From Globomyces pollinis-pini (Eukaryota; Chytridiomycota; Chytridiomycetes; Rhizophydiales; Globomycetaceae): 64,000 nt of DNA. Position 1 is the stretch's first letter, and every line of letters starts with the position of its first letter. Made by a program: the position numbers and the translations under genes. Shown here piece after piece: positions 1 through 64,000 of this stretch. A model generated the notes under the pieces. It worked only from the letters and a program-made list of their open reading frames with translations, was not told the origin of the DNA and searched no databases. Location: positions 99,406 to 163,405 of the forward strand of contig MU621097.1 of the NCBI GenBank assembly GCA_025399215.1, read 5' to 3'.

Positions 1-521
1 TCAACAACATCAAATAAAATTAAAAAGAAGGCTGATAAAGTGATTGTTGAGACCAATGAATCCACTGAATCCACAGAGACCGGTGAAGTTTTACCAGTTG
101 CTAAAAAGTTGACAAAGACTGCTGCAAAGAAGTTACGAAAAACTAAAAAATTACAGGTTTGTTAAGTAATAGTAACATGTAGTCAATCAGGGACTTTGAA
201 GCCTTAGTAGCGCAAGTATCAAATAGTGAACAGACTGATGAAACCCCTGAGCAGCACGATAATGGATCTAGTCCAGAATCCAAAGACAAAAAATCAGTTA
301 GATGGGGTGAAGATCAGAAAAAGAGTACATGATGTATTGAATTAATCGCAATAGCCTTCTACAAGATGAGTGTCATCTGTACTGATGAAGAAGCTCAAAA
401 GAGTCCCGTTATTACTAAATCAGCACCAAAAATACTCAAGAAAAACTTTGATACTCCGTTGATTTCTGAAGTCACTGTCCCCGCAAGAGCTTCCAAACGT
501 AAGAATCTAAAAAAGAGGTAA
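1..521 (+). CDS. C-terminal part of a lysine-rich nuclear-type protein (partial)
   Basis: The reading frame is open from base 1, so the gene begins left of the window. Three exons are joined by GT-AG introns at 157-182 (26 nt) and 325-354 (30 nt); removing both gives 154 residues before the TAA at 519-521. The product is rich in Lys, Ser, Thr and Glu, has no membrane segment, and ends in a basic stretch (KRKNLKKR) that could act as a nuclear or nucleolar localisation signal. A VRWGEDQ block followed by basic and aromatic residues loosely recalls tails of Rrp1/Nop52 rRNA-processing proteins. That link is weak, and the family cannot be assigned from the tail alone. Confidence 0.6.
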
Positions 522-834
522 TGTTTGAAATATAATTCCATTTTATCATAATTCCAATTTGAACAATAATATTTGTGCACCACAAAAGATTTAGCATATT
601 TCGGGTATAGAGTGAATTTAAGAGGAATAAGGGATAAATATTATACAAACGGTGAATATTATACTTAAATATTTTGACCGTTTTAATACTTCAGTTGTCC
701 TAACCGAAGACAATTTACTTGGGAGTTCCTTAGGAAAGGCTTAATATAGACACTTTAGAGTTATTCAGAAGCTTCATTACCAATTTTAAATCAAGTGTGT
801 ATAATGAACATTATTTTTTGCCATAATTGAATAC
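522..834. other. Intergenic, with an AT-rich inverted repeat
   Basis: No convincing coding exon is seen on either strand between the stop of the first gene and the ATG of VPS33. Bases 649-681 form an imperfect palindrome: outer arms ACGGT and ACCGT, with an AATATT inside each arm. It lies about 155 bases upstream of the VPS33 start, so it could be a regulatory site or simply AT-rich symmetry. Confidence 0.35.
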
Positions 835-3054
835 ATGTCGTTTAACCAAGTTCTATTGAAAGATTATTACAAACGACAATTGATATCGATTCTGGATTCA
901 GTACAAGGAAAAAAGGGATTAGTGATTGATCCTACTGTTAGTGGTACTTTGATGTAATTCATCTTTACAGGACCATTATCATTGGTTGTTGATTTCAACT
1001 TGTTGAAGGTTCTCAATTGATTCAATCTTATAGTACAGGATCATGGAGTGGAAAAGATCTATCATTTGGCAGATGGTCGAGTTGAACCTGAGTGCAAGAG
1101 TTTAATTTACGTCACTAGTAATTGAATACTTGAGCGCTCATAATTAGGACCCACCATAGAAAATGTTAGATGGGTCGCTAGTAATCTTGGTATTGGTTTT
1201 CATATTCATTAGATCAAATTAAATACACTGCAAATGTAGAACACACCATTCATTTCGTCCCAAGGAAAACATTGATTTGCGATCGCTTGTTGGAAGAGGA
1301 AGGCATTAAGTTTCTTTTTGTAATTTTCTAGGTGTATATGGTGACGTTACCATTGGAGAGTTTCATCTGGATATCATTCCTTTGGATGATGACTTGTTGT
1401 CGTTAGAAATGGGCACTTCTTTCAAAGATTTGTTTCTGGTATTAATAAGCATCTTAAAATATTTATCTCGATAGGACGGGGATACTTCTGTGATTCAAAT
1501 GCTCTCAAATGCGATTATGAAATATCAAATTCTATACGGATTTGGACCGAAAATATTGGGAAAGGGAGATGCATCAAAGGTTTATTAACTTTAACCTAAC
1601 AATGTTTGGTCAGATGTTGGCAGAATTACTGGAAAGGTCTCGTTTAAACTATCTCAGTGATATCGCTTTAAATTCAAATACCGAAACTCAAGAAACGGAT
1701 TTAGATTCCATATTATTATTTGATCGTACAGTGGATTTATTGACCCCAATGCGAACGCAGCTTACCTATGAAGGTTTAATTGATGAATTATACACAATCA
1801 ACAGCAGTATACATTTAGCGTATCTCACAAACTAGCATTTGTTGAATTGGACGCTTCTTTCTTTTCAAATCAGAATAATTCCAAGACTAAACGTCTATTG
1901 CTTAATGGGACAGATTCCGTGTTTTCAGACATTCGGGACTCTTCCTTTGAAAGTAATTCAAATTGAATCCTAATGTGTTTAGTGATTGCCACTATATTTG
2001 ATAAAATTACCAGTAGTATTCAAAAAGATGTTGAGGTAATATTTTGAATTACCCATCCTAGTCACTGCAGCAAATGCCTGTACAAATGAACTTGAAAGAT
2101 TTTAAAGGAATAGCAGTAAAGGTTGATGCGCAGAAGCAATCTTTGGCAACACGTAACAAACTTTTGAAATTTAAATTCTTAGATCAAAAGTTATATCAGA
2201 AGATTTTATATCATGCCGCCCAACCTTCAACAAGTATTCGATGGGCATTAGAAGATAGTAACTCATCTTGTCGTTAATGCAAAGGTATTTGCTCAAGGAC
2301 AGTGGATAACTCATTTCTTGAAGTTATAGAAGATATTATATTGAGTGGTGCACCAGTGGAAAGTCCATTGAAGCTTATGTGCCTCTACTCTCTTGCCCAT
2401 GGAGGAGTAAAGGAGAAAATTTACGATCAGTGGAAACGGGATATTTTCCAAGTAAACTAATCATTACTGAATTAGTTAGGCATATGGTGCAAAGCAAATA
2501 TTTACTTTGCAAGCACTCGAGAAGGTGGGATTATTAAAACCAATTGGGAATGTTAAGAGTACATATTCTCAACTGTCAAAATCCTTAAAGCTGATCAATC
2601 ACTATGAATCGAGTTTGAATCCTGTAGATATATCATACACTTATGGCGGTTTTGCACCAATTTCTATCCGACTGATTCAATCAGCAACCAAGACCTTACC
2701 TGCCAGTTCAATAACGAACCGACAAGTGTCTTGGAAAGGCTTTGAAGATGTAAACCAATTCTTTGCCCACTAAAAACAGGTTCTACAACTCTTGCCTGGA
2801 TCGTCATTTGAGAAATCGGTGATACCATCAGAATCGAAAACGTTCAAAACCAACAGTGAGTGGAATATCGGTATTTATTATTTATAGAGCGTCCAAACCA
2901 AGTCCCATACACATTAGTAGTTTTCATTGGTGGATGTACAACTGCAGAAATATCGGCACTGAGGGTGTTATCCAATACAACACATCGAAAGTTCATTATA
3001 CTGACTACATCTGTGATCACTGGAAATCGATTAATCAATTCGTTGGCCATTTAA
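835..3054 (+). CDS. VPS33: VPS33-type Sec1/Munc18 protein
   Basis: This is the SM-family subunit of the HOPS/CORVET tethering complexes, which clamps SNAREs during fusion at endosomes and vacuoles. Sixteen exons and 15 introns (23-36 nt) give 592 residues, close to the usual 600-690. Family landmarks in order are an N-terminal [10 protein letters not shown] block (near residue 25), [19 protein letters not shown], the strongly conserved [18 protein letters not shown] segment in the middle, LEKVGLLKP, and a C-terminal [16 protein letters not shown] block. One intron (1303-1331) begins with GC rather than GT; without it the conserved EEEG-VYGDVT join is lost. The ATG at 835 is the first in frame. 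The gene lies head to tail with the peroxidase gene, about 120 bases apart. Confidence 0.92.
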
Positions 3055-3175
3055 CGCGATTCATTAATAAATATGAATACATTTGGTGTCAAGATTTGTA
3101 ATTCTTTTTGTATCAGGTGAAACAAACAAAAAAATTGTTTGTCAGTTACAATATTTAGAATCAAAGCTAGAAACT

Positions 3176-4194
3176 ATGATTGGATACTCACATATATTGA
3201 TCTGGATTATTCCAATAGTGCAAAGCATAGCGACTTTGTTTAGTCAGGAAGCAACCGATGGTGGTGTATCATCATTGCTGTTCATTTTACAACCAAAACA
3301 AAATTGTTTAGAAACTATTGCTGATCTAAAAGGTCCCAATAAGAATATGGCAGCATTATGGTTAAGGGCAACATTCCATCACGCTGGTACTTGGGATAAG
3401 ATAAGTAAGACTGGAGGAGCTGATGCATCTATCATGTACTTCCTTACTGATGAAGATAATTTGGGATTAGAGGAATCAATTGCACCTAAATTTATGGCTA
3501 ACCGAAATATAACAATGACAAAGGCGGATATGATTGTACTTGGAGGTCAAATATCAGTTACACATTGCGGAGGACCTGAAATGCAATTTCGACCAGGTAG
3601 AATAGATGCTAAACCTCCTAAAATTACCTCACCCAAAGGTCGAATTCCCACTCCAGAGCAAAAGTTGGATGTGATTAAAAATCGAATGTATAGTATGGGA
3701 TTTGATGATGCGGATATTGTAGCATTGATAACTGGATCACATACTTTGGGTGGAGTTCATTCATTCAATTCCCCAAAGGTTACCAATGAGTCATTTATTC
3801 CGTTTGATGATACTCCTGGTATTTTCGACAACCATGTGTTCAAGTTTGCATTGAAAGGACAATGTGCACTGAAAATTGATTGTGATATAGCTTCAGATCC
3901 GGCTTTACGACCAATCGTTCAAAAGTAAAACATTTGTTTTTAACAACTTGTAGATTTGCAAATTCTCAGCAAGAATTTTTCAAGCAATATCAGATATCGT
4001 TTCCTAAAATGAATGATTTAACAATATCAAAGTTACACGAACCACAAAAGTTGGATATTCCATCTCATGATGGTTTATATGATGTTGTCCAGCCGCCTAC
4101 AAAGTTTTCAACTTTGCAGTCTAATAATGGTATTCAGCTCTCTCTTGAAATTCTTCAATACTTGGTTGGCCTACAATTCCTCTTTTTGTTGTAG
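3176..4194 (+). CDS. Secreted heme peroxidase with probable GPI anchor
   Basis: The product is a 329-residue plant-type heme peroxidase that would reduce hydrogen peroxide with an unknown electron donor. The distal site reads LRATFHHAGTW, with catalytic Arg and His but Phe where class I enzymes have Trp. The proximal heme ligand lies in ALITGSHTLGGVHS. A hydrophobic N-terminus (IGYSHILIWIIPIVQSIA) looks like a signal peptide, and the C-terminus has small polar residues (QSNNG) followed by a hydrophobic tail, the pattern of a GPI attachment signal. One intron at 3925-3953 restores the frame into the conserved FANSQQEFF segment. The ATG at 3176 is the first in frame. It differs from the cytochrome c peroxidase at 41.2 kb and is inferred to act at the cell surface. 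Confidence 0.8.
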
Positions 4195-4266
4195 TTTGAA
4201 CTCAAACGAAAATATATTTAATTTCAATTTTGTATATGAATGGGCATAAGTTATAAATTTTATTCT

Positions 4267-5836
4267 CTAAACTTGTTCAATATCGTAATTGATTTGACTA
4301 GAATCTAACCCTGCTGATTTGCCATTTGTATCGTTATATTGGGACAGTTTCTTTGAAATGCTCATCATGCGATTGAGTAAATTAATATTGAGAGTGGTGT
4401 GTAAACAAAGGCAGAAGATTTGGAAAGCAGTACATGCAAGATAACCTCGATCGTTACCCAACATGTCACCGTATGTTTGTATGGCAATTGAGATAAAGTA
4501 AAAGACCACGATCAGAACTTGGCTGAATAATAGCAATGAGAATTTATAGTCAATTGTAATGAGTTTGATCATGACTTGGCCAAATACAAGTGCTGGATGA
4601 TGTGTGACAATAATCTAAACGTTAAAAGTTGGATTTTATGGTAACTTACTCTCCAAACCGCAACAATCACAGGAATAGTATCCCAAATGAACATGAATGC
4701 AATCTATCGTATAAACTATACCAATGAATTACCCAAAATGCGTTTCCAGCATACCAAGCACCCAGCAGATCCTGTGAAACACAAACTGTTGCACCTTCAT
4801 ACCAACAGTATGCGAAATAGTTACTACCTGCTAGCCCAAAGTGCAAAACAAATAATACAAAGAAAAGTAAATACGATTGAATCGAATTAGACTTGATTTT
4901 CCAAACCTGTAGCAAAAGTCTAGCAGTATGTAACACTGTTGCAAATGAAGCCAGATTTAGAAACGATTTGACGAATTCGTTGACTAAATGAGATTGAAAA
5001 CTTTCTTGAAAGGAAATATAATAATAGCACATGGAAAATGCAACGTAGATTAACCAGACGATTTGTAGGCCCAGCATGAAATTCATGAATCCTTGCTTTT
5101 TAATTCGATACAATGAGATGATGGATGATAGAAAAATGAGGATAGTTAATCCATAGAGGATATGTTGAATAATATCATAAAAAGATGAAGTGTTTGGTGT
5201 TAATCGACTACCGGGAACAGCAGCAATCCATTGTGTCGAACCAAATCCTTTTGGGGTGGTTATAAACTTCCCTACAGCGTCTGTGATTCCTTTCACTTTG
5301 ACGGGATCCAGACTGAGATTGACTGACGCCAATAATTTTGAGCATGCTGAATCTGAATAAACTTCAAACTTTCCATTTGGATAACATATCATCTTGTCTG
5401 TACACGTACCACTGGCGTGAATCAAAGCATCTTCATAACCAAACACGGTTGTACCGTTTTGAGGTGTAATGCTACAGTACTGTTGACCCCCAGCGGAGCT
5501 AGGTAATGAATACATGACAGTCGGTTGAATTTGGGCGATTGAAATCCCACTTAGGTATCCACCAGATTGACTCTGTTGCAATGAATTGAAGCAGCAGTAT
5601 CCAATTAATTCTATAGGCAAGTTTCCACACAAACCATATGCATAATCTTTAATGCTGAGTTCGTACATAGGTGCCCAAGTCTCATTTTCGGGTTTTTCTG
5701 AGACTGAAAGATCAGCAACTTGAAATGAATAGATTGAAGAAGGAGGACCAGAACATGAGGTTGAGCTTAACCATTCACTTTGCACAATGTATTCTGCAGT
5801 GACTACAGCTAATAAAGCATGATAAACTGAAATCAT
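4267..5836 (-). CDS. Polytopic membrane protein with Cys-rich ectodomain, receptor-like
   Basis: Three exons (introns 4615-4649 and 4704-4732) give 501 residues. An N-terminal hydrophobic stretch resembles a signal peptide. It is followed by roughly 200 residues of presumed ectodomain with many Cys and several N-glycosylation sequons, then about seven hydrophobic segments in the C-terminal half, and a short polar tail. This layout resembles seven-helix receptors, but I do not see the diagnostic motifs of a named GPCR class or of fungal Pth11 proteins. It converges on the peroxidase gene with 72 bases between stops. Function unknown; sensing an extracellular ligand is only an inference from topology. 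Confidence 0.7.
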
Positions 5837-6062
5837 GATTAAGTTAAAAGTTGAATGTTGAATGTTTTATTTCAATGTTATCATCCATGGGAACAGTAGA
5901 CAAACATAGGTACCAGAGACGTGGAGGACTGTTTCGTGATACAACCCCTATAACACATAGATAACTACTATCTATCTAGCATTATCAATGGCTATAATCA
6001 GATACAGCTTTACAGCATAAAAATGAGTTATCGTGATACAAGTGAATAAATTATACAAACAA

Positions 6063-6355
6063 TCACACCAATTTAGAATTATGTAGTACCGGTGAATCTA
6101 AACGATTGATGAATTCATGAAGTTCCAAAGCATGCTCTTTCATGATTGGTTCGGTTGTACAAAGTGTCGTTTGATACAATGTAACAAAATTAAATAAAGG
6201 CGATTGCTTAGGAACTAACTCTTAAAAGCATATTTCTAAATTAAATAGACGATGAAATCCAATGGTGGGAAGTGAACCAAGAATTCCCACAAACTATGTA
6301 TATATAAACCACTACTAATGTATTATAGTAATACTACCATCGAATCATCAATCAT
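6063..6355 (-). CDS. Small three-exon gene, 72-residue protein of unknown function
   Basis: No single long ORF marks this gene. Exon 1 is 6338-6355 (18 nt), exon 2 is 6251-6293 and exon 3 is 6063-6220. The introns are 6294-6337 (44 nt) and 6221-6250 (30 nt), both GT-AG on the minus strand. Joined, they make 73 codons with no interior stop, and the codons look protein-like (for example LGSLPTIGFHQLVPK). The product has an alternating hydrophobic and polar, probably helical, pattern and no Cys pair, signal peptide or membrane helix. I do not recognise a family. Its start faces the ABC transporter gene across about 150 bases. The tiny first exon is the weakest part of the model. Confidence 0.5.
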
Positions 6356-6506
6356 GAACCCCTAGTCTTTCAGTACTACTCTGGCTGTCTTTGTAAAGGC
6401 GTTGCCAAAGCCAGCAACCAATTCCGTTATTCAAACTCCGCCACTCCTGCCTTTAACTCATCACTGCTTTCAAATTCTTTACCAATTACTTTTACTCTAT
6501 TGATTC

Positions 6507-9498
6507 ATGCTCTTAATACTGGCTGCTTTGCTCGCTCCTAGTCTCGCTAATCCTGTTAACATTGTTGGCTTGGAGAAGAGAGATCCAGTCGTAGAAAAAC
6601 ATATCAAATATCACTACAATAATGTCGACTTGGCTTTACCTGTTGCTCCAGCATCTAAATCCCGATCGGGTGCCATCTCAAAGGCTATTGATAACCCAAC
6701 TCAAGACGATATTGGTTACGCTTTCGATCCCTTATTTTGGTCATCTTTGATTAAATGGAAAGATTGCCCAGGTGTTACAGACGATGACAAGAAGCTTAGA
6801 AAGTGTCAGGTATTGATGCTTGATGTTAATTTTTTTAGTTCCCAAGCACTCCCCAAGAAGGACGAATTACTTGGACTTGTCCTGCTGGATCATTCTGTGT
6901 GGGACAAAAGCAAAAAGTGGAATGTACTCCTGGATTCTACTGGTATCGTATATCATTACTAATGATAGTCCCGAGAATTCTATCCAAATGATTTATTGCC
7001 CACAGGGCTATTTCTGTAACACTACATCTACAATTCAAATCTGTCCACCCGGTCGATTTTGTCCCACTGGAACTGTCCAACCTAAAAGTTGCGGATATGT
7101 TCTTGGTACTATGGTTTTTTTTCTAACCTCAACAGCTTATTGTCCAGAGGGTTCTTTTGAAGCACCAAAATTCGTTGTCTTATTGGTATTTGTAGTTGTT
7201 GCGATTATTGTCTATGTGCTCTTTTCTTTCAAACAAAAGGCTGACGTTCTCCGAGAGAAAAAAAGGAAGGAAGAACTATTATTGGCCGGAAGAGCTGCTA
7301 AATACAATGATAAGCCCGAAATTGAAAAACTTAAAACAACTTTTGACATTGAATTTAACGACCTTGGCTTACGCTTACCAAACGGTATTGAAATCATGAA
7401 AGGTGTGTCAGGAAAGCTTGGGGCAGGTAGAACTTGTGCGATTATGGTATAGTCTAATCGTAAAACAAATAATTCTAGGGTCCTTCTGGAGCTGGGAAAA
7501 CTACTTTTGTTACTTTATTATCCAACAAAGTGAAAAGAACATCAGGTACAGTCATGTTGAATGGAAAACCTGATGAATTATCAAATTATGGGAAATTGGT
7601 TGGTTATGTTCCACAAGAAGATATCATGATTAGAGAGTTGACAGTTCGTGATATTTTGATGCACTCTGCTAGAATGAGGCTACCTAGAGAAATGGCTTAT
7701 CCACAAGTGAAAGCAAAAGTCAATGAAATTATTACTTTTCTGGGTATGTCTCATATTGCCAATTCGATTATCGGTAATGAAGAAGAAAGAGGTATATTAC
7801 TTGGTTTCTAAATAATAGGTATATCTGGCGGCCAAAGAAAGAGAGTCAATATTGGAATGGAACTTGTTGCTGAACCATCTATTCTCTTTTTGGATGAACC
7901 TACTTCTGGTTTAGATTCATCCACCGCATTTGAAGTTTGTTCCAACCTTAAACAAATTGCTCGATCCCAAGGACTCACCGTTGCAGCAGTCATACACAGT
8001 CCTTCACCGGCTACGTTTAGGCAATTTGATGACTTTTTATTGCTTGGAAAGGGAGGTCAAGTTGTTTACATTGGCCCTGTATCTGAATGTGAAGCATACT
8101 TTGAAAAAATTGGATTTACACTTCCGAAAGGGGAATCACCAAGTGACTTCTATATGGATGTAGCTTCTGGATTTGTTTCGTCAGAATATGATCCAACTTT
8201 CAAGGCCACTGATCTCTTTGACTACTGGAACAAACGAGACCAAAACTTATTTGCTGGGCAGAAACGATTATCACCAGAAGCTGCTCGTGCGGCCAAGAAG
8301 GCGGAAATGGCAGCTCTAGCACCAGCCGCAACTCAAGAAGATGTTAAGGAACGAAAAGCATATGATTATTACAAATTTACTGATTACATCGCTGCTGGGG
8401 TCGCTGGCACATTTTCTGACGTCTTTAGTTATTTGAAGGACATATTGACTGAATTTGCTGAATTTTGTGTGTCTGTTATTTACCTATTTTTACAAAAGGA
8501 TGACCCAGTGAGAAACAAAGTGTCACCTATTATGCAGACTTGGTTTCTGATGAAGCGTGCATACCATCAAACTTACCGTAACCCACAGACTGTGCTTGTG
8601 GATTTGGCGATGAATTTCAGTGCTGGTATCTTTATTTCTATTGCAGTGCAAAAGTTCAACTATCTTGGACGACAACCTTGGCAGCAGTGTAACTGGGCAC
8701 CTATAAACATCCAATGGCGTTGTTTTTCTGCTGTTGACCAAATCCGTGAAGCTGGTATGTTTGCTAGTTTGGGAGTGATGTTTGCGGGCTTATCTGTGTC
8801 TGGTAACACATTTGGTCGTGAAAAGGTTGTCTATTGGAGAGACACTGCTTCTGGAATGGTATCAATTTTATTTTTAATAGTTAGTCTGCGGTGCCTTATT
8901 TCTTGGCAAAAGTTGTTGTGGATCTTCCCCGAATGATTATTGGAGCTATGTTATACAGTTCAGCTCTTACCATATTCTTCCCTTACGCACAAAAATTTAC
9001 CACAATCTATGGAGTTGTCCAAGGGTTGTATTTTTATGCGTTTGCAATGGGATATGCCCTATCTATTGCCGTTAACTATGCTAAATTGGCCATTTATGGG
9101 ACTGGTATGTCTCTATTGTGGGCACTGGTACTTAGTGGTGTCATGTAAATTTATATCTTTAACATTAGGCCACCTCTTGAAGATGTATATGGTAAACAAG
9201 AACAGAACGGAACTCGTGTTCCCGGTACAGGTTATCCAGAGGCTGTGTCTTGGCTATGGAACGTTTCTGCACCTAGATATGCGATTGAAGCGTTTTGGGT
9301 TAGAGAAATCCAAGCACTTCCTTTTGATGAGAAAAATCGCAAGGCAGATCATCAATATGATTTTAACGTAAGATTGCATATTATTAAACAATTTAGAATT
9401 TCTATCCAAACATTTACATGATTACATATATCACTATTGGTTGGTTTTTTATAGCATTCATTTCTTTGAAGCTCTTCAATCGATCAAAGCAAAAATAA
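6507..9498 (+). CDS. ADP1: ABCG-type transporter with Cys-rich N-terminal domain (Adp1-like)
   Basis: Nine exons (introns at 6810, 6943, 7106, 7447, 7792, 8859, 9145 and 9368, all 24-32 nt) give 922 residues. Order of parts: signal peptide (MLLILAALLAPSLA), a Cys-rich ectodomain of about 190 residues, one membrane helix near residue 215, then a nucleotide-binding domain with Walker A GPSGAGKTT at residues 286-294, signature ISGGQRKRVN near 390 and Walker B ILFLDEPTSGLDS, and finally a C-terminal membrane domain ending in a hydrophobic helix. This is the architecture of yeast Adp1 and plant ABCG24/28: one NBD and one membrane domain, so it is expected to work as a dimer. The substrate is unknown; lipids or hydrophobic compounds are typical for ABCG proteins. 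Confidence 0.9.
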
Positions 9499-9558
9499 AT
9501 TGAATTTCTTTTTAAATTAATCAATCTGTTTATATTTAGAATAAGTTTATATCTACTA

Positions 9559-11942
9559 TTAATCTGTTTGAGGATCAGATATCCCCAAACTGGATATTGT
9601 TTGAGAAAATTCTGTTTCTTCATCGATCAACTGTTCAGTTAAAGATTGATCAATATCAAAAGACAATACTTGACCATTCTTCATACCCAAGACCAAAGCC
9701 GCTTGGGTTGAAGTACCTTCACGATATGGCAACACAAAAGATGTACACCAATTATTTTCATTCGTAACATCGAATAAATGACAATAATCAATAAATGTAT
9801 CCATCAAATCATAAATATAAATCAATCCATTCTCCACCAAAACATAAAAAACAGATGGGCGATGTGGAGACCATTGAATCTGGACTATTCTACCATCCAA
9901 ATTCCAATTCATCAATTGCAAATCCGTTGTATTCGTAAACAAATCAATCAAACCATTGTCATATCCAACCAAAAATAAAGAATCATTAAAGAAACTGCAT
10001 GATAAACATGTAACAGATAACGAATTGGGTAAATCAGTATACCCATTTAGAAACTTTTTCGGTGAACAATGATCCTTGAATTTTGAATAATGATACATGA
10101 TTCCATTGTCACTAGCCAAGATATACTTTCCAGTTTTAAAGAACAATGATTCATAAATGAAATTGTCTTTGATGAAATCGGATCTATTAGTTAGTTGAGT
10201 TGTTATTAGTGTTTACTTGTTTGGTGGTTCAATCATCCATCCATCTCCAGCAATCAAATTGATATGACTTTGTAACAGTTTGGGTTCACTTGATTCTTTT
10301 GATTGTAACAATACAATCTAAAAATTTAATTTTACTGATCATTTTACCCATGTTTGATGGTATCCAGATTGATCAATTGATAATATTTGAAATGAATTTC
10401 GTTCATGGGTTTTTGTTTTTAAATGGTTGTTGGAATGATGCAAGGTGACGATGGCACTGGTATGAGGGTTACTTAAATCTCCATCATTGATATAACTTGG
10501 CCATCTCATTTGGTACTCTTCAATTGGTTCTAATCCATTTTTCATATGTAGTGTTTCCGATTCTCGTAAGTCCCATAGTTGAATACTACCATCTTTCGTA
10601 CCTGCCATGATTATGTTTGGTTGATCTGGTGAAATGTAAGTACAGGTAATCTTTGGATAGCATATCAGTACTCTAAATATAAATAAATTTCTTTTTCACT
10701 AACCTAAATGGTTGAAGGTCATTCAATTTGTAAACGATAAGGATGGATTTAACGCCCAGAAGAGACCTTTCTTTGATACAATTCCATGTGATTAATATAT
10801 ATTTAGCATTATCATCATAATAATCAATCTTATAAACTGGATATTCTATTTTGGGAAAGTTAACTACATAAATTACCTGCCAAGAACGAAAACGTTTTAA
10901 ATGATCTGGAATTTGTGAACAACTCCCCATGGCTATTAACTTCATCATATACATAATCAGGAGAGGTTGACTCATCTAATAGACTCTCTATTAATCGTGA
11001 AGACCGTTCCAAAAATGGTCCCAATCGTGGTCCATGAGATGCTGTCTCCTCTATTTGTGTAATCGTCGTAGTTTTTGAAGATTTTTGTCTTTCTGTTTTA
11101 CCCTTTGTCATCCAAGGTAAGCTTGGTGGTTCAATTCCATAATCAATTAACTGATGTGGTGGGTTCTGTGTCCATCGATCATTTACATACCAGTCATCAG
11201 TTTGAATGTCTACCTCAGACTGGTCTTCATTAGTTTGTGTAATACTATGTGTCTATTTGTAAATTAGGAAATGAAAATTACCGAATGATGTGATCCATAG
11301 TTTCTAACATACAATTCGTACTCATTCATAGGTGTCAATTCAAAAATATCATATATAGCAAAATCTAGCTGAATCAAATGACTTAAATCCTAGAATGTTA
11401 ATAAGCGCGTAATATTAACCTTTGTTCGTTTAGATTGCCTGTCAGCAAATTCTTGCTTAAGTTTCCTTTGCTTTGCAGAATGGTGCGATTCAGTTATATC
11501 CAATACTTTCTGACTAGGTAGAGTGCTTATTGATGGGTCTTTAAAATTATATAGATTTAAACTACCACCTGGGAGTCAACGATTGTATATTTACTTATTG
11601 GATTTGATTTCTTCTTGGAATCCTCTAATATTAGAGCCTTTTCATTTTCCATAGAAATTGCTTTATGAATCTAATAGCCATTAATAATCGACACCATACA
11701 GCGGCATATTGATGATCTTTTTTATTATCTTCAGCATCTGAAAATTCTTCAAAGTCATCATTATAGTCCTACGTTTAATGTTGGTTTTTTCGATACTTCA
11801 AACTCATCATCATAGTAATCGTGAACTTCTGAAGATTTCTTAATGTTATCCAACTGGGGCTTGGATAAACTAGCATTTGGTTTATAGGGATTGTGCTGTT
11901 AATTAAATTGATTGTATTTACATCATGCGTTTTTGACATCAT
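9559..11942 (-). CDS. WDR60: WDR60-like dynein-2 intermediate chain (DYNC2I1)
   Basis: Eleven exons with introns of 26-33 nt give 696 residues. The N-terminus has the acidic YYDDEFEDYNDDFEEF block typical of WDR60/FAP163. The middle carries an LTPMNEYELYVRN segment and DIQTDDWYVNDRWTQNP, both matching the animal and algal proteins in arrangement. The C-terminal half is a WD40 propeller including MAGTKDGSIQLWDLRESE. WDR60 is an intermediate chain of cytoplasmic dynein-2, the motor for retrograde intraflagellar transport. Its intact frame argues that the organism builds a flagellum at some stage. The start could be either of two adjacent ATGs (11942 or 11939). Confidence 0.88.
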
Positions 11943-12031
11943 TGTTGTTTATGTAGGTAAGCCTTCAACGCGACTTTTGTTAGAAGTTTATCAATAAGTT
12001 TATAACAATATAAGATAACAACACAGCTTTA

Positions 12032-12895
12032 TTATGAAAGACTCAGTTTGACAACCACTCCTAAATGATCAGAGGGGTACAAGTGTTTAAACTCGTTGGC
12101 TAAAATCTTTTCGTCTCCAATAAATTCAATAGACTGGGGTTGCAATTTACCATTAATCAATATTCGATCAAGTCATTTCATAACACCATCGTTGTTTTCC
12201 AGATTGAACTTTCCAAAAGTAAAACCACCTGCAGCTGCTTGTCCAATTTTATGACCGCTAACCCATGTGTCTTCCCAACCAAGGTTACCAAGAAACAAAC
12301 TTTCCTCGGTATCATCAGTTTGGACATTAAAATCTCCACACAAAACCTTCAAATCGAAGTTTTTCAGAAATGTTGTTGCTATTTCCCATTGTTCCTTTCT
12401 TTTATCTTTATCTGTAAAACCAGATTCAAAATGACTTGTTGCAAGTGCAAATCTTTTTCCATTGATATCTATCTCAACGAACAAACACTCTCTACCCATT
12501 CGTGTATTTTGATATTCTAATGTCCCCATCTGTTTAACATTGAGATCCCTTTTAACCAATAATACAACTCCATACCAAGTATTCCACAATTTTGATGTTG
12601 TATGCGATAATACAAAGTGCTCTTTGATATCCTTGTCATTCATCAAAAGTTCGAGAAAGTTATGGGTACATTCTTGGATTGCAACAATATCAGGTGAATG
12701 GGATTTGATGAGTTCTAAAACAAAAGGGAATCTTACAAAACCAGAGCCGTGAAAGTAAACATTGTAGGTAATAATAGTCAACTGAGACCAAGTTTTTGTA
12801 TTGATTAGATTGGTATCGAATGGCTTCCAACTTGAAAAAGCATTAGTGAATCTTCCAAATGGTCCGTCGAATATGTATGGAATTAATGTTTTCAT
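12032..12895 (-). CDS. Endonuclease/exonuclease/phosphatase-fold enzyme interrupted by in-frame TGA
   Basis: This single-exon frame of 288 codons has the metal-dependent EEP nuclease/phosphatase motifs in order: TYNVYF (Asn), AIQE (Glu), a TSHFE His, and GDFN (Asp/Asn). After 240 codons the frame meets TGA at 12173-12175, where a basic residue is usual before the following LDRIL. The same frame then continues for 46 codons and supplies the SDHLG motif with the catalytic Asp-His before TAA at 12032-12034. No GT-AG intron removes the TGA and keeps the frame. Explanations are a nonsense mutation, a sequence error, or readthrough (context TGA CTT). A product stopping at TGA would lack the catalytic His. 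The physiological substrate is unknown. Confidence 0.7.
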
Positions 12896-13074
12896 CAACT
12901 TTTTTAGTCCGCCGGCAGAGTTATCTCCAAAGTGACTACCATATGATCATGTATGTATTGCTGTGGTTTGAATGGATATGACTCTATCGAATATTTAGCT
13001 TTAAATAGATGTGATGAATTTAATCACATCTTAGAATCATCATCCAAATTGTTCAACTTTTTTTTACCAATTCA

Positions 13075-13524
13075 ATGTCAAGTGAAAAGTTTGTAGTGAC
13101 TGAAATCAATGATCGAGTAGATATGATTCATGCGTTTCTTATCCGAATTAAAGTGTTTGTGGAAGAACAGAAAGTGCCAGGCACTGAAGAATTAGACCTG
13201 GAAGATTTAACTGCTCATCATTTCCTTTTGACTGATAAAGAAAAGCAGATACCTTGTGGTACAATTCGATTGACTGAGGATGCTGATGGACAGGGCATTT
13301 TGGGCCGATTGTGTATTCTAAAGGAATACAGATCTTTAGGTTTAGGAAAGTTACTAGTCAACGCTGTTGAACGCAAAGCTAATGAATTGCAGTACAAGAA
13401 AATTCGTCTTCATGGACAGTTATATGCAGAAAAGTTCTACACTAAATGTGGGTACCTGAAAGAAGATTTACCACATTTTATGGAGTGTGGAATTGAACAT
13501 ATTCACATGGTGAAATTCTTATAA
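13075..13524 (+). CDS. GNAT-family N-acetyltransferase, ElaA-like
   Basis: This intronless frame encodes 149 residues with the GNAT core. It has a VFVEEQKVPGTEELD N-terminal segment like ElaA-type proteins, a central beta strand GTIRL, and the acetyl-CoA loop YRSLGLGKLLV that fits the Q/RxxGxG/A pattern, followed by an FYTKCGYL C-terminal motif. It would transfer an acetyl group from acetyl-CoA to an amine; the substrate is not predictable. It is divergent from the EEP nuclease gene across about 180 bases. Lack of introns in an intron-dense window and similarity to a family common in bacteria leave old horizontal transfer possible, though base composition looks ordinary. Confidence 0.85.
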   Translation: MSSEKFVVTEINDRVDMIHAFLIRIKVFVEEQKVPGTEELDLEDLTAHHFLLTDKEKQIPCGTIRLTEDADGQGILGRLCILKEYRSLGLGKLLVNAVERKANELQYKKIRLHGQLYAEKFYTKCGYLKEDLPHFMECGIEHIHMVKFL

Positions 13525-13682
13525 TTAATAAAATAATTTCTATTTACGTGACTTTCATATCAATTCTCAAATAGTTTTTGGAACCTGTTGAATCACGTAA
13601 GGTATTGAACAAAAAAAAAAAACGGTTAAGAGTTATTTACATGGTTTATTACAATTTCGCAGAACTGGAACTTGGTTTAATT

Positions 13683-13922
13683 TCATTCTGATTCTACTCC
13701 TTTGATAATGTCCTTGACATTATCGATCATTCGTTCAAATCGCCGTTGAATGATTCGAGAGTAAGTCCATTTGGTTTGGATTTCGTCCTTACATCGCAAA
13801 TCAATAGTCACCGCGAATTCAAACATTTGTATTTCATTGTTACTAACTGTGTTTGTAACTGGAGAGTATACATTCATTTCGTGGACGCGTGAATTAGCTT
13901 GGTAGTTGTGAGTGATTGACAT
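13683..13922 (-). CDS. 79-residue protein of unknown function
   Basis: A single intronless frame runs from an ATG at 13922. On the minus strand a TATATAAA box lies about 50 bases upstream (13970-13981), which supports a real promoter and this start. The product has a beta-rich middle (QMFEFAVTIDLRCKDE) and a basic helical C-terminus (RIIQRRFERMIDNVKDII). There is no signal peptide or membrane helix. I do not recognise the family. Confidence 0.55.
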   Translation of the reverse strand: MSITHNYQANSRVHEMNVYSPVTNTVSNNEIQMFEFAVTIDLRCKDEIQTKWTYSRIIQRRFERMIDNVKDIIKGVESE

Positions 13923-14698
13923 TTTAGCCTATGCACATTGGTTTTAGAGAGTGTGATTGATGTGGGGTGTTTATATAAAGGATTGGTTTCGATGAGTCAC
14001 TGAAACAGATGAGTCAGCCTTCCATCAGCCTCAACCACTGATTAACTATTTGTCTGAACGTGATTCAGCATCATTTTCAATAGCTAACACCCAATAGATT
14101 GTAGATTGGGTTACAGATGTAACAATATACAGTTCTTTGACTAAATCTGCAATCCATTCTGACACGGTTTAGAAGTAATGGGCTAAAAATAGAATGGAGT
14201 ATGCTTTGTGATTTGAACAATAACAAGGTATCGTATAGGCCTATGATTGAAGGAAAGATACAATGGTTTCAGGAGGCAAGGGTGGTGTGGAAAGGGTGGT
14301 GTTGATATAACAATTACGCCTTAAAAGACTTACTTACTGAATCGCGTTTTAGTATGAAACATATTTTGTATTTAGGGTGACTGTAACAAATATGATACTT
14401 CTCATGGTATTGAAAAAGCTGCTTAACACAATATGAACGATCGTTCTTCGACTCACAATATCTGAAGCAATTACCATCAGATTAAAGAACCTCAGGTGAT
14501 AGAAACATTTAAAGAGAGGGGATAAGAATCACATGATCTGGCCCCTCCTTCCCTTGGCTCAACAATTGGTTGATCAATCCTACAACGCTGTGTGGACATG
14601 AGGCATAATGGTCATGTGATGGAGGCAAAAAGCATCACGTTCTAGATCTGGACAAGTATAAAAAGACAGATAAACGATCACGGTTACTATCAAATCAA
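13923..14698. promoter_or_regulatory. Promoter region of the first 62-residue protein gene
   Basis: No coding exon is apparent. Features upstream of the 14699 start are TATAAAAA at 14657-14664, an E-box-like GTCATGTGAT at 14611-14620 shared with the paralogue's promoter, a second CACATGAT nearby, and AGGGG/CCCCT stress-response-like elements around 14515-14555. The strong TATA box suggests inducible or high expression. The left end holds the minus-strand TATATAAA box of the 79-residue gene. Confidence 0.5.
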
Positions 14699-14887
14699 AT
14701 GGCCAAATCATTCCCTCCAAGCTACTACGCAAACTTCATCAACAAGAACGCCAGTTTCATTCCTAAAGACAATTCTGACGTGAACATGACTTTGGAATCT
14801 TTCCCTACCGGACAATCTGCTAAATCAACAAGCTCTATGAAATCCATCAAGAAACGATTGTCCAATATATTCTCAATGAACCGTTGA
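14699..14887 (+). CDS. Small Ser/Lys-rich protein, paralogue A
   Basis: The 62-residue product starts MAKSFPPSYYANF and ends in a Ser/Thr/Lys-rich tail (STSSMKSIKKRLSNIF). It differs from the product of the gene at 16781 at 13 of 62 positions, with the first 18 residues identical. Both genes sit 40-50 bases downstream of a TATA box and share an E-box-like element, so both are probably real, inducible genes. There is no signal peptide, membrane helix or known domain. Size, charge and promoter type would fit a small stress- or stationary-phase protein, which is only an inference. Confidence 0.75.
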   Translation: MAKSFPPSYYANFINKNASFIPKDNSDVNMTLESFPTGQSAKSTSSMKSIKKRLSNIFSMNR

Positions 14888-15376
14888 ACCGTTCTTACTG
14901 TCTAATAGCTCTGCAAATTTCCTACAATACATTCATACTAATAAACGTTTTAACAATTAAACAAATTCATTTCCATATAATTATAACTTGATTTTTCATA
15001 AGTATAGAAGGGGTTAACCTTCTACGTATTAGATTAAAATCTAACACGTCTAACCAATTTGAACGACTAGTACTATTATTGAATGTCAGGTAATTTAAAA
15101 GCTACGAATTCAATTCAATTCCGTGCAATCCTACAAAACACGTATATGGTGCTGACTCTCGCGTCTACAAGAACAAAATAGTCTTTGGCAAAAGTAGGAA
15201 ACGCTACACTCAAGGGTTCTCATATCTAAAAAGTCATCAACTTTGAATGCAGCACGAGGATGTATAAGGAGTTAAATTGCAAACTCTTTGTGTAAGTTCA
15301 GCAATGGCAATTCTTCAAGAATTGGACTGCTGTCCCGCCTACTATGGTATCACATGAAAGTTGATTTATTTTCCAA
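14888..15376. repeat. 3' flank of paralogue A, duplicated near 16 kb
   Basis: No gene is seen. Bases from about 14934 to 15022 recur, slightly diverged, at about 15974-16054. A second block (15187-15215, containing GGAAACGCTACACT) recurs at 16203-16231. The order is the same in both places, so this is a segmental duplication of the 3' flank rather than chance similarity. The conserved second block could be a regulatory element or part of a non-coding RNA; nothing in the sequence decides. Confidence 0.6.
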
Positions 15377-15841
15377 CTACTCCTCTGGTGTTGTATCGGT
15401 ATGTGACTTTGATCCATCCATTTTCAGAATTTTGATGTAATTTGAAACGATTTCCAAATCCTCCTTCAAGAAAGGGCCATCAGCAATAGTCCACAGCAGT
15501 ACAAGTATTTCGGAAGAATCATCAAATGCCATTACGTAGCGGACGACTTCTGCAAATTGTGGTGTGGACAATATGTCGATACGTCTTTTCGTATTTGCAC
15601 TTGTATTCGCGAAACTAGATTGTTGGTCTGATTCATTAGTTGTTGGGAATTTTCCAAGTGGAGCATCAAATTTGAAACTCTGGAGCTGTTGTGGGGGTTT
15701 CGCTTTAAGAAAGGTCCTAGAAAAAGTTGGGGACACCACATCAACTTGCCGAATGGAAGCTAAATCGGATTTGACCCAGGTAAGATGGCGAAGGCAATCA
15801 TTGACGGTAGCAATGGACTTGTTTACGACTTTAACGTCCAT
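15377..15841 (-). CDS. 154-residue protein of unknown function
   Basis: This intronless frame begins MDVKVVNKSIATVNDCLRHL and ends in an acidic/polar tail (DTTPEE). A helical N-terminus is followed by a Ser/Thr/Gln-rich linker (residues about 60-90) and a second helical segment (SEILVLLWTIADGPFLKEDLE). There is no signal peptide, Cys motif or membrane helix, and I recognise no family. It lies between the two copies of the duplicated segment and points against the flanking paralogues, so it may have been present before the duplication or been inserted between the copies. Confidence 0.55.
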   Translation of the reverse strand: MDVKVVNKSIATVNDCLRHLTWVKSDLASIRQVDVVSPTFSRTFLKAKPPQQLQSFKFDAPLGKFPTTNESDQQSSFANTSANTKRRIDILSTPQFAEVVRYVMAFDDSSEILVLLWTIADGPFLKEDLEIVSNYIKILKMDGSKSHTDTTPEE

Positions 15842-16780
15842 TTTATGAAAATACAAAAAAAATGTATCAATATTTACATTCTAATGAAAAGTTTGTGCTC
15901 CTCTACACTGGAGCGCTGTACAAAGAAAGTTCTATCTACATACGAATTGGAAAATATGTACTTAAAGAAGGGTCATACTAATAAACGTTTTAACAATTTA
16001 ACAAATTCATTTGCATATAATTCTAATTTGAGTTCTCATAAGTATAGAAGGTTAACCTATTAGGTCTTATTAGTAGGTTTTCAAACAAGCAGTTAATGGC
16101 AAATTTCACAATCTATATTAGTACCAGATTAACGGAAAATACTATTATTGAATAGCCGAGCACATTACACTAGAAGTGCAAAATAGCCTTTACCAAAAAT
16201 TTGGCAAAAGAAAGAAACGCTACACTTAAGGTTTCTTTTTCTATACTTCCGTACTTATTGACGACCGTTTAGTTGAAGTGATATGTACTTGCACAAAAAC
16301 GTATACCTAATAAACGAAATATGGAATTGGTACTGCATAAATCTAAATCCCCAAAATTGCAAAATGATATGGTTGTATAGGCCATTTCGCGTCCATATGT
16401 TAAGTTAGACCGGATAATCATTTATGTGAGAAGCGAATAATCATAACTTCCAAACCACCCAGATAATCAGCTAATTGAAATCATTCTTGAATGGGTTTAT
16501 TAACCTAAATGGCTTCAATAGCAACAACAGTTAATATTAATAGCTGGACATAGCCATGGATACTAGAAGCTGAACCTAACATCAACTAGGCTGAAGTACA
16601 TATCAAATAGATGAAGTGGAAAATATGTACTTAAAGAAGGGTCTTGACCCCCCTTGGTCTAGGGTGGTCGAAAGCTGTGTAGATTTGAAGCAACAAAGTC
16701 ATGTGATTACTGAAAAAAGCGGATATAGACCGGTATAAAAGAGACAGATAATCTTCACAGTTTGTATCAAATCAAATCAA
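15842..16780. repeat. Coding-less remnant of the 62-residue gene unit, and promoter of paralogue B
   Basis: A perfect 26-base direct repeat occurs at 15949-15974 and 16618-16643. At 16618 it leads into the promoter and gene of paralogue B. At 15949 it is joined directly to the 3'-flank block also found after paralogue A. So 15949-16231 looks like a third copy of the unit with promoter core and coding region deleted. Paralogue B's promoter has GTCATGTGAT at 16698-16707, TATAAAAG at 16734-16741 and a CCCCCCTT element near 16648-16656. Confidence 0.6.
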
Positions 16781-16969
16781 ATGGCCAAATCATTCCCTCC
16801 AAGCTACTACGCAAACTTTATCAACAAGAATGCCACGCTCATTCCAAAAGAAAATGCAGACACAACAATGAATTTGGAATCATTCCCTACTGAACAATCT
16901 GCGAAATCCACTAGTTCTACTAAATCTATCAAGAAAAGCATATCTAATATGTTTAGCCTAAATCGTTAA
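16781..16969 (+). CDS. Small Ser/Lys-rich protein, paralogue B
   Basis: This 62-residue paralogue of the gene at 14699 has the same MAKSFPPSYYANFINKNA N-terminus and the same LESFPT and QSAKSTSS motifs. Differences cluster in the middle and the basic tail, which here is KSIKKSISNMFSLNR. Equal length with no indels suggests selection on overall size. A TATAAAAG box lies 47 bases upstream. The 3' flank differs from paralogue A, so the duplicated unit was rearranged. Function unknown. Confidence 0.75.
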   Translation: MAKSFPPSYYANFINKNATLIPKENADTTMNLESFPTEQSAKSTSSTKSIKKSISNMFSLNR

Positions 16970-17236
16970 GATATCGCGTCACCTTGTCTAAAACGACAAT
17001 ATCGCACTTCTAATCACTGTTCAATAGTATCACCCAATTTCAAACTAATATATATTTTTTTTGGATTACTTTCTTGGTCAATTTAATTTGTATATTTTTC
17101 ATTTCGGATCGTTTTTCAGTAGTTGTAGTTCATGAAACGCAAAATGTTTTCTCATACTCAAAGCTATTGAACTAGATAGAAATCCATAAATAAGCACTTT
17201 GGAAACTTTATAGTATGTGAACAAGGATATATTTTA

Positions 17237-20200
17237 TTATTCCTCCTCTTCATCGTCTGAGTCTCTCTCTCCAATCTTGGTCAAGATACGTTTGGCATAA
17301 TCACCAATAGATCTTGCAGATGCTGCATCAATCGTTTTTAAGTAGGATTCAACTACAGTCATTCCTTTAGTTACTTGTAGTGCATAGACCAGTGCTCTTT
17401 CCGCTGCAAGCTTTACTGGGATATTTCTGTCTCTCACAGATCGCATTAAGACTGGCACCAGCTTGGACAAGTAGGGGGTAAGATCCTAATATTTAACAAG
17501 AAGCGCATAATACCTCGGGATTTCTTTTTGCAACTGTCTTTAGTACAACAATAGCATCTCGGCGGACATCGGATGAGTTAGAAGTAGAGTTTATAAGAGA
17601 AATGAGAGCTTCCAATAATGATTGCGGTACTGAACCATTTTCCAAAATTCTACCAGCTAGTAGTACGGATGCTTCAATAATTTCATTCTAATATTAGAAA
17701 TAAATACATTCATTACCTTTGAATTTGATAGCGATTCAATAGCTTTGTTTAAAACAATACCTTCTAACTCGACATCAGTTACAATAGTTGATTCAGAATA
17801 TAGATTAGCAAACACTAAAAGCATTCCATGAATGGCAGTGTATGAATTGCTCTCCTCACATTGAGCGATAAGTGCACTATATTGTCAGAAAGAAGAAATG
17901 TACATAGTAATATCTTTTGCCTTTTCGAGTGGCAATACTTCACATAGAGAAGCAAAGCACTTGGAAGCACCAGCTCGCTGAAGACTATCATTTTCACCTC
18001 CCAATAACAATGTGTCCAGTAATAGACCTTGCACAGCTTGTTGACTGGTTTCGTTGATTGATTTGCCAGAATCTCTGGAGACACAATGAAGTAGTCCATA
18101 CAATGCCTCCCAAATAGACTTCTTGATATCTTCGTCAGCTACTTTGATGGCTTGTATCAATTCCATAACCAAAGGATCTAATCTTGTTTGTAATGGAATA
18201 AGTAATGATAAGCACTGTGCAGTTCTGGTCCGCATAATAGCGGAGCTTCCCGCCTCTGTCAAAGATTTTACAAATGTCCTCTGCAACTGTGGTAAAAAGG
18301 GTTTCAGCATGGAAGGAACTTTAGATAGTAACAAACTACAATTAATTTTCACAAGGTTACCCTAAAGTAGATAGAATGGCTGTTTTTACTGCTGGCAAGA
18401 AGCGATCACCAATAACACGAATCAATGGACCCGTAATTTGAGTAACAAATGGTTTCAGCGAAATTTCCGACGACCTGTTGATTAAGTCTCCTAATCCGTA
18501 GGCACATGATTCTCGAATATCCCCCGAACCGTTCATTAATCCTTGTAAGAAAATTTGAACAAATGGTGCAATTCCCTATCGTTACATAGCCAATTATACC
18601 TTAGGCAAGTTGAAACCGGCTATATTTTCACCATAGCCAAGTTGTTGCTCAGCTTCTCTGATACCCTTTCGGACAGATGAAACGTATTTTGGTAATTCTT
18701 CTTTGTGTAACCTTTTCACCAAGATATCAATAGCATTCCAACTAACTTTCACCAAATCTTCAGAGTCATGAGCAAGGAATGCAATCAGTAATGGTAGAAT
18801 TTCCGGAATAAACTCTTCAAATGACTCTGTTGTTGACTCAAAGAATTCACAGAGGCATTGAGTCGCAGACAATTGTTGAGAAAGAGATCGTTCGGTAATT
18901 GCTTCCGTCAAAATATTCATTATCCTATAAACACCATCTTCTTCAATACTTGCCATGATTACATTCAAGGCTGATCGTATATCTTCTGAAGCTTCGGAAT
19001 TATTTTCTAAAGCTACAAACAATGCATTAATGATGGTATCCAGTCGACGGTTCAACGCTGTTCCAGCGACAGATACCAAAGCACCAAGTGCTTGAGCATT
19101 CATTGCAGTAATTGGCTCTGTTAACAAAGTTGGAATCAAGACTGGGAATACAACATTGCTTCGTACAGCCATAATCTCCTTTAAACCTTCCAGTGCATAA
19201 CCGTCAGAATCAGTTTGCAAATTGGCAAGAAGATTTGGAATAATATCATCGATTGCTCTTGCACCCATTTGCTGATGTAATATATCGAAAGCCTATTTGT
19301 AAATAACATACAAGTTTACTTGTGCAGCACCAGCCCGAACGGTTGCAGAAGAATCTACCAACGCCTTTTTAACCAATGGTGTACATTGGTCCATAAATTC
19401 AACAGCCAATAACCTACCGGCAGAAGTCATCATTTCACTTAGACCAATACACACACCTTCACGAGTGTCTTCATCGTCACTATCCAAACCATCCTTCAAA
19501 ATAGGGATCAACAATGTCATGATTGACTCCCCTAAACGTCTTACCAGATCTCCAATTGTTCGCGCAGCCACAGTACGTTTCTCATATGAGCTACTTGCTA
19601 GACTAGACAACACTATCTTCATTAATACAGGTAAAATTTGTTTTAAAGTTTTCGGTGTGTTAGTCACAATAGCTTTCCAAACTCCAATTGAACACTGTCT
19701 TACAATACCACTGGAATCTGCTCGAACAATGTACAGACTAGACAAAACCGTTTCATAACGAGCTTCTCCAAGAGCAGCCTTTAATGTTGTACGTTGCGCT
19801 TCGGTACCAAATCCTTCGTCATTTTCATCTACATCCAGTTGCTGAGAAACTCCAGTAATACGGAATATCAAATCTCCGATCAGCTGAACTGAATTTTGTC
19901 TAATTCGCCAATTTTCGTGGAACAATCCATTTTCTAACTGTGGTAATAGTAAGTTGACAGCAGTTTTGGCATAATTTCTAACAATAACTCGTCCCACGTG
20001 CAAAGCAGCTTCTCGCACTGTATCACTTTCATCTGCCAGCCCTTCCAACATAGTTGGTACAACTTGAGATATGTATGGAGTGAATTTTTCACCGAAAGTA
20101 GTTGGTAAGTAAACAAGTAATGTTGTAAACCCTTCTCTAACATAAGTTTTTACCGAATTAGCATTGTTAATGATATCTGGAAGTAATCCTTCCAATCTAG

Positions 20201-23200
20201 GAATACCAACACCTGCCAATACTTCACTCAACCCTTGAGCAGCACCGCTACGGTCTACGCTACTGGCTTCACTCTGCAGAGTATCTAACAATTCGTTGAC
20301 TAAGCCTGGGAATCTATCTTCCCCTAGTTTTTCGACCATGCTACCGAATGCTCTTGCAGCAGTACCTCTGGTTTCTGGAACTGGATCAACTAGAACTTCT
20401 TTGAGTGGTCTAAAGATTGTTAGAAAAAACAAAATTACGGCAATAGGGTATCCAAGTAAGGGATAAGATCACGAGGTTCGGTTAATGAAGACATGTTGCC
20501 CATAATCTGAGCTGCCTTTTTCTTAGTTTCAGCACTGCGTTCCTTTAAACCTCGATGAATGATAGGAACTAAAAGCGCCAGTGAAGGTGCATCAATGTAA
20601 TGAACAAAGGTAGTGTCCAATAAAGCAGATAGTGCTGTTTGAGTTTTATGATTTGGATTAACCAATGCTCCAATCAATACTGGTACCAGCTCTTGAATTT
20701 CGGGGTTTTTGATAACCTTTCCAAACTGCTCTAAAGCATCTCGTGCTGCTTCTTGAACTTTTTGATGCGAATCCCCTAATGCGTCACAAATTTTTGGCAC
20801 AATAGTTGGTAAACTTTGACTTAATTGTTTTGGCGCAAGGGCAGACATACTGGCCATTACTTCGATTGAACCAATTTTTGTTCGGAAAGCTCTTTCTTGA
20901 AGTCCATTTAATAAAGACGGTAAAAGTAATTTTACACAATGTGCCGATAATTTGGACATAATGACTCTACAAGCATCTTCTGTTGCATCACGGATTTGCC
21001 TATTACTATCCCCATAACATACCAGCAAGTACGGTAAAATTTGAATAACATAAGGCTCGAACGTTCGTCCAAGAGTTAAAGATAATGTTTCAAAAGCAAA
21101 TAAGGCACCTTCACGTTTCAGCACATTTCTTTTATCTTCTACAGCTTCTTTTAGATGTGCCATTATCAAATAATCTTTGAGAGAAGACACACCTTTTCCT
21201 TTTACAATTCCGGCAATTCCATATGCAGCTCCACGTCTATGGCCATATTTTTCAGATGTGAACAACATATCCAATAAATCTTTCACTAACTGCGCTACTT
21301 GTGAATGGTTAACTTTAATGAGAGCGGGTAAACATTCAGAAACGGCAATCTGTACAACTTCGGAGGGTGTCTTTAAGGTTTCTATCAATTTAGATACAGT
21401 ATCAGTGATTCTAGAATCTGTAGAGTCTAAATACTGGGCAAGGGTACCCATTAAAATTACTGTTGCTTCACGAATTTGATCAAACTTTTCACTATCTTTT
21501 GATGGTTTTGATAAATGTTCGTCGAACAAATCTAGTAGCTCCTTAATATACAGTTTCCCACTGGACTCTAATACCAACAATCCGGCATGTAACATTTCTT
21601 GTTGAACTTTAGGATTGATGTCTCCCAACGCTTGATCAACAATCAAAAATCTGAAAAATCCTAAAACGGAATCCCGACTTGTGATTATAGATTTGCAAGA
21701 TTCAAGAGCTTTTGCAATTCCACTTCTAGACTCCCATTCGTCAGGTTTGTTAAGAGATTCTGGTATGACCATTCCATAGTCATCATACTCCGGAGCTGGA
21801 GGGGCTGCCTTTACAGCATACAGATCATACAAGCTTTGCAAAGTTCCTTCTACCATTTCAGGTATTTGTTTGAGGGCGTCACATAATGCCTTTCCAGCAC
21901 TGAGTCGTATGTCTGAAAATTTAAATACCACAAATGATAGAAGATTTGGAATTAATCGAATAAGCAATGGTTCCACTTCGTGCACTTCATTCCAAAGAGT
22001 CATTGCTTCAGAAGCAACTGGCTCGTCCGCATCAAACTGTGACAACCAAACTCTAACATCGAATGTATCTGAAATAGATTCTAATACTGTCAAATGAATA
22101 AGAGAAGCCAAGCAAGCTTCTCTCACACAGCTTTCTTTGTTTAATAATCCATCCAACAGCACTAGCAAAACATCTTCAGTTATAGAGTCCACATTCTCCA
22201 CAGTTTCGGAAAGTTCCAAATTTGATACTTCTAATGAAATTGCAATGAGACCACTCTTGGAGGTACTTCGCAACCTAGGATATAATTCAGAACTATTCAA
22301 AAGACATTTGACCATTTCTTTTCGAGGAATAACCAGACTTTCTTTTCCGCCTAAAGTTGTATGCAATATCAATAAATCAGAAGCAAGCATGACCAAGTCG
22401 GTGAAACCTTTTTCTTTAATTCGTGCAATTCTTCCTTCTCGGAGTATTACAGCAGATATCAATGTAAAGATGAAGGTGAAACAGCTGGGGCTAAGAATAT
22501 CCCCTTCAGTACATAATGAATTTATTGAAGTGATTAATTCTAAAGTCAATGCTGAAATAAATTAGCTAACTGAGCTTACCTTGTGTTTGATCAAGGAACC
22601 TATCTGGGATTATATCGGTTGCTGAAGTATCATCGACACCGATGGCAAGCAAGATTGTAGCACATATTTTTTCGTAGTCGAGGTGTTCAAGTTGTTTTGC
22701 AAAAATCCGGCAAAGCTTTTGATAGAGTTGAAATATACGCTTTTCACACAATGGCCCAGAATGTTTACGATCCTTTCCGAGTTTAACAGTCTGACTCTCC
22801 CGCAAGATCACAGATAGAACACCATTAATCAGCTCATTAGACATGTATTGGATTCTTTCAATGCTAACTTCCGTTTTATCAAACAAAACTCCATCGATAA
22901 TAGACTCTAATGCATCCAATGCTGATTTTAAGGGTTGGTACAGGGTTTCTACATGATCTCTAATTGATTTTTCTTTTTTCAATTGTGTATCATATATGAC
23001 CTGATCAGCTTTAGAAAGTTTTGCAGTTTTATTCTTTGCTTGTAACTCCAGTTTTAATTCTAATTCCCAAAGTTGATCTTTAGTTAGACCTTTGGTTTGA
23101 ACGTCTGAGTTCGCCAATGGATTAAAAAATAATTGTCCTTCAGGTGTTTTCCAAATCAAAACATCATCAACAGAGATCCCCGCATACGTTTCATTCAATA

Positions 23201-25723
23201 AAATATCAAGTGACCAGTTGGTAACTTTAGAAATCACCAAATCGGGAACGATCTGAACGGTTAACTTAATCGCATTTGTTGTAGCCACTCGGAAACTAGC
23301 AGGGTAGTCTACAGACATACCACCTAATCCAGCATCTACATTTTCTAGAGACAACCATCCATCTATAGCGGTCGGATATTTTTGAATAAAATTTGGGGAA
23401 ATATTTGATCTGAAACATAAGCGAATCCATAAATCCAATCCTTGTGAGTTTATCATTAATGGGTGACAGCAAAGGATCAAAAACTCTACTAAACTCTGTT
23501 CAATTACACTAGTTGTCAAATTTGAAATATCTCCAGTTGGGAATAAGCTGAATATTAATACCAAGCATCTTTGCCCAATTGCACTCGATGACCTTGGCGG
23601 AAGATCTTTCCAAAAACTATCCAAAATATCACTTACCCTTGAAACACTAAATAGTAGTGTTAAGCCTTTTCGGATGAGGAATGTAAATCGCTCCATTAAA
23701 GTGACACTAGATTGTGCAATAGGTGAGGTTAGAGTGGAAACTTTCGCGCGAGCGTCTGTTGAACCATTAACTGCTATCCAAACGAGAGATGAAGCTAACT
23801 GGTCCTGATTTTGACCAAATCTATTGAATAAATTGTTATTTTGAGTCAAAAGAAGCAACATGTTATAGTAGAATACATGTTCATTTAATGGCAGTTTAGA
23901 ATAGAAACGCTCGCTAAAGAAAATAGAAGATACATTTTCCACATTTAAAACATCTTGAAATAGGAAGTCAATGTCAAAGGAATCATCGTGTAAGTGAAGA
24001 TGTAATAGATTTGCTATTCCACAATAGGCTTCCAAAATAGTTGCTGTATCCTTCTTTGGATCTGTCAATGAATTACCTAATGCTTGCATATTGATCGTAA
24101 ATGCCGAAAAGTAATTGAAAATTTCCTTTAAAATCTGATCCGGTATGTTTTTCACAGAACGAGATAAAATTTCTCTCATAGACAATATGCAAGGCTTTCG
24201 CAAGCTTTTACCATCTTTTAAACCCTTCAGCAAAAACTTAAAAGCTATTTCAGAGTTGCCAGAGTCGTCAATTGAATCCAGAACAGATGATAACTGTGCA
24301 GTGAACGACTTCATCAAAGACATAACTGCTTGTTCGTTTGCTTCTTTGGAAATGAATTGCGGTAAACCGTTTAATAATTTTGAAGCGAGCTGTGGTTCTG
24401 AAGGCAACGTACACAACGCATCAAAAAATAGAATTCTTTGTTCCGGAGTTGGAGACTTTGCTAAATTCATAAGAAAAGTTGAAAACTTTACTTGAAACCC
24501 CTATAAAATTAAACTAATATGCAATTAATACCTTTCAATACAATATCAATGACAATTAATAAATTATCACTGTCGGATTTTTGTACCAATGTGGTGAATA
24601 GAGCCATAGCATCGCTTCTAATGGATTCATTGTTGGATTTAAATTGATCTACATTTAATCGACATTTTCTTACTTAACAAAAGATCAGCAAATTTAGAGC
24701 TAAAGAATTTTCCAACATCAAATGTGACAGCTTTTGTAATATAATTTACGACTTAAATGTGAGGATAACATAATCAAACCTTTGATCAATACTTCTGGTG
24801 AACGTAACAAAAATCGATCAAATGAGTTGAAAATATCTGATTCGTATTTTTCTTTTGTCAAAAATTGAGATACTAAAGAATTCAAGGCGATCTAAAGTCA
24901 GACATTATTATTACCAATTGATTATCACCAATAGCTGTTTTCGAGGCGAACACTACCTTAAAAATAAATGTTAAAGCAACGTCCTACAATCAATTAGTAA
25001 ATTTAATAATAACGAATGGTTGATATAAATAGCAAATAATATTCAATAATTGATGTGAAAACACTTCTTCAATCGGATAAAGATTAAATGATACATACAT
25101 TTAACGGCTCCAACAATGCTGACTGATTTATATCCACCAATGCATCTACAGCCGCACCAATCACTAAAGAATGAAACACGTCAGTTTTTTTCAATAGTGA
25201 CTTGATAGATTCAATGCAGTTGGTTGGGTTAGATTTAACAATTTTTTTGAACTCTTTGTATCCAGATTTCAAGAAATGACTAGATTTTGGACTTGTAGAT
25301 TGATCAATCCAGTTGAATAAATTTGAAATAAGCGAAATGTAGTTTGAGATTTGTACATTCTGGAGGTTGTTAACGGGTTGTTCTATTGAATGATTCCATA
25401 GATATAATGCTAACCGCAAATAGTTGTACAAACGGGCAGTGTCAGTTGCTTTGTTTGCGACTTTGGTTAGTTTTTGGTACAAGAAATTGGATAATTCATT
25501 TCTAGAGGAGTGCAATAGAATGAACAATTCCAAGGTAGCCTTTGAATTGAATGTATTTGTGTTTTTAAAGCCAAATAAGGAAGTTAAAAGCATATAATAG
25601 TCTTGCTCCGAGTCTATGGAGTTAGCGAGTAATAGATACTGTCGAAATGCGAGTGATAAATCTTCAGTAGTTGAACAGGAGACTTTCCCACAGACCAATG
25701 AAGCGAGTCTTTGTTAATCTCAT
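17237..25723 (-). CDS. GCN1: GCN1, translational control HEAT-repeat protein
   Basis: Sixteen exons with 15 short introns give 2,689 residues, close to the roughly 2,670 of yeast Gcn1. Gcn1 binds colliding or stalled ribosomes and, with Gcn20, activates the eIF2-alpha kinase Gcn2 in amino-acid starvation. The product is nearly all HEAT repeats. The conserved eEF3-like central region includes GRTFEPYVIQILPYLL, FRTKIGSIEVMASMSALAP and RSAETKKKAAQIMGNM, and the C-terminal third includes LPQLQRTFVKSL. It ends in an acidic DSDDEEEE tail. The 5' end is least certain: the ATG at 25723 with a 22-nt first intron closes the frame, but an upstream exon cannot be excluded. The intron ending near 24495 must be about 41 nt to keep the frame. 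Confidence 0.93.
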
Positions 25724-26122
25724 TATTTGGTAAGTTTGGTTGAGTATCCATTCGTGTAAATGATTGAATCAAATTCTTCAAAGTGGATTCTTTTATATTT
25801 TTTTTTATTTGGTACAAAGTGAGTCATTCACAACCTATTACCTATACTTTACTTCAAAGAATGGAATGCTGTTTATAGATTTGAATACATTGAATAACAT
25901 GAAGTTGATCAAGTAGAAAACTTGATGTTCAGAAATTCATTCAACTCTAATCCAAACAGTTCAATCAAACAGTACAATAAAATGCAAACGTTCAAGTCTT
26001 AGTTAGTTCCTAAAATGCGCTATCCTAAACATTTCAAGTGTTTCTGGGTGGTACTGTAATCATATTTTTCATATTTATTGAGACACATGATTTTTCTTCC
26101 ACCATTTTATAGCCGTATAACA
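25724..26122. promoter_or_regulatory. Shared upstream region between GCN1 and C1-THF synthase
   Basis: The two genes diverge from this AT-rich stretch of about 400 bases. No additional coding exon is supported. An in-frame upstream ATG for the C1-THF synthase lies at 26087, 36 bases before the start chosen here, so the right edge may be coding. No clear TATA box or repeated motif was identified. Confidence 0.3.
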
Positions 26123-29100
26123 ATGACTACTACCAGATTGATCAATGGAAAAGCAATTGCAGAGTATTTTGTCCTGTTGTATTTAATTACCTTCATTAGA
26201 GAAATTCAAGCTACTTTGTCTGCTACTGTAAAGAAACTAGCTTTGCAAAATGTCGTCCCGCATCTTGCCGTCGTTCAGGTTGGCTCTCGCGAAGATTCTA
26301 GCCAGTATGTTAGAATGAAGCAAAAGGCATGCTTGAATGTACTACTTCCATTCACTCATTTTATAGATTGGAATGAAATTCACTCATCAGATCTTCCCGG
26401 AAACTGTCACAGAAGGAAAGGTATTCTATTCTTGTATGCTTATTTGTTTAGCTATTGAATTTCATCAATGAGCTCAACGAAAATGATAGTATCCATGGTA
26501 TTCTTGTTCAATTACCTCTCCCTGCTGGTTTAAATGAAAGGCTTATCACTGAATCTATTGCCCCAAGCAAGGACGTTGATGGGTAAGTCGTCTAGTGGAA
26601 GTCATTATGCTCATGATTTGGCAATGTGGGCCGAATCACATGATTAGGACTTCATTTGTATTACCCCACTAATCACAAAGTTCTCCATCCCTTCTATTTA
26701 CGGTAACTAAATTTATAGATTCCATTCCCTCAACATCGGTGAATTGGCAAAGAAAGATGGTGTTCCAAGTTTTGTAGCCTGTACTCCAAAGGGAATTATG
26801 AGACTTTTGGCACATGAAAAGGTCGAGTTAAAGGGAAAAAGAGCTGTAGTAATTGGAAGAAGCAACATTGTGGTATAAAAGTTTCAATGCTTAGTTATCT
26901 GTAGGGCATGCCTGTCTCTCATTTGTTACAACAAGAGAATGCTACTGTTACTGTGTGTCATTCCCATACCCAGAACATGGAATCCATTGTCAAAGAAGCA
27001 GACATTATCATTGCCGCAGTTGGTGTCCCTAACTTGGTGAAGGCTTCTTGGGTTAAACACGGCGCCGTGGTAATTGATGTTGGCACAAATGCAATCCCAG
27101 ATGACACCAAAAAAGCTGGTTACAGATGGGTTGGTGATGTGGAATTTGATACTGTCAAAGAAGTTGCCTCTGCAATTACTCCTGTTCCAGGCGGTGTTGG
27201 ACCAATGACTGTTGCAATGTTATTGGAAAACACTGTGGAAAGTGCCCAAAGCGTAATTAATGGAACTGTTGAGCCTGTTGAATATCTTCATCCAATTTTA
27301 ATGAATCCAGTTCCAAGGTACAAGTTGCATATCTAACTTTCAACAGTGACATTGAGATTGCTATGGCTCAAACTCCAAAGCCAGTGAAGAAAATTGCAAA
27401 AGAGCTCGGACTTTTACCAAGTGAGTTTGATTTGTACGGTCAAACAAAAGCTAAGGTTGCACTTTCAGTGTTGGAGAGACTTCAACATCGTCAAAATGGT
27501 AACTACGTTGTAGTTGCTGGGATTACACCAACTCCACTAGGTGAAGGAAAATCCACAACCACAATTGGGTTAGTTCAGGCTTTAGGTGCACATTTAAAGA
27601 TTCCTGCTATTGCCTGTGTGCGTCAACCATCTCAGGGACCTACTTTTGGTATTAAAGGGGGTGCTGCAGGTGGTGGATACTCACAAGTTATCCCTATGGA
27701 CGAGTTTAACTTGCATTTAACTGGAGATATCCATGCCGTTACTGCTGCAAACAATTTGCTCGCGGCTGCAATGTAATAGTCACATATTACTAAAATCTTT
27801 AGTGATGCTAGAATGTTCCATGAAGCAACTCAATCTGACAAAGCTCTTTTTGATCGTTTGACTCCTTCAAAAAAAGGAGTTCGTAAATTTTCTCCAGTTA
27901 TGTTCAAAAGACTGGAAAAACTTGGAATTACCAAAACCAATCCAGAGGATTTAACCCCAGAAGAGCAGAGTGCGTTTGCAAGACTGGATATTGACCCTGC
28001 TACTATTACTTGGCAGAGAGTTATAGACACCAATGATAGATTTTTACGTCGTGTTACTGTTGGCCATGGCCCACAAGAAAAAGGTCATATACGCGAAACA
28101 GGTTTTGATATTGCTGTTGCTAGTGAAGTTATGGCAGTGCTTGCCTTGACCACCGACTTGAAGGACATGAGAAGAAGACTGGGAGCCATGACCATTGCAT
28201 CCAGCAAGAGTGGTCAACCAATTACTTGTGATGATATTGGTTGTGGAGGTGCATTGACTGTATTGATGAAGGATGCAATCAAACCAAATTTGATGCAAAC
28301 ATTAGAAGGTACTCCAGTTTTCGTCCATGCTGGACCATTTGCTAATATTGCTCATGGAAATTCATCTATTCTCGCCGATAGAATTGGTCTTAAATTGGTT
28401 GGAACATCTGAGTTTGAAACCCGCCAAAAAGGTTTTGTCGTTACCGAAGCAGGTTTCGGTGCAGATATTGGAATGGAAAAATTCTTTGATATCAAATGCC
28501 GCTACTCTGGCTTGGTGCCAAACTGTGTTGTTCTGGTTGCTACGGTTAAAGCCTTGAAAATGCACGGTGGTGGCCCAGAAGTTGTAGCTGGTAGACCATT
28601 ATCAGAAGTCTACTTCCAAGAGAATGTTGATTTGGCTTTGAATGGTACCGCTAATCTCGTAAAACACATTCAAAACGCCAAGAAATTTGGAGTGCCAGTT
28701 GTAGTTGCCATTAATCGTTTTAGTACAGACACTGATGCCGAAATCCAAGCAGTTTGTGAAGCCGCTATCAAAGCAGGTGCTTCCGCTGCTGTCCCAGCTG
28801 AACATTGGGCCAAGGCTGGTGCAGGTGCTGTCGATTTGGCAAATGCAGTTGTCAAAGCTTGTGGTGAACAAAAGCCTGATGATTTCAAATTCTTGTATGA
28901 TCTTGATTTGACCATTGAACAAAAGATTGAAATTATTTGTAAAGAAATGTACGGAGCAGATGGTATTGAATTGTCACCACTTGCACAATCTAAAATCGAA
29001 ACCTATACACGTCAAAAGTTTGACAAATTACCAATTTGTATGGCAAAAACTCATCTCTCTTTATCTCACAACCCAAAGTTAAAGAATGTGCCAACTGGTT

Positions 29101-29255
29101 TCACTGTGCCAGTTAGGGATATCCGAGCAAGTGTTGGTGCTGGATTTTTGTATCCGCTTCTAGGTGATATGCAAACTATGCCTGGTTTAAGTACCCGTCC
29201 ATGTTTCTTTGACGTTGATCTTGACGATGAGGGAAAAGTTGTGGGTCTGTTTTAA
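26123..29255 (+). CDS. ADE3: Trifunctional C1-tetrahydrofolate synthase
   Basis: Eight exons (introns 28-36 nt plus one of 136 nt at 26583-26718) give 936 residues, the normal size. The N-terminal part is methylene-THF dehydrogenase/cyclohydrolase, with a YVRMKQKAC segment carrying the catalytic Lys, then QLPLPAGLN and [17 protein letters not shown] for NADP binding. The C-terminal part is formyl-THF synthetase with the ATP loop [13 protein letters not shown] and the conserved [20 protein letters not shown]. Together they interconvert formyl-, methenyl- and methylene-THF for purine and thymidylate synthesis. Starting at ATG 26087 instead adds twelve residues (MIFLPPFYSRIT) that could form part of a mitochondrial presequence, so two isoforms are possible. 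Confidence 0.95.
26583..26718 (+). other. Outlier 136-nt intron with stable hairpin
   Basis: Most introns here are 21-44 nt, so this one in the C1-THF synthase gene is about four times normal. Bases 26611-26643 can fold into a hairpin: TCATG pairs with CATGA, and ATTTGGC with GCCGAAT, separated by a two-base bulge. No C/D box pair or clear H/ACA hinge is visible. It could hold a small RNA, a regulatory structure, or just a long intron. Confidence 0.5.
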
Positions 29256-29386
29256 TAAAATTCATTTTCTACATCTCATTCAAGTTTATTTTAACATAGA
29301 TCAAAAGAGTGTTTGTTACATCTAGATATCTAGTCCAATTTGACACCCAAATATTTCATACAGAAAATTTTCTTCAAATATCAAAG

Positions 29387-29862
<476 letters not shown>

Positions 29863-30061
29863 TTTATTTTGTTGTATTCTGATTTACTATACAATAAATC
29901 GCTTTACCCTCCCATTGTATGGTACTACTACATATCTTGCATTTCTTTAAGTCTTATGGATTCTGGGGATTGAGAAAATGGTATGATCAATCATTTACTT
30001 TGAGACTTAAAACAAAATATTTATTGCTCCATTATGAAATATGGAATGAATGAAAAGCAAA
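29863..30061. other. Convergent 3' region between RBX1 and the TACC gene
   Basis: AT-rich, about 200 bases, with no supportable coding exon. It contains the 3' ends of both convergent genes. Confidence 0.3.
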
Positions 30062-32694
30062 TTAAATCAATTGACGTTCTAATCCATCACAAATACGAAT
30101 CAACTCTAGATTTTCTTGAATTTTTCCTTCCAATTGTCTTTCCAAAGTATTATTGTGACATTCTAAACGACTTATCTTGGCACGACTAGCAACTAGTTCT
30201 TTTTCGTATTGAGTTTGAACTTTAGCAATTTCCACATTTGCCCTATTGATGAGTTATTTTAAACTATTTACTCTTCCAATTTTGATTCTGCATGTTCTCT
30301 TAAAGTATCAAATCTAACTGTTGATTTCTGTAAATCTTCCTCTAGCTTTGTACAAGTATCCCGTAAAGAGCTATTAACCTAAATTGATTAATTGCAAATT
30401 CCAAACCTCTCGAAGATCAGCAAAATCGACTCGAAGTTGTTTAAAATTCAATGTTTGCGAATCCAATTCACCTTTTACATTATCAGTTTGACGAACTTGG
30501 TCCAAGTACTTGGCATTCAGAGTCTCGTAAGATTTATTGGCGTTTTTAACTTCAAGTTCACGGTCATCTAAAAATTTAAGTTTAATCAAGTTTTACTCAT
30601 CATTTTTTGGATAGCCAGTTCCCATTCACTTAACGTTCGCATCATCTTCTTTTTGTCTGATTCCAACGTTCGATTTTTCATAGACAACTCCAAAATTTCT
30701 TGCTGTGCCAACCCTAACTGATTCTCAAGCTAGTAAAAATAAATATAATTAAAAATATTACATCGGCTCGAAGTGCTTGTAATTGCTTATCCACATCATG
30801 CTGGCTATATCTGATGGCAGACTTTGGAGAAGCCATTGGTTCAAAGGTATCAAGTAAAGATACTGGTGGTGTTGGTGCATGATGCCCATGTTCCGGTAAT
30901 TTTGAGGTGGTGGGAGATTCAAATGACATCATCCAATCTTGAGGAATCAACGGATCAAATTCCACGTGCTGATTTTGATTTCGTTTTAACCCTTCCACAA
31001 CTTTATGCACTTTTGGGGTGACATTTGACTTTAATGGTGATGGAGCGACAGATTGGATACCATTGCCGTAAGAACTCATGGGGACATATTGGGGATTCAT
31101 TTTGTATGGAGAACTAGGGAAGGTTTCGTTTGATATGCTGTGATAATTATCAGAAATGGTTTCTGCTTCCAACCCATCTTCAACTTCAGTAACCTCAGAT
31201 CTACTATAATGCTCGTCTAGAAGTAGAATAAAAATGACTAAAAGATACCTGTATGGATAGTTTCTTTAACGGGAGTAACATTTGACCGAATTGAGTTAAA
31301 TTCTTTTCTTTCAGTATTCATACTTGTTGCTACAGATGGGCTTTTTTCTATATCATTATGCGGTTTAGTTGGTGTCTGAGTTGCCGATGACTTCATTTCT
31401 ACAGAAGGTGGTGTGGAAGGAGAAGCCAAATTTCTACTAAACTGATTTGGTTTGGGTGTTTGTAGCAAAACATTATTGGATTTCGACAACAAAGGTGATT
31501 CGTCAATTCTTTTGACACTAGTGGATCGTTCTCGTTCAGCACGTTCCAATAGTTGCTCTGTTCTGTCAAATAGTCCTTGAGATTTATTGTCCATATTGAT
31601 ATCATTTAACATTGATGCATGTGTATTCAATGCAGGATCAGTAACGGCATCACTGTGGAATTCCGTTTGATTAAAATCTGAAATCTCATCATCGAAACCA
31701 TCTACAATAAGTAAAACATTCAAGTACCATCATAAAAGGACACATCTTGTATGAAACTTTCATTTGAGATATCCACATCTGGTGAATAAGTTATAGTTGA
31801 TTCAGATAGTGTATGTAATAGAACAGGTTTAGTGGGAGTTTTTTGGAAATAGGTAGATTCATATGATTCATTATTTGGTGTGTTTAATCTTTTTTCTAAA
31901 CATTAATTAATGTATTCGAACCGATTGGAGAAGTTGTCTCAAATGGAGAAGGAGACTGTAACGTATTGTTTGACGATTTGTGATGACTAGTGATATCTTC
32001 ATCTGGAATAGTTTCCTTTAACTGATCCTGAATTCTAAAAGTCATGTCATCCGCTCGTTCATGGATGCTATTCCGAGATAATTTATTTTTCATAATAACA
32101 GGTTCATGTAGTGAATTTGCAACTTCAGCTTGAATAGCCAATTCCATCAATGGATTTGATTCCAATTGATTAGAATCGATATTAAATTTATCTGAAAAGG
32201 GTGCTGAATCAGTATGATTAATTGAATCCGGTTTTAAATTCAAAGTTGATGATGATCGCATTATTGTTTTTGGTTTGGATTCGACAGAAAAAGACATGGA
32301 TCTTGGCTTTTGTAAAGGAGTCTATAATGAATAAGGAGTTGAATGATATTACCTTCTTATGAAATAAGGTTCAATGAGAATAGTTACCTAGAAATAAGTC
32401 AAGTTCAGACAAAACCTTTTTTGGAGAAACCCAAGAAGTCATAGTATCCCACAGAGAAGGACCGTCGGAAGATTCAGAAAAGTTTAATTGTTCGTTTTCT
32501 TTAACAGTTTTAATGTCCATCAAGCCAACAGTAAGCACCCTTTCAGTTACTATAAGTTGATCAGTACCTAATTATCAAAGAATATGATGATCATACCTAA
32601 TAATTGTTAATATTAAAGTTTATAACCTTTTCTTTGGTGTATCTCTTTGCCAGCTTCTTGAATCCAGTTTGGAAGAATTTGTTGAAATTTTCAT
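30062..32694 (-). CDS. TACC-domain protein
   Basis: Ten exons give 749 residues. The C-terminal 170 residues or so are a continuous coiled coil whose end (DTLREHAESKLEEANVEIAK, then LERQL, ENLELIRICDGLERQL) follows the TACC domain pattern of heptads and the conserved ICD element. The N-terminal two thirds are disordered and Ser/Thr/Pro-rich with many TP and SP sites, typical of cell-cycle kinase targets. TACC proteins (for example fission yeast Alp7) recruit XMAP215-type polymerases to spindle poles and microtubule plus ends. Two of its introns are built of three abutting AG|GT units (32540-32626 and 32322-32415). Removing both whole arrays is needed for the frame to close, which supports the exon model. 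Confidence 0.75.
32322..32415 (-). other. Tandem intron array of three units in the TACC gene
   Basis: Between exon ends ...SPKK and TPLQKPR there are 94 bases that divide at two AG|GT junctions into units of 28 (32388-32415), 35 (32353-32387) and 31 nt (32322-32352). Each unit begins with GT and ends with AG. Only removal of all three keeps the frame (phase 0 on both sides). Both flanks are clearly coding. Confidence 0.6.
32540..32626 (-). other. Tandem intron array of three units near the 5' end of the TACC gene
   Basis: This 87-base intron splits at AG|GT junctions into 30 (32597-32626), 29 (32568-32596) and 28 nt (32540-32567). The first unit has a TATTAAC branch-like site. The upstream exon carries the proposed ATG at 32694. 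If translation instead begins at the ATG just after the array, this would be a 5' UTR intron. Confidence 0.55.
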
Positions 32695-32722
32695 CACACG
32701 CGCAAAACATCAAACAAGTAAA

Positions 32723-32811
32723 TACTGAATCAACTACCTACCATACAATCATTTGAATTCCCATAAAATAAATGAAAAGGTACTGAATCAATTACCATAC
32801 AATCATTTGAA
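32723..32811. repeat. Short imperfect direct repeat upstream of the TACC gene
   Basis: A segment of 31-35 bases starting TACTGAATCAA and ending CAATCATTTGAA occurs at 32723-32757 and again at 32781-32811, the second copy lacking four bases. It sits in the space between the TACC start and the 3' end of the DOMON gene, so it may be part of the TACC promoter. Confidence 0.6.
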
Positions 32812-32944
32812 GGGAGTGAAAAAGTCTATCATTTATAGACTGTCGCTTAATGTCGTCTATTCAATCTCTCTATAAATACCACCAATTACAATGGCTCTCA
32901 TTACATCTATTCAAAATAATTGAAGATCGTATAGGTTAAAAGCA

Positions 32945-34217
32945 CTACAATTGTTTATTTAAACTAGTTTCTTCCTCTTTCATGTCATGTTTCTGTCCAA
33001 TCGTGACTTGTCCGTATACCATCATTCCAATTCCACCAACCAAAACAAGAGCAGTCAAAATTATCATTACTATTGGGTAACCAGCATATTGCTCGTTGTA
33101 GTAAAGGAATCCCAAAGTAATATTCACAATTGCAATAAGTAAACAAATTCTTCCCAACCACCAGTGAGCTTTATCCCACCAAGGAATGGTAGTGCGTTCT
33201 GGTGACCACATTTTATCAGCAATTACACCCAATATGATTTGAATTATTAAACAGATGGAAATAATCAATCCGAACAACTAAAACATTAATTCGAGAATAA
33301 TACTGGATGAAGGGACGTTGATGAAGAAAAATGTGGAGGGGATTTGTACAAGTAGATAAAAATGATCCCAGTAAGAGATCCGAAACCAACACCAATGGTC
33401 ATTATTATCCAATGCAATCGGAACCACCAAATTCCCAAAATATGTTTCAAGTATCTGGCAATGAAAATCCTGAAATGGTTAAATATGATTGATATACCCA
33501 ATAAATGGACAAAGTAACCAGGAAAATACCATCACGTAACCATGAATTAAAATTACAGTTTGATAGTCGTTAGGATTCGGTAGAGACAATATTGGTTGAT
33601 TGCTATCCGTTGTAGTCACAACCGTGGGACCATTTCCTTTCAGGGCCTGGGTAAAATCTAACGCAGACAAGGAACCTCTATTTGCACCAGAATGTTTAGG
33701 GAAAATGGCTTTTGAAGGTTGATCAGACTGAGCTGCTTTATCGTTTCCAAAAGCGTAAATGAATTCAGAAGTAGGTGTGAACTTGAAATCAAAACCTTGG
33801 ACAGGTATTTGCACAGAAAAGGCAATTTTAGCCCAAGATTCTTTTGTAACGGCCAAAGGGATGACTTTTGAAGTTTGTTTAGGATTATACACTGGCATGC
33901 CATAGCCAGCAGGAACAGGTTTATTGTCAGTCACTACCACTTTTCCAGCAGCATCGGTGAACGCTATAATATAACCCTTTACACTAGCCATATCAGCACC
34001 ACCATATCCTAAACCAGTCCAACTAATATTAATAAACAAGAACTTACCCAGTACCAGCGGATTGTATACTAACAATAGTGTTTTGACCATCATTAGACAG
34101 AAAACCATCAACTCTAAAAGTCTCACCAATCTTTTTACTTCCTTGAGCGTAAACTAAGGATTAGTATTAACATAAATTACCCCAAAGGAATAGTAAGGAT
34201 ACAGACCAAAAGTTCAT
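32945..34217 (-). CDS. DOMON plus cytochrome b561 membrane protein
   Basis: Five exons (introns 25-28 nt) give 388 residues. A signal peptide (MNFWSVSLLFLWVYA) precedes a DOMON-type heme or sugar-binding domain with GWTGLGYGGADM. A five- or six-helix cytochrome b561 domain follows, with His residues suited to heme ligation at HGYVMVFSW, RLHWIIM and KAHWWLGR. The protein ends in a charged cytoplasmic tail. Such proteins pass electrons across a membrane and are linked to ferric reduction or cellobiose-dehydrogenase-like chemistry in fungi. The physiological donor is unknown. The 27-nt intron 34154-34180 joins the signal peptide to the mature part. Confidence 0.85.
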
Positions 34218-34606
34218 TAGGAAAGAAGTGAAGAGCAAGTAAGTTTGGACATTGAGCCATAATCCGCCTTCAGTTCAAGAGCCACCTGGGACCAGTAATT
34301 TGGTATCAACTTACTGGCCATGAGAGTTTTACTTACTCCATCATTCAGTATAATTAGATATTGTTCATCTGACATATGGTAAGTATGTATGTATAAATTT
34401 GACTCATTCGAGTCATTAGCTACTATTGTTCTTTAAATAGATCACATTATTAACTACATTCTATCCACTCAATTCTATTCACTCAATACTATTCACTTTA
34501 TTCTATTCACTCAAAATCTTTTTTGATTGGCTATTAAATATTCAACTTTCCTTACCATTGAATTTCTTGTGGCACTTTTTTTAACCTTTTTTTTCAAACA
34601 TTTCAA

Positions 34607-34876
34607 ATGACATCTTTTTATGATGAAATTGAATTAGAGGATTTTGAATACAATGAAGACGAAGAAATTTATTACTTTCCTTGTCCATGTGGTGACAAGT
34701 TTCAAATATCAAGAGAAGATTTAGTTAATGGTGATGAAGTCGCTCACTGTCCTTCTTGCTCTTTAATAATAAGGTATACTATTTATAACTAACATTATAG
34801 AGTCATTTATGACCCTGAAGATTTTGAAGAGGAAGGTGATACCATAGACTGGGGTTCAGAATCAATTACTGTTTAA
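34607..34876 (+). CDS. DPH3: DPH3/KTI11 zinc protein
   Basis: Two exons (intron 34774-34800) encode 80 residues, the family's usual size. The CSL zinc site is formed by CPCGDKF and [10 protein letters not shown], within the typical acidic frame ([15 protein letters not shown], then YDPEDFEEE). Dph3 supplies electrons to the Dph1-Dph2 radical enzyme in the first step of diphthamide formation on EF2 and also works with Elongator in wobble-uridine modification. Very secure assignment. Confidence 0.96.
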
Positions 34877-35249
34877 CTATCATTTTTATCTATTTATCAC
34901 CAACATACTAATATATTATACATTTGTGTCATTCATTACAAAAAGGAATTGATCAGTTATTGAAATATTCAACGATTAAAATGAAACGAATTACATATCA
35001 TCTACCAGCCTTATCTGAAAGCAGTTCTAGTGTTTTTGTTAATGTATCATACCAGCGTATCTGAGAGCAGTTCTAGTATTTTTGGATTAATATATTCTGC
35101 ATTGGTATATAAATGTTGTTCACATGTTTGTTTGTGCACAACAAATTCCATCATTCAATATATTTCTTCTAAAATTTCGAAACTAAGATTTTTATTGAAG
35201 ACTTAGTTTGTAATCGATAATGGCATACTGATCAATACCATCGAAATAC
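34877..35249. repeat. Intergenic with tandem 46-base imperfect repeat
   Basis: No gene is visible. Two adjacent copies of a segment of about 46 bases, containing TATCTGA(A/G)AGCAGTTCTAGT, occupy about 35003-35092. The segment is AT-rich otherwise. It lies just beyond the poly-A/T tract of the possible Pol III transcript. Confidence 0.5.
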
Positions 35250-35480
35250 AAAAAAACTCCCTAAAGGGAGCAGCCGAGCCATGAACCCTCGTCAGGAGAA
35301 ACATGGTGCGACCCGTCGTGAATCGAACACTCGACTCAGAGTATTCAATTCCGACTGATGATTACTTCAGTAATTACTTTGGTTTTACGTGGTTTCGAAC
35401 CTGCGCTGATCTTTTCCGATAGGTCGTATCGGAAGTATAATCCCATCAGGGAAGTTGGTTAACAGTGGGCATGAGCTCCG
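35250..35480 (-). ncRNA. Possible RNA polymerase III transcript (tRNA-like B boxes, terminator)
   Basis: On the minus strand, two sequences match the Pol III B-box: GGTTCGAAACC at 35391-35401 and GTTCGATTC inside 35318-35330. Downstream lies a CTCCCTAAAGGGAG hairpin (35257-35270) followed by seven T (35250-35256), a good Pol III stop. A strong 21-base hairpin with 7-bp stem is at 35414-35434. The T-arm-like stems are imperfect and no acceptor stem pairs, so this is not an ordinary tRNA. It could be a degenerate tRNA pair or a longer Pol III RNA. The 5' end is a guess. Confidence 0.35.
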
Positions 35481-35524
35481 ACTGACTCTTTGATGGTCGA
35501 TATCAGACCCTTGATTAATACCTT

Positions 35525-38416
35525 TTGAATGATATTGGTATCTCTCCATTTGACGCTGTGGGAGAATCAAACACAGTTCTCGCTTTCATCAAAAAATCTG
35601 TTCCTGCTGAAGCAAAACATGATCCTTACTATTGGATTCTAGGAAAACTAAACAAGTGGATGAATCATTATCTCACGCTAACTGGTATTGTCCATTTAAC
35701 TAAATTGTAGTTGGTTCCACGGTAGAAACCGTTGGTCTTGCAACAACTGCCATGAATGGGAAAACAGGAAGGGTGAATTTACGTTTTTTTTAATGGGTAG
35801 ATTCATAGTATATTACCCAGAAATAGAGTTGCGGTTATTTTTGATGGTGAGCGATCCCCAAAATCACTTAAAAGTAAAAATATAAATGTTGTCCCAGTAG
35901 AACAAGAGATTCAACCACCCCCTAACCTGGCAGCAAGACAATGGGAATGTCAAAGGCCTCGTGAAAACCAAATGGTCTTTTTATTACTAGATGAAACTCC
36001 CAAAGTAATGGATGCAAGAGGAAGAGAAGTTGGTTCTAATCTACTTAAAGTGAATCCGGGATCACAATTGACACTTGTTTACCCATCTGAGAACAATTTG
36101 GAGAATGCCACCTTCACGTGGCATGATCCTGCCTCATTAGCGATGGAGTTATTTGTATTAACATCTGGAGGGAAGGAAGGGAATGATTGGAAACACTTGG
36201 AAGGAGGTCTTACATACATGGTTGGTGTACCTGATATTTTTCTATCCATGGCATTGCTTTGGAAAACATACGGAACAATTTTGCCTCCTTTACTACCATC
36301 CTACGCATCGTATAAATATGATGAAGGGACAGTTGCGGCGATGGAAATTGATAGTAAAGTTGCAGCTGGAAATAGAAGAATGGATCTTGAAAGCATTGCA
36401 GCCTATTGTTTACTGGACAGTTTGGCGGATGATGCATTACGTGATTGGCCTTGGATGGATTATAAATATGATGTATTACCAACATCTGTGAACCAGTTGC
36501 CCCCATGGTGGAAATGCTTGGCAGAGTTATGGGACTCTGCATTCAAGGATTATTTCGAATCAGGAATACCACCATGTATGTTTTATGGTATACCTGGTGG
36601 ATATGGGTGTAAAAAAGGCGATTCTTGCAAATTCCGCCATTCTGATCGTTGGGTGAAAGTATTTACAAAGATTGAAGAATTCAAACTGATGAAATGTGAA
36701 AATTGTAATTCATATGCAGAAGACAAATGCCAGCATTGCTTAGCACGTTATTTTTGCTCTGACGGTTGCAAAAAAGCAAGTGAGCATGAGCTTAACTGTG
36801 TACAGGATAGTCAAAAGCGTATAGCACTTAATGAAGCAATCAGATTGGCTTCTATTCGTAATGATCGTTCTTGGTCACGCCCAAACCTCTCGATGAAGAA
36901 ATATTGGTCGGATTCTTTGGCCTTCTATCAGGAACGAAAATTTCAGCAGGCCATTCGACTTTTGACTAAAATTATTGACAGTATAACTGTCTCTGGACAA
37001 TCTGAAGACCTTGAAGTTTCTAGCCTGCAAGTTATTTTGAAAAGAGCAGAATGTTATTTTTGTCGTGCACAGGAAACTAATGATGAAGAGGACGCTCGAA
37101 CTGTCTTTGAGGAATACTCTTTAGCGCAAAATCTTAATTTATTTAGCAATGCTGCACCTAATCTTGTCGTTGGATTCAAAGAAGTTTGCAAGAGTGCTGC
37201 TTGTTTGTTAGCTAAACCTGCTCTTGAAAGACTTGAAAGAAATATTAAACGAGCGGAAGCACTCTCTGAAGAAGCTGCAAACTCTATTATCGAAGAATGT
37301 GATACGTTTGAGGCAATGTTTAGTCAATATTTACCTTCATCTGATACAACTCAATTCAGAAACTATCGAGAACGCGCATTAAAAGCCAAGATTACCATCT
37401 CATTTATCCCCCCTACAATTGTTTCAAAAAAGAAGCGAAAGGACAATAACCAGAAAAGAAAACCTCAAGAGCAACCGAAGTACTCTTTGAAACAATGTAT
37501 CACTATCACTGAAGAAGTCTGTATCAACAGAAATTCATGTCCTGGTTGCATGAATGAATGGAAAGATTTTGACGACTCTTCATATGCTTTCATTCTACCT
37601 TGTGGTCATGCGATTTGTGCAATGGACCTCACACGTTGGCTTAATCCAGATTTACAAGGGGAAGATCTCCGTACGAACCCTACTTGCTTTCTCTGTCGAA
37701 AGGCCATTGACAAACTTAAAATCGAAAAGTTGTTGCATTCACATGTTGCAGATGATCGAGTCCCAGGTTTGGTGGAATTTGGTTCTGTTCTTCAACTCAA
37801 CAATTATCAAATCAAAACTTATGCAGCAAACTTGATTATGGCGAATAATTTCGATATGGTAAAAGTCTTTGATGCACTCTTCAATATGGCGATGTTCAAA
37901 GTTAGGGAAGAAAATGTAACGTTAACTTTGGAAGAGAATCAAGAGATATTCAACTCTGCAAGAAAACAGGTATGGTTGCTTCAAGACAAGGAAAAGAGTT
38001 TAAGAGAAGAACTGGATGAAAGTATTGATAGATCTGACGATGCGAAATCAAAATATGTGAGAACTCGATTAAATACAGTAATTAAAGAATTGGAAAGTGC
38101 TCGTGAACAAGCAAGGCTTACCATTCATCAAAAGATACATTCTGTCGGTTCGATGGGAGTAGAATCTTTTGACGGAACAATTCTGTTTGATTTTCATTGT
38201 TTGACTCCTATTGATGCAAAAAAGAATTTCAGAGAGTTTATTGCACCTATTCTACCTGCTGTAAAAAAGGTTGTTATCATTACTGGTAAAGGTTTACATT
38301 CAGAGTCTGGCACGAGTATTCTGAGACAACATCTCAAAAACTATATTCTATCATTAGGAATTTCTTGTAATATCAGTCCCAAGAATGCAGGACGATTGAT
38401 TGTTAGCGTTAGTTAA
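35525..38416 (+). CDS. CCCH - MYND - TPR-like - RING - Smr multidomain protein
   Basis: Three exons (26-nt intron after the LTLT segment, 28-nt intron at 35773-35800) give up to 945 residues. Domains in order: an unfamiliar N-terminal region of about 340 residues, a CCCH zinc finger (C-x10-C-x5-C-x3-H, starting CMFYGIPGGYG), a MYND finger (CENCNSYAEDKCQHC then YFCSDGCKKASEHEL), a helical repeat region, a RING-like motif (CPGCMNEW, LPCGHAICAMD, TCFLCRK), and a C-terminal Smr domain with FDFHC and ITGKGLHS. Smr domains bind or cut RNA or branched DNA, CCCH fingers bind RNA and RING suggests ubiquitin ligation, so an RNA or ribosome quality-control role is plausible but inferred. The start is uncertain: the frame opens after a TAA at 35513, and the first in-frame ATG is only at 35660. 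Confidence 0.8.
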
Positions 38417-38750
38417 AATTGTGGTCCACAAACGCAAGGATCATATCTAATATAATAAACTTAATGTGCTCTGATAATACGTGTTTATGTCACATTGAAA
38501 TGACCTGCACTTTATAGAATTCAATTGTTTAAAGAAAGAGTTGAAGTTGTGCATGTTTCCTTCTATGAATTCAACTGAGTTTATCCGTATGCTCGATTGA
38601 ACTATCCGAATAAATCAAGATTCCATTCCTGTCATGTCTTTCTCTGCAGTTCGTACACACGTATCTACACCAAAGTACCATTTATCAGTATCATTTTACA
38701 TTCATGAATTGATGCAAACTTTTCTTTTATAATCACTTTATTAAATTAAT
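38417..38750. other. Convergent intergenic region
   Basis: About 330 bases between the convergent stops of the multidomain protein and the coiled-coil gene. AT-rich, with no exon, repeat or RNA structure that I can support. Confidence 0.3.
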
Positions 38751-41065
38751 TTATAGTTTTAAAAGGGTATTAGAGATATCACTCAACACCTTCAATTTTG
38801 CCAAATCTGTTGAGTCACTTTCAATCATAACCCCATCAACAACTGTTTGACTAACGCAATTTGGCACTGCACCGGCACTTGAATTTGGCTTATTCACAAT
38901 GGGTACAATGGGTAAAGTATTACTGGTAATCTTTCTGCAACCCCCATCATGATTGTTGAAATCTGGAATCGATCCAGCTGATTTAGGCAGAGTGGAATCA
39001 GTTTCAAAATAGTTCTTGGTTATCAACTTTTCGGTGCTATCAGAATTCGTTTTGGGATATGAATTGGAATCTATCCCGTTATGTGATATGCTCCCTTTAT
39101 CTACTTGGCTTCGTTCAAGCGATTTGTTTGATTTGTTACTAAATATTAAGTTCGATTACTTTACCAAGACTGGCTACTATTTGCTTCAGCAACAGTTTGG
39201 TTCACTATTGTTAAAAATAAAAGTCAAACCAATATTTTGTTGCAAAAATTCATTTAACAACATCTTTCTATCCACTTGTAATTGAACAATTTCGGACCGA
39301 TACAAATCATTTTCTTTCGATAAACGATCTAGCTTTATACTATGTGAATGATGAACAGCTTTTGTTAATTCAATAAATTACCATGATGTAGTTCCAATCT
39401 ATGTTTATAAAATGTAAATCTTTGTTCAAATAGTCGTTGATGAGTTTGGAATTTTTCAAGAAAAGTTTCGATCCAACCATTCATTTCATTCAACCTGTCA
39501 TGATCAAATCAATAAATGGTTTACATTCTGGATGATATTTCTTTAACCTTTTCCTTCATATACACATTTCTATCAAATAATAACGAATCATTTTTCGATT
39601 CCAATTGTGATTGTAAATCCAATATTTCATTTCTTAATTCTGTCATATCTTCATCACTACGATCGATTACATCCATAAGTTTTGCTTCTAAATCATTGTA
39701 TTTTTCAGCTTTATTTTCCAATGCAATAACTAATTCTTCAATCTCTTGATTTAACTCGTCAATTTCATTTTGTTGATTGGAAATCATTTTGTTTTGTTTT
39801 GAAAATTCAATACTGACTTGTTTCTTCCATTTGATTGTTTTTTGTTGCATATCTTCAATCTGAGTTTTTAATATTGTAATTTCATTGGTATCCTTTTTTT
39901 CTTTTGAGTTGTTACACATCTGTGATTGTAATATGCGTAATTCTAGTTCTAATTCTTCTACTCTACTTAATCGATTGATTTCCTTTCTTAACAATTCCAC
40001 ATGATTTTCCAATTCGACAATAGTTTTCACTTCATTAGACTCTGGTTTATTATCGGAAAGTAGATTTGGTAAGAAATTGTTTTGATCACTCCAATCATTC
40101 GTATTTTCATTCGTTTCACCTTGATGTGTATGAAAATCAATAAGTTTGTGTTGGATAGATTGGATATGATTTTCTAAACATTCAATAAATTTTGATTTTT
40201 GTTGATGTACAACATCTTGTAAAGTTGGGTTTATATTTTGTTGCTGAGTATGATTTGATGGGGAAGCAGAAGTGGTTGGGTTATATCCAGATGTCAATCT
40301 TGAAATCGTTTGAGTTTGTTCCACTATTTGTTGATTCTGTTCATTCAGATTATTGTTCAATTCTTTTAGTTGTGACTCTTTAAATTGCAATTTTGATTGT
40401 AGTTCAAGAATCTGATTTGACATTGCATCTTGTTGAGTTTGATTTGAATGCAAATGATCTTGTAATTCATTGATGTTGGCATTTTTTGATTTTAGTTCGT
40501 CTTGATATCTATAGATCTCATCCACCTTTGATTGTAAATCTTCTTGTAGAATAGATATTTCTCTATCTTTTGATATTAAATCTTTTTTCAGCATTTCCAT
40601 TGAAATGATATCTTCAGATGTTAAATCATCTTTATAGTGCTTTTCATCTGAAGCGTCCAACTTTGTTATTTGTTTGATCGTTCCTTTATCCTTTAATTCC
40701 TTATTTTCTAAAATCAATTTATTTATCGTTTCTGTATATTCTTTTTCCATAAACTTATTTTCAATCATCAATTGTAGTACTTTTTGTCTCCAACTGTGAA
40801 TGTCATTAGGAATAGAATAGAGTTACCGTGTCAAGACCAGATCATATTGATTAGAATGATTCTTTGATATCATTTTATCTTGTAGTTGTTGTATTTTATT
40901 ATAACTGTGAAGCTGAAGTTGTAATTGTTCGATTGTTGGATCAGTAGTATTTTCAATTCCTATTGAATTATTTTCTTTAGTTTCTAATATGCTGATTGAA
41001 TTCCTGTCGAGATTTGATGTTTGAGATGGAGGAAAGAATTCATGATCGAAGGTAGTTTCGTTCAT
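38751..41065 (-). CDS. Long coiled-coil protein
   Basis: Six exons (introns 22-33 nt) give 726 residues. Residues from about 90 to 560 are almost continuous coiled coil rich in Gln, Asn, Glu and Lys, broken by a polar Ser/Thr/Asn/Gln-rich hinge around ASPSNHTQQQNINPT. The C-terminal part is disordered and Ser-rich and ends in a short Leu-rich helix (LKVLSDISNTLLKL). A TRWRQKVLQLM motif near residue 85 recalls the centrosomal rod protein CCHCR1, but this is too short to assign. Likely a structural protein of a microtubule-organising centre or Golgi; this is inference from architecture. Confidence 0.6.
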
Positions 41066-41237
41066 TGAATTGTTTAAGGTAAAAATTTAGTACCCCAAAA
41101 TACTTAAGATACCATTACAATTGAATGATGTTCTAAGTAGCTCATAAATTAGTATTTGTTATAATAAGACCAGTAATTGAACAGCGAGTACTTTTATTAG
41201 ACGCTGATTTAAAACATATGATTTTAATTGGCATCCA

Positions 41238-42370
41238 TTAAATCTTTTGGCGAGTAACTCCCAGTTCCAATAACTTTGCAAAAGCCATTGCGAAATCACG
41301 ATAGAAAGCTTCTTTATCCTTGGCGTACAAATCAACAAATACTTTGAATTTTGGATCCCAAATCAATGCCATATCTGAAGGCAACATCATCAATTCATCA
41401 TCTTCATCAACATATTGTTTTGGACCATCCCATTTCTTTTCCTTCCATTCTAAAGTGGACAATAGAATGAAGTATTGGTTGGAAAATCTGGTTGGAGTGT
41501 GAGTCCATGCTATTGCAATTAGAAAACAAATAAATCATACGACCACTGAAACCACTACGATCAGTATGGCAGCGACCCAGTGAATGAGCTCCAGAAAGTG
41601 CAACAATTTCTTGGTCATTGAATCCCATTCCTAACCATCAAATACGTTCCATTTACTGTAGAAGATATCACGGACATGAGAAGCACCTTGAGCAGCATCA
41701 GGTAATCTACCCTAAATCATTAAAGGGAGAAATATTTACATTTGGTGGGATAACTTTTGCAGGTTGAGCTTGTGCAGCCTTTGGGTTTACATCAGATCGA
41801 CCTCCCTTCCAAGGAATTTTTGGACCGTTCATAGCCTCAATAGCTACACATGCACTTAAAGTCCATAAATCTGCATAAGAGATCCAAGGGTGTTTTTGCT
41901 TGATAGGTTCAAGGAAAGCTCTAAAAATAATGAGAAATTGAATTGGAAGAATCAAGCAAATTGGTTAAAATGAAGTGTTAATATTCCAAGAATTGGCAGA
42001 GTAAAATAGTCTTACCTAGCATGTTCCAAACCAGCATTAGCACCATCAGTAGATTCAGGTTTAAATCTCATAGTAGCACCGTTAGAACCTATATATAATT
42101 AAAAAGCAAGCAAGATACCTTAGTATTAAGATATTAGACTGTGATACCACCACTTTTAGATTTTGAGTCATAAGTTCCACTAGCATGCCAACCCAAACGA
42201 ACCAATACAGGTCCGATATGGCCATCATCGTAGCCATCTTTTTTCAAGATAGCTCTAATATCGTTACGAACAGGTTCATATTTTTGGTCCATTTGAGATA
42301 AAAAAGAGAAGATTTGAACCTCGTGATGACGGATGAGATGAGAACGTGAATGCGGTTTAACTAGCAACAT
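41238..42370 (-). CDS. CCP1: Cytochrome c peroxidase (class I heme peroxidase)
   Basis: Six exons give 296 residues. Class I signatures are complete: distal [11 protein letters not shown] (Arg, Trp, His), the ISYADLWTL helix, [18 protein letters not shown] with the proximal His, and the [13 protein letters not shown] loop. It reduces hydrogen peroxide, with cytochrome c as donor if it is in the mitochondrial intermembrane space. Two starts are possible. ATG 42370 adds 26 residues rich in Arg, His and Ser, resembling a mitochondrial presequence; ATG 42292 gives the bare enzyme. Introns include a two-unit AG|GT array at 42089-42147 and a 95-nt intron at 41921-42015 without such junctions. Confidence 0.93.
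42089..42147 (-). other. Tandem intron pair in the cytochrome c peroxidase gene
   Basis: The 59 bases between KSG and GSNGATMRF split at AG|GT into 29 (42119-42147) and 30 nt (42089-42118). Both flanks are conserved peroxidase sequence, and the join is in phase 1 only when both units are removed. Removing just the first leaves an in-frame TAA a few codons later. Confidence 0.6.
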
Positions 42371-42612
42371 GAATAAAAATGGATTCAATCAATGAGAGTT
42401 TCCCAATAATTTATAAACATGAATTTTACAACATTTATTATATGATAAACAGTTATTATAATGATAAACATTTATTGTATGATATTACCCAACTGTATCA
42501 ATTAAATGGGTAAAAGTTGTTGATTTTCCAATGGATTCTTGGTAACATCAACCAATTGTCGTTTGTGTTTGAAAATGTTTTAATTTCATTTTTTCGTTTC
42601 TTCACTTTTTAA

Positions 42613-43890
42613 ATGAACCAAAATATTGCTACCGATTTGACTGATTCTACTGTCTTGGGAAGTCCAGCTGTAGAAATGATAAACAAAAGATTAAGAACTC
42701 AACGTAAACGATTGGTAATCACTGATCTACTCATAAAAGACTAAAATCGAAAAATATGAAGCTCTTGATAAATCAGAATTAAATAATGATCAATTAGAAA
42801 CTATTCAAAGAAGACCTGAAGTCACAGCTTGTATTAAAGAACTTGAAGAACTCTTGAAGCAATTTATCGTCATCGAAAATGATGTACAAATTATTGTTAC
42901 TCATTTCTATTTAGGCTAATATTCAAGCTGAAGCAACTCAATTGGCATTCATGGAATCAAAAAAGACTGAGCTTGCAGCTGTCGTTGCTCTTGAAAAGGT
43001 AATTCATTCCTGTTTTCATTGCTAGGAAACTCAAAAGAAACAACTTCAAGCTGTTGCAAGATTCACTTATGCATTTAGTTTACCGATCAATAGTTTAATT
43101 GGTGCCCATCCAATTAATGAGACAGAATTCAATGCATTGGCAGCTGCAAAAGCCCAATTAAGTGGTTCGGACAGATCGTAAGTGTTTTTAAACCAACAAA
43201 TAATGACCTATCTTTCACTCAACTATCATAGCTTTCACTCATGCTAAACAATTTCTTACTTTTTTCAGCCTGGAAGATCATATCGAATTATCAACGATTC
43301 TTTACACCGAATTAGTGGCAGGTTCTGCAGAAACATTCCCCAATACTTACCTTACTTTTGAAGAGGTATCAAATTTGGTGGATCGGCTACTAGCACCAGT
43401 AACAGTACCTAAATTTGGAAACTTTGGACTTGTCTCTCCAGTTGAATCAATGGAGTCTTTTGAGCCTGTACACCAAAAACCATCTAGTGATAGTATCAAC
43501 TTTTTAAACCACGATGTACCAGAAACTGTTTCAAGTCAAAGCAGATCAGGTAATTGTTTGACAAAGTATTTATGGTTAGATTCGATATCCGCTCAATCCA
43601 CCCAAGTAGATCTTTTAGAAGAGACTTTGGATAATCAACCAAAAACTACTGTAGTGACTGACGATTCCAGTGACGCCAAAGTAGAACCAACTACAAGTGA
43701 AAATGGAAAGGACAAAAAGTTGAACAGCAAGAAATCAAAACCTCAGTTCTCGGTTAATAAACGTATTCAACTACAAAAGGTGGACATGGATAAAATTGGA
43801 TCTGACAACCAACATGCTAACAATACTAATACTAATAACAAGAAGAAACTTGGTAAGAAGCCATCCAAGGCCAAAGTTTTGTCTGAATAA
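42613..43890 (+). CDS. Caprin-like protein
   Basis: Six exons (four introns of 25-31 nt, one of 91 nt at 43178-43268) give 357 residues. The helical first half (KIEKYEALDKSELNNDQLET, then EVTACIKELEELLKQF, then later LVDRLLAPV) follows the layout of the Caprin homology region, in which a KLxxYExLxxxxELxxDQL segment leads into a helical dimerisation domain. The second half is disordered and ends in a very basic tail (NKKKLGKKPSKAKVLSE). Animal caprins are cytoplasmic RNA-binding proteins of stress granules that work with G3BP. The match is from pattern only and needs a profile search. Confidence 0.5.
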
Positions 43891-44183
43891 AACATGTAAA
43901 ATTTATTCCAGAAACAACAGATCAATTTGTTAGTTCTAGATACGACAGATCAACTTAATCTATAAGACGTTGAATACAAATTAACAAATTTTGAAGTATC
44001 AATGAGAGTAGATTCGTACTAAATCTACCATACTTTTGATGTACTAAAGCTTAGTTTTAGAATTGTTTCATTGATCGATAGAGTCACAACAGAATTTTGA
44101 TCGTGTGGCAAAATCGACTGAATCATACATAGACAATGCACATAAAATAAAACCTTTGCCAAGTTATTGAAAAAATCAATCTG
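43891..44183. other. Intergenic, upstream of the GTPBP1-like gene
   Basis: About 290 AT-rich bases between two plus-strand genes. A short ACAGATCAA element occurs twice near 43916 and 43946. No exon or TATA box is evident. Confidence 0.3.
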
Positions 44184-46079
44184 ATGGACTACGGAATATC
44201 ATCAAAAGACGCTAATGCTCTTGCTATGGAGTTGGCTTCTTCTTTAAATTTACATTCTCATAAAGAAATTACACCTTCTGCTACTCTAAAGGTTTTGTCT
44301 CTTACTCTTACCAAAAGGATATAATATTAAACGATAAGGATGCTTTAAAAGACCTCATCAGTGATAAGTTGTACCAAGACTTTGGAGAAACAATATTCGA
44401 AATCGGATTAGAAGGTACTATCTTGATACACTCAATCTAGATGATGGAACTTCTATGTTTCTAAACAAAATCGATTATTCATCTTGTTTCAATAATGTTA
44501 AAAAAGTTGCTGATGAATTGGATGCAGATATCACTTTACTTCATAAAAGAAACACTCAAGTATTGAATACTACATGTGCAGCTCAATCAGAGTCAAAAGA
44601 GCAGATATCAAACTACTCGCATGTGCTGATACGAAAACGCCCAGGATTGGTACAGAATTTGACTGAATTACGGATATGTGTTGCTGGTAATGTGGATGCT
44701 GGAAAATCAACCCTATTGGGAGTTTTGACCAAAGGTGTGTTGGATGATGGAAGAGGAAAGGCTAGAGTTAATTTGTTTCGATTCAAACATGAAATGGAGA
44801 CTGGTCGAACATCTTCGGTTGGAAATGAAATCATGGGGTTTGACTCTGTCGGTAATATCGTAAATGCTACGATGGGGAAGCAAAAGATTGGATGGGATGA
44901 TATCTGTTTGCAATCTTCAAAGGTAGTTATTTTATAATTACTTATAGCAAGGTGGTTACATTTTTGGATCTTGCTGGTCACGAAAAATACCTGAAAACTA
45001 CTGTGTTTGGTATGACTGGATGCTCTCCTGATTTCGTCATGTTGATGGTGGGTGCAAATGCCGGAATCATTGGGATGACAAAGGGTTTTTTAAAATATTG
45101 AATTAATGATATAGAGCATTTGGGATTGGCTTTAGCCTTACAAGTACCTGTATTTATTGTCATTACCAAAATTGATATGTGCCCAGCAAATGTTTTGGAA
45201 ACAACTATTAATCAATTGACAAAGATTTTAAAGTCATCAGGATGTCGTAAGATTCCGATCTTTGTGAAGTCTACTGGTGACGTTTTGATCACTTCTGGTA
45301 GATTCGTTTCGGAGAGGTAATGGGTGGTTAGCATTTAATAGTCCAGGGTGTGCCCTATTTTCCAGGTATCAAACGTGACTGGTGAAGGATTGGATTTGCT
45401 GAAAATGTTTATCAACTTGTTACATGCTAGCAGCACAAAATATGACACCAAGTCACCAGTGGAGTACCAGATTACCGATACTTTTTCAGTGCCTGGTGTG
45501 GGAACGGTCGTCAGTGGTAACATCATGTCCGGAATTGTGCATGTGGGAGATTCTCTTTTGTTGGGCCCAGATTCATTGGGAAATTTTGTCCCAACGATTG
45601 TCAAGTCCATCCATCGTAAACGAGTGAACGTCCCATGCGCTTCAGCAGGTCAAGGAGCAAGTTTTGCTCTCAAGAAAGTGAAACGAGCAAGCATACGGAA
45701 GGGAATGGTCATGTTGGGCAAGTCATTAGAGCCAAAAGCAGTGATGGAATTTGACGTATCAATTATCTCTACTAAACCCAATTAGGCTGAAATTCTTGTA
45801 TTGTATCACTCCACTACTATCAAAGAAAGGTATCAAGCCATGCTACACTGCGGTGGTGTACGACAAACTGCCAGGATAACAACAATGAACCAGCAGATAT
45901 TGCGAACTGGGGACCGAGCCATCGTTCGATTCCGGTAATAAATTGCAACCTTTAATGGCTGAAATAGGTTCATGCAGCACCCAGAGTATATCAAAGTGGG
46001 AACAAAGGTATTGTTTAGAGAAGGACGAACAAAAGGAGTAGGAAAAGTCGTGGCTTTGGTTGAAGAAGAGACAGGTTAA
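44184..46079 (+). CDS. GTPBP1: GTPBP1/GTPBP2-type translational GTPase
   Basis: Eight exons with seven introns of 26-33 nt give 563 residues. G motifs are intact: G1 [10 protein letters not shown]3 DLAGHEKY and G4 TKID. The family-specific switch region ([20 protein letters not shown], then [11 protein letters not shown]) is present, as are beta-barrel segments ending [25 protein letters not shown]1 and GTPBP2 are elongation-factor-like GTPases that rescue stalled ribosomes and affect mRNA turnover. The intron ending near 45790 is needed to join MEFDA and EILVLYH. It ends 352 bases before NAT9. Confidence 0.93.
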
Positions 46080-46431
46080 AAGAGACTGCCTATACAGATG
46101 AAATGGTGCTATAAATAAATTTCTTGTATAACCTTCAGTTGCTTTTTTCAATGAATCTATTTCCATGAACTCTCCTGTAAACAGCGTGTTAATAACACAG
46201 TAGTTCATGTTACCATCAGATAGTTTAGTTCTTTTCTTACAAATATATTTTTGGAATCATGATTTGGTTTACCTATGTCACGGAACTATCTTGGACCTTA
46301 ACAGGATGGGTACTTGAGGGGTAATGGTTACCCCAATGATATTCTACACTCATCTCTATGGTCAGTTTAACTGGATTCGACAGTGACATCGGCACACACA
46401 TTCTGCATTCGTTTAAATTCTTTGCCACCTG
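46080..46431. other. Intergenic between GTPBP1-like and NAT9, with coding-like minus-strand stretches
   Basis: On the minus strand two open stretches look somewhat protein-like: about 46430-46273 (with VKLTIEMSVEYHW) and about 46247-46090 (with KRTKLSDGNMNYCVINTLF). Several AG|GT junctions lie between them. I could not build a model that closes in frame and avoids the neighbours, so no gene is called. Confidence 0.25.
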
Positions 46432-47081
46432 ATGCGAATCAATGAAAATATAATCCTTAAAGGTAGTAAAGTAGTTCTGGTACCATACAAGAAAGAGCAT
46501 GTATTAACGTATCATGATTGGATGAAAGATCCATTTCTTCAAGGTAATTATTGAAGAGTCCATAATATGAATCAGAAACAACTGCTTCAGAACCATTATC
46601 ACTGGAAGAAGAATATGAAATGCAACAATCTTGGCTAAATGATGATCAGAGTATTTCCAAAACTAAACAATAATTGTCATATTTAGAATGCACCTTTATT
46701 TTGTTGTCTCCGGATACTACCAAAAGAGTTCCACCATTTGAAATATATGGAGGAATGGTAGGTGATATTAATCTTTATTTCAATGATCATGATTCATCAT
46801 CCACAGCAGAAATTGAAATTATGATTGCTGAGAAAGAAGCAAGAGGAAAAGGAATTGGACAAGAAGCTTTGGCGATCATGATAGACTATTCCATTACTCA
46901 ACTTCATGTTGAATACTTGATATCTAAAATTGGATTCAAAAATCAATCCAGTTTAAACTTATTTTCAAAATTTGGATTCGTTGAAACAAGTCGATCTGAG
47001 ATCTTTCAAGAAGTGACTTTACAATTGCAAGTGGATTCTAACAGGCCGAAACCAATCTACGAAACGATCCAAATAAATTGA
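46432..47081 (+). CDS. NAT9: NAT9 N-acetyltransferase
   Basis: Three exons (introns 46544-46575 and 46651-46686) give 193 residues. The order of blocks matches NAT9: MRINENIILKGSKVVLVPYK at the start, VLTYHDWMKDPFLQ, ASEPLSLEEEYEMQQSW, DQKCTFILLSP, GGMVGDINLYF, IEIMIAEKEARGKGIGQEAL with the acetyl-CoA loop RGKGIG, and SEIFQEVTLQL near the end. NAT9 is a GNAT acetyltransferase whose fly homologue stabilises microtubules. Codons split by both introns are restored exactly, which supports the model. Confidence 0.93.
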
Positions 47082-47147
47082 ATTATTATTGAAACATTTT
47101 TGAGGTTTTTGAAGTAAAGAAACTCAACGCGATTTGTTTAACTTTTC

Positions 47148-50100
47148 ATGAACAGAAATACAAATACTGCAAGTCAAGAGCATTTATATTCGGGTGAAAA
47201 CGATTTACAGGCATATGAAGCTAATCAAAGGCAGTATGCTTATGGTAATGTGGAATCAATCTCTGATGTGCAGATGATCCTTCTTCAGATATTACTGCTC
47301 AACCAATTCAGATGCATTTACCTGGTCGATCAGATATAGATATAGTATCCTAATAATTTATTTAATCGCTTTAAATAGCCTTCTCATACATATGTACCTG
47401 GTGGATTTCCACAAATCCAACAATTCAATCCACCCCACCAAACCATATCTTTTGCATCTCCAACTCATACTGATAATAGTTATCTAAATCAATCCAATCA
47501 ATACCTGGCAGCTCCCAGTGTGTTGAAACCACTTGGAAACGATATACCAATGACTGACACCAGTCAAACTCAATACCAATCACATCAATATGATCAGATA
47601 CAAACCCCACATCTACAGGAATATCATTACCCACCACCTCAAGTGTATAGGCCACGAATAAATCAAACTCTCTTTCGATATAAGACAAAACAAACAATCC
47701 CACTTACAGAATTTGGAAATTTAGTGGTTGATGTACCGGTTCCACAAAAAGTTTTGGCTACTACTAATAGAGTGGGACTTGAATTTACGCATTTAAGATG
47801 TTGGTTCTTCATATATCTAAAAAATATTAGATTCTGCTGTTGTAGGTGATCCAAATGACTTTCAACAAGGTGGATTCAGGTATTGCAAATATTCATCTTT
47901 ATACTTATAGTTTACGACAATTTGAAGTTTCACAATCAGTTGAGATATTTATTGTGGTAACAATGTATAATGAGGATCAAAATCTATTTTTAAAAACTTG
48001 GAATGCTTTACAAAGAAATATCCAACATTTATGTTCCAAAAAGAAAAGTGATGGTGAGATTTATTATTTTAGCTTATTTTCACAGTTTGGGGACCTGATG
48101 GTTGGAAAAAAGTTGTGGTACAAGTTTTAGAAGGTTTATGTTAGGTTTGTATCGTATCCGATGGAAGAACGAAAATAAATCCAAAAACTTTGGCTGTGAT
48201 TGGATTATTGGGGATATATCAAGAAGGATTGATTAAAACTTCCATTGAAGATAAGCCTGTCACTGCACATCTTTTTGAATATTCTACTCAAGTGTCATTA
48301 GATAGTTCTTATAGTATCAAGAGTATTGTCTATTTATGTTGATATCGTTTAGAGCCGTCTGCAAATGCTGTGCCAATACAAGTAATGTTCTGTTTGAAGG
48401 AAAAGGTATTGTAAACGGTTTAATTAAACTTTAGAATGCAAAAAAAATTAATAGTCATCGATGGTTTTTTAATGCTTTTGGTCCACTGTTGAAGCCGAAT
48501 GTGTGTATATTGATTGATGTTGGTACCAAGCCAACTGATAAATCTATTTACTATCTTTGGAAAGAGTTTCATTTACATCCACACGTTGGTGGTGCTTGTG
48601 GAGAGATTTATGCTGAGCAGGGAATCTTCGGATCGAAGTTACTTAATCCATTGGTTGCAGCACAGAACTTCGAGGTGAGCAAGATTTTTTAATAGTTAGT
48701 ACAAAATGAGTAATATTTTGGATAAACCGCTTGAATCTGTTTTTGGATTCATCAGTGTTCTACCAGGAGCATTTTCCGCTTATAGATACGCTGCTTTGCT
48801 AAATGGACCAAATGGTGAAGGGCCGTTAGAAAAATACTTTTTGGGTGAAAAAATGCATGGTGGAGCGAATTTAATCATAGCCGTGAGTATTTATATCTAA
48901 TCATCCTAGAATATGTACTTGGCAGAGGATAGAATATTGTGCTTCGAACTAGTCACCAAACGAAATCAATCATGGGTCTTGCGATATGTTCAGGTAGTTT
49001 AGTTTGACTAACAAATAGAAAGCTAAAGCAGAAACCGACGTACCGGATTCAGTCCCTGAATATGTATCTCAGCGAAGAAGATGGTTAAATGGATCTTTTT
49101 TTGCAGGGTTACATGCAATTATTCACTTTTATCAAATCTTTCGGTCAGGACATGATTTGTCGAAAAAAATTACGATAATTATCCAGCTACTTTGTAAGAT
49201 ATTATATTCTTAATCATAACTAGATAATATTATAGTGTTGATATTTAATTGGTTTGCCATTGGGTGCTTCTATTTGACATTCACGTTTTTAATCATGGGT
49301 GTGGTAACGCAAAGAGAAACAGATCCTTTCGGTGGTGCAGGGGTTGGAATTACAATTGTCTTCAAATATTTATACTTGTTTTCGCTAGTGATGATATTTG
49401 TCGCTTCATTGGGTAATCGACCTCAGAGTTCCAAGATTCTATATACTGGGTCTTTTATACTGTTTGCAATTATAATGATAATGATGCTGTATGTCACTTT
49501 TTTCACCATCACCATGGCTATCAACGCTGTAGTAAAATCATCGCCTGAAAGAGTCTTCACTTCACTTCTTACAAACTCTGCATTTAGAGATATTTTCCTA
49601 TCTTTGCTATCCACGTTTGGTATTTACTGGGCCGCGTCAATTATATTCATGGATCCTTGGCATATGATTACCTCATTTATTCAATATCTACTGCTAGTTC
49701 CTTCGTTCGTTAACATATTGATGGTTTATGCTTGTATTAGACATTTTTTTAAACCTAGTTTGTAATTTACACGATGTCAGTTGGGGAACCAAAGGAGATA
49801 ATCAAGTTACTGAATCTGCAAAAGTACAGCTGTTTCATGATGCATCAGGAAACCAAATGGCTACCATGAATTTACCAGTTGAACAGGGTGATATTGATGA
49901 AACATATTCTTTGTTCTTCAAAGAGTTAAGTGAACCACCAGAAAAAGATACCCACCCACCATTTTCTCAAGATGATTATTTCAAGGCATTTAGGACCAGA
50001 CTGGTATTATTTTGGATGCTTTCCAACACTTTACTGGTTGCTATATTTACTACTCCTCAAGTAGCTACTTTGTTTGGAATGAATATCTCAGATGTAAATG

Positions 50101-50225
50101 AAGTCAATCCATTTTTGACATTCTTTTTGTGGTCAACGACCATTATGACATTAATTCGGTTTATAGGATGCTTTGTGTATAAAATCCAGCGCTCTAAAGA
50201 GCAGAAGAGGGTTCCACATGCCTAA
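47148..50225 (+). CDS. CHS: Chitin synthase, division 1 (class I-III type)
   Basis: Fourteen exons with introns of 21-34 nt give 902 residues, normal for the group. The N-terminal 150 residues are disordered and rich in Gln, Tyr and Pro. Then come [73 protein letters not shown], the catalytic QRRRW at 49070-49084, several membrane helices, and [11 protein letters not shown] between them. It polymerises UDP-GlcNAc into chitin at the plasma membrane. The 21-nt intron at 48124-48144 is the shortest in the window; without its removal the frame stops at a TAG just before VCIVSDGR. Confidence 0.96.
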
Positions 50226-50279
50226 ATTTCACGAATAGTGATTCTTTATTTTTATTAAAGTGTATTTTTAAACAGAAAA

Positions 50280-52356
50280 TCAATTGTGTCTTCTTGCTGA
50301 TTTACTTCCTCTTTTTAAGTTCTCATTTGGAATACAAAATTTCACACCAATATCATCTTCACCTTCGTTTGGTGAATTATGTTTCGGTAAAGTTAAATTA
50401 GACATACCAAATTTGATTGTTGGAACATAAATGGCTGTCTTTCTTGTAGGAGTTGTTGCAGGTCTGATAAGAAATCTTTTCTTATTTGAAAGATTTGGTA
50501 GAGAGTAATTCAGGTTTTGTTCTTGATCTGACAATCTATATTTGACTTTTGGTATAGAAGTATGTGGCCTTCTAATTTGTTCCTCATATTCGCCAAGATT
50601 AGTAACACGGGATTGATGAGCTGTTATTGGTCGAGATATTGGATTCAAAACTTTAGTCAAGTCCAATTTTTGTTCTTTTTTGTGAGAAATGGTTTCTGTA
50701 ACTTTCGTTTGAAGTGTCTTGATCTGCTTATCTTGCTTTTCACATTTCTTTCTCCATTTTTTATTAGATCTTTGCTCTTCTGCCAAAGCATCAAGACAGT
50801 CTTTCAATTGAACAGATAATGCATTTAGTTGTTCATGAATCAGTGATATATACTCACCGTTATTTGATGCTTGTAACATTGCTTTTGAATGTTTGGTTTT
50901 TGTAGTATTATTGATATGTTGTAAATAGGTTTTTTGTAGTTCATGTGAGTAAAAATTGTTTGTATCAATTTTTTTGGGATTTCCACGAGCTAGATCTCGA
51001 TATGGGTTTTCACTATATGATGAAATAAGAAGAGTTATTACGTTCTTTTCTGGTAGTTTTCATTGCTGTTCAAAATACCTACAGATACTTTAGAAGCAGG
51101 TTCAAAATCTTAAATTTAAGTGAATTAAATATACCTTTTAGTACAGCGATTAAGTCAGCCGCCTCATTGATTGCCCTCATAGACGTTTTGTCTTCATCTA
51201 AAAATATTAAACGTTTTCGTATACCTTTTATTGGGTCTGATTTAGGCATAGCTATTGCTGTAGACTCCATTTTGAAAGTCTCCACCGTTTCCTTATTAAC
51301 ATCCAATGATTCACTTATGATATTCACTGTTTTTTGAGGTACATTTTTGATTTGAACTTCTTCGGTGTGCTCTTCGGTATGTATGGTTCCATCTGTAGTC
51401 TGCAAATCATAAACATGCACTTCACTTTGACTTTTTTTATCACTAATAACAGTTGGTGTTGGTTTCTCTTCTTGTGTTGTATTGATAGATTGCTTCACCT
51501 CTTGAAATGCCACCTGGGACTTTCTTATAAATGGCGGTAAATCCACTACAGATTTTCCCTCATCTTTTTGAATTTGAACGAAAGAATTCCAAGCCAAGTC
51601 CAATATTTCAAGCTCATCAAAATATTGTCTTTGAACACCATTGGATTGATTTCCTCCATTTAATTGCATCTTTAGCACTGCTACTTGTTGCTTTTCGGCT
51701 AACAATAATTCATGAAGATCGTCTCTAGTCTTGTATGCCTTTATTCTCTCCTCTATCAGCTTTTTATTCATTGCGACCAACTCTTTGTATTGACGTGTCA
51801 TACTAGCTGTTGATCGACCAATCTCATCAACTAACAAATTCTGTAACTTGATAGTATTATGTAGTTCTTGAACATTGTTTGATGTTACATTCCATTGTTT
51901 TACTGTTGTTTCTTCCAAAGCTCTATTGGTAGGTTCCAAGTTTAATTTCACAAACACTTTGTTGATAATTCTTGATAAATCCATTTCACTAAATGCGGGT
52001 GTCTTGGACTCATCAGTAGCCCATTCTTCTTTAATTGAATCTTTAATATGATCTGTAATCAATTTTACGTGAATGACATCAGGCGGTGCAACATTGGCAA
52101 ATCTAAGTAGTGAATATAATTAGATTTTAAACCTATTTGTTCTTATAGTACCAGCTGAAGAAGGTGCAGTAGTTTCACGCTCGTCACCACTGACGGAATT
52201 TCTAGAGGAGGTGATTGAAGGTCTCAAAGATTTCTGTTTTGTGTTTGTACGTAATTTTGGATCTGGAACTTTTGTAAAATCCACAAATTCATCATCCGAT
52301 GAATCACCGGTGTTGACTATACTGTCTTCTATATGGTCATTTGTTATGCTTTCCAT
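50280..52356 (-). CDS. Coiled-coil protein of unknown function
   Basis: Four exons (introns 30, 26 and 29 nt) give 663 residues. An acidic N-terminus (DSSDDEFVDF) is followed by a Ser/Thr-rich region, a first coiled coil (about 130-230), a mixed linker, a motif region YRDLARGNPKKID, a second coiled coil (YISLIHEQLNALSVQLKDCL onward) and a basic C-terminal tail. No catalytic motif, membrane helix or named domain is recognised. The start is placed at ATG 52356; the frame extends 57 bases further upstream without another ATG. It lies 106 bases downstream of the auxilin gene on the same strand. Confidence 0.6.
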
Positions 52357-52462
52357 AAAATTGGTTGTAATTTCTTTACCATTATGAATGGTTGAAACAA
52401 TGAAGTAAGACAATTAACTAATATTATAATAAACAATAATTAAAATACAATACATTTTATTG

Positions 52463-55400
52463 TTACTGCATATTATTGACTGTTTTAAAGTCATCCCATG
52501 CCTTATTCAAAACTGAAAACACAGAGGTAGCTATCAATCTTTGTTCAGTGGTAGCACCAGATCCAACCTGGTATTAATTGTTAGTAGATTACCTTATCAG
52601 GGTGTACTTTGGCAACAGCTCGCATGTACTTGACCTTAACCTGATTTGGAGTAATAAGCTCCCCTATACTAACAGGCTTCCATCCACTATCCACCCAAAG
52701 TACATTTTCTAAAGAGGATATTAAAGCACGTATATTGGTTTCTTTATTGGATTTCCAGGCTTCAATCTGTAATGGTTAATATGAGTCATTACCTTGTCGT
52801 TAACGGTATCGTGTAAAGCAAATTTTTCTGCTTCTTCCTGCTCCACAGCTTCATTTGCATCCCTCAACTTCTGTACGGCTTGATCGACTGCATTCTTTAC
52901 AGCCGCGGACATAACTCTAAATGTTATTACCAACTAACACATTACTTTGGTGTCACCGGGTCTGCAAGAGTTTGCTTTGGTTGAAGTGCAGCTAAACAAC
53001 GAGACAAGCCTAACGAACAGCCTTTTGTATTAGAATCTAAACCCATTATTTTCTTGTAATCATCGCGCGCCTTCTCCCATTGCTCTAGAGCCTCGTAGGC
53101 AGTTGCACGTCGTAACAGACACTTCACATCATTTTCTTCTTTCGTTAAAACCAATTCGCAATCAGCAACCACCCCTCTATAGTCTCCCGTTTTTAAACGG
53201 GCACCCGCGCGGTTATTATATAAGACAACGAGAGATGGGTGATTGCTGGGCAACATTTCAATGGCTTTTGTATATTGCACTTCTGCATCACCAAACTGTC
53301 CTTTCTTGAAAAATTCATTACCCTTTTCCTTCACTTCGTTGGTTTGAATACTGAGCGGGTCGGTCGCAGCAACAGGTTTAGGAGCACTGGTTTGTAAATT
53401 CTTAGAGAATGGCACAGATACTTTTGCGGGCTTGCTATCTATAACGTTTCCAAGCAATGATATGGTATCTTTACCAATATTGGCGTTTGGTTCGCTGTGA
53501 AATCCTAACAAATCTACTACTGGCGTGGTGTTTTCAGCTTTTGTATCCTTGCTATCAAACTTTCTGTTTCGTTCGAGTGGTGTTTCAATCGATTCTACAG
53601 ATTCCACTTCGCGTATCTGTTTTTGAGCGGAAGGTATGGATTTCTCGGGAGATTTTCGATCATCCTTGTGTTGCGTTGGTGTCCATTTACTTTGTATGTC
53701 AATCGACGCCTTCTTTTGGCTTGTGGGAGAGGAATCAAATGTATCTTTGTACGCAGTCTTAGACCAAGATTCCTCATTGATTGGTTTCGAGGATGATTGA
53801 TTTTCTTTGTTATTAGCCATGGCTAAAACTTTCTTTTTAGAAAATTCGAAAGCATCCTTGGCCCCCTTGAAAACCGATAGCCCAAACTGAGATGCTGTTT
53901 CAGCAATCTTGGAAGTGTCAATAATATTTGTCTTTGACTCTTCATTCAGCGAAAAGGAAACACGCCGACCAGCGTTTCTCTTTACCAACAGTTCAATTGC
54001 TAGTTCAACATCACCTTCGCTCTCTAAAAGCGCATTTTTCGCAGGCTCTTTTTTGAATCCCATTCCTAGTAGTTGCTGTATATCTGCTTCTGTATAAGGA
54101 ACTGGTGGTTCATCACTAGGTAGAGTAGGCTGTTCATTAAGCAAAGCATCCGCCGCCAGCTCAACATTGAAATCATTTTCTTTCAGTGCTTTTTCTGCAG
54201 AAGCTTTATCAAAGCCCATCTTCACCAATTGGTCTATTTCGACGCTCAAGTTTGGTGTTCTAGGTGCTGATGCAGGTGATGCTCTTGATGGTGATGAGTC
54301 TGTATAAGGAAGAACCTCAATTCTATCATGCGAGAACATCTCTGGCTTTTTGCTAGTAGATAAATTTGTGTTCCTTTGGATAGATTCAGATGGGTTGCTT
54401 TTAATGAAGTTAGTTACAGGAGACTTTTGTTCTGTTGGCTTTTGTTGGCCAAGGAAATCTAAATCAAACACATCGGCAGTCTGAGCTGTATTGCCTGTTA
54501 CCACTGGGTTTTCAAGAAATGAAAGCTTGCCCCACTGATCATCAATTGAATCGTTCTGGTTCAATGGTTTTGATGCGGGAGTGATTTTGTTTAACGGAAG
54601 TGTTGCTGACATTGGTCTTACAGTGTTGGGACCTGTTGAAGTACTCTTAAAACCAGCATCAAATCCCAACAAATCTTGAAACTGATTTGCTTTTGCTTGT
54701 GTTTGATTTGAATTTGGTTTCAAAGGTGGCATTCCAAATGATTGATTGTTATTTACATTTTGATTAACTGGTGCTACTTGCGACGTTCTTTGGTTCTGAC
54801 TAATGGGGTTGGGCAATTGGGTTTGGTTCATTGCCTGGTAAGGTCCTGAATTGTTGTTTACAGATTGCTGTGGTGCATAAGCAGAGTTACGACCGTTTGG
54901 TACAATAGGTTGATTATAATTTTGCATTTGTCCAATCTGTGGTTTTATTTGATTAATTGCTGTTGATTTGTTCGCGCTAATTTCCATTGGACCTAATAAA
55001 TCTGCAAATGCATTAGGATTTTGATTTTTTTGAGAATTTCCAAATTGTGGAGTGAAACTGTTTGTTTTCTGGTGAGATGTTAAGTTTGTGGTTGGACTGA
55101 AACTTGATGCTTTTTGGTGGGACACTAATAAAGAATTAAAGCATAATAATATATACCTAATGGTCTAGAATTATCATTTGCAAAATTCAATGAAGGAGAA
55201 AAAGCATCATTAACTTTTGGCGTATCCATCTGATTTAATTTCTGACCCATTGGTTTAAATTGAGAAGGTTGAGTATTGAAGTTTACTAAACCTCCAAAAG
55301 CATCTTCCTGAACCTTTTATTAAAATGTTTATATAAGAAATGAATGAAAATATAAATGAATTGGGTCAAGATGAAGGTTACCTATTAACATTAGGTTATA

Positions 55401-55483
55401 ATAACATACCTAAAATGCTAATTAACTATAATAATGCTACCTAAGATAGTTAGTAATTTAATTTTAACCTTTTGATTAGCCAT
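52463..55483 (-). CDS. SWA2: Auxilin/Swa2-type clathrin uncoating co-chaperone
   Basis: Six exons give 917 residues: a long disordered N-terminus rich in Asn, Gln and Ser with AFADLLG-type clathrin- or adaptor-binding boxes, two UBA-like domains (QLVKMGFDKASAEKALKE and IQQLLGMGFKKEPAKNALLE), a TPR domain (EKGNEFFKKGQFGDAEVQYT onward), and a C-terminal J domain with AVAKVHPDK. The HPD tripeptide stimulates Hsc70 ATPase to strip clathrin from vesicles. This UBA-TPR-J order is that of yeast Swa2. The first exon encodes only MANQK and is separated from the rest by a 155-nt array of four AG|GT intron units. If translation begins at a later in-frame Met (MGQKLNQ), the array is in the 5' UTR. Confidence 0.9.
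55314..55468 (-). other. Tandem intron array of four units in the auxilin gene
   Basis: The 155 bases between the MANQK exon and the next exon divide at three AG|GT junctions into 28 (55441-55468), 31 (55410-55440), 28 (55382-55409) and 68 nt (55314-55381). The first unit has a perfect TACTAAC branch site; the next two have TTAAT and CCTAAT. The last acceptor could also be six bases further on (TTCAG), which keeps the frame. Confidence 0.6.
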
Positions 55484-55632
55484 GGAGAAAATAGTCAAAA
55501 TATAAAATGGTAAAAATAATGTTTGTTAGATATTTCCTATAGAAAACCTAAGAGTATCTAATTAGGTACCTAATACTTTTGATAGTCAATGGTTTTTATA
55601 AAGATTGAATTTTCTTTAACATTTTCTTATTA

Positions 55633-55969
55633 ATGAAATCTATTTCAATTCTTTTATTAATCACTTCTACTTATGCTGGATTCTTTGATTTCTTTAATCA
55701 AGATGATGAACCTCAACAAAAGCAACATTCTCAACCTAAAGATGAAGGTATTCAAATGATAAAATTCTGAAAAGTATAGGTATTCCAATTATAATATTCA
55801 TAAAAGTATAGGTTGTCAAAATTATATCTGTCCTGATGAATCTTGTGCTTCTGATCCTATTCTTTGTCCTTGTCCCAAAAATCAAATAAAATGTAAATCA
55901 GCTAATTGGTACTTGTGTTTACAAGCACATCAATCTTGTTCACAGTTTCAAGCTCAAGTATTTCAATAA
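55633..55969 (+). CDS. LCL2: Lcl2-like secretory-pathway protein
   Basis: Two exons give 90 residues: a signal peptide (MKSISILLLITSTYA), a short acidic and Gln-rich linker, then a Cys-rich core GCQNYICPDESC, CPCPKNQIKCKSANWYLCL and a final Cys near the end. This matches the CxxYxCPD...CPCP...KC...C layout of yeast Lcl2, a fungal ER/secretory protein linked to protein quality control. The intron (55748-55811) is two near-identical 32-nt units. Phase 1 is kept only if both are removed; if just the first is removed the frame stops at TAG. Confidence 0.82.
55748..55811 (+). repeat. Tandemly duplicated intron (two 32-nt units)
   Basis: Unit 1 is 55748-55779 and unit 2 is 55780-55811. They are equal in length and identical at 27 of 32 positions, differing only at unit positions 7, 11, 16, 21 and 22. 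Each starts GTATTC and ends AAAAGTATAG. They abut as AG|GT with no exon between. Confidence 0.85.
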
Positions 55970-56035
55970 AGAAACATAGAAATGATGTCTATTATCAAAT
56001 TAATCGTCCTATTTTTTTTGTAATTTTATTATAAG

Positions 56036-59000
56036 ATGAGTGAAGAAATTGAGAGTGACATGGAATTGGAACAGAATGAGGAACTTATGGATTTTAATAT
56101 CGACGAATTAAAAGAAAAGGTTAGTTGGATTCATCTAAGGGTATTTAGATCAAATTAAATCCATATGACTATGATTCTCATGTACAACTCATCACTGGTT
56201 TAAGATCTCAATTTGATTTGGATGGTAACAAAAGATGGATTAAAAGTTAGCTTCAAATGCAGCTCGTGAGGCAATGTCTTTGGCATTTCCATTAACAGAA
56301 AGTTTGGATAGGTTATGAATAACTTTTAGAAATGTGGAAAGATTGGATTGACGATACGAAACAAATCGCATCTACACCTGAAGAAAAGATGTCTGTCATT
56401 GATTTGTACAAACGTGCACTGCTGGACTATATCTGTAAACACATAGCAGTGCTAATTAGTCATAGCCATAGACATTTACACAGATTACATATCATATCTC
56501 GTAGAAGAGTATCAAGAATGTTTAGAAGATAAATCGAATTGGCTGAACGTTGGTTTGATCAGGGAAATTTGTACAAATGCATTGGAAGATTGTCAATATC
56601 ATTTCCAGAAGGTTAATATTATTATCATTGGTAACATAGTAGGGCCACATCATCTGGGATTTGTTCATTCAATTTGAGATTGGTTTATTGGAAAATAAAG
56701 ACGAATCGTCATTGAAAATTGTAAACAATCCCTTATTAACACTTCACAGAGTGAAATACAACAACTTTTTCAAGATCGATTAAAAGTACCACACCAAGGT
56801 TCGCTTTCTAAACTTATCCACAGCTATTGATGAAACATTCAACAGCTTTTCATCATTCGAAAGTCAATATGATAGTACTCATTACACTGGTAAAATGAAA
56901 GCAGCGACTCCTATGGTTGCTAAAACCAGAAAAGAGTGTGATAAACGTGAATCATTTGAAATTGGATTGGTAAACCGAATTACTTTCATTTTTTAGAACG
57001 AAACCAACCATTCCCTACAATCTTACTTGGATTATATATCGTATGAAAAACGTAAATCGAATTTGAAATACAATCGATTGATTCGAACATTATATGAACG
57101 TGCAATATTAGTTCATTACGCAGATCCTTATATTTGGAGATCTTATCTGTCATTCATAAATGGTCAATTATGTGATCCAGTTTACCTCAAGACTACAGCG
57201 CAAAGAGCAGTGAGGAATTCATATGCATGTATGATGGATCCAGTGTTGTGGACATATTACATTTTAGGATCAGTATGAATATTCGTCTGTCTTATACTGT
57301 AGGAATCAATGAAATCTAATGATGATGAAATCTCAGGTACCTTATAGTTAGTTGTCTTAATTGAAGATATTTTTGGCCGTGGGTTCTACTTTGTGTCTTT
57401 GAACCAAAACCCAGAAGACATTTCAATACTGACGACGTGTTATATGTGTTATAAGCGAAGGTTATTTGGCAAAAACGAATGTAACTTTTTTTGGGGCTTA
57501 CCACGTAGGGACAAGTGGTGAAATTGAGTCCATTCGAAATATCTATAAAGAAGGCATCAATGTTATTAACTGTAAGTCTATCGCGCGCTTTTTATATTTA
57601 GCATTTGATGTTCAAGACACAAAATATACCCTACAAGAAACAATGGCAGAAATCGAAGTATTATTTTTTTCTTCTTTAAACCTAGGCATTCTATATTTGT
57701 GACACCACATCAGCGTATGAACTCTATGATTCTATTGATTTGAAATCTCGAAACGCAGAATTTTATTTGAAATATTCTCAATTAGCGATAAAGTTAAAAG
57801 ATTTTGAAAAGGCTCGATCAATATTCAAAGAGTCTATTCGGCGTCCAATGAAAAATTCTGAATCTTTATATCGATCATTTCAATTGTTTGAGGAGACTGC
57901 TGGATCAATATGTACGTTGCGGATCGCTCTGGATTTGATATTTGTGGCAAGAGAGAAAGATGCCAAAAATGCCGCTTTACGAGCAGAAGACTCTAAGATC
58001 GAAGATGTTAATGCAAATGGCGAAAGTGAAGCACCATCCAAGTTGAAACGATCACGAGAAGGAGACGAACACAACCGATTAGATAAGCGTCTGAAAGTAA
58101 AGGCAGACAACGCGAAAATTGGGGATATCAGTACATATAAGGAAATTGAATGGTAAGGTGGCTATCTAATTTGTAGCCCAAATGCTGGAGTTATGGTATA
58201 TTTTGGCAATTTGTCAGGGTCAATAACACAGACGATGCTGCAAGATGCCTTTAAAAAATACGGTCGGATCATAGATTTATATTTGCAACCAAACCCTGAA
58301 AGCGGTGTCTTAGAAGGCTTTATGGAATTTCAGAAAGCAGTAATAACGTATTTATTCAACCCATTAGGAATCTATTCGACGATTGGTACTCGATGGGCCA
58401 GTTCATATCGGAGAAGTGGAAGTTGTGCCACAGAGATGTCGACCCTCTAAAATGAAATGGAATTTTAAAGATATAGAAATGAAAAACACAGTTTATGTGT
58501 CGAATCTACCCGAATCTGCTAATAAAATCAAACTTAGGGAGCACTTTTCAGCGGTAATTTATAACATCAATAACAGTTAGTTTGGGAAAATTAGCGATAT
58601 TCGTTTACAATTCAAGAACAACTACGCATTTGCATATATTCAATTTGAAACTGAAGTAAGTTTTCTACACTTATCATTTAAATAGGAATCTGCGGGACAA
58701 AGTTGTGCCCTCGATCAAACAGAATTTGAAATTGGTCGATTGATGGGAGTTGCGATATCAAACCCAAGTAAACGTACTGTGCATGAATCCGATCCCAAGC
58801 AACTATTCATCGCAAACCTAGCGAATACACTCTTGGAACCGGACTTGGAGAATCTGTTCTCTCCAGTAAGGGCTTAACGACTTATTTTAGTGTGGACCGA
58901 TTGATCGGATACGTTTGATTAGATCTGATGCGGGAAAATTGAAAGGGATTGCATATATTCATTTTCAAACCATTGTAAACTCAAACTTTATTAAACAAAC

Positions 59001-59348
59001 CACAGGAAGGTGCCAGAAAAGCGCTTGAAATGAATGGCCAAACAGTTGATAATCGAGTCATTTCTATCACGATTGCCGATCCTAACATTAGAAAATCAAA
59101 ATCCAAACAGTATTATTTCCAAATATGTTTTATTTTGTAGTTCTGATAGAGAAGTAAAAGCCAAGGTGCCAACGATGTCAATGATACCTCGAGCAGCTGT
59201 AGCACCAAAGAAACATCAGAAGAATATCTTGGCTCCTGTATCTAAATCTAAATCCCAACCCGCAAAGTCGTCTAATGGATCTGCAACGTCATCAATTTCA
59301 AAGAATCAAGATTATTTTAGAAATCTATTGGGTGGTCAAAATAAATAG
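56036..59348 (+). CDS. PRP24: Prp24/SART3 U4/U6 snRNP assembly factor
   Basis: Twenty-one exons with 20 introns of 22-31 nt give 918 residues. The N-terminal half is HAT repeats, including SLAFPLTEKMWKDWIDD and DYISYLVEEYQECLED. A basic linker with KRSREGDEHNRLDKRLK follows, then three RRMs (VYFGNLSGSI, VYVSNLPESANKI and LFIANLANTL start the RNP2 strands). The C-terminus QDYFRNLLGG is the LSm-interaction motif of this family. The protein anneals U4 and U6 snRNAs when spliceosomes are recycled. It is the most intron-dense gene in the window after VPS33, and every exon join stays in frame. Confidence 0.93.
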
Positions 59349-59521
59349 TCCAGTCTTAGCATTAATCTCTGCAATTAAATTAACAGATGAGTTTACTTTT
59401 TCATAGTTTCGTTGTTATTCGAGCTGTATTGAAATTTCCGTCGGATCTAGATGCATGGGCAATGAATCTGTCCGAATCACTTAACCTGAAATTTTCATAT
59501 ATGATCACCACTGTACAAGAA

Positions 59522-60746
59522 ATGCCAGAAACAAATAAAGCCGAAGAAAAAAGTATCATGAAAGGGAAATCCAGTCCAACAAAAGAGACCACTCCCGAAG
59601 AACCTCAAGACGGAGACGTTGATGCAGACACTGAACCAGTGGATGAACAAAGTATCATTGAAACCCTCGGTGAAGAAGATGCTGTAAGTCTCTTAACTGC
59701 TGGAACTCAAGCATTGGCTATTGGGAAATATGAAGAAGCAGCTGATAAACTTGCAGTTGCAGTTGAGATACAGTATGTTCATTCACATTTGACTCGTTTA
59801 GAGTAAGACTTTATGGGCAATATGCAAAAGAACTAGCTCCTACTATGTATCTATATGGAAAAGCATTATTGGGAGCTGCAATTCAGAAGAGTGCTGTATT
59901 AGGTGAAAAAATCGACAAGGTGAAGACAGTAGTGGAAGAACCAGTTGCTGGTATACAATTTTGTCTTAGTTATTAGGTTCAAGCAATCCAAATTTCGTGT
60001 TTGAAGGGGACGAAGAGGACTTGGAGGATGAAGATGCGAAAAACCTGGATGACATCGAACTCCCACCAGCGGATGACTTGGAATTGGCATGGGAAAATCT
60101 AGACGTGGCTCGTATCATTTTAAGCTCACAAACTGATGATAAACACTTTCTTGAATTGGCTGATATTCATTTAGCCTTGGGAGACGTGTCTGTTGAATCA
60201 GGTATCACCATTGGCATTAAGTATAGAAAACTTTGAGCAAGCTAACAAAGATTATAAAGTAGCAGTTGATTTAAAGGTGGAGCACTGTCCGGAAAACTTT
60301 CGAGAATTGGCTGAGGCACACTTTAAGTTTGGATTATCGTTGGAACTCTGTGAAATGAATGAGGAGGCTATCGAACAAGTCAACTTTGCTGTTGAAGCTC
60401 TCAAAAAAAGATTGGAGTTACTAGAAAACAAAAGCGATGTTGATCCTAAGGGCAAAAAGTCTATGGACGATGTGACTAGTGAAATCCAAGAGTTGAAAGG
60501 ATTTGTCACAGAAATGGAATTAAAGGTAACTGCTTTAGTATTTATATTTTGTAGTTGAATGACCTGCACTCGTTATTGGACAAAGAGGAGGAAGGAGAAG
60601 ATATTTTACCACCAAGAGTCGAAACTCGTGTTGATAAAGAAGCAGCTACTGATATCAGTAGTTTAGTCAAGAAAAGCAAGTCCCCTAGTAAGAGAAAGCT
60701 AGAGGAAAGTGAAGAGATTGTCAAAAAAGTAGCAAAAACTGAATGA
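59522..60746 (+). CDS. NASP: NASP/Sim3/Hif1 histone chaperone
   Basis: Five exons (introns 25-29 nt) give 371 residues. The SHNi-TPR layout is clear: LLTAGTQALAIGKYEEAADK in the first TPR, GQYAKELAPTMYLYGKALLG in the second, an acidic insertion (DEEDLEDEDAKNLDDIELPP) for histone binding, then DLELAWENLDVARIIL, a further TPR pair and a coiled coil. The C-terminus has a basic KKSKSPSKRKLEE nuclear signal. It binds histone H3 or H3-H4 before deposition. The ATG at 59522 is chosen because it starts the acidic, family-like part; an in-frame ATG at 59387 would add 45 unusual hydrophobic residues. Confidence 0.9.
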
Positions 60747-60994
60747 ATAAAATCATAATAAAATCTACTTATGTTTAATGCTCAGTAAAATGTATTAATT
60801 CACGCAATTGATTTTATCTTCATCTGACAACAACAACAATAGATTGACGAACGTGGTGTAAGATTACATCCAGAATACTATTAATATAATAGCGAACAAT
60901 ATTCAGGATTATCTAATTCTTACCTTGTTTATATGAATTGATGGTGTTGGAAAAAAGCGTGATGAGTTTCTGAAGAGGTTAAAAGTTTTACCTC
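60747..60994. other. Intergenic, AT-rich
   Basis: About 250 bases between two plus-strand genes, with a short CAA-rich run near 60824-60840. No exon or structured RNA is supported. Confidence 0.3.
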
Positions 60995-62524
60995 ATGAAC
61001 ACTCTTCGAATCAAACAGTGGGTTATTAAGATAGTTACGATATTGGCAGTACTGAATCCAATAAGTTTATTCTTTCTGGTATCTATTGCACTGTTTGGGT
61101 ATCTGGTAATGTGTTGTTTAAATTGATTCCAAGGCTCTCTTGACTCTTACTTGGGCCTACGCAGTTTTAATCACCCTACAGGATTTTATAGTTACTGAAT
61201 ATGGAAGTTACATGCATCCGGAATTACGAGCTTACCTATTGTCTTGGAAACTTCCCCAACCACAACAAGAATCAGAGCTTAAAGTACGACCTGCTACAAA
61301 ATTATTACTAGCTGCACCATTAACAGTTTATATTTCAACTAGAATAGCTACTCATTCGTCATTAAGTATGCTGGATTTTACCACCAAAAGTTTACTTGGA
61401 TTCATTCCAGTAGTGCAAGCTTGTGGAAATACTATTTTTAGGTTTCAACATGATCTTGCTTATAACTAGATACATTGTACACCAAATATGGGCAGTTCGA
61501 TGGTTTGTTTCCAAAATATTACAGTATTGTTAACTCGAATCATTTAATCAGTAGACATATTGTGGTACCTATTTTTAAGGCGGTCACTCCAATTATTGAA
61601 CTTTGCATTGAAATCTTCTTACGAATCGTGATTGAATTATGGAAATTGTCTGTTGAATGGGGACCCTTCATCGTTGAATTTGTGAAACAACGGTTCTTGT
61701 GGATTTGGTATAAGTATGTGTTCTTCATCAGATGGACCATCAATTTCACAAAGGAATGCTACACAAATAGATTAATACCATTTATAGAGCAATGTAAACA
61801 AATTGCTTTGAACTTATGGCCTCATATTAAGGTCCGTAAATAGGTATTCTAACATTTAGAACACTTCACTAGCGGTTTTTAAACTCTGCGAAGAACTGGA
61901 TAGAACATATCGGTAACTGAGCGTTTTTAATGTGATAGACCAATAATCATGCCATATCTTACTTATGCGTTGTTACAAACAAAGTATGGATTCCAACTAT
62001 TTTGGGAAACTTCGGCATTCTTTCTCTCGTCCTTTTGGGCTGTAATTACTGGTCCATGGACATTGGTTTGGATGGTGATCGATACGACAAAAGAATTGAC
62101 GTTAAATGCATTGCAGTTCGTTAAATTTCAAATCGCCAAAGTATTACATCTTGGTTTAGCGCTTTGGTATAAAATGAAGCCTCATATTACCAAAGTCATA
62201 TCAGACTTAACGGTTTTCATTAGAGCTTCTTTGAACCAATTAAAATCATTTTCCCACAAGGTATTAGATGAATTACATCGACTGGTAATTCATTACAAAG
62301 TTTACGAAACTATGAATCAAATTCGAGTACAACTATTGAATTGGGCAAGGCAGTTGATTAAAGACACTCGAATAATTGGGAACCAAATACTTGCCTCCAT
62401 GCAAAACTTGTTATCACAAATCTTACTGACAATATCCTACACTGTCACAACTATACAAGCACAGATATCCTATATTTTGCTTCAACTCCAATTTGAATTA
62501 CAGCGATTCAGAAAAGCATTCTAA
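60995..62524 (+). CDS. Membrane-associated protein of unknown function
   Basis: Five exons give 466 residues. A hydrophobic N-terminus (VTILAVLNPISLFFLVSIAL and a following helix) is succeeded by many long helices rich in Ile, Leu, Trp and Tyr with scattered Lys and Arg. Their amphipathic character suggests a membrane-surface or reticulon-like arrangement. No catalytic motif or named domain is recognised. The second intron must be 61423-61469 (47 nt) to close the frame and can be split at AG|GT into 19 and 28 nt. It is convergent with the signal peptide peptidase gene, with 52 bases between stops. Confidence 0.65.
61423..61469 (+). other. Possible tandem intron pair, 19 + 28 nt
   Basis: A 47-nt intron contains one AG|GT junction (61441/61442). 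The second unit has a TATAAC branch-like site; the first has none that is clear and starts GTGGAA. It may be one intron with a chance junction. Frame closure requires removal of all 47 bases. Confidence 0.35.
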
Positions 62525-62576
62525 AAAGACACAGCAGTACCTCATAGTCATATCTAATATATTAATTTTACTCAAT

Positions 62577-63815
62577 CTATTTCTTCCTTTCTCTCAATTT
62601 CATTGTCATGGGTGAGACTTGCAAGGGTTTAGATTTCCTAGATGGAGTAGTGGGTTTAGCTATGAGTTCCCTGAGGTCAGATACATTTCCTTCCACTTTC
62701 TTGATTGGTGTTTGTTCATTCAATGTACTTGGTTTTTCCACGTCACAATTGAAATTTATCAATAATTGGAACTCATGGCGCAAAATTCCACATATTGATG
62801 TCGATAAGATACATGCCGGAGAAAGATAAAGTAGTGCTGGCTATCGATGAATATTTACATTATACCTGCCCTGCTTTAAATACATGCATTACAACAATGG
62901 TTGTTATCAATCCAACGAAATAAGCAATCATACACACCGAAAAGTAAGGATACTTATTCAATTTTTGCTGCATATCAAATTTCAAGCAAAGTGATATAAA
63001 AATGCCTGGGACAACGATATCACCCAATCCGAGAAGAGCAAATTTATCTTGAATAAAGAGCAATTCATAAGGGTTATATAAAAACACATTTCTGGGAAAA
63101 AGAACTTTGATTGGTAAATCTAGTCCCGTTGCTACGACTTCCATCACACTTGAGCCACCACTGACTGCTGCAGATCCAAAAACCCAGAATACGTCATACG
63201 CAAAGAGTCCCATAAGCAATATTGATCCTGTTTTGTAGCTATCAAGTTTGATCAATTCTATTGCTAAGCAAGCATATGACAGAGCGTAAATATTTGATAA
63301 CAACCAGTTCTTTGTATAAACGTACAATACCGAGAATATCATAGTCAAAAAGATTGATCCCAGGTGAACATAGGCGAATTTAAAATCAAGGATATCTATA
63401 ATGAGTTAATCACTAACATCCCTACCATTTGCACCTTCTGTCAACTTGAAATGATATGTATCAGTATTGAAGTCAAAGCACTTTAAAGAAATCCGTAAAA
63501 TCATCAAGAATAATGAGCTGGATGAGACAGTGATAAAAAGTCCTGTTAAAACGAGATTAACCAAAGACGGATCAAGGTAATTCAAGAGCAAATACAAACT
63601 AAATAAACTTATAGATCCAAAAACTGGAAACAAAAGTGCTTCAGAAGTACTGATTTGTTCTTCATCATCCTACCATAATATTAATAATTTAGCGTTCTTA
63701 CCAACAAACTGGAATCTAAACTGGCCCAACTACCAATATAAATTGGGACGAGAGCCATGACTACGAGTGCTATATAGGCTAATAAAGCTCCTTCAAAACT
63801 GTAACCATCATCCAT
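62577..63815 (-). CDS. SPP: Signal peptide peptidase (presenilin-type aspartyl protease)
   Basis: Four exons (introns 32, 30 and 25 nt) give 383 residues, close to the human HM13 length. About nine hydrophobic segments carry the GxGD protease motifs: FAYDVFWVF with the first catalytic Asp, LLGLGDIVVPG with the second, and PALLYL near the end. It cuts signal-peptide remnants and other type II helices in the ER membrane. The C-terminus is long and basic, ending KLRERKK. The 25-nt intron before PALLYL is required for this conserved motif to be in frame. Confidence 0.93.
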
Positions 63816-64000
63816 TCAGCTTTCCAATTTAACAGAAGAAAAGTACAATACTCCTTTCGGACAGAAAAACCATGTCAAATTATTAGTAAGATATTGCTAT
63901 GTAAAACCGTTATTGCTAATTATGACTGTTCACAGCAATTTATAGAGACAAAATTGTATAATGGTTGATAAAGATATTATATTATTGAACAGTAATTAGA

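Follow-up and report, generated by a model that had tools for sequence, protein, structure and literature searches.

The Lcl2-like gene of the chytrid Globomyces pollinis-pini carries two complete 32-nt intron units that directly abut one another, and we are highly confident that an intron was indeed duplicated in tandem here. The gene lies in a stretch of 64,000 nt of contig MU621097.1 (the window; plain coordinates refer to it), which also encodes a C1-THF synthase 100% identical over 762 aa to a protein of Globomyces sp. JEL0801. It is just as close to certain, in our judgement, that the pair is one member of a class of arrays of abutting introns found throughout the genome. The class comprises runs of 2 to 10 units, mostly of 24-35 nt, separated by zero-length exons. 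We further consider it quite likely that the complete account is correct, namely that a tiny spliceosomal intron was duplicated whole and in tandem, as one case of this class, by the four-step mechanism set out below.

Exon 1 of the Lcl2-like gene (55633..55747, plus strand) begins with an ATG at 55633, has a signal-peptide-like start and closes with the codons ...GAT GAA G, while exon 2 (55812..55969, plus strand) opens with GTTGTC, encodes a cysteine-rich core and ends with a TAA stop at 55967-55969. Between them, on the same strand, lie unit 1 (55748..55779, GTATTC...TATAG) and, adjoining it, unit 2 (55780..55811, GTATTCC...TATAG). An earlier note on this DNA had described abutting GT...AG units with no exon base between them, and measurement confirmed this at an identity of 27/32; the mismatches fall at unit positions 7, 11, 16, 21 and 22, and the first six and last ten bases are the same. 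The pair has the top TRF score in the window (101, followed by 87 and 86), and in simulated sequence (order-3 Markov, 6 x 264 kb) tandem pairs with periods of 24-36 nt were never as similar. Compared with single introns, unit 1 has its donor at the 88th and its acceptor at the 48th percentile, and unit 2 at the 71st and 79th. The branch-point-like TCTGAA of unit 1 (55766..55771, plus strand) starts 14 nt from the 3' end of the unit and scores 3.1, with 21% of short introns at or below this value; the corresponding ATTCAT of unit 2 (55796..55801, plus strand) starts 16 nt from the end and scores 4.1 (50% of short introns at or below). Each unit thus has in its DNA what is expected of a U2-type intron, a GT donor, a branch-point motif, an AG acceptor and a size typical of the genome, and together with the identity of the two units this bears out the proposal that a complete intron was copied beside itself.

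Removal of both units joins the two exons into a 90-aa ORF, and removal of one unit leads to early stops. The frame test asked which single G[T/C]...AG removals leave more than 85 codons and found two, the 64-nt GT-AG removal of the pair and a 58-nt GC-AG removal (55722-55779) that leaves unit 2 as coding sequence. The claim that the frame is kept only by removing both units therefore stands for GT-AG introns but fails once the GC-AG alternative, which is also open, is admitted. The pair has the features of a tandem array: complete introns abut, the units are copies, and among GT-AG removals the protein is intact only if all units are taken out. The predicted protein has no Pfam match, no database homologue and no paralogue, and the name Lcl2-like refers to what we take to be the cysteine pattern of Lcl2. 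The gene is absent from the predictions of our self-trained gene finder, probably due to its short length. A DNA search of the 18.5-Mb assembly, which skipped very common words, returned no further copies of the two units, and an introner origin for them was rejected on the ground that no other copy was found.

Tiny introns occur in Paramecium and Stentor. To describe those of G. pollinis-pini we used a home-made self-training gene finder on a sample of 264 kb, made up of the window and 20 stretches of 10 kb. It predicted 285 introns, 268 of which are 23-36 nt in length; ten are 70 nt or longer. The undecomposed introns include ten of 74-255 nt and, in the 264 kb, none of 42-55 or 57-67 nt. 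Judged by this size distribution and by their signals, the two Lcl2-like units are both normal introns, whereas introns of about 64 nt are almost absent. The branch motif derived by EM, which was trained on introns of the same 264-kb sample that was tested, approximates W-Y-T-N-A-Y and mostly starts 11-16 nt upstream of the intron end. A G at donor position +5 is present in 6/10 of the long introns (70-255 nt) and in 48/268 short introns of this sample (p 0.005), as though a longer intron called for a stronger donor.

The earlier note had also regarded such a duplication as rarely caught in the act. This view cannot be kept, as arrays of this kind are numerous in the genome and range from 2 to 10 units. 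Motif patterns, for which overlapping matches within one array were counted repeatedly, gave 168 matches genome-wide for a pair of adjoining GTAT units (against 54 with the pattern reversed), 304 for three AGGTA at unit spacing (control 110) and 105 for three TAGGTA at a spacing of 24-36 nt (10 for the reversed pattern). A permuted TAGGTA-type motif gave a single match and the reverse of that permuted motif five, and at doubled spacing the TAGGTA pattern gave 17 (control 3), with 15 of the 17 on arrays already known from single spacing. When chains were allowed, the gene finder placed nine of them among approximately 313 intron positions of the 264 kb (AG|GT junctions), a figure that depends on a reduced charge for further units; without that reduction there were two chains with four zero-length junctions, compared with three exons of 1-29 nt in the same sample. 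In a first decoy run, in which the decoys were restricted to two units and the AG|GT run was free to take more, chains at the decoys were almost absent. A like-for-like run limited to two units gave five chains at AG|GT, against 0, 0, 1, 0, 0, 0 and 0 at seven decoy junctions. The gene finder favours intron-like units, and decayed arrays would escape it. Extrapolation of ten chains per 264 kb suggests that there are several hundred arrays in the 18.5 Mb.

Forty further loci were fetched, 20 hand-picked as array-like by eye and 20 taken in order from the three-AGGTA list after leaving out two clusters already in the set. At a low score threshold (3), and with several weak gene models (for example L061 and L032), a chain within a predicted gene was called at 16/20 of the hand-picked and 17/20 of the list-order loci. 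The list-order loci without a chain were L046, L056 and L060, and L046 (G000:C2:114782-114855) was rejected as an intron array, being an exact 23-nt tandem repeat with an AGGTA in each copy and no predicted chain. At L004:1664-1948 a 40-nt sequence with AGGT in its cycle is repeated in tandem 6.8 times. The full set comprised 50 distinct arrays, and of their 166 units 165 are 22-37 nt in length; the array of L025 is also contained in L018 and was counted once. Relative to single introns, the nine arrays of the 264-kb sample sit closer to where the coding sequence begins (p 0.018). Within the window, a chain of 28+31+28+68 nt (55314..55468, minus strand) is predicted by the gene finder after the 5-codon first exon of a gene at 52463-55483 that is UBA/TPR-like by eye, and its inner junctions are also matched by the AGGTA and TAGGTA patterns. 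Two further chains on the minus strand, of 30+29+28 nt (32540..32626) and 28+32 nt (32356..32415), are predictions of the gene finder only.

Arrays also interrupt conserved genes. Seven array junctions in six genes, encoding cytochrome c peroxidase (CCP), Ran, PHYHD1, gamma-tubulin, Sey1 and Arp1, align without gaps to homologues of solved structure; the six were picked as recognised proteins, and 6/6 aligned gaplessly. In the CCP gene, the gene prediction and the alignment place a 59-nt intron on the minus strand that divides at AAG|GTATC into a unit of 29 nt (42119..42147, GTATC...CTAAG) and one of 30 nt (42089..42118, GTATC...TATAG), and the alignment to yeast CCP is gapless here. The CCP gene itself (41238-42292, minus strand) was split in two by the gene finder. 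The Ran array has units of 32, 32 and 28 nt, the first two being identical, and 36/39 residues across the site are identical to yeast Gsp1. The longest array, in PHYHD1 (L057:3486-3770; G000:C12:42085-42369), consists of ten units in 285 nt (29, 28, 28, 28, 28, 27, 29, 29, 28 and 31 nt), of which units 2 and 3 are identical; it sits between the residues FK and QP, where the alignment to human PHYHD1 is gapless. The public G. pollinis-pini model of PHYHD1 contains 19 extra residues that are units 4 and 8 read as coding sequence, and the Boothiomyces orthologue is without them; the extra residues are there probably because gene callers disallow zero-length exons. The gamma-tubulin gene (L062; G000:C15:9530-10790) has two separate arrays, of four and then two units, both seamless. 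Sey1 has three units within its GSQSTGK/STLLN motif, and Arp1 likewise has an array of three units. For Ran and gamma-tubulin the only good matches in the organism's own genome are the array loci (97-98% and 90-99% identity; next best at most 39% and at most 44%), and since these are the sole close matches they are not spare pseudogenes.

If the 64 nt were a single intron, the duplication would be real, but the spliceosome would splice the first donor directly to the last acceptor in a single step, leaving the AG|GT in between inert. This would give the same protein, and it is physically possible because ten long introns of 74-255 nt are predicted, and one of 95 nt in CCP is supported by homology. 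One-step removal implies, however, that only the first donor, the last branch point and the last acceptor matter. A branch motif above threshold is nevertheless present in 94% of the 116 non-last units, in 90% of single introns and in 58% of shuffles (p 0.32 against single introns, p 4e-23 against shuffles). Inner motifs are retained even in diverged units, in 91% of the 43 non-last units with less than 60% identity to all their array mates, against 54% of shuffles. Segments bounded by AGGTA and defined independently of the gene finder behave alike: at 23-36 nt the motif is found in 88% of 59 segments from the list-order loci and in 87% of 15 segments from the 264-kb sample, compared with 52-56% of shuffles, whereas at 37-60 nt (14 segments) it is found in 29%, compared with 48% of shuffles. 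The size classes of 42-55 and 57-67 nt, moreover, are those empty of undecomposed introns. Finally, +5G occurs in 6/9 long single introns but only in 3/36 first donors of arrays of at least 70 nt (p 0.0007), and the Lcl2-like donor is GTATTC. A point on the other side is that A at +3 is less frequent in the first donors of arrays than in single introns (0.76 vs 0.89). Because of the intron size, the branch motif in each unit and the first donors without +5G, we favour unit-by-unit removal through zero-length exons as the likely mode, as judged from sequence, and regard one-step removal as an unlikely, though not negligible, alternative.

A different question is whether the units were copied from one another at all. 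Adjacent units are more alike than units from different arrays (116 pairs, p 1e-10), and 25 of these 116 pairs, spread over 16 of the 50 arrays, lie above the 99th percentile for unrelated units; the Lcl2-like pair ranks ninth of the 116 by similarity. The other 91 adjacent pairs do not exceed that percentile and are not detectably similar. A new intron might instead have arisen by exon duplication, or by insertion at an AG|GT proto-splice site beside an old intron, without any intron copying. Many other arrays have units without detectable similarity, as this would lead one to expect, and the start of exon 2, GTTGTCAAAAT, is 7/11 identical to the start of each unit, a level matched by 1.7% of single introns. 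This exon likeness is weak, however, as 7/11 is also reached by 2/31 of the single introns whose next exon starts with GT, and the idea that duplicated exon 2 sequence gave rise to the intron was set aside as weakly supported. An identity of 27/32 over the entire unit, both ends included, is best explained by whole-unit copying, making the non-copying origin very improbable for the Lcl2-like pair. Still less probable is that the units are not introns but belong to a minisatellite within a pseudogene or non-coding DNA, or reflect an assembly error. The Lcl2-like gene has no database match, as a pseudogene or non-coding stretch might not, but the units show intron size and branch motifs, the same architecture is found in conserved genes with intact flanking codons, and the array loci of Ran and gamma-tubulin are the only close matches in their own genome; the units of most arrays differ, and hence are not simply duplicated reads. 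Whole-intron duplication is supported, at the level of sequence similarity, as the origin of the Lcl2-like pair and of 16 of the 50 arrays, about a third. The others represent either more ancient copies or introns gained independently at one site.

We propose the following route for the duplication of whole introns. The tight size distribution suggests that introns would be recognised by intron definition, as units of approximately 29 nt. DNA slippage or end joining between the AG|GT at the two borders of an intron could then duplicate exactly one intron. GT starts the exon after 10/28 arrays and after 31/290 single introns (p 0.001), an excess in keeping with slippage from the AG|GT of one border to that of the other, although at least one of these exon GTs (L026) may belong to an additional unit that the finder missed, which weakens the argument; we regard duplication mediated by AG|GT as having an even chance of being correct. 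The copy would be harmless, bringing its own donor, branch motif and acceptor, so that each removal would rebuild ...AG|GT, the next unit would follow and the mRNA would be unchanged. The elements on which this third step depends, the signals of each unit and the intact protein, are present in the DNA. Arrays may then expand in the manner of minisatellites and diverge, their units staying spliceable. On balance we lean towards seeing these introns as minisatellites of a kind, a splicing-neutral unit of approximately 29 nt that would expand in place to as many as ten copies, be removed serially through zero-length exons at a single codon and vary in number between strains.

These observations suggest that introns in G. 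pollinis-pini can multiply like a DNA repeat without harm to the gene. The arrays are a natural system, spread over many loci, for how new intron sequence arises, and they also probe repeated action of the spliceosome at one exon border with no intervening exon. With 2 to 10 units per array in conserved genes, one could measure the effect of unit number directly, and the array-derived residues in the public PHYHD1 model show that they are relevant for annotation. If the minisatellite-like behaviour is real, it represents a local mode of multiplication that differs from introners, from exon-derived gains and from stwintrons.

Among the matches listed from the open PMC literature, there is no description of runs of abutting complete introns. 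The 0-nt ratchet points of Drosophila are, in the excerpted text of their description, located in long introns and need a cryptic exon that is later skipped (PMC8605326). They share with the arrays an AG|GT inside the intervening sequence, present at the Lcl2-like site, and stepwise removal that regenerates a donor, as would be expected here. Unlike ratchet segments, those of G. pollinis-pini are nearly all complete introns of approximately 24-35 nt with their own branch motif, their runs reach ten, and they can be tandem copies. In stwintrons, according to the excerpts, a splice element of the external intron is split by an internal one, so that the order of removal matters (PMC7138796, PMC8469720, PMC12403724). 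Both are complex intervening sequences of fungi, for which consecutive standard reactions dependent on intron definition are described or, here, proposed. The Lcl2-like units, however, join precisely at AG|GT, and each has its full set of elements; arrays abut without nesting, any order of removal would be workable, and an array can exceed two units.

In potato, an intron is reported to have been gained through tandem duplication. In Drosophila, tandem-duplication gains with AG|GY proto-splice sites start from exon sequence, in the excerpted account (PMC2891723). The resemblance lies in a tandem duplication bounded by AG|GT-like sites and spliced out, which here is a prediction; those gains turn an exonic piece into an intron at a new position, whereas in the present case it is a finished intron that is copied, and its position does not change. 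In Cryptococcus, introns multiplied by repeat expansion and gained introns match others of the same gene, as the excerpted source describes, and abutting copies like those of G. pollinis-pini are not mentioned in that excerpt (PMC2395259). Both cases have in common the multiplication of introns within a gene by expansion of a DNA repeat. Introners, in the part of the source available, are intron copies inserted in many genes (PMC9860276), and they too make the copying of introns a source of new ones. Introners are dispersed, whereas the Lcl2-like units were found at one place in 18.5 Mb (common words skipped), and their increase is local.
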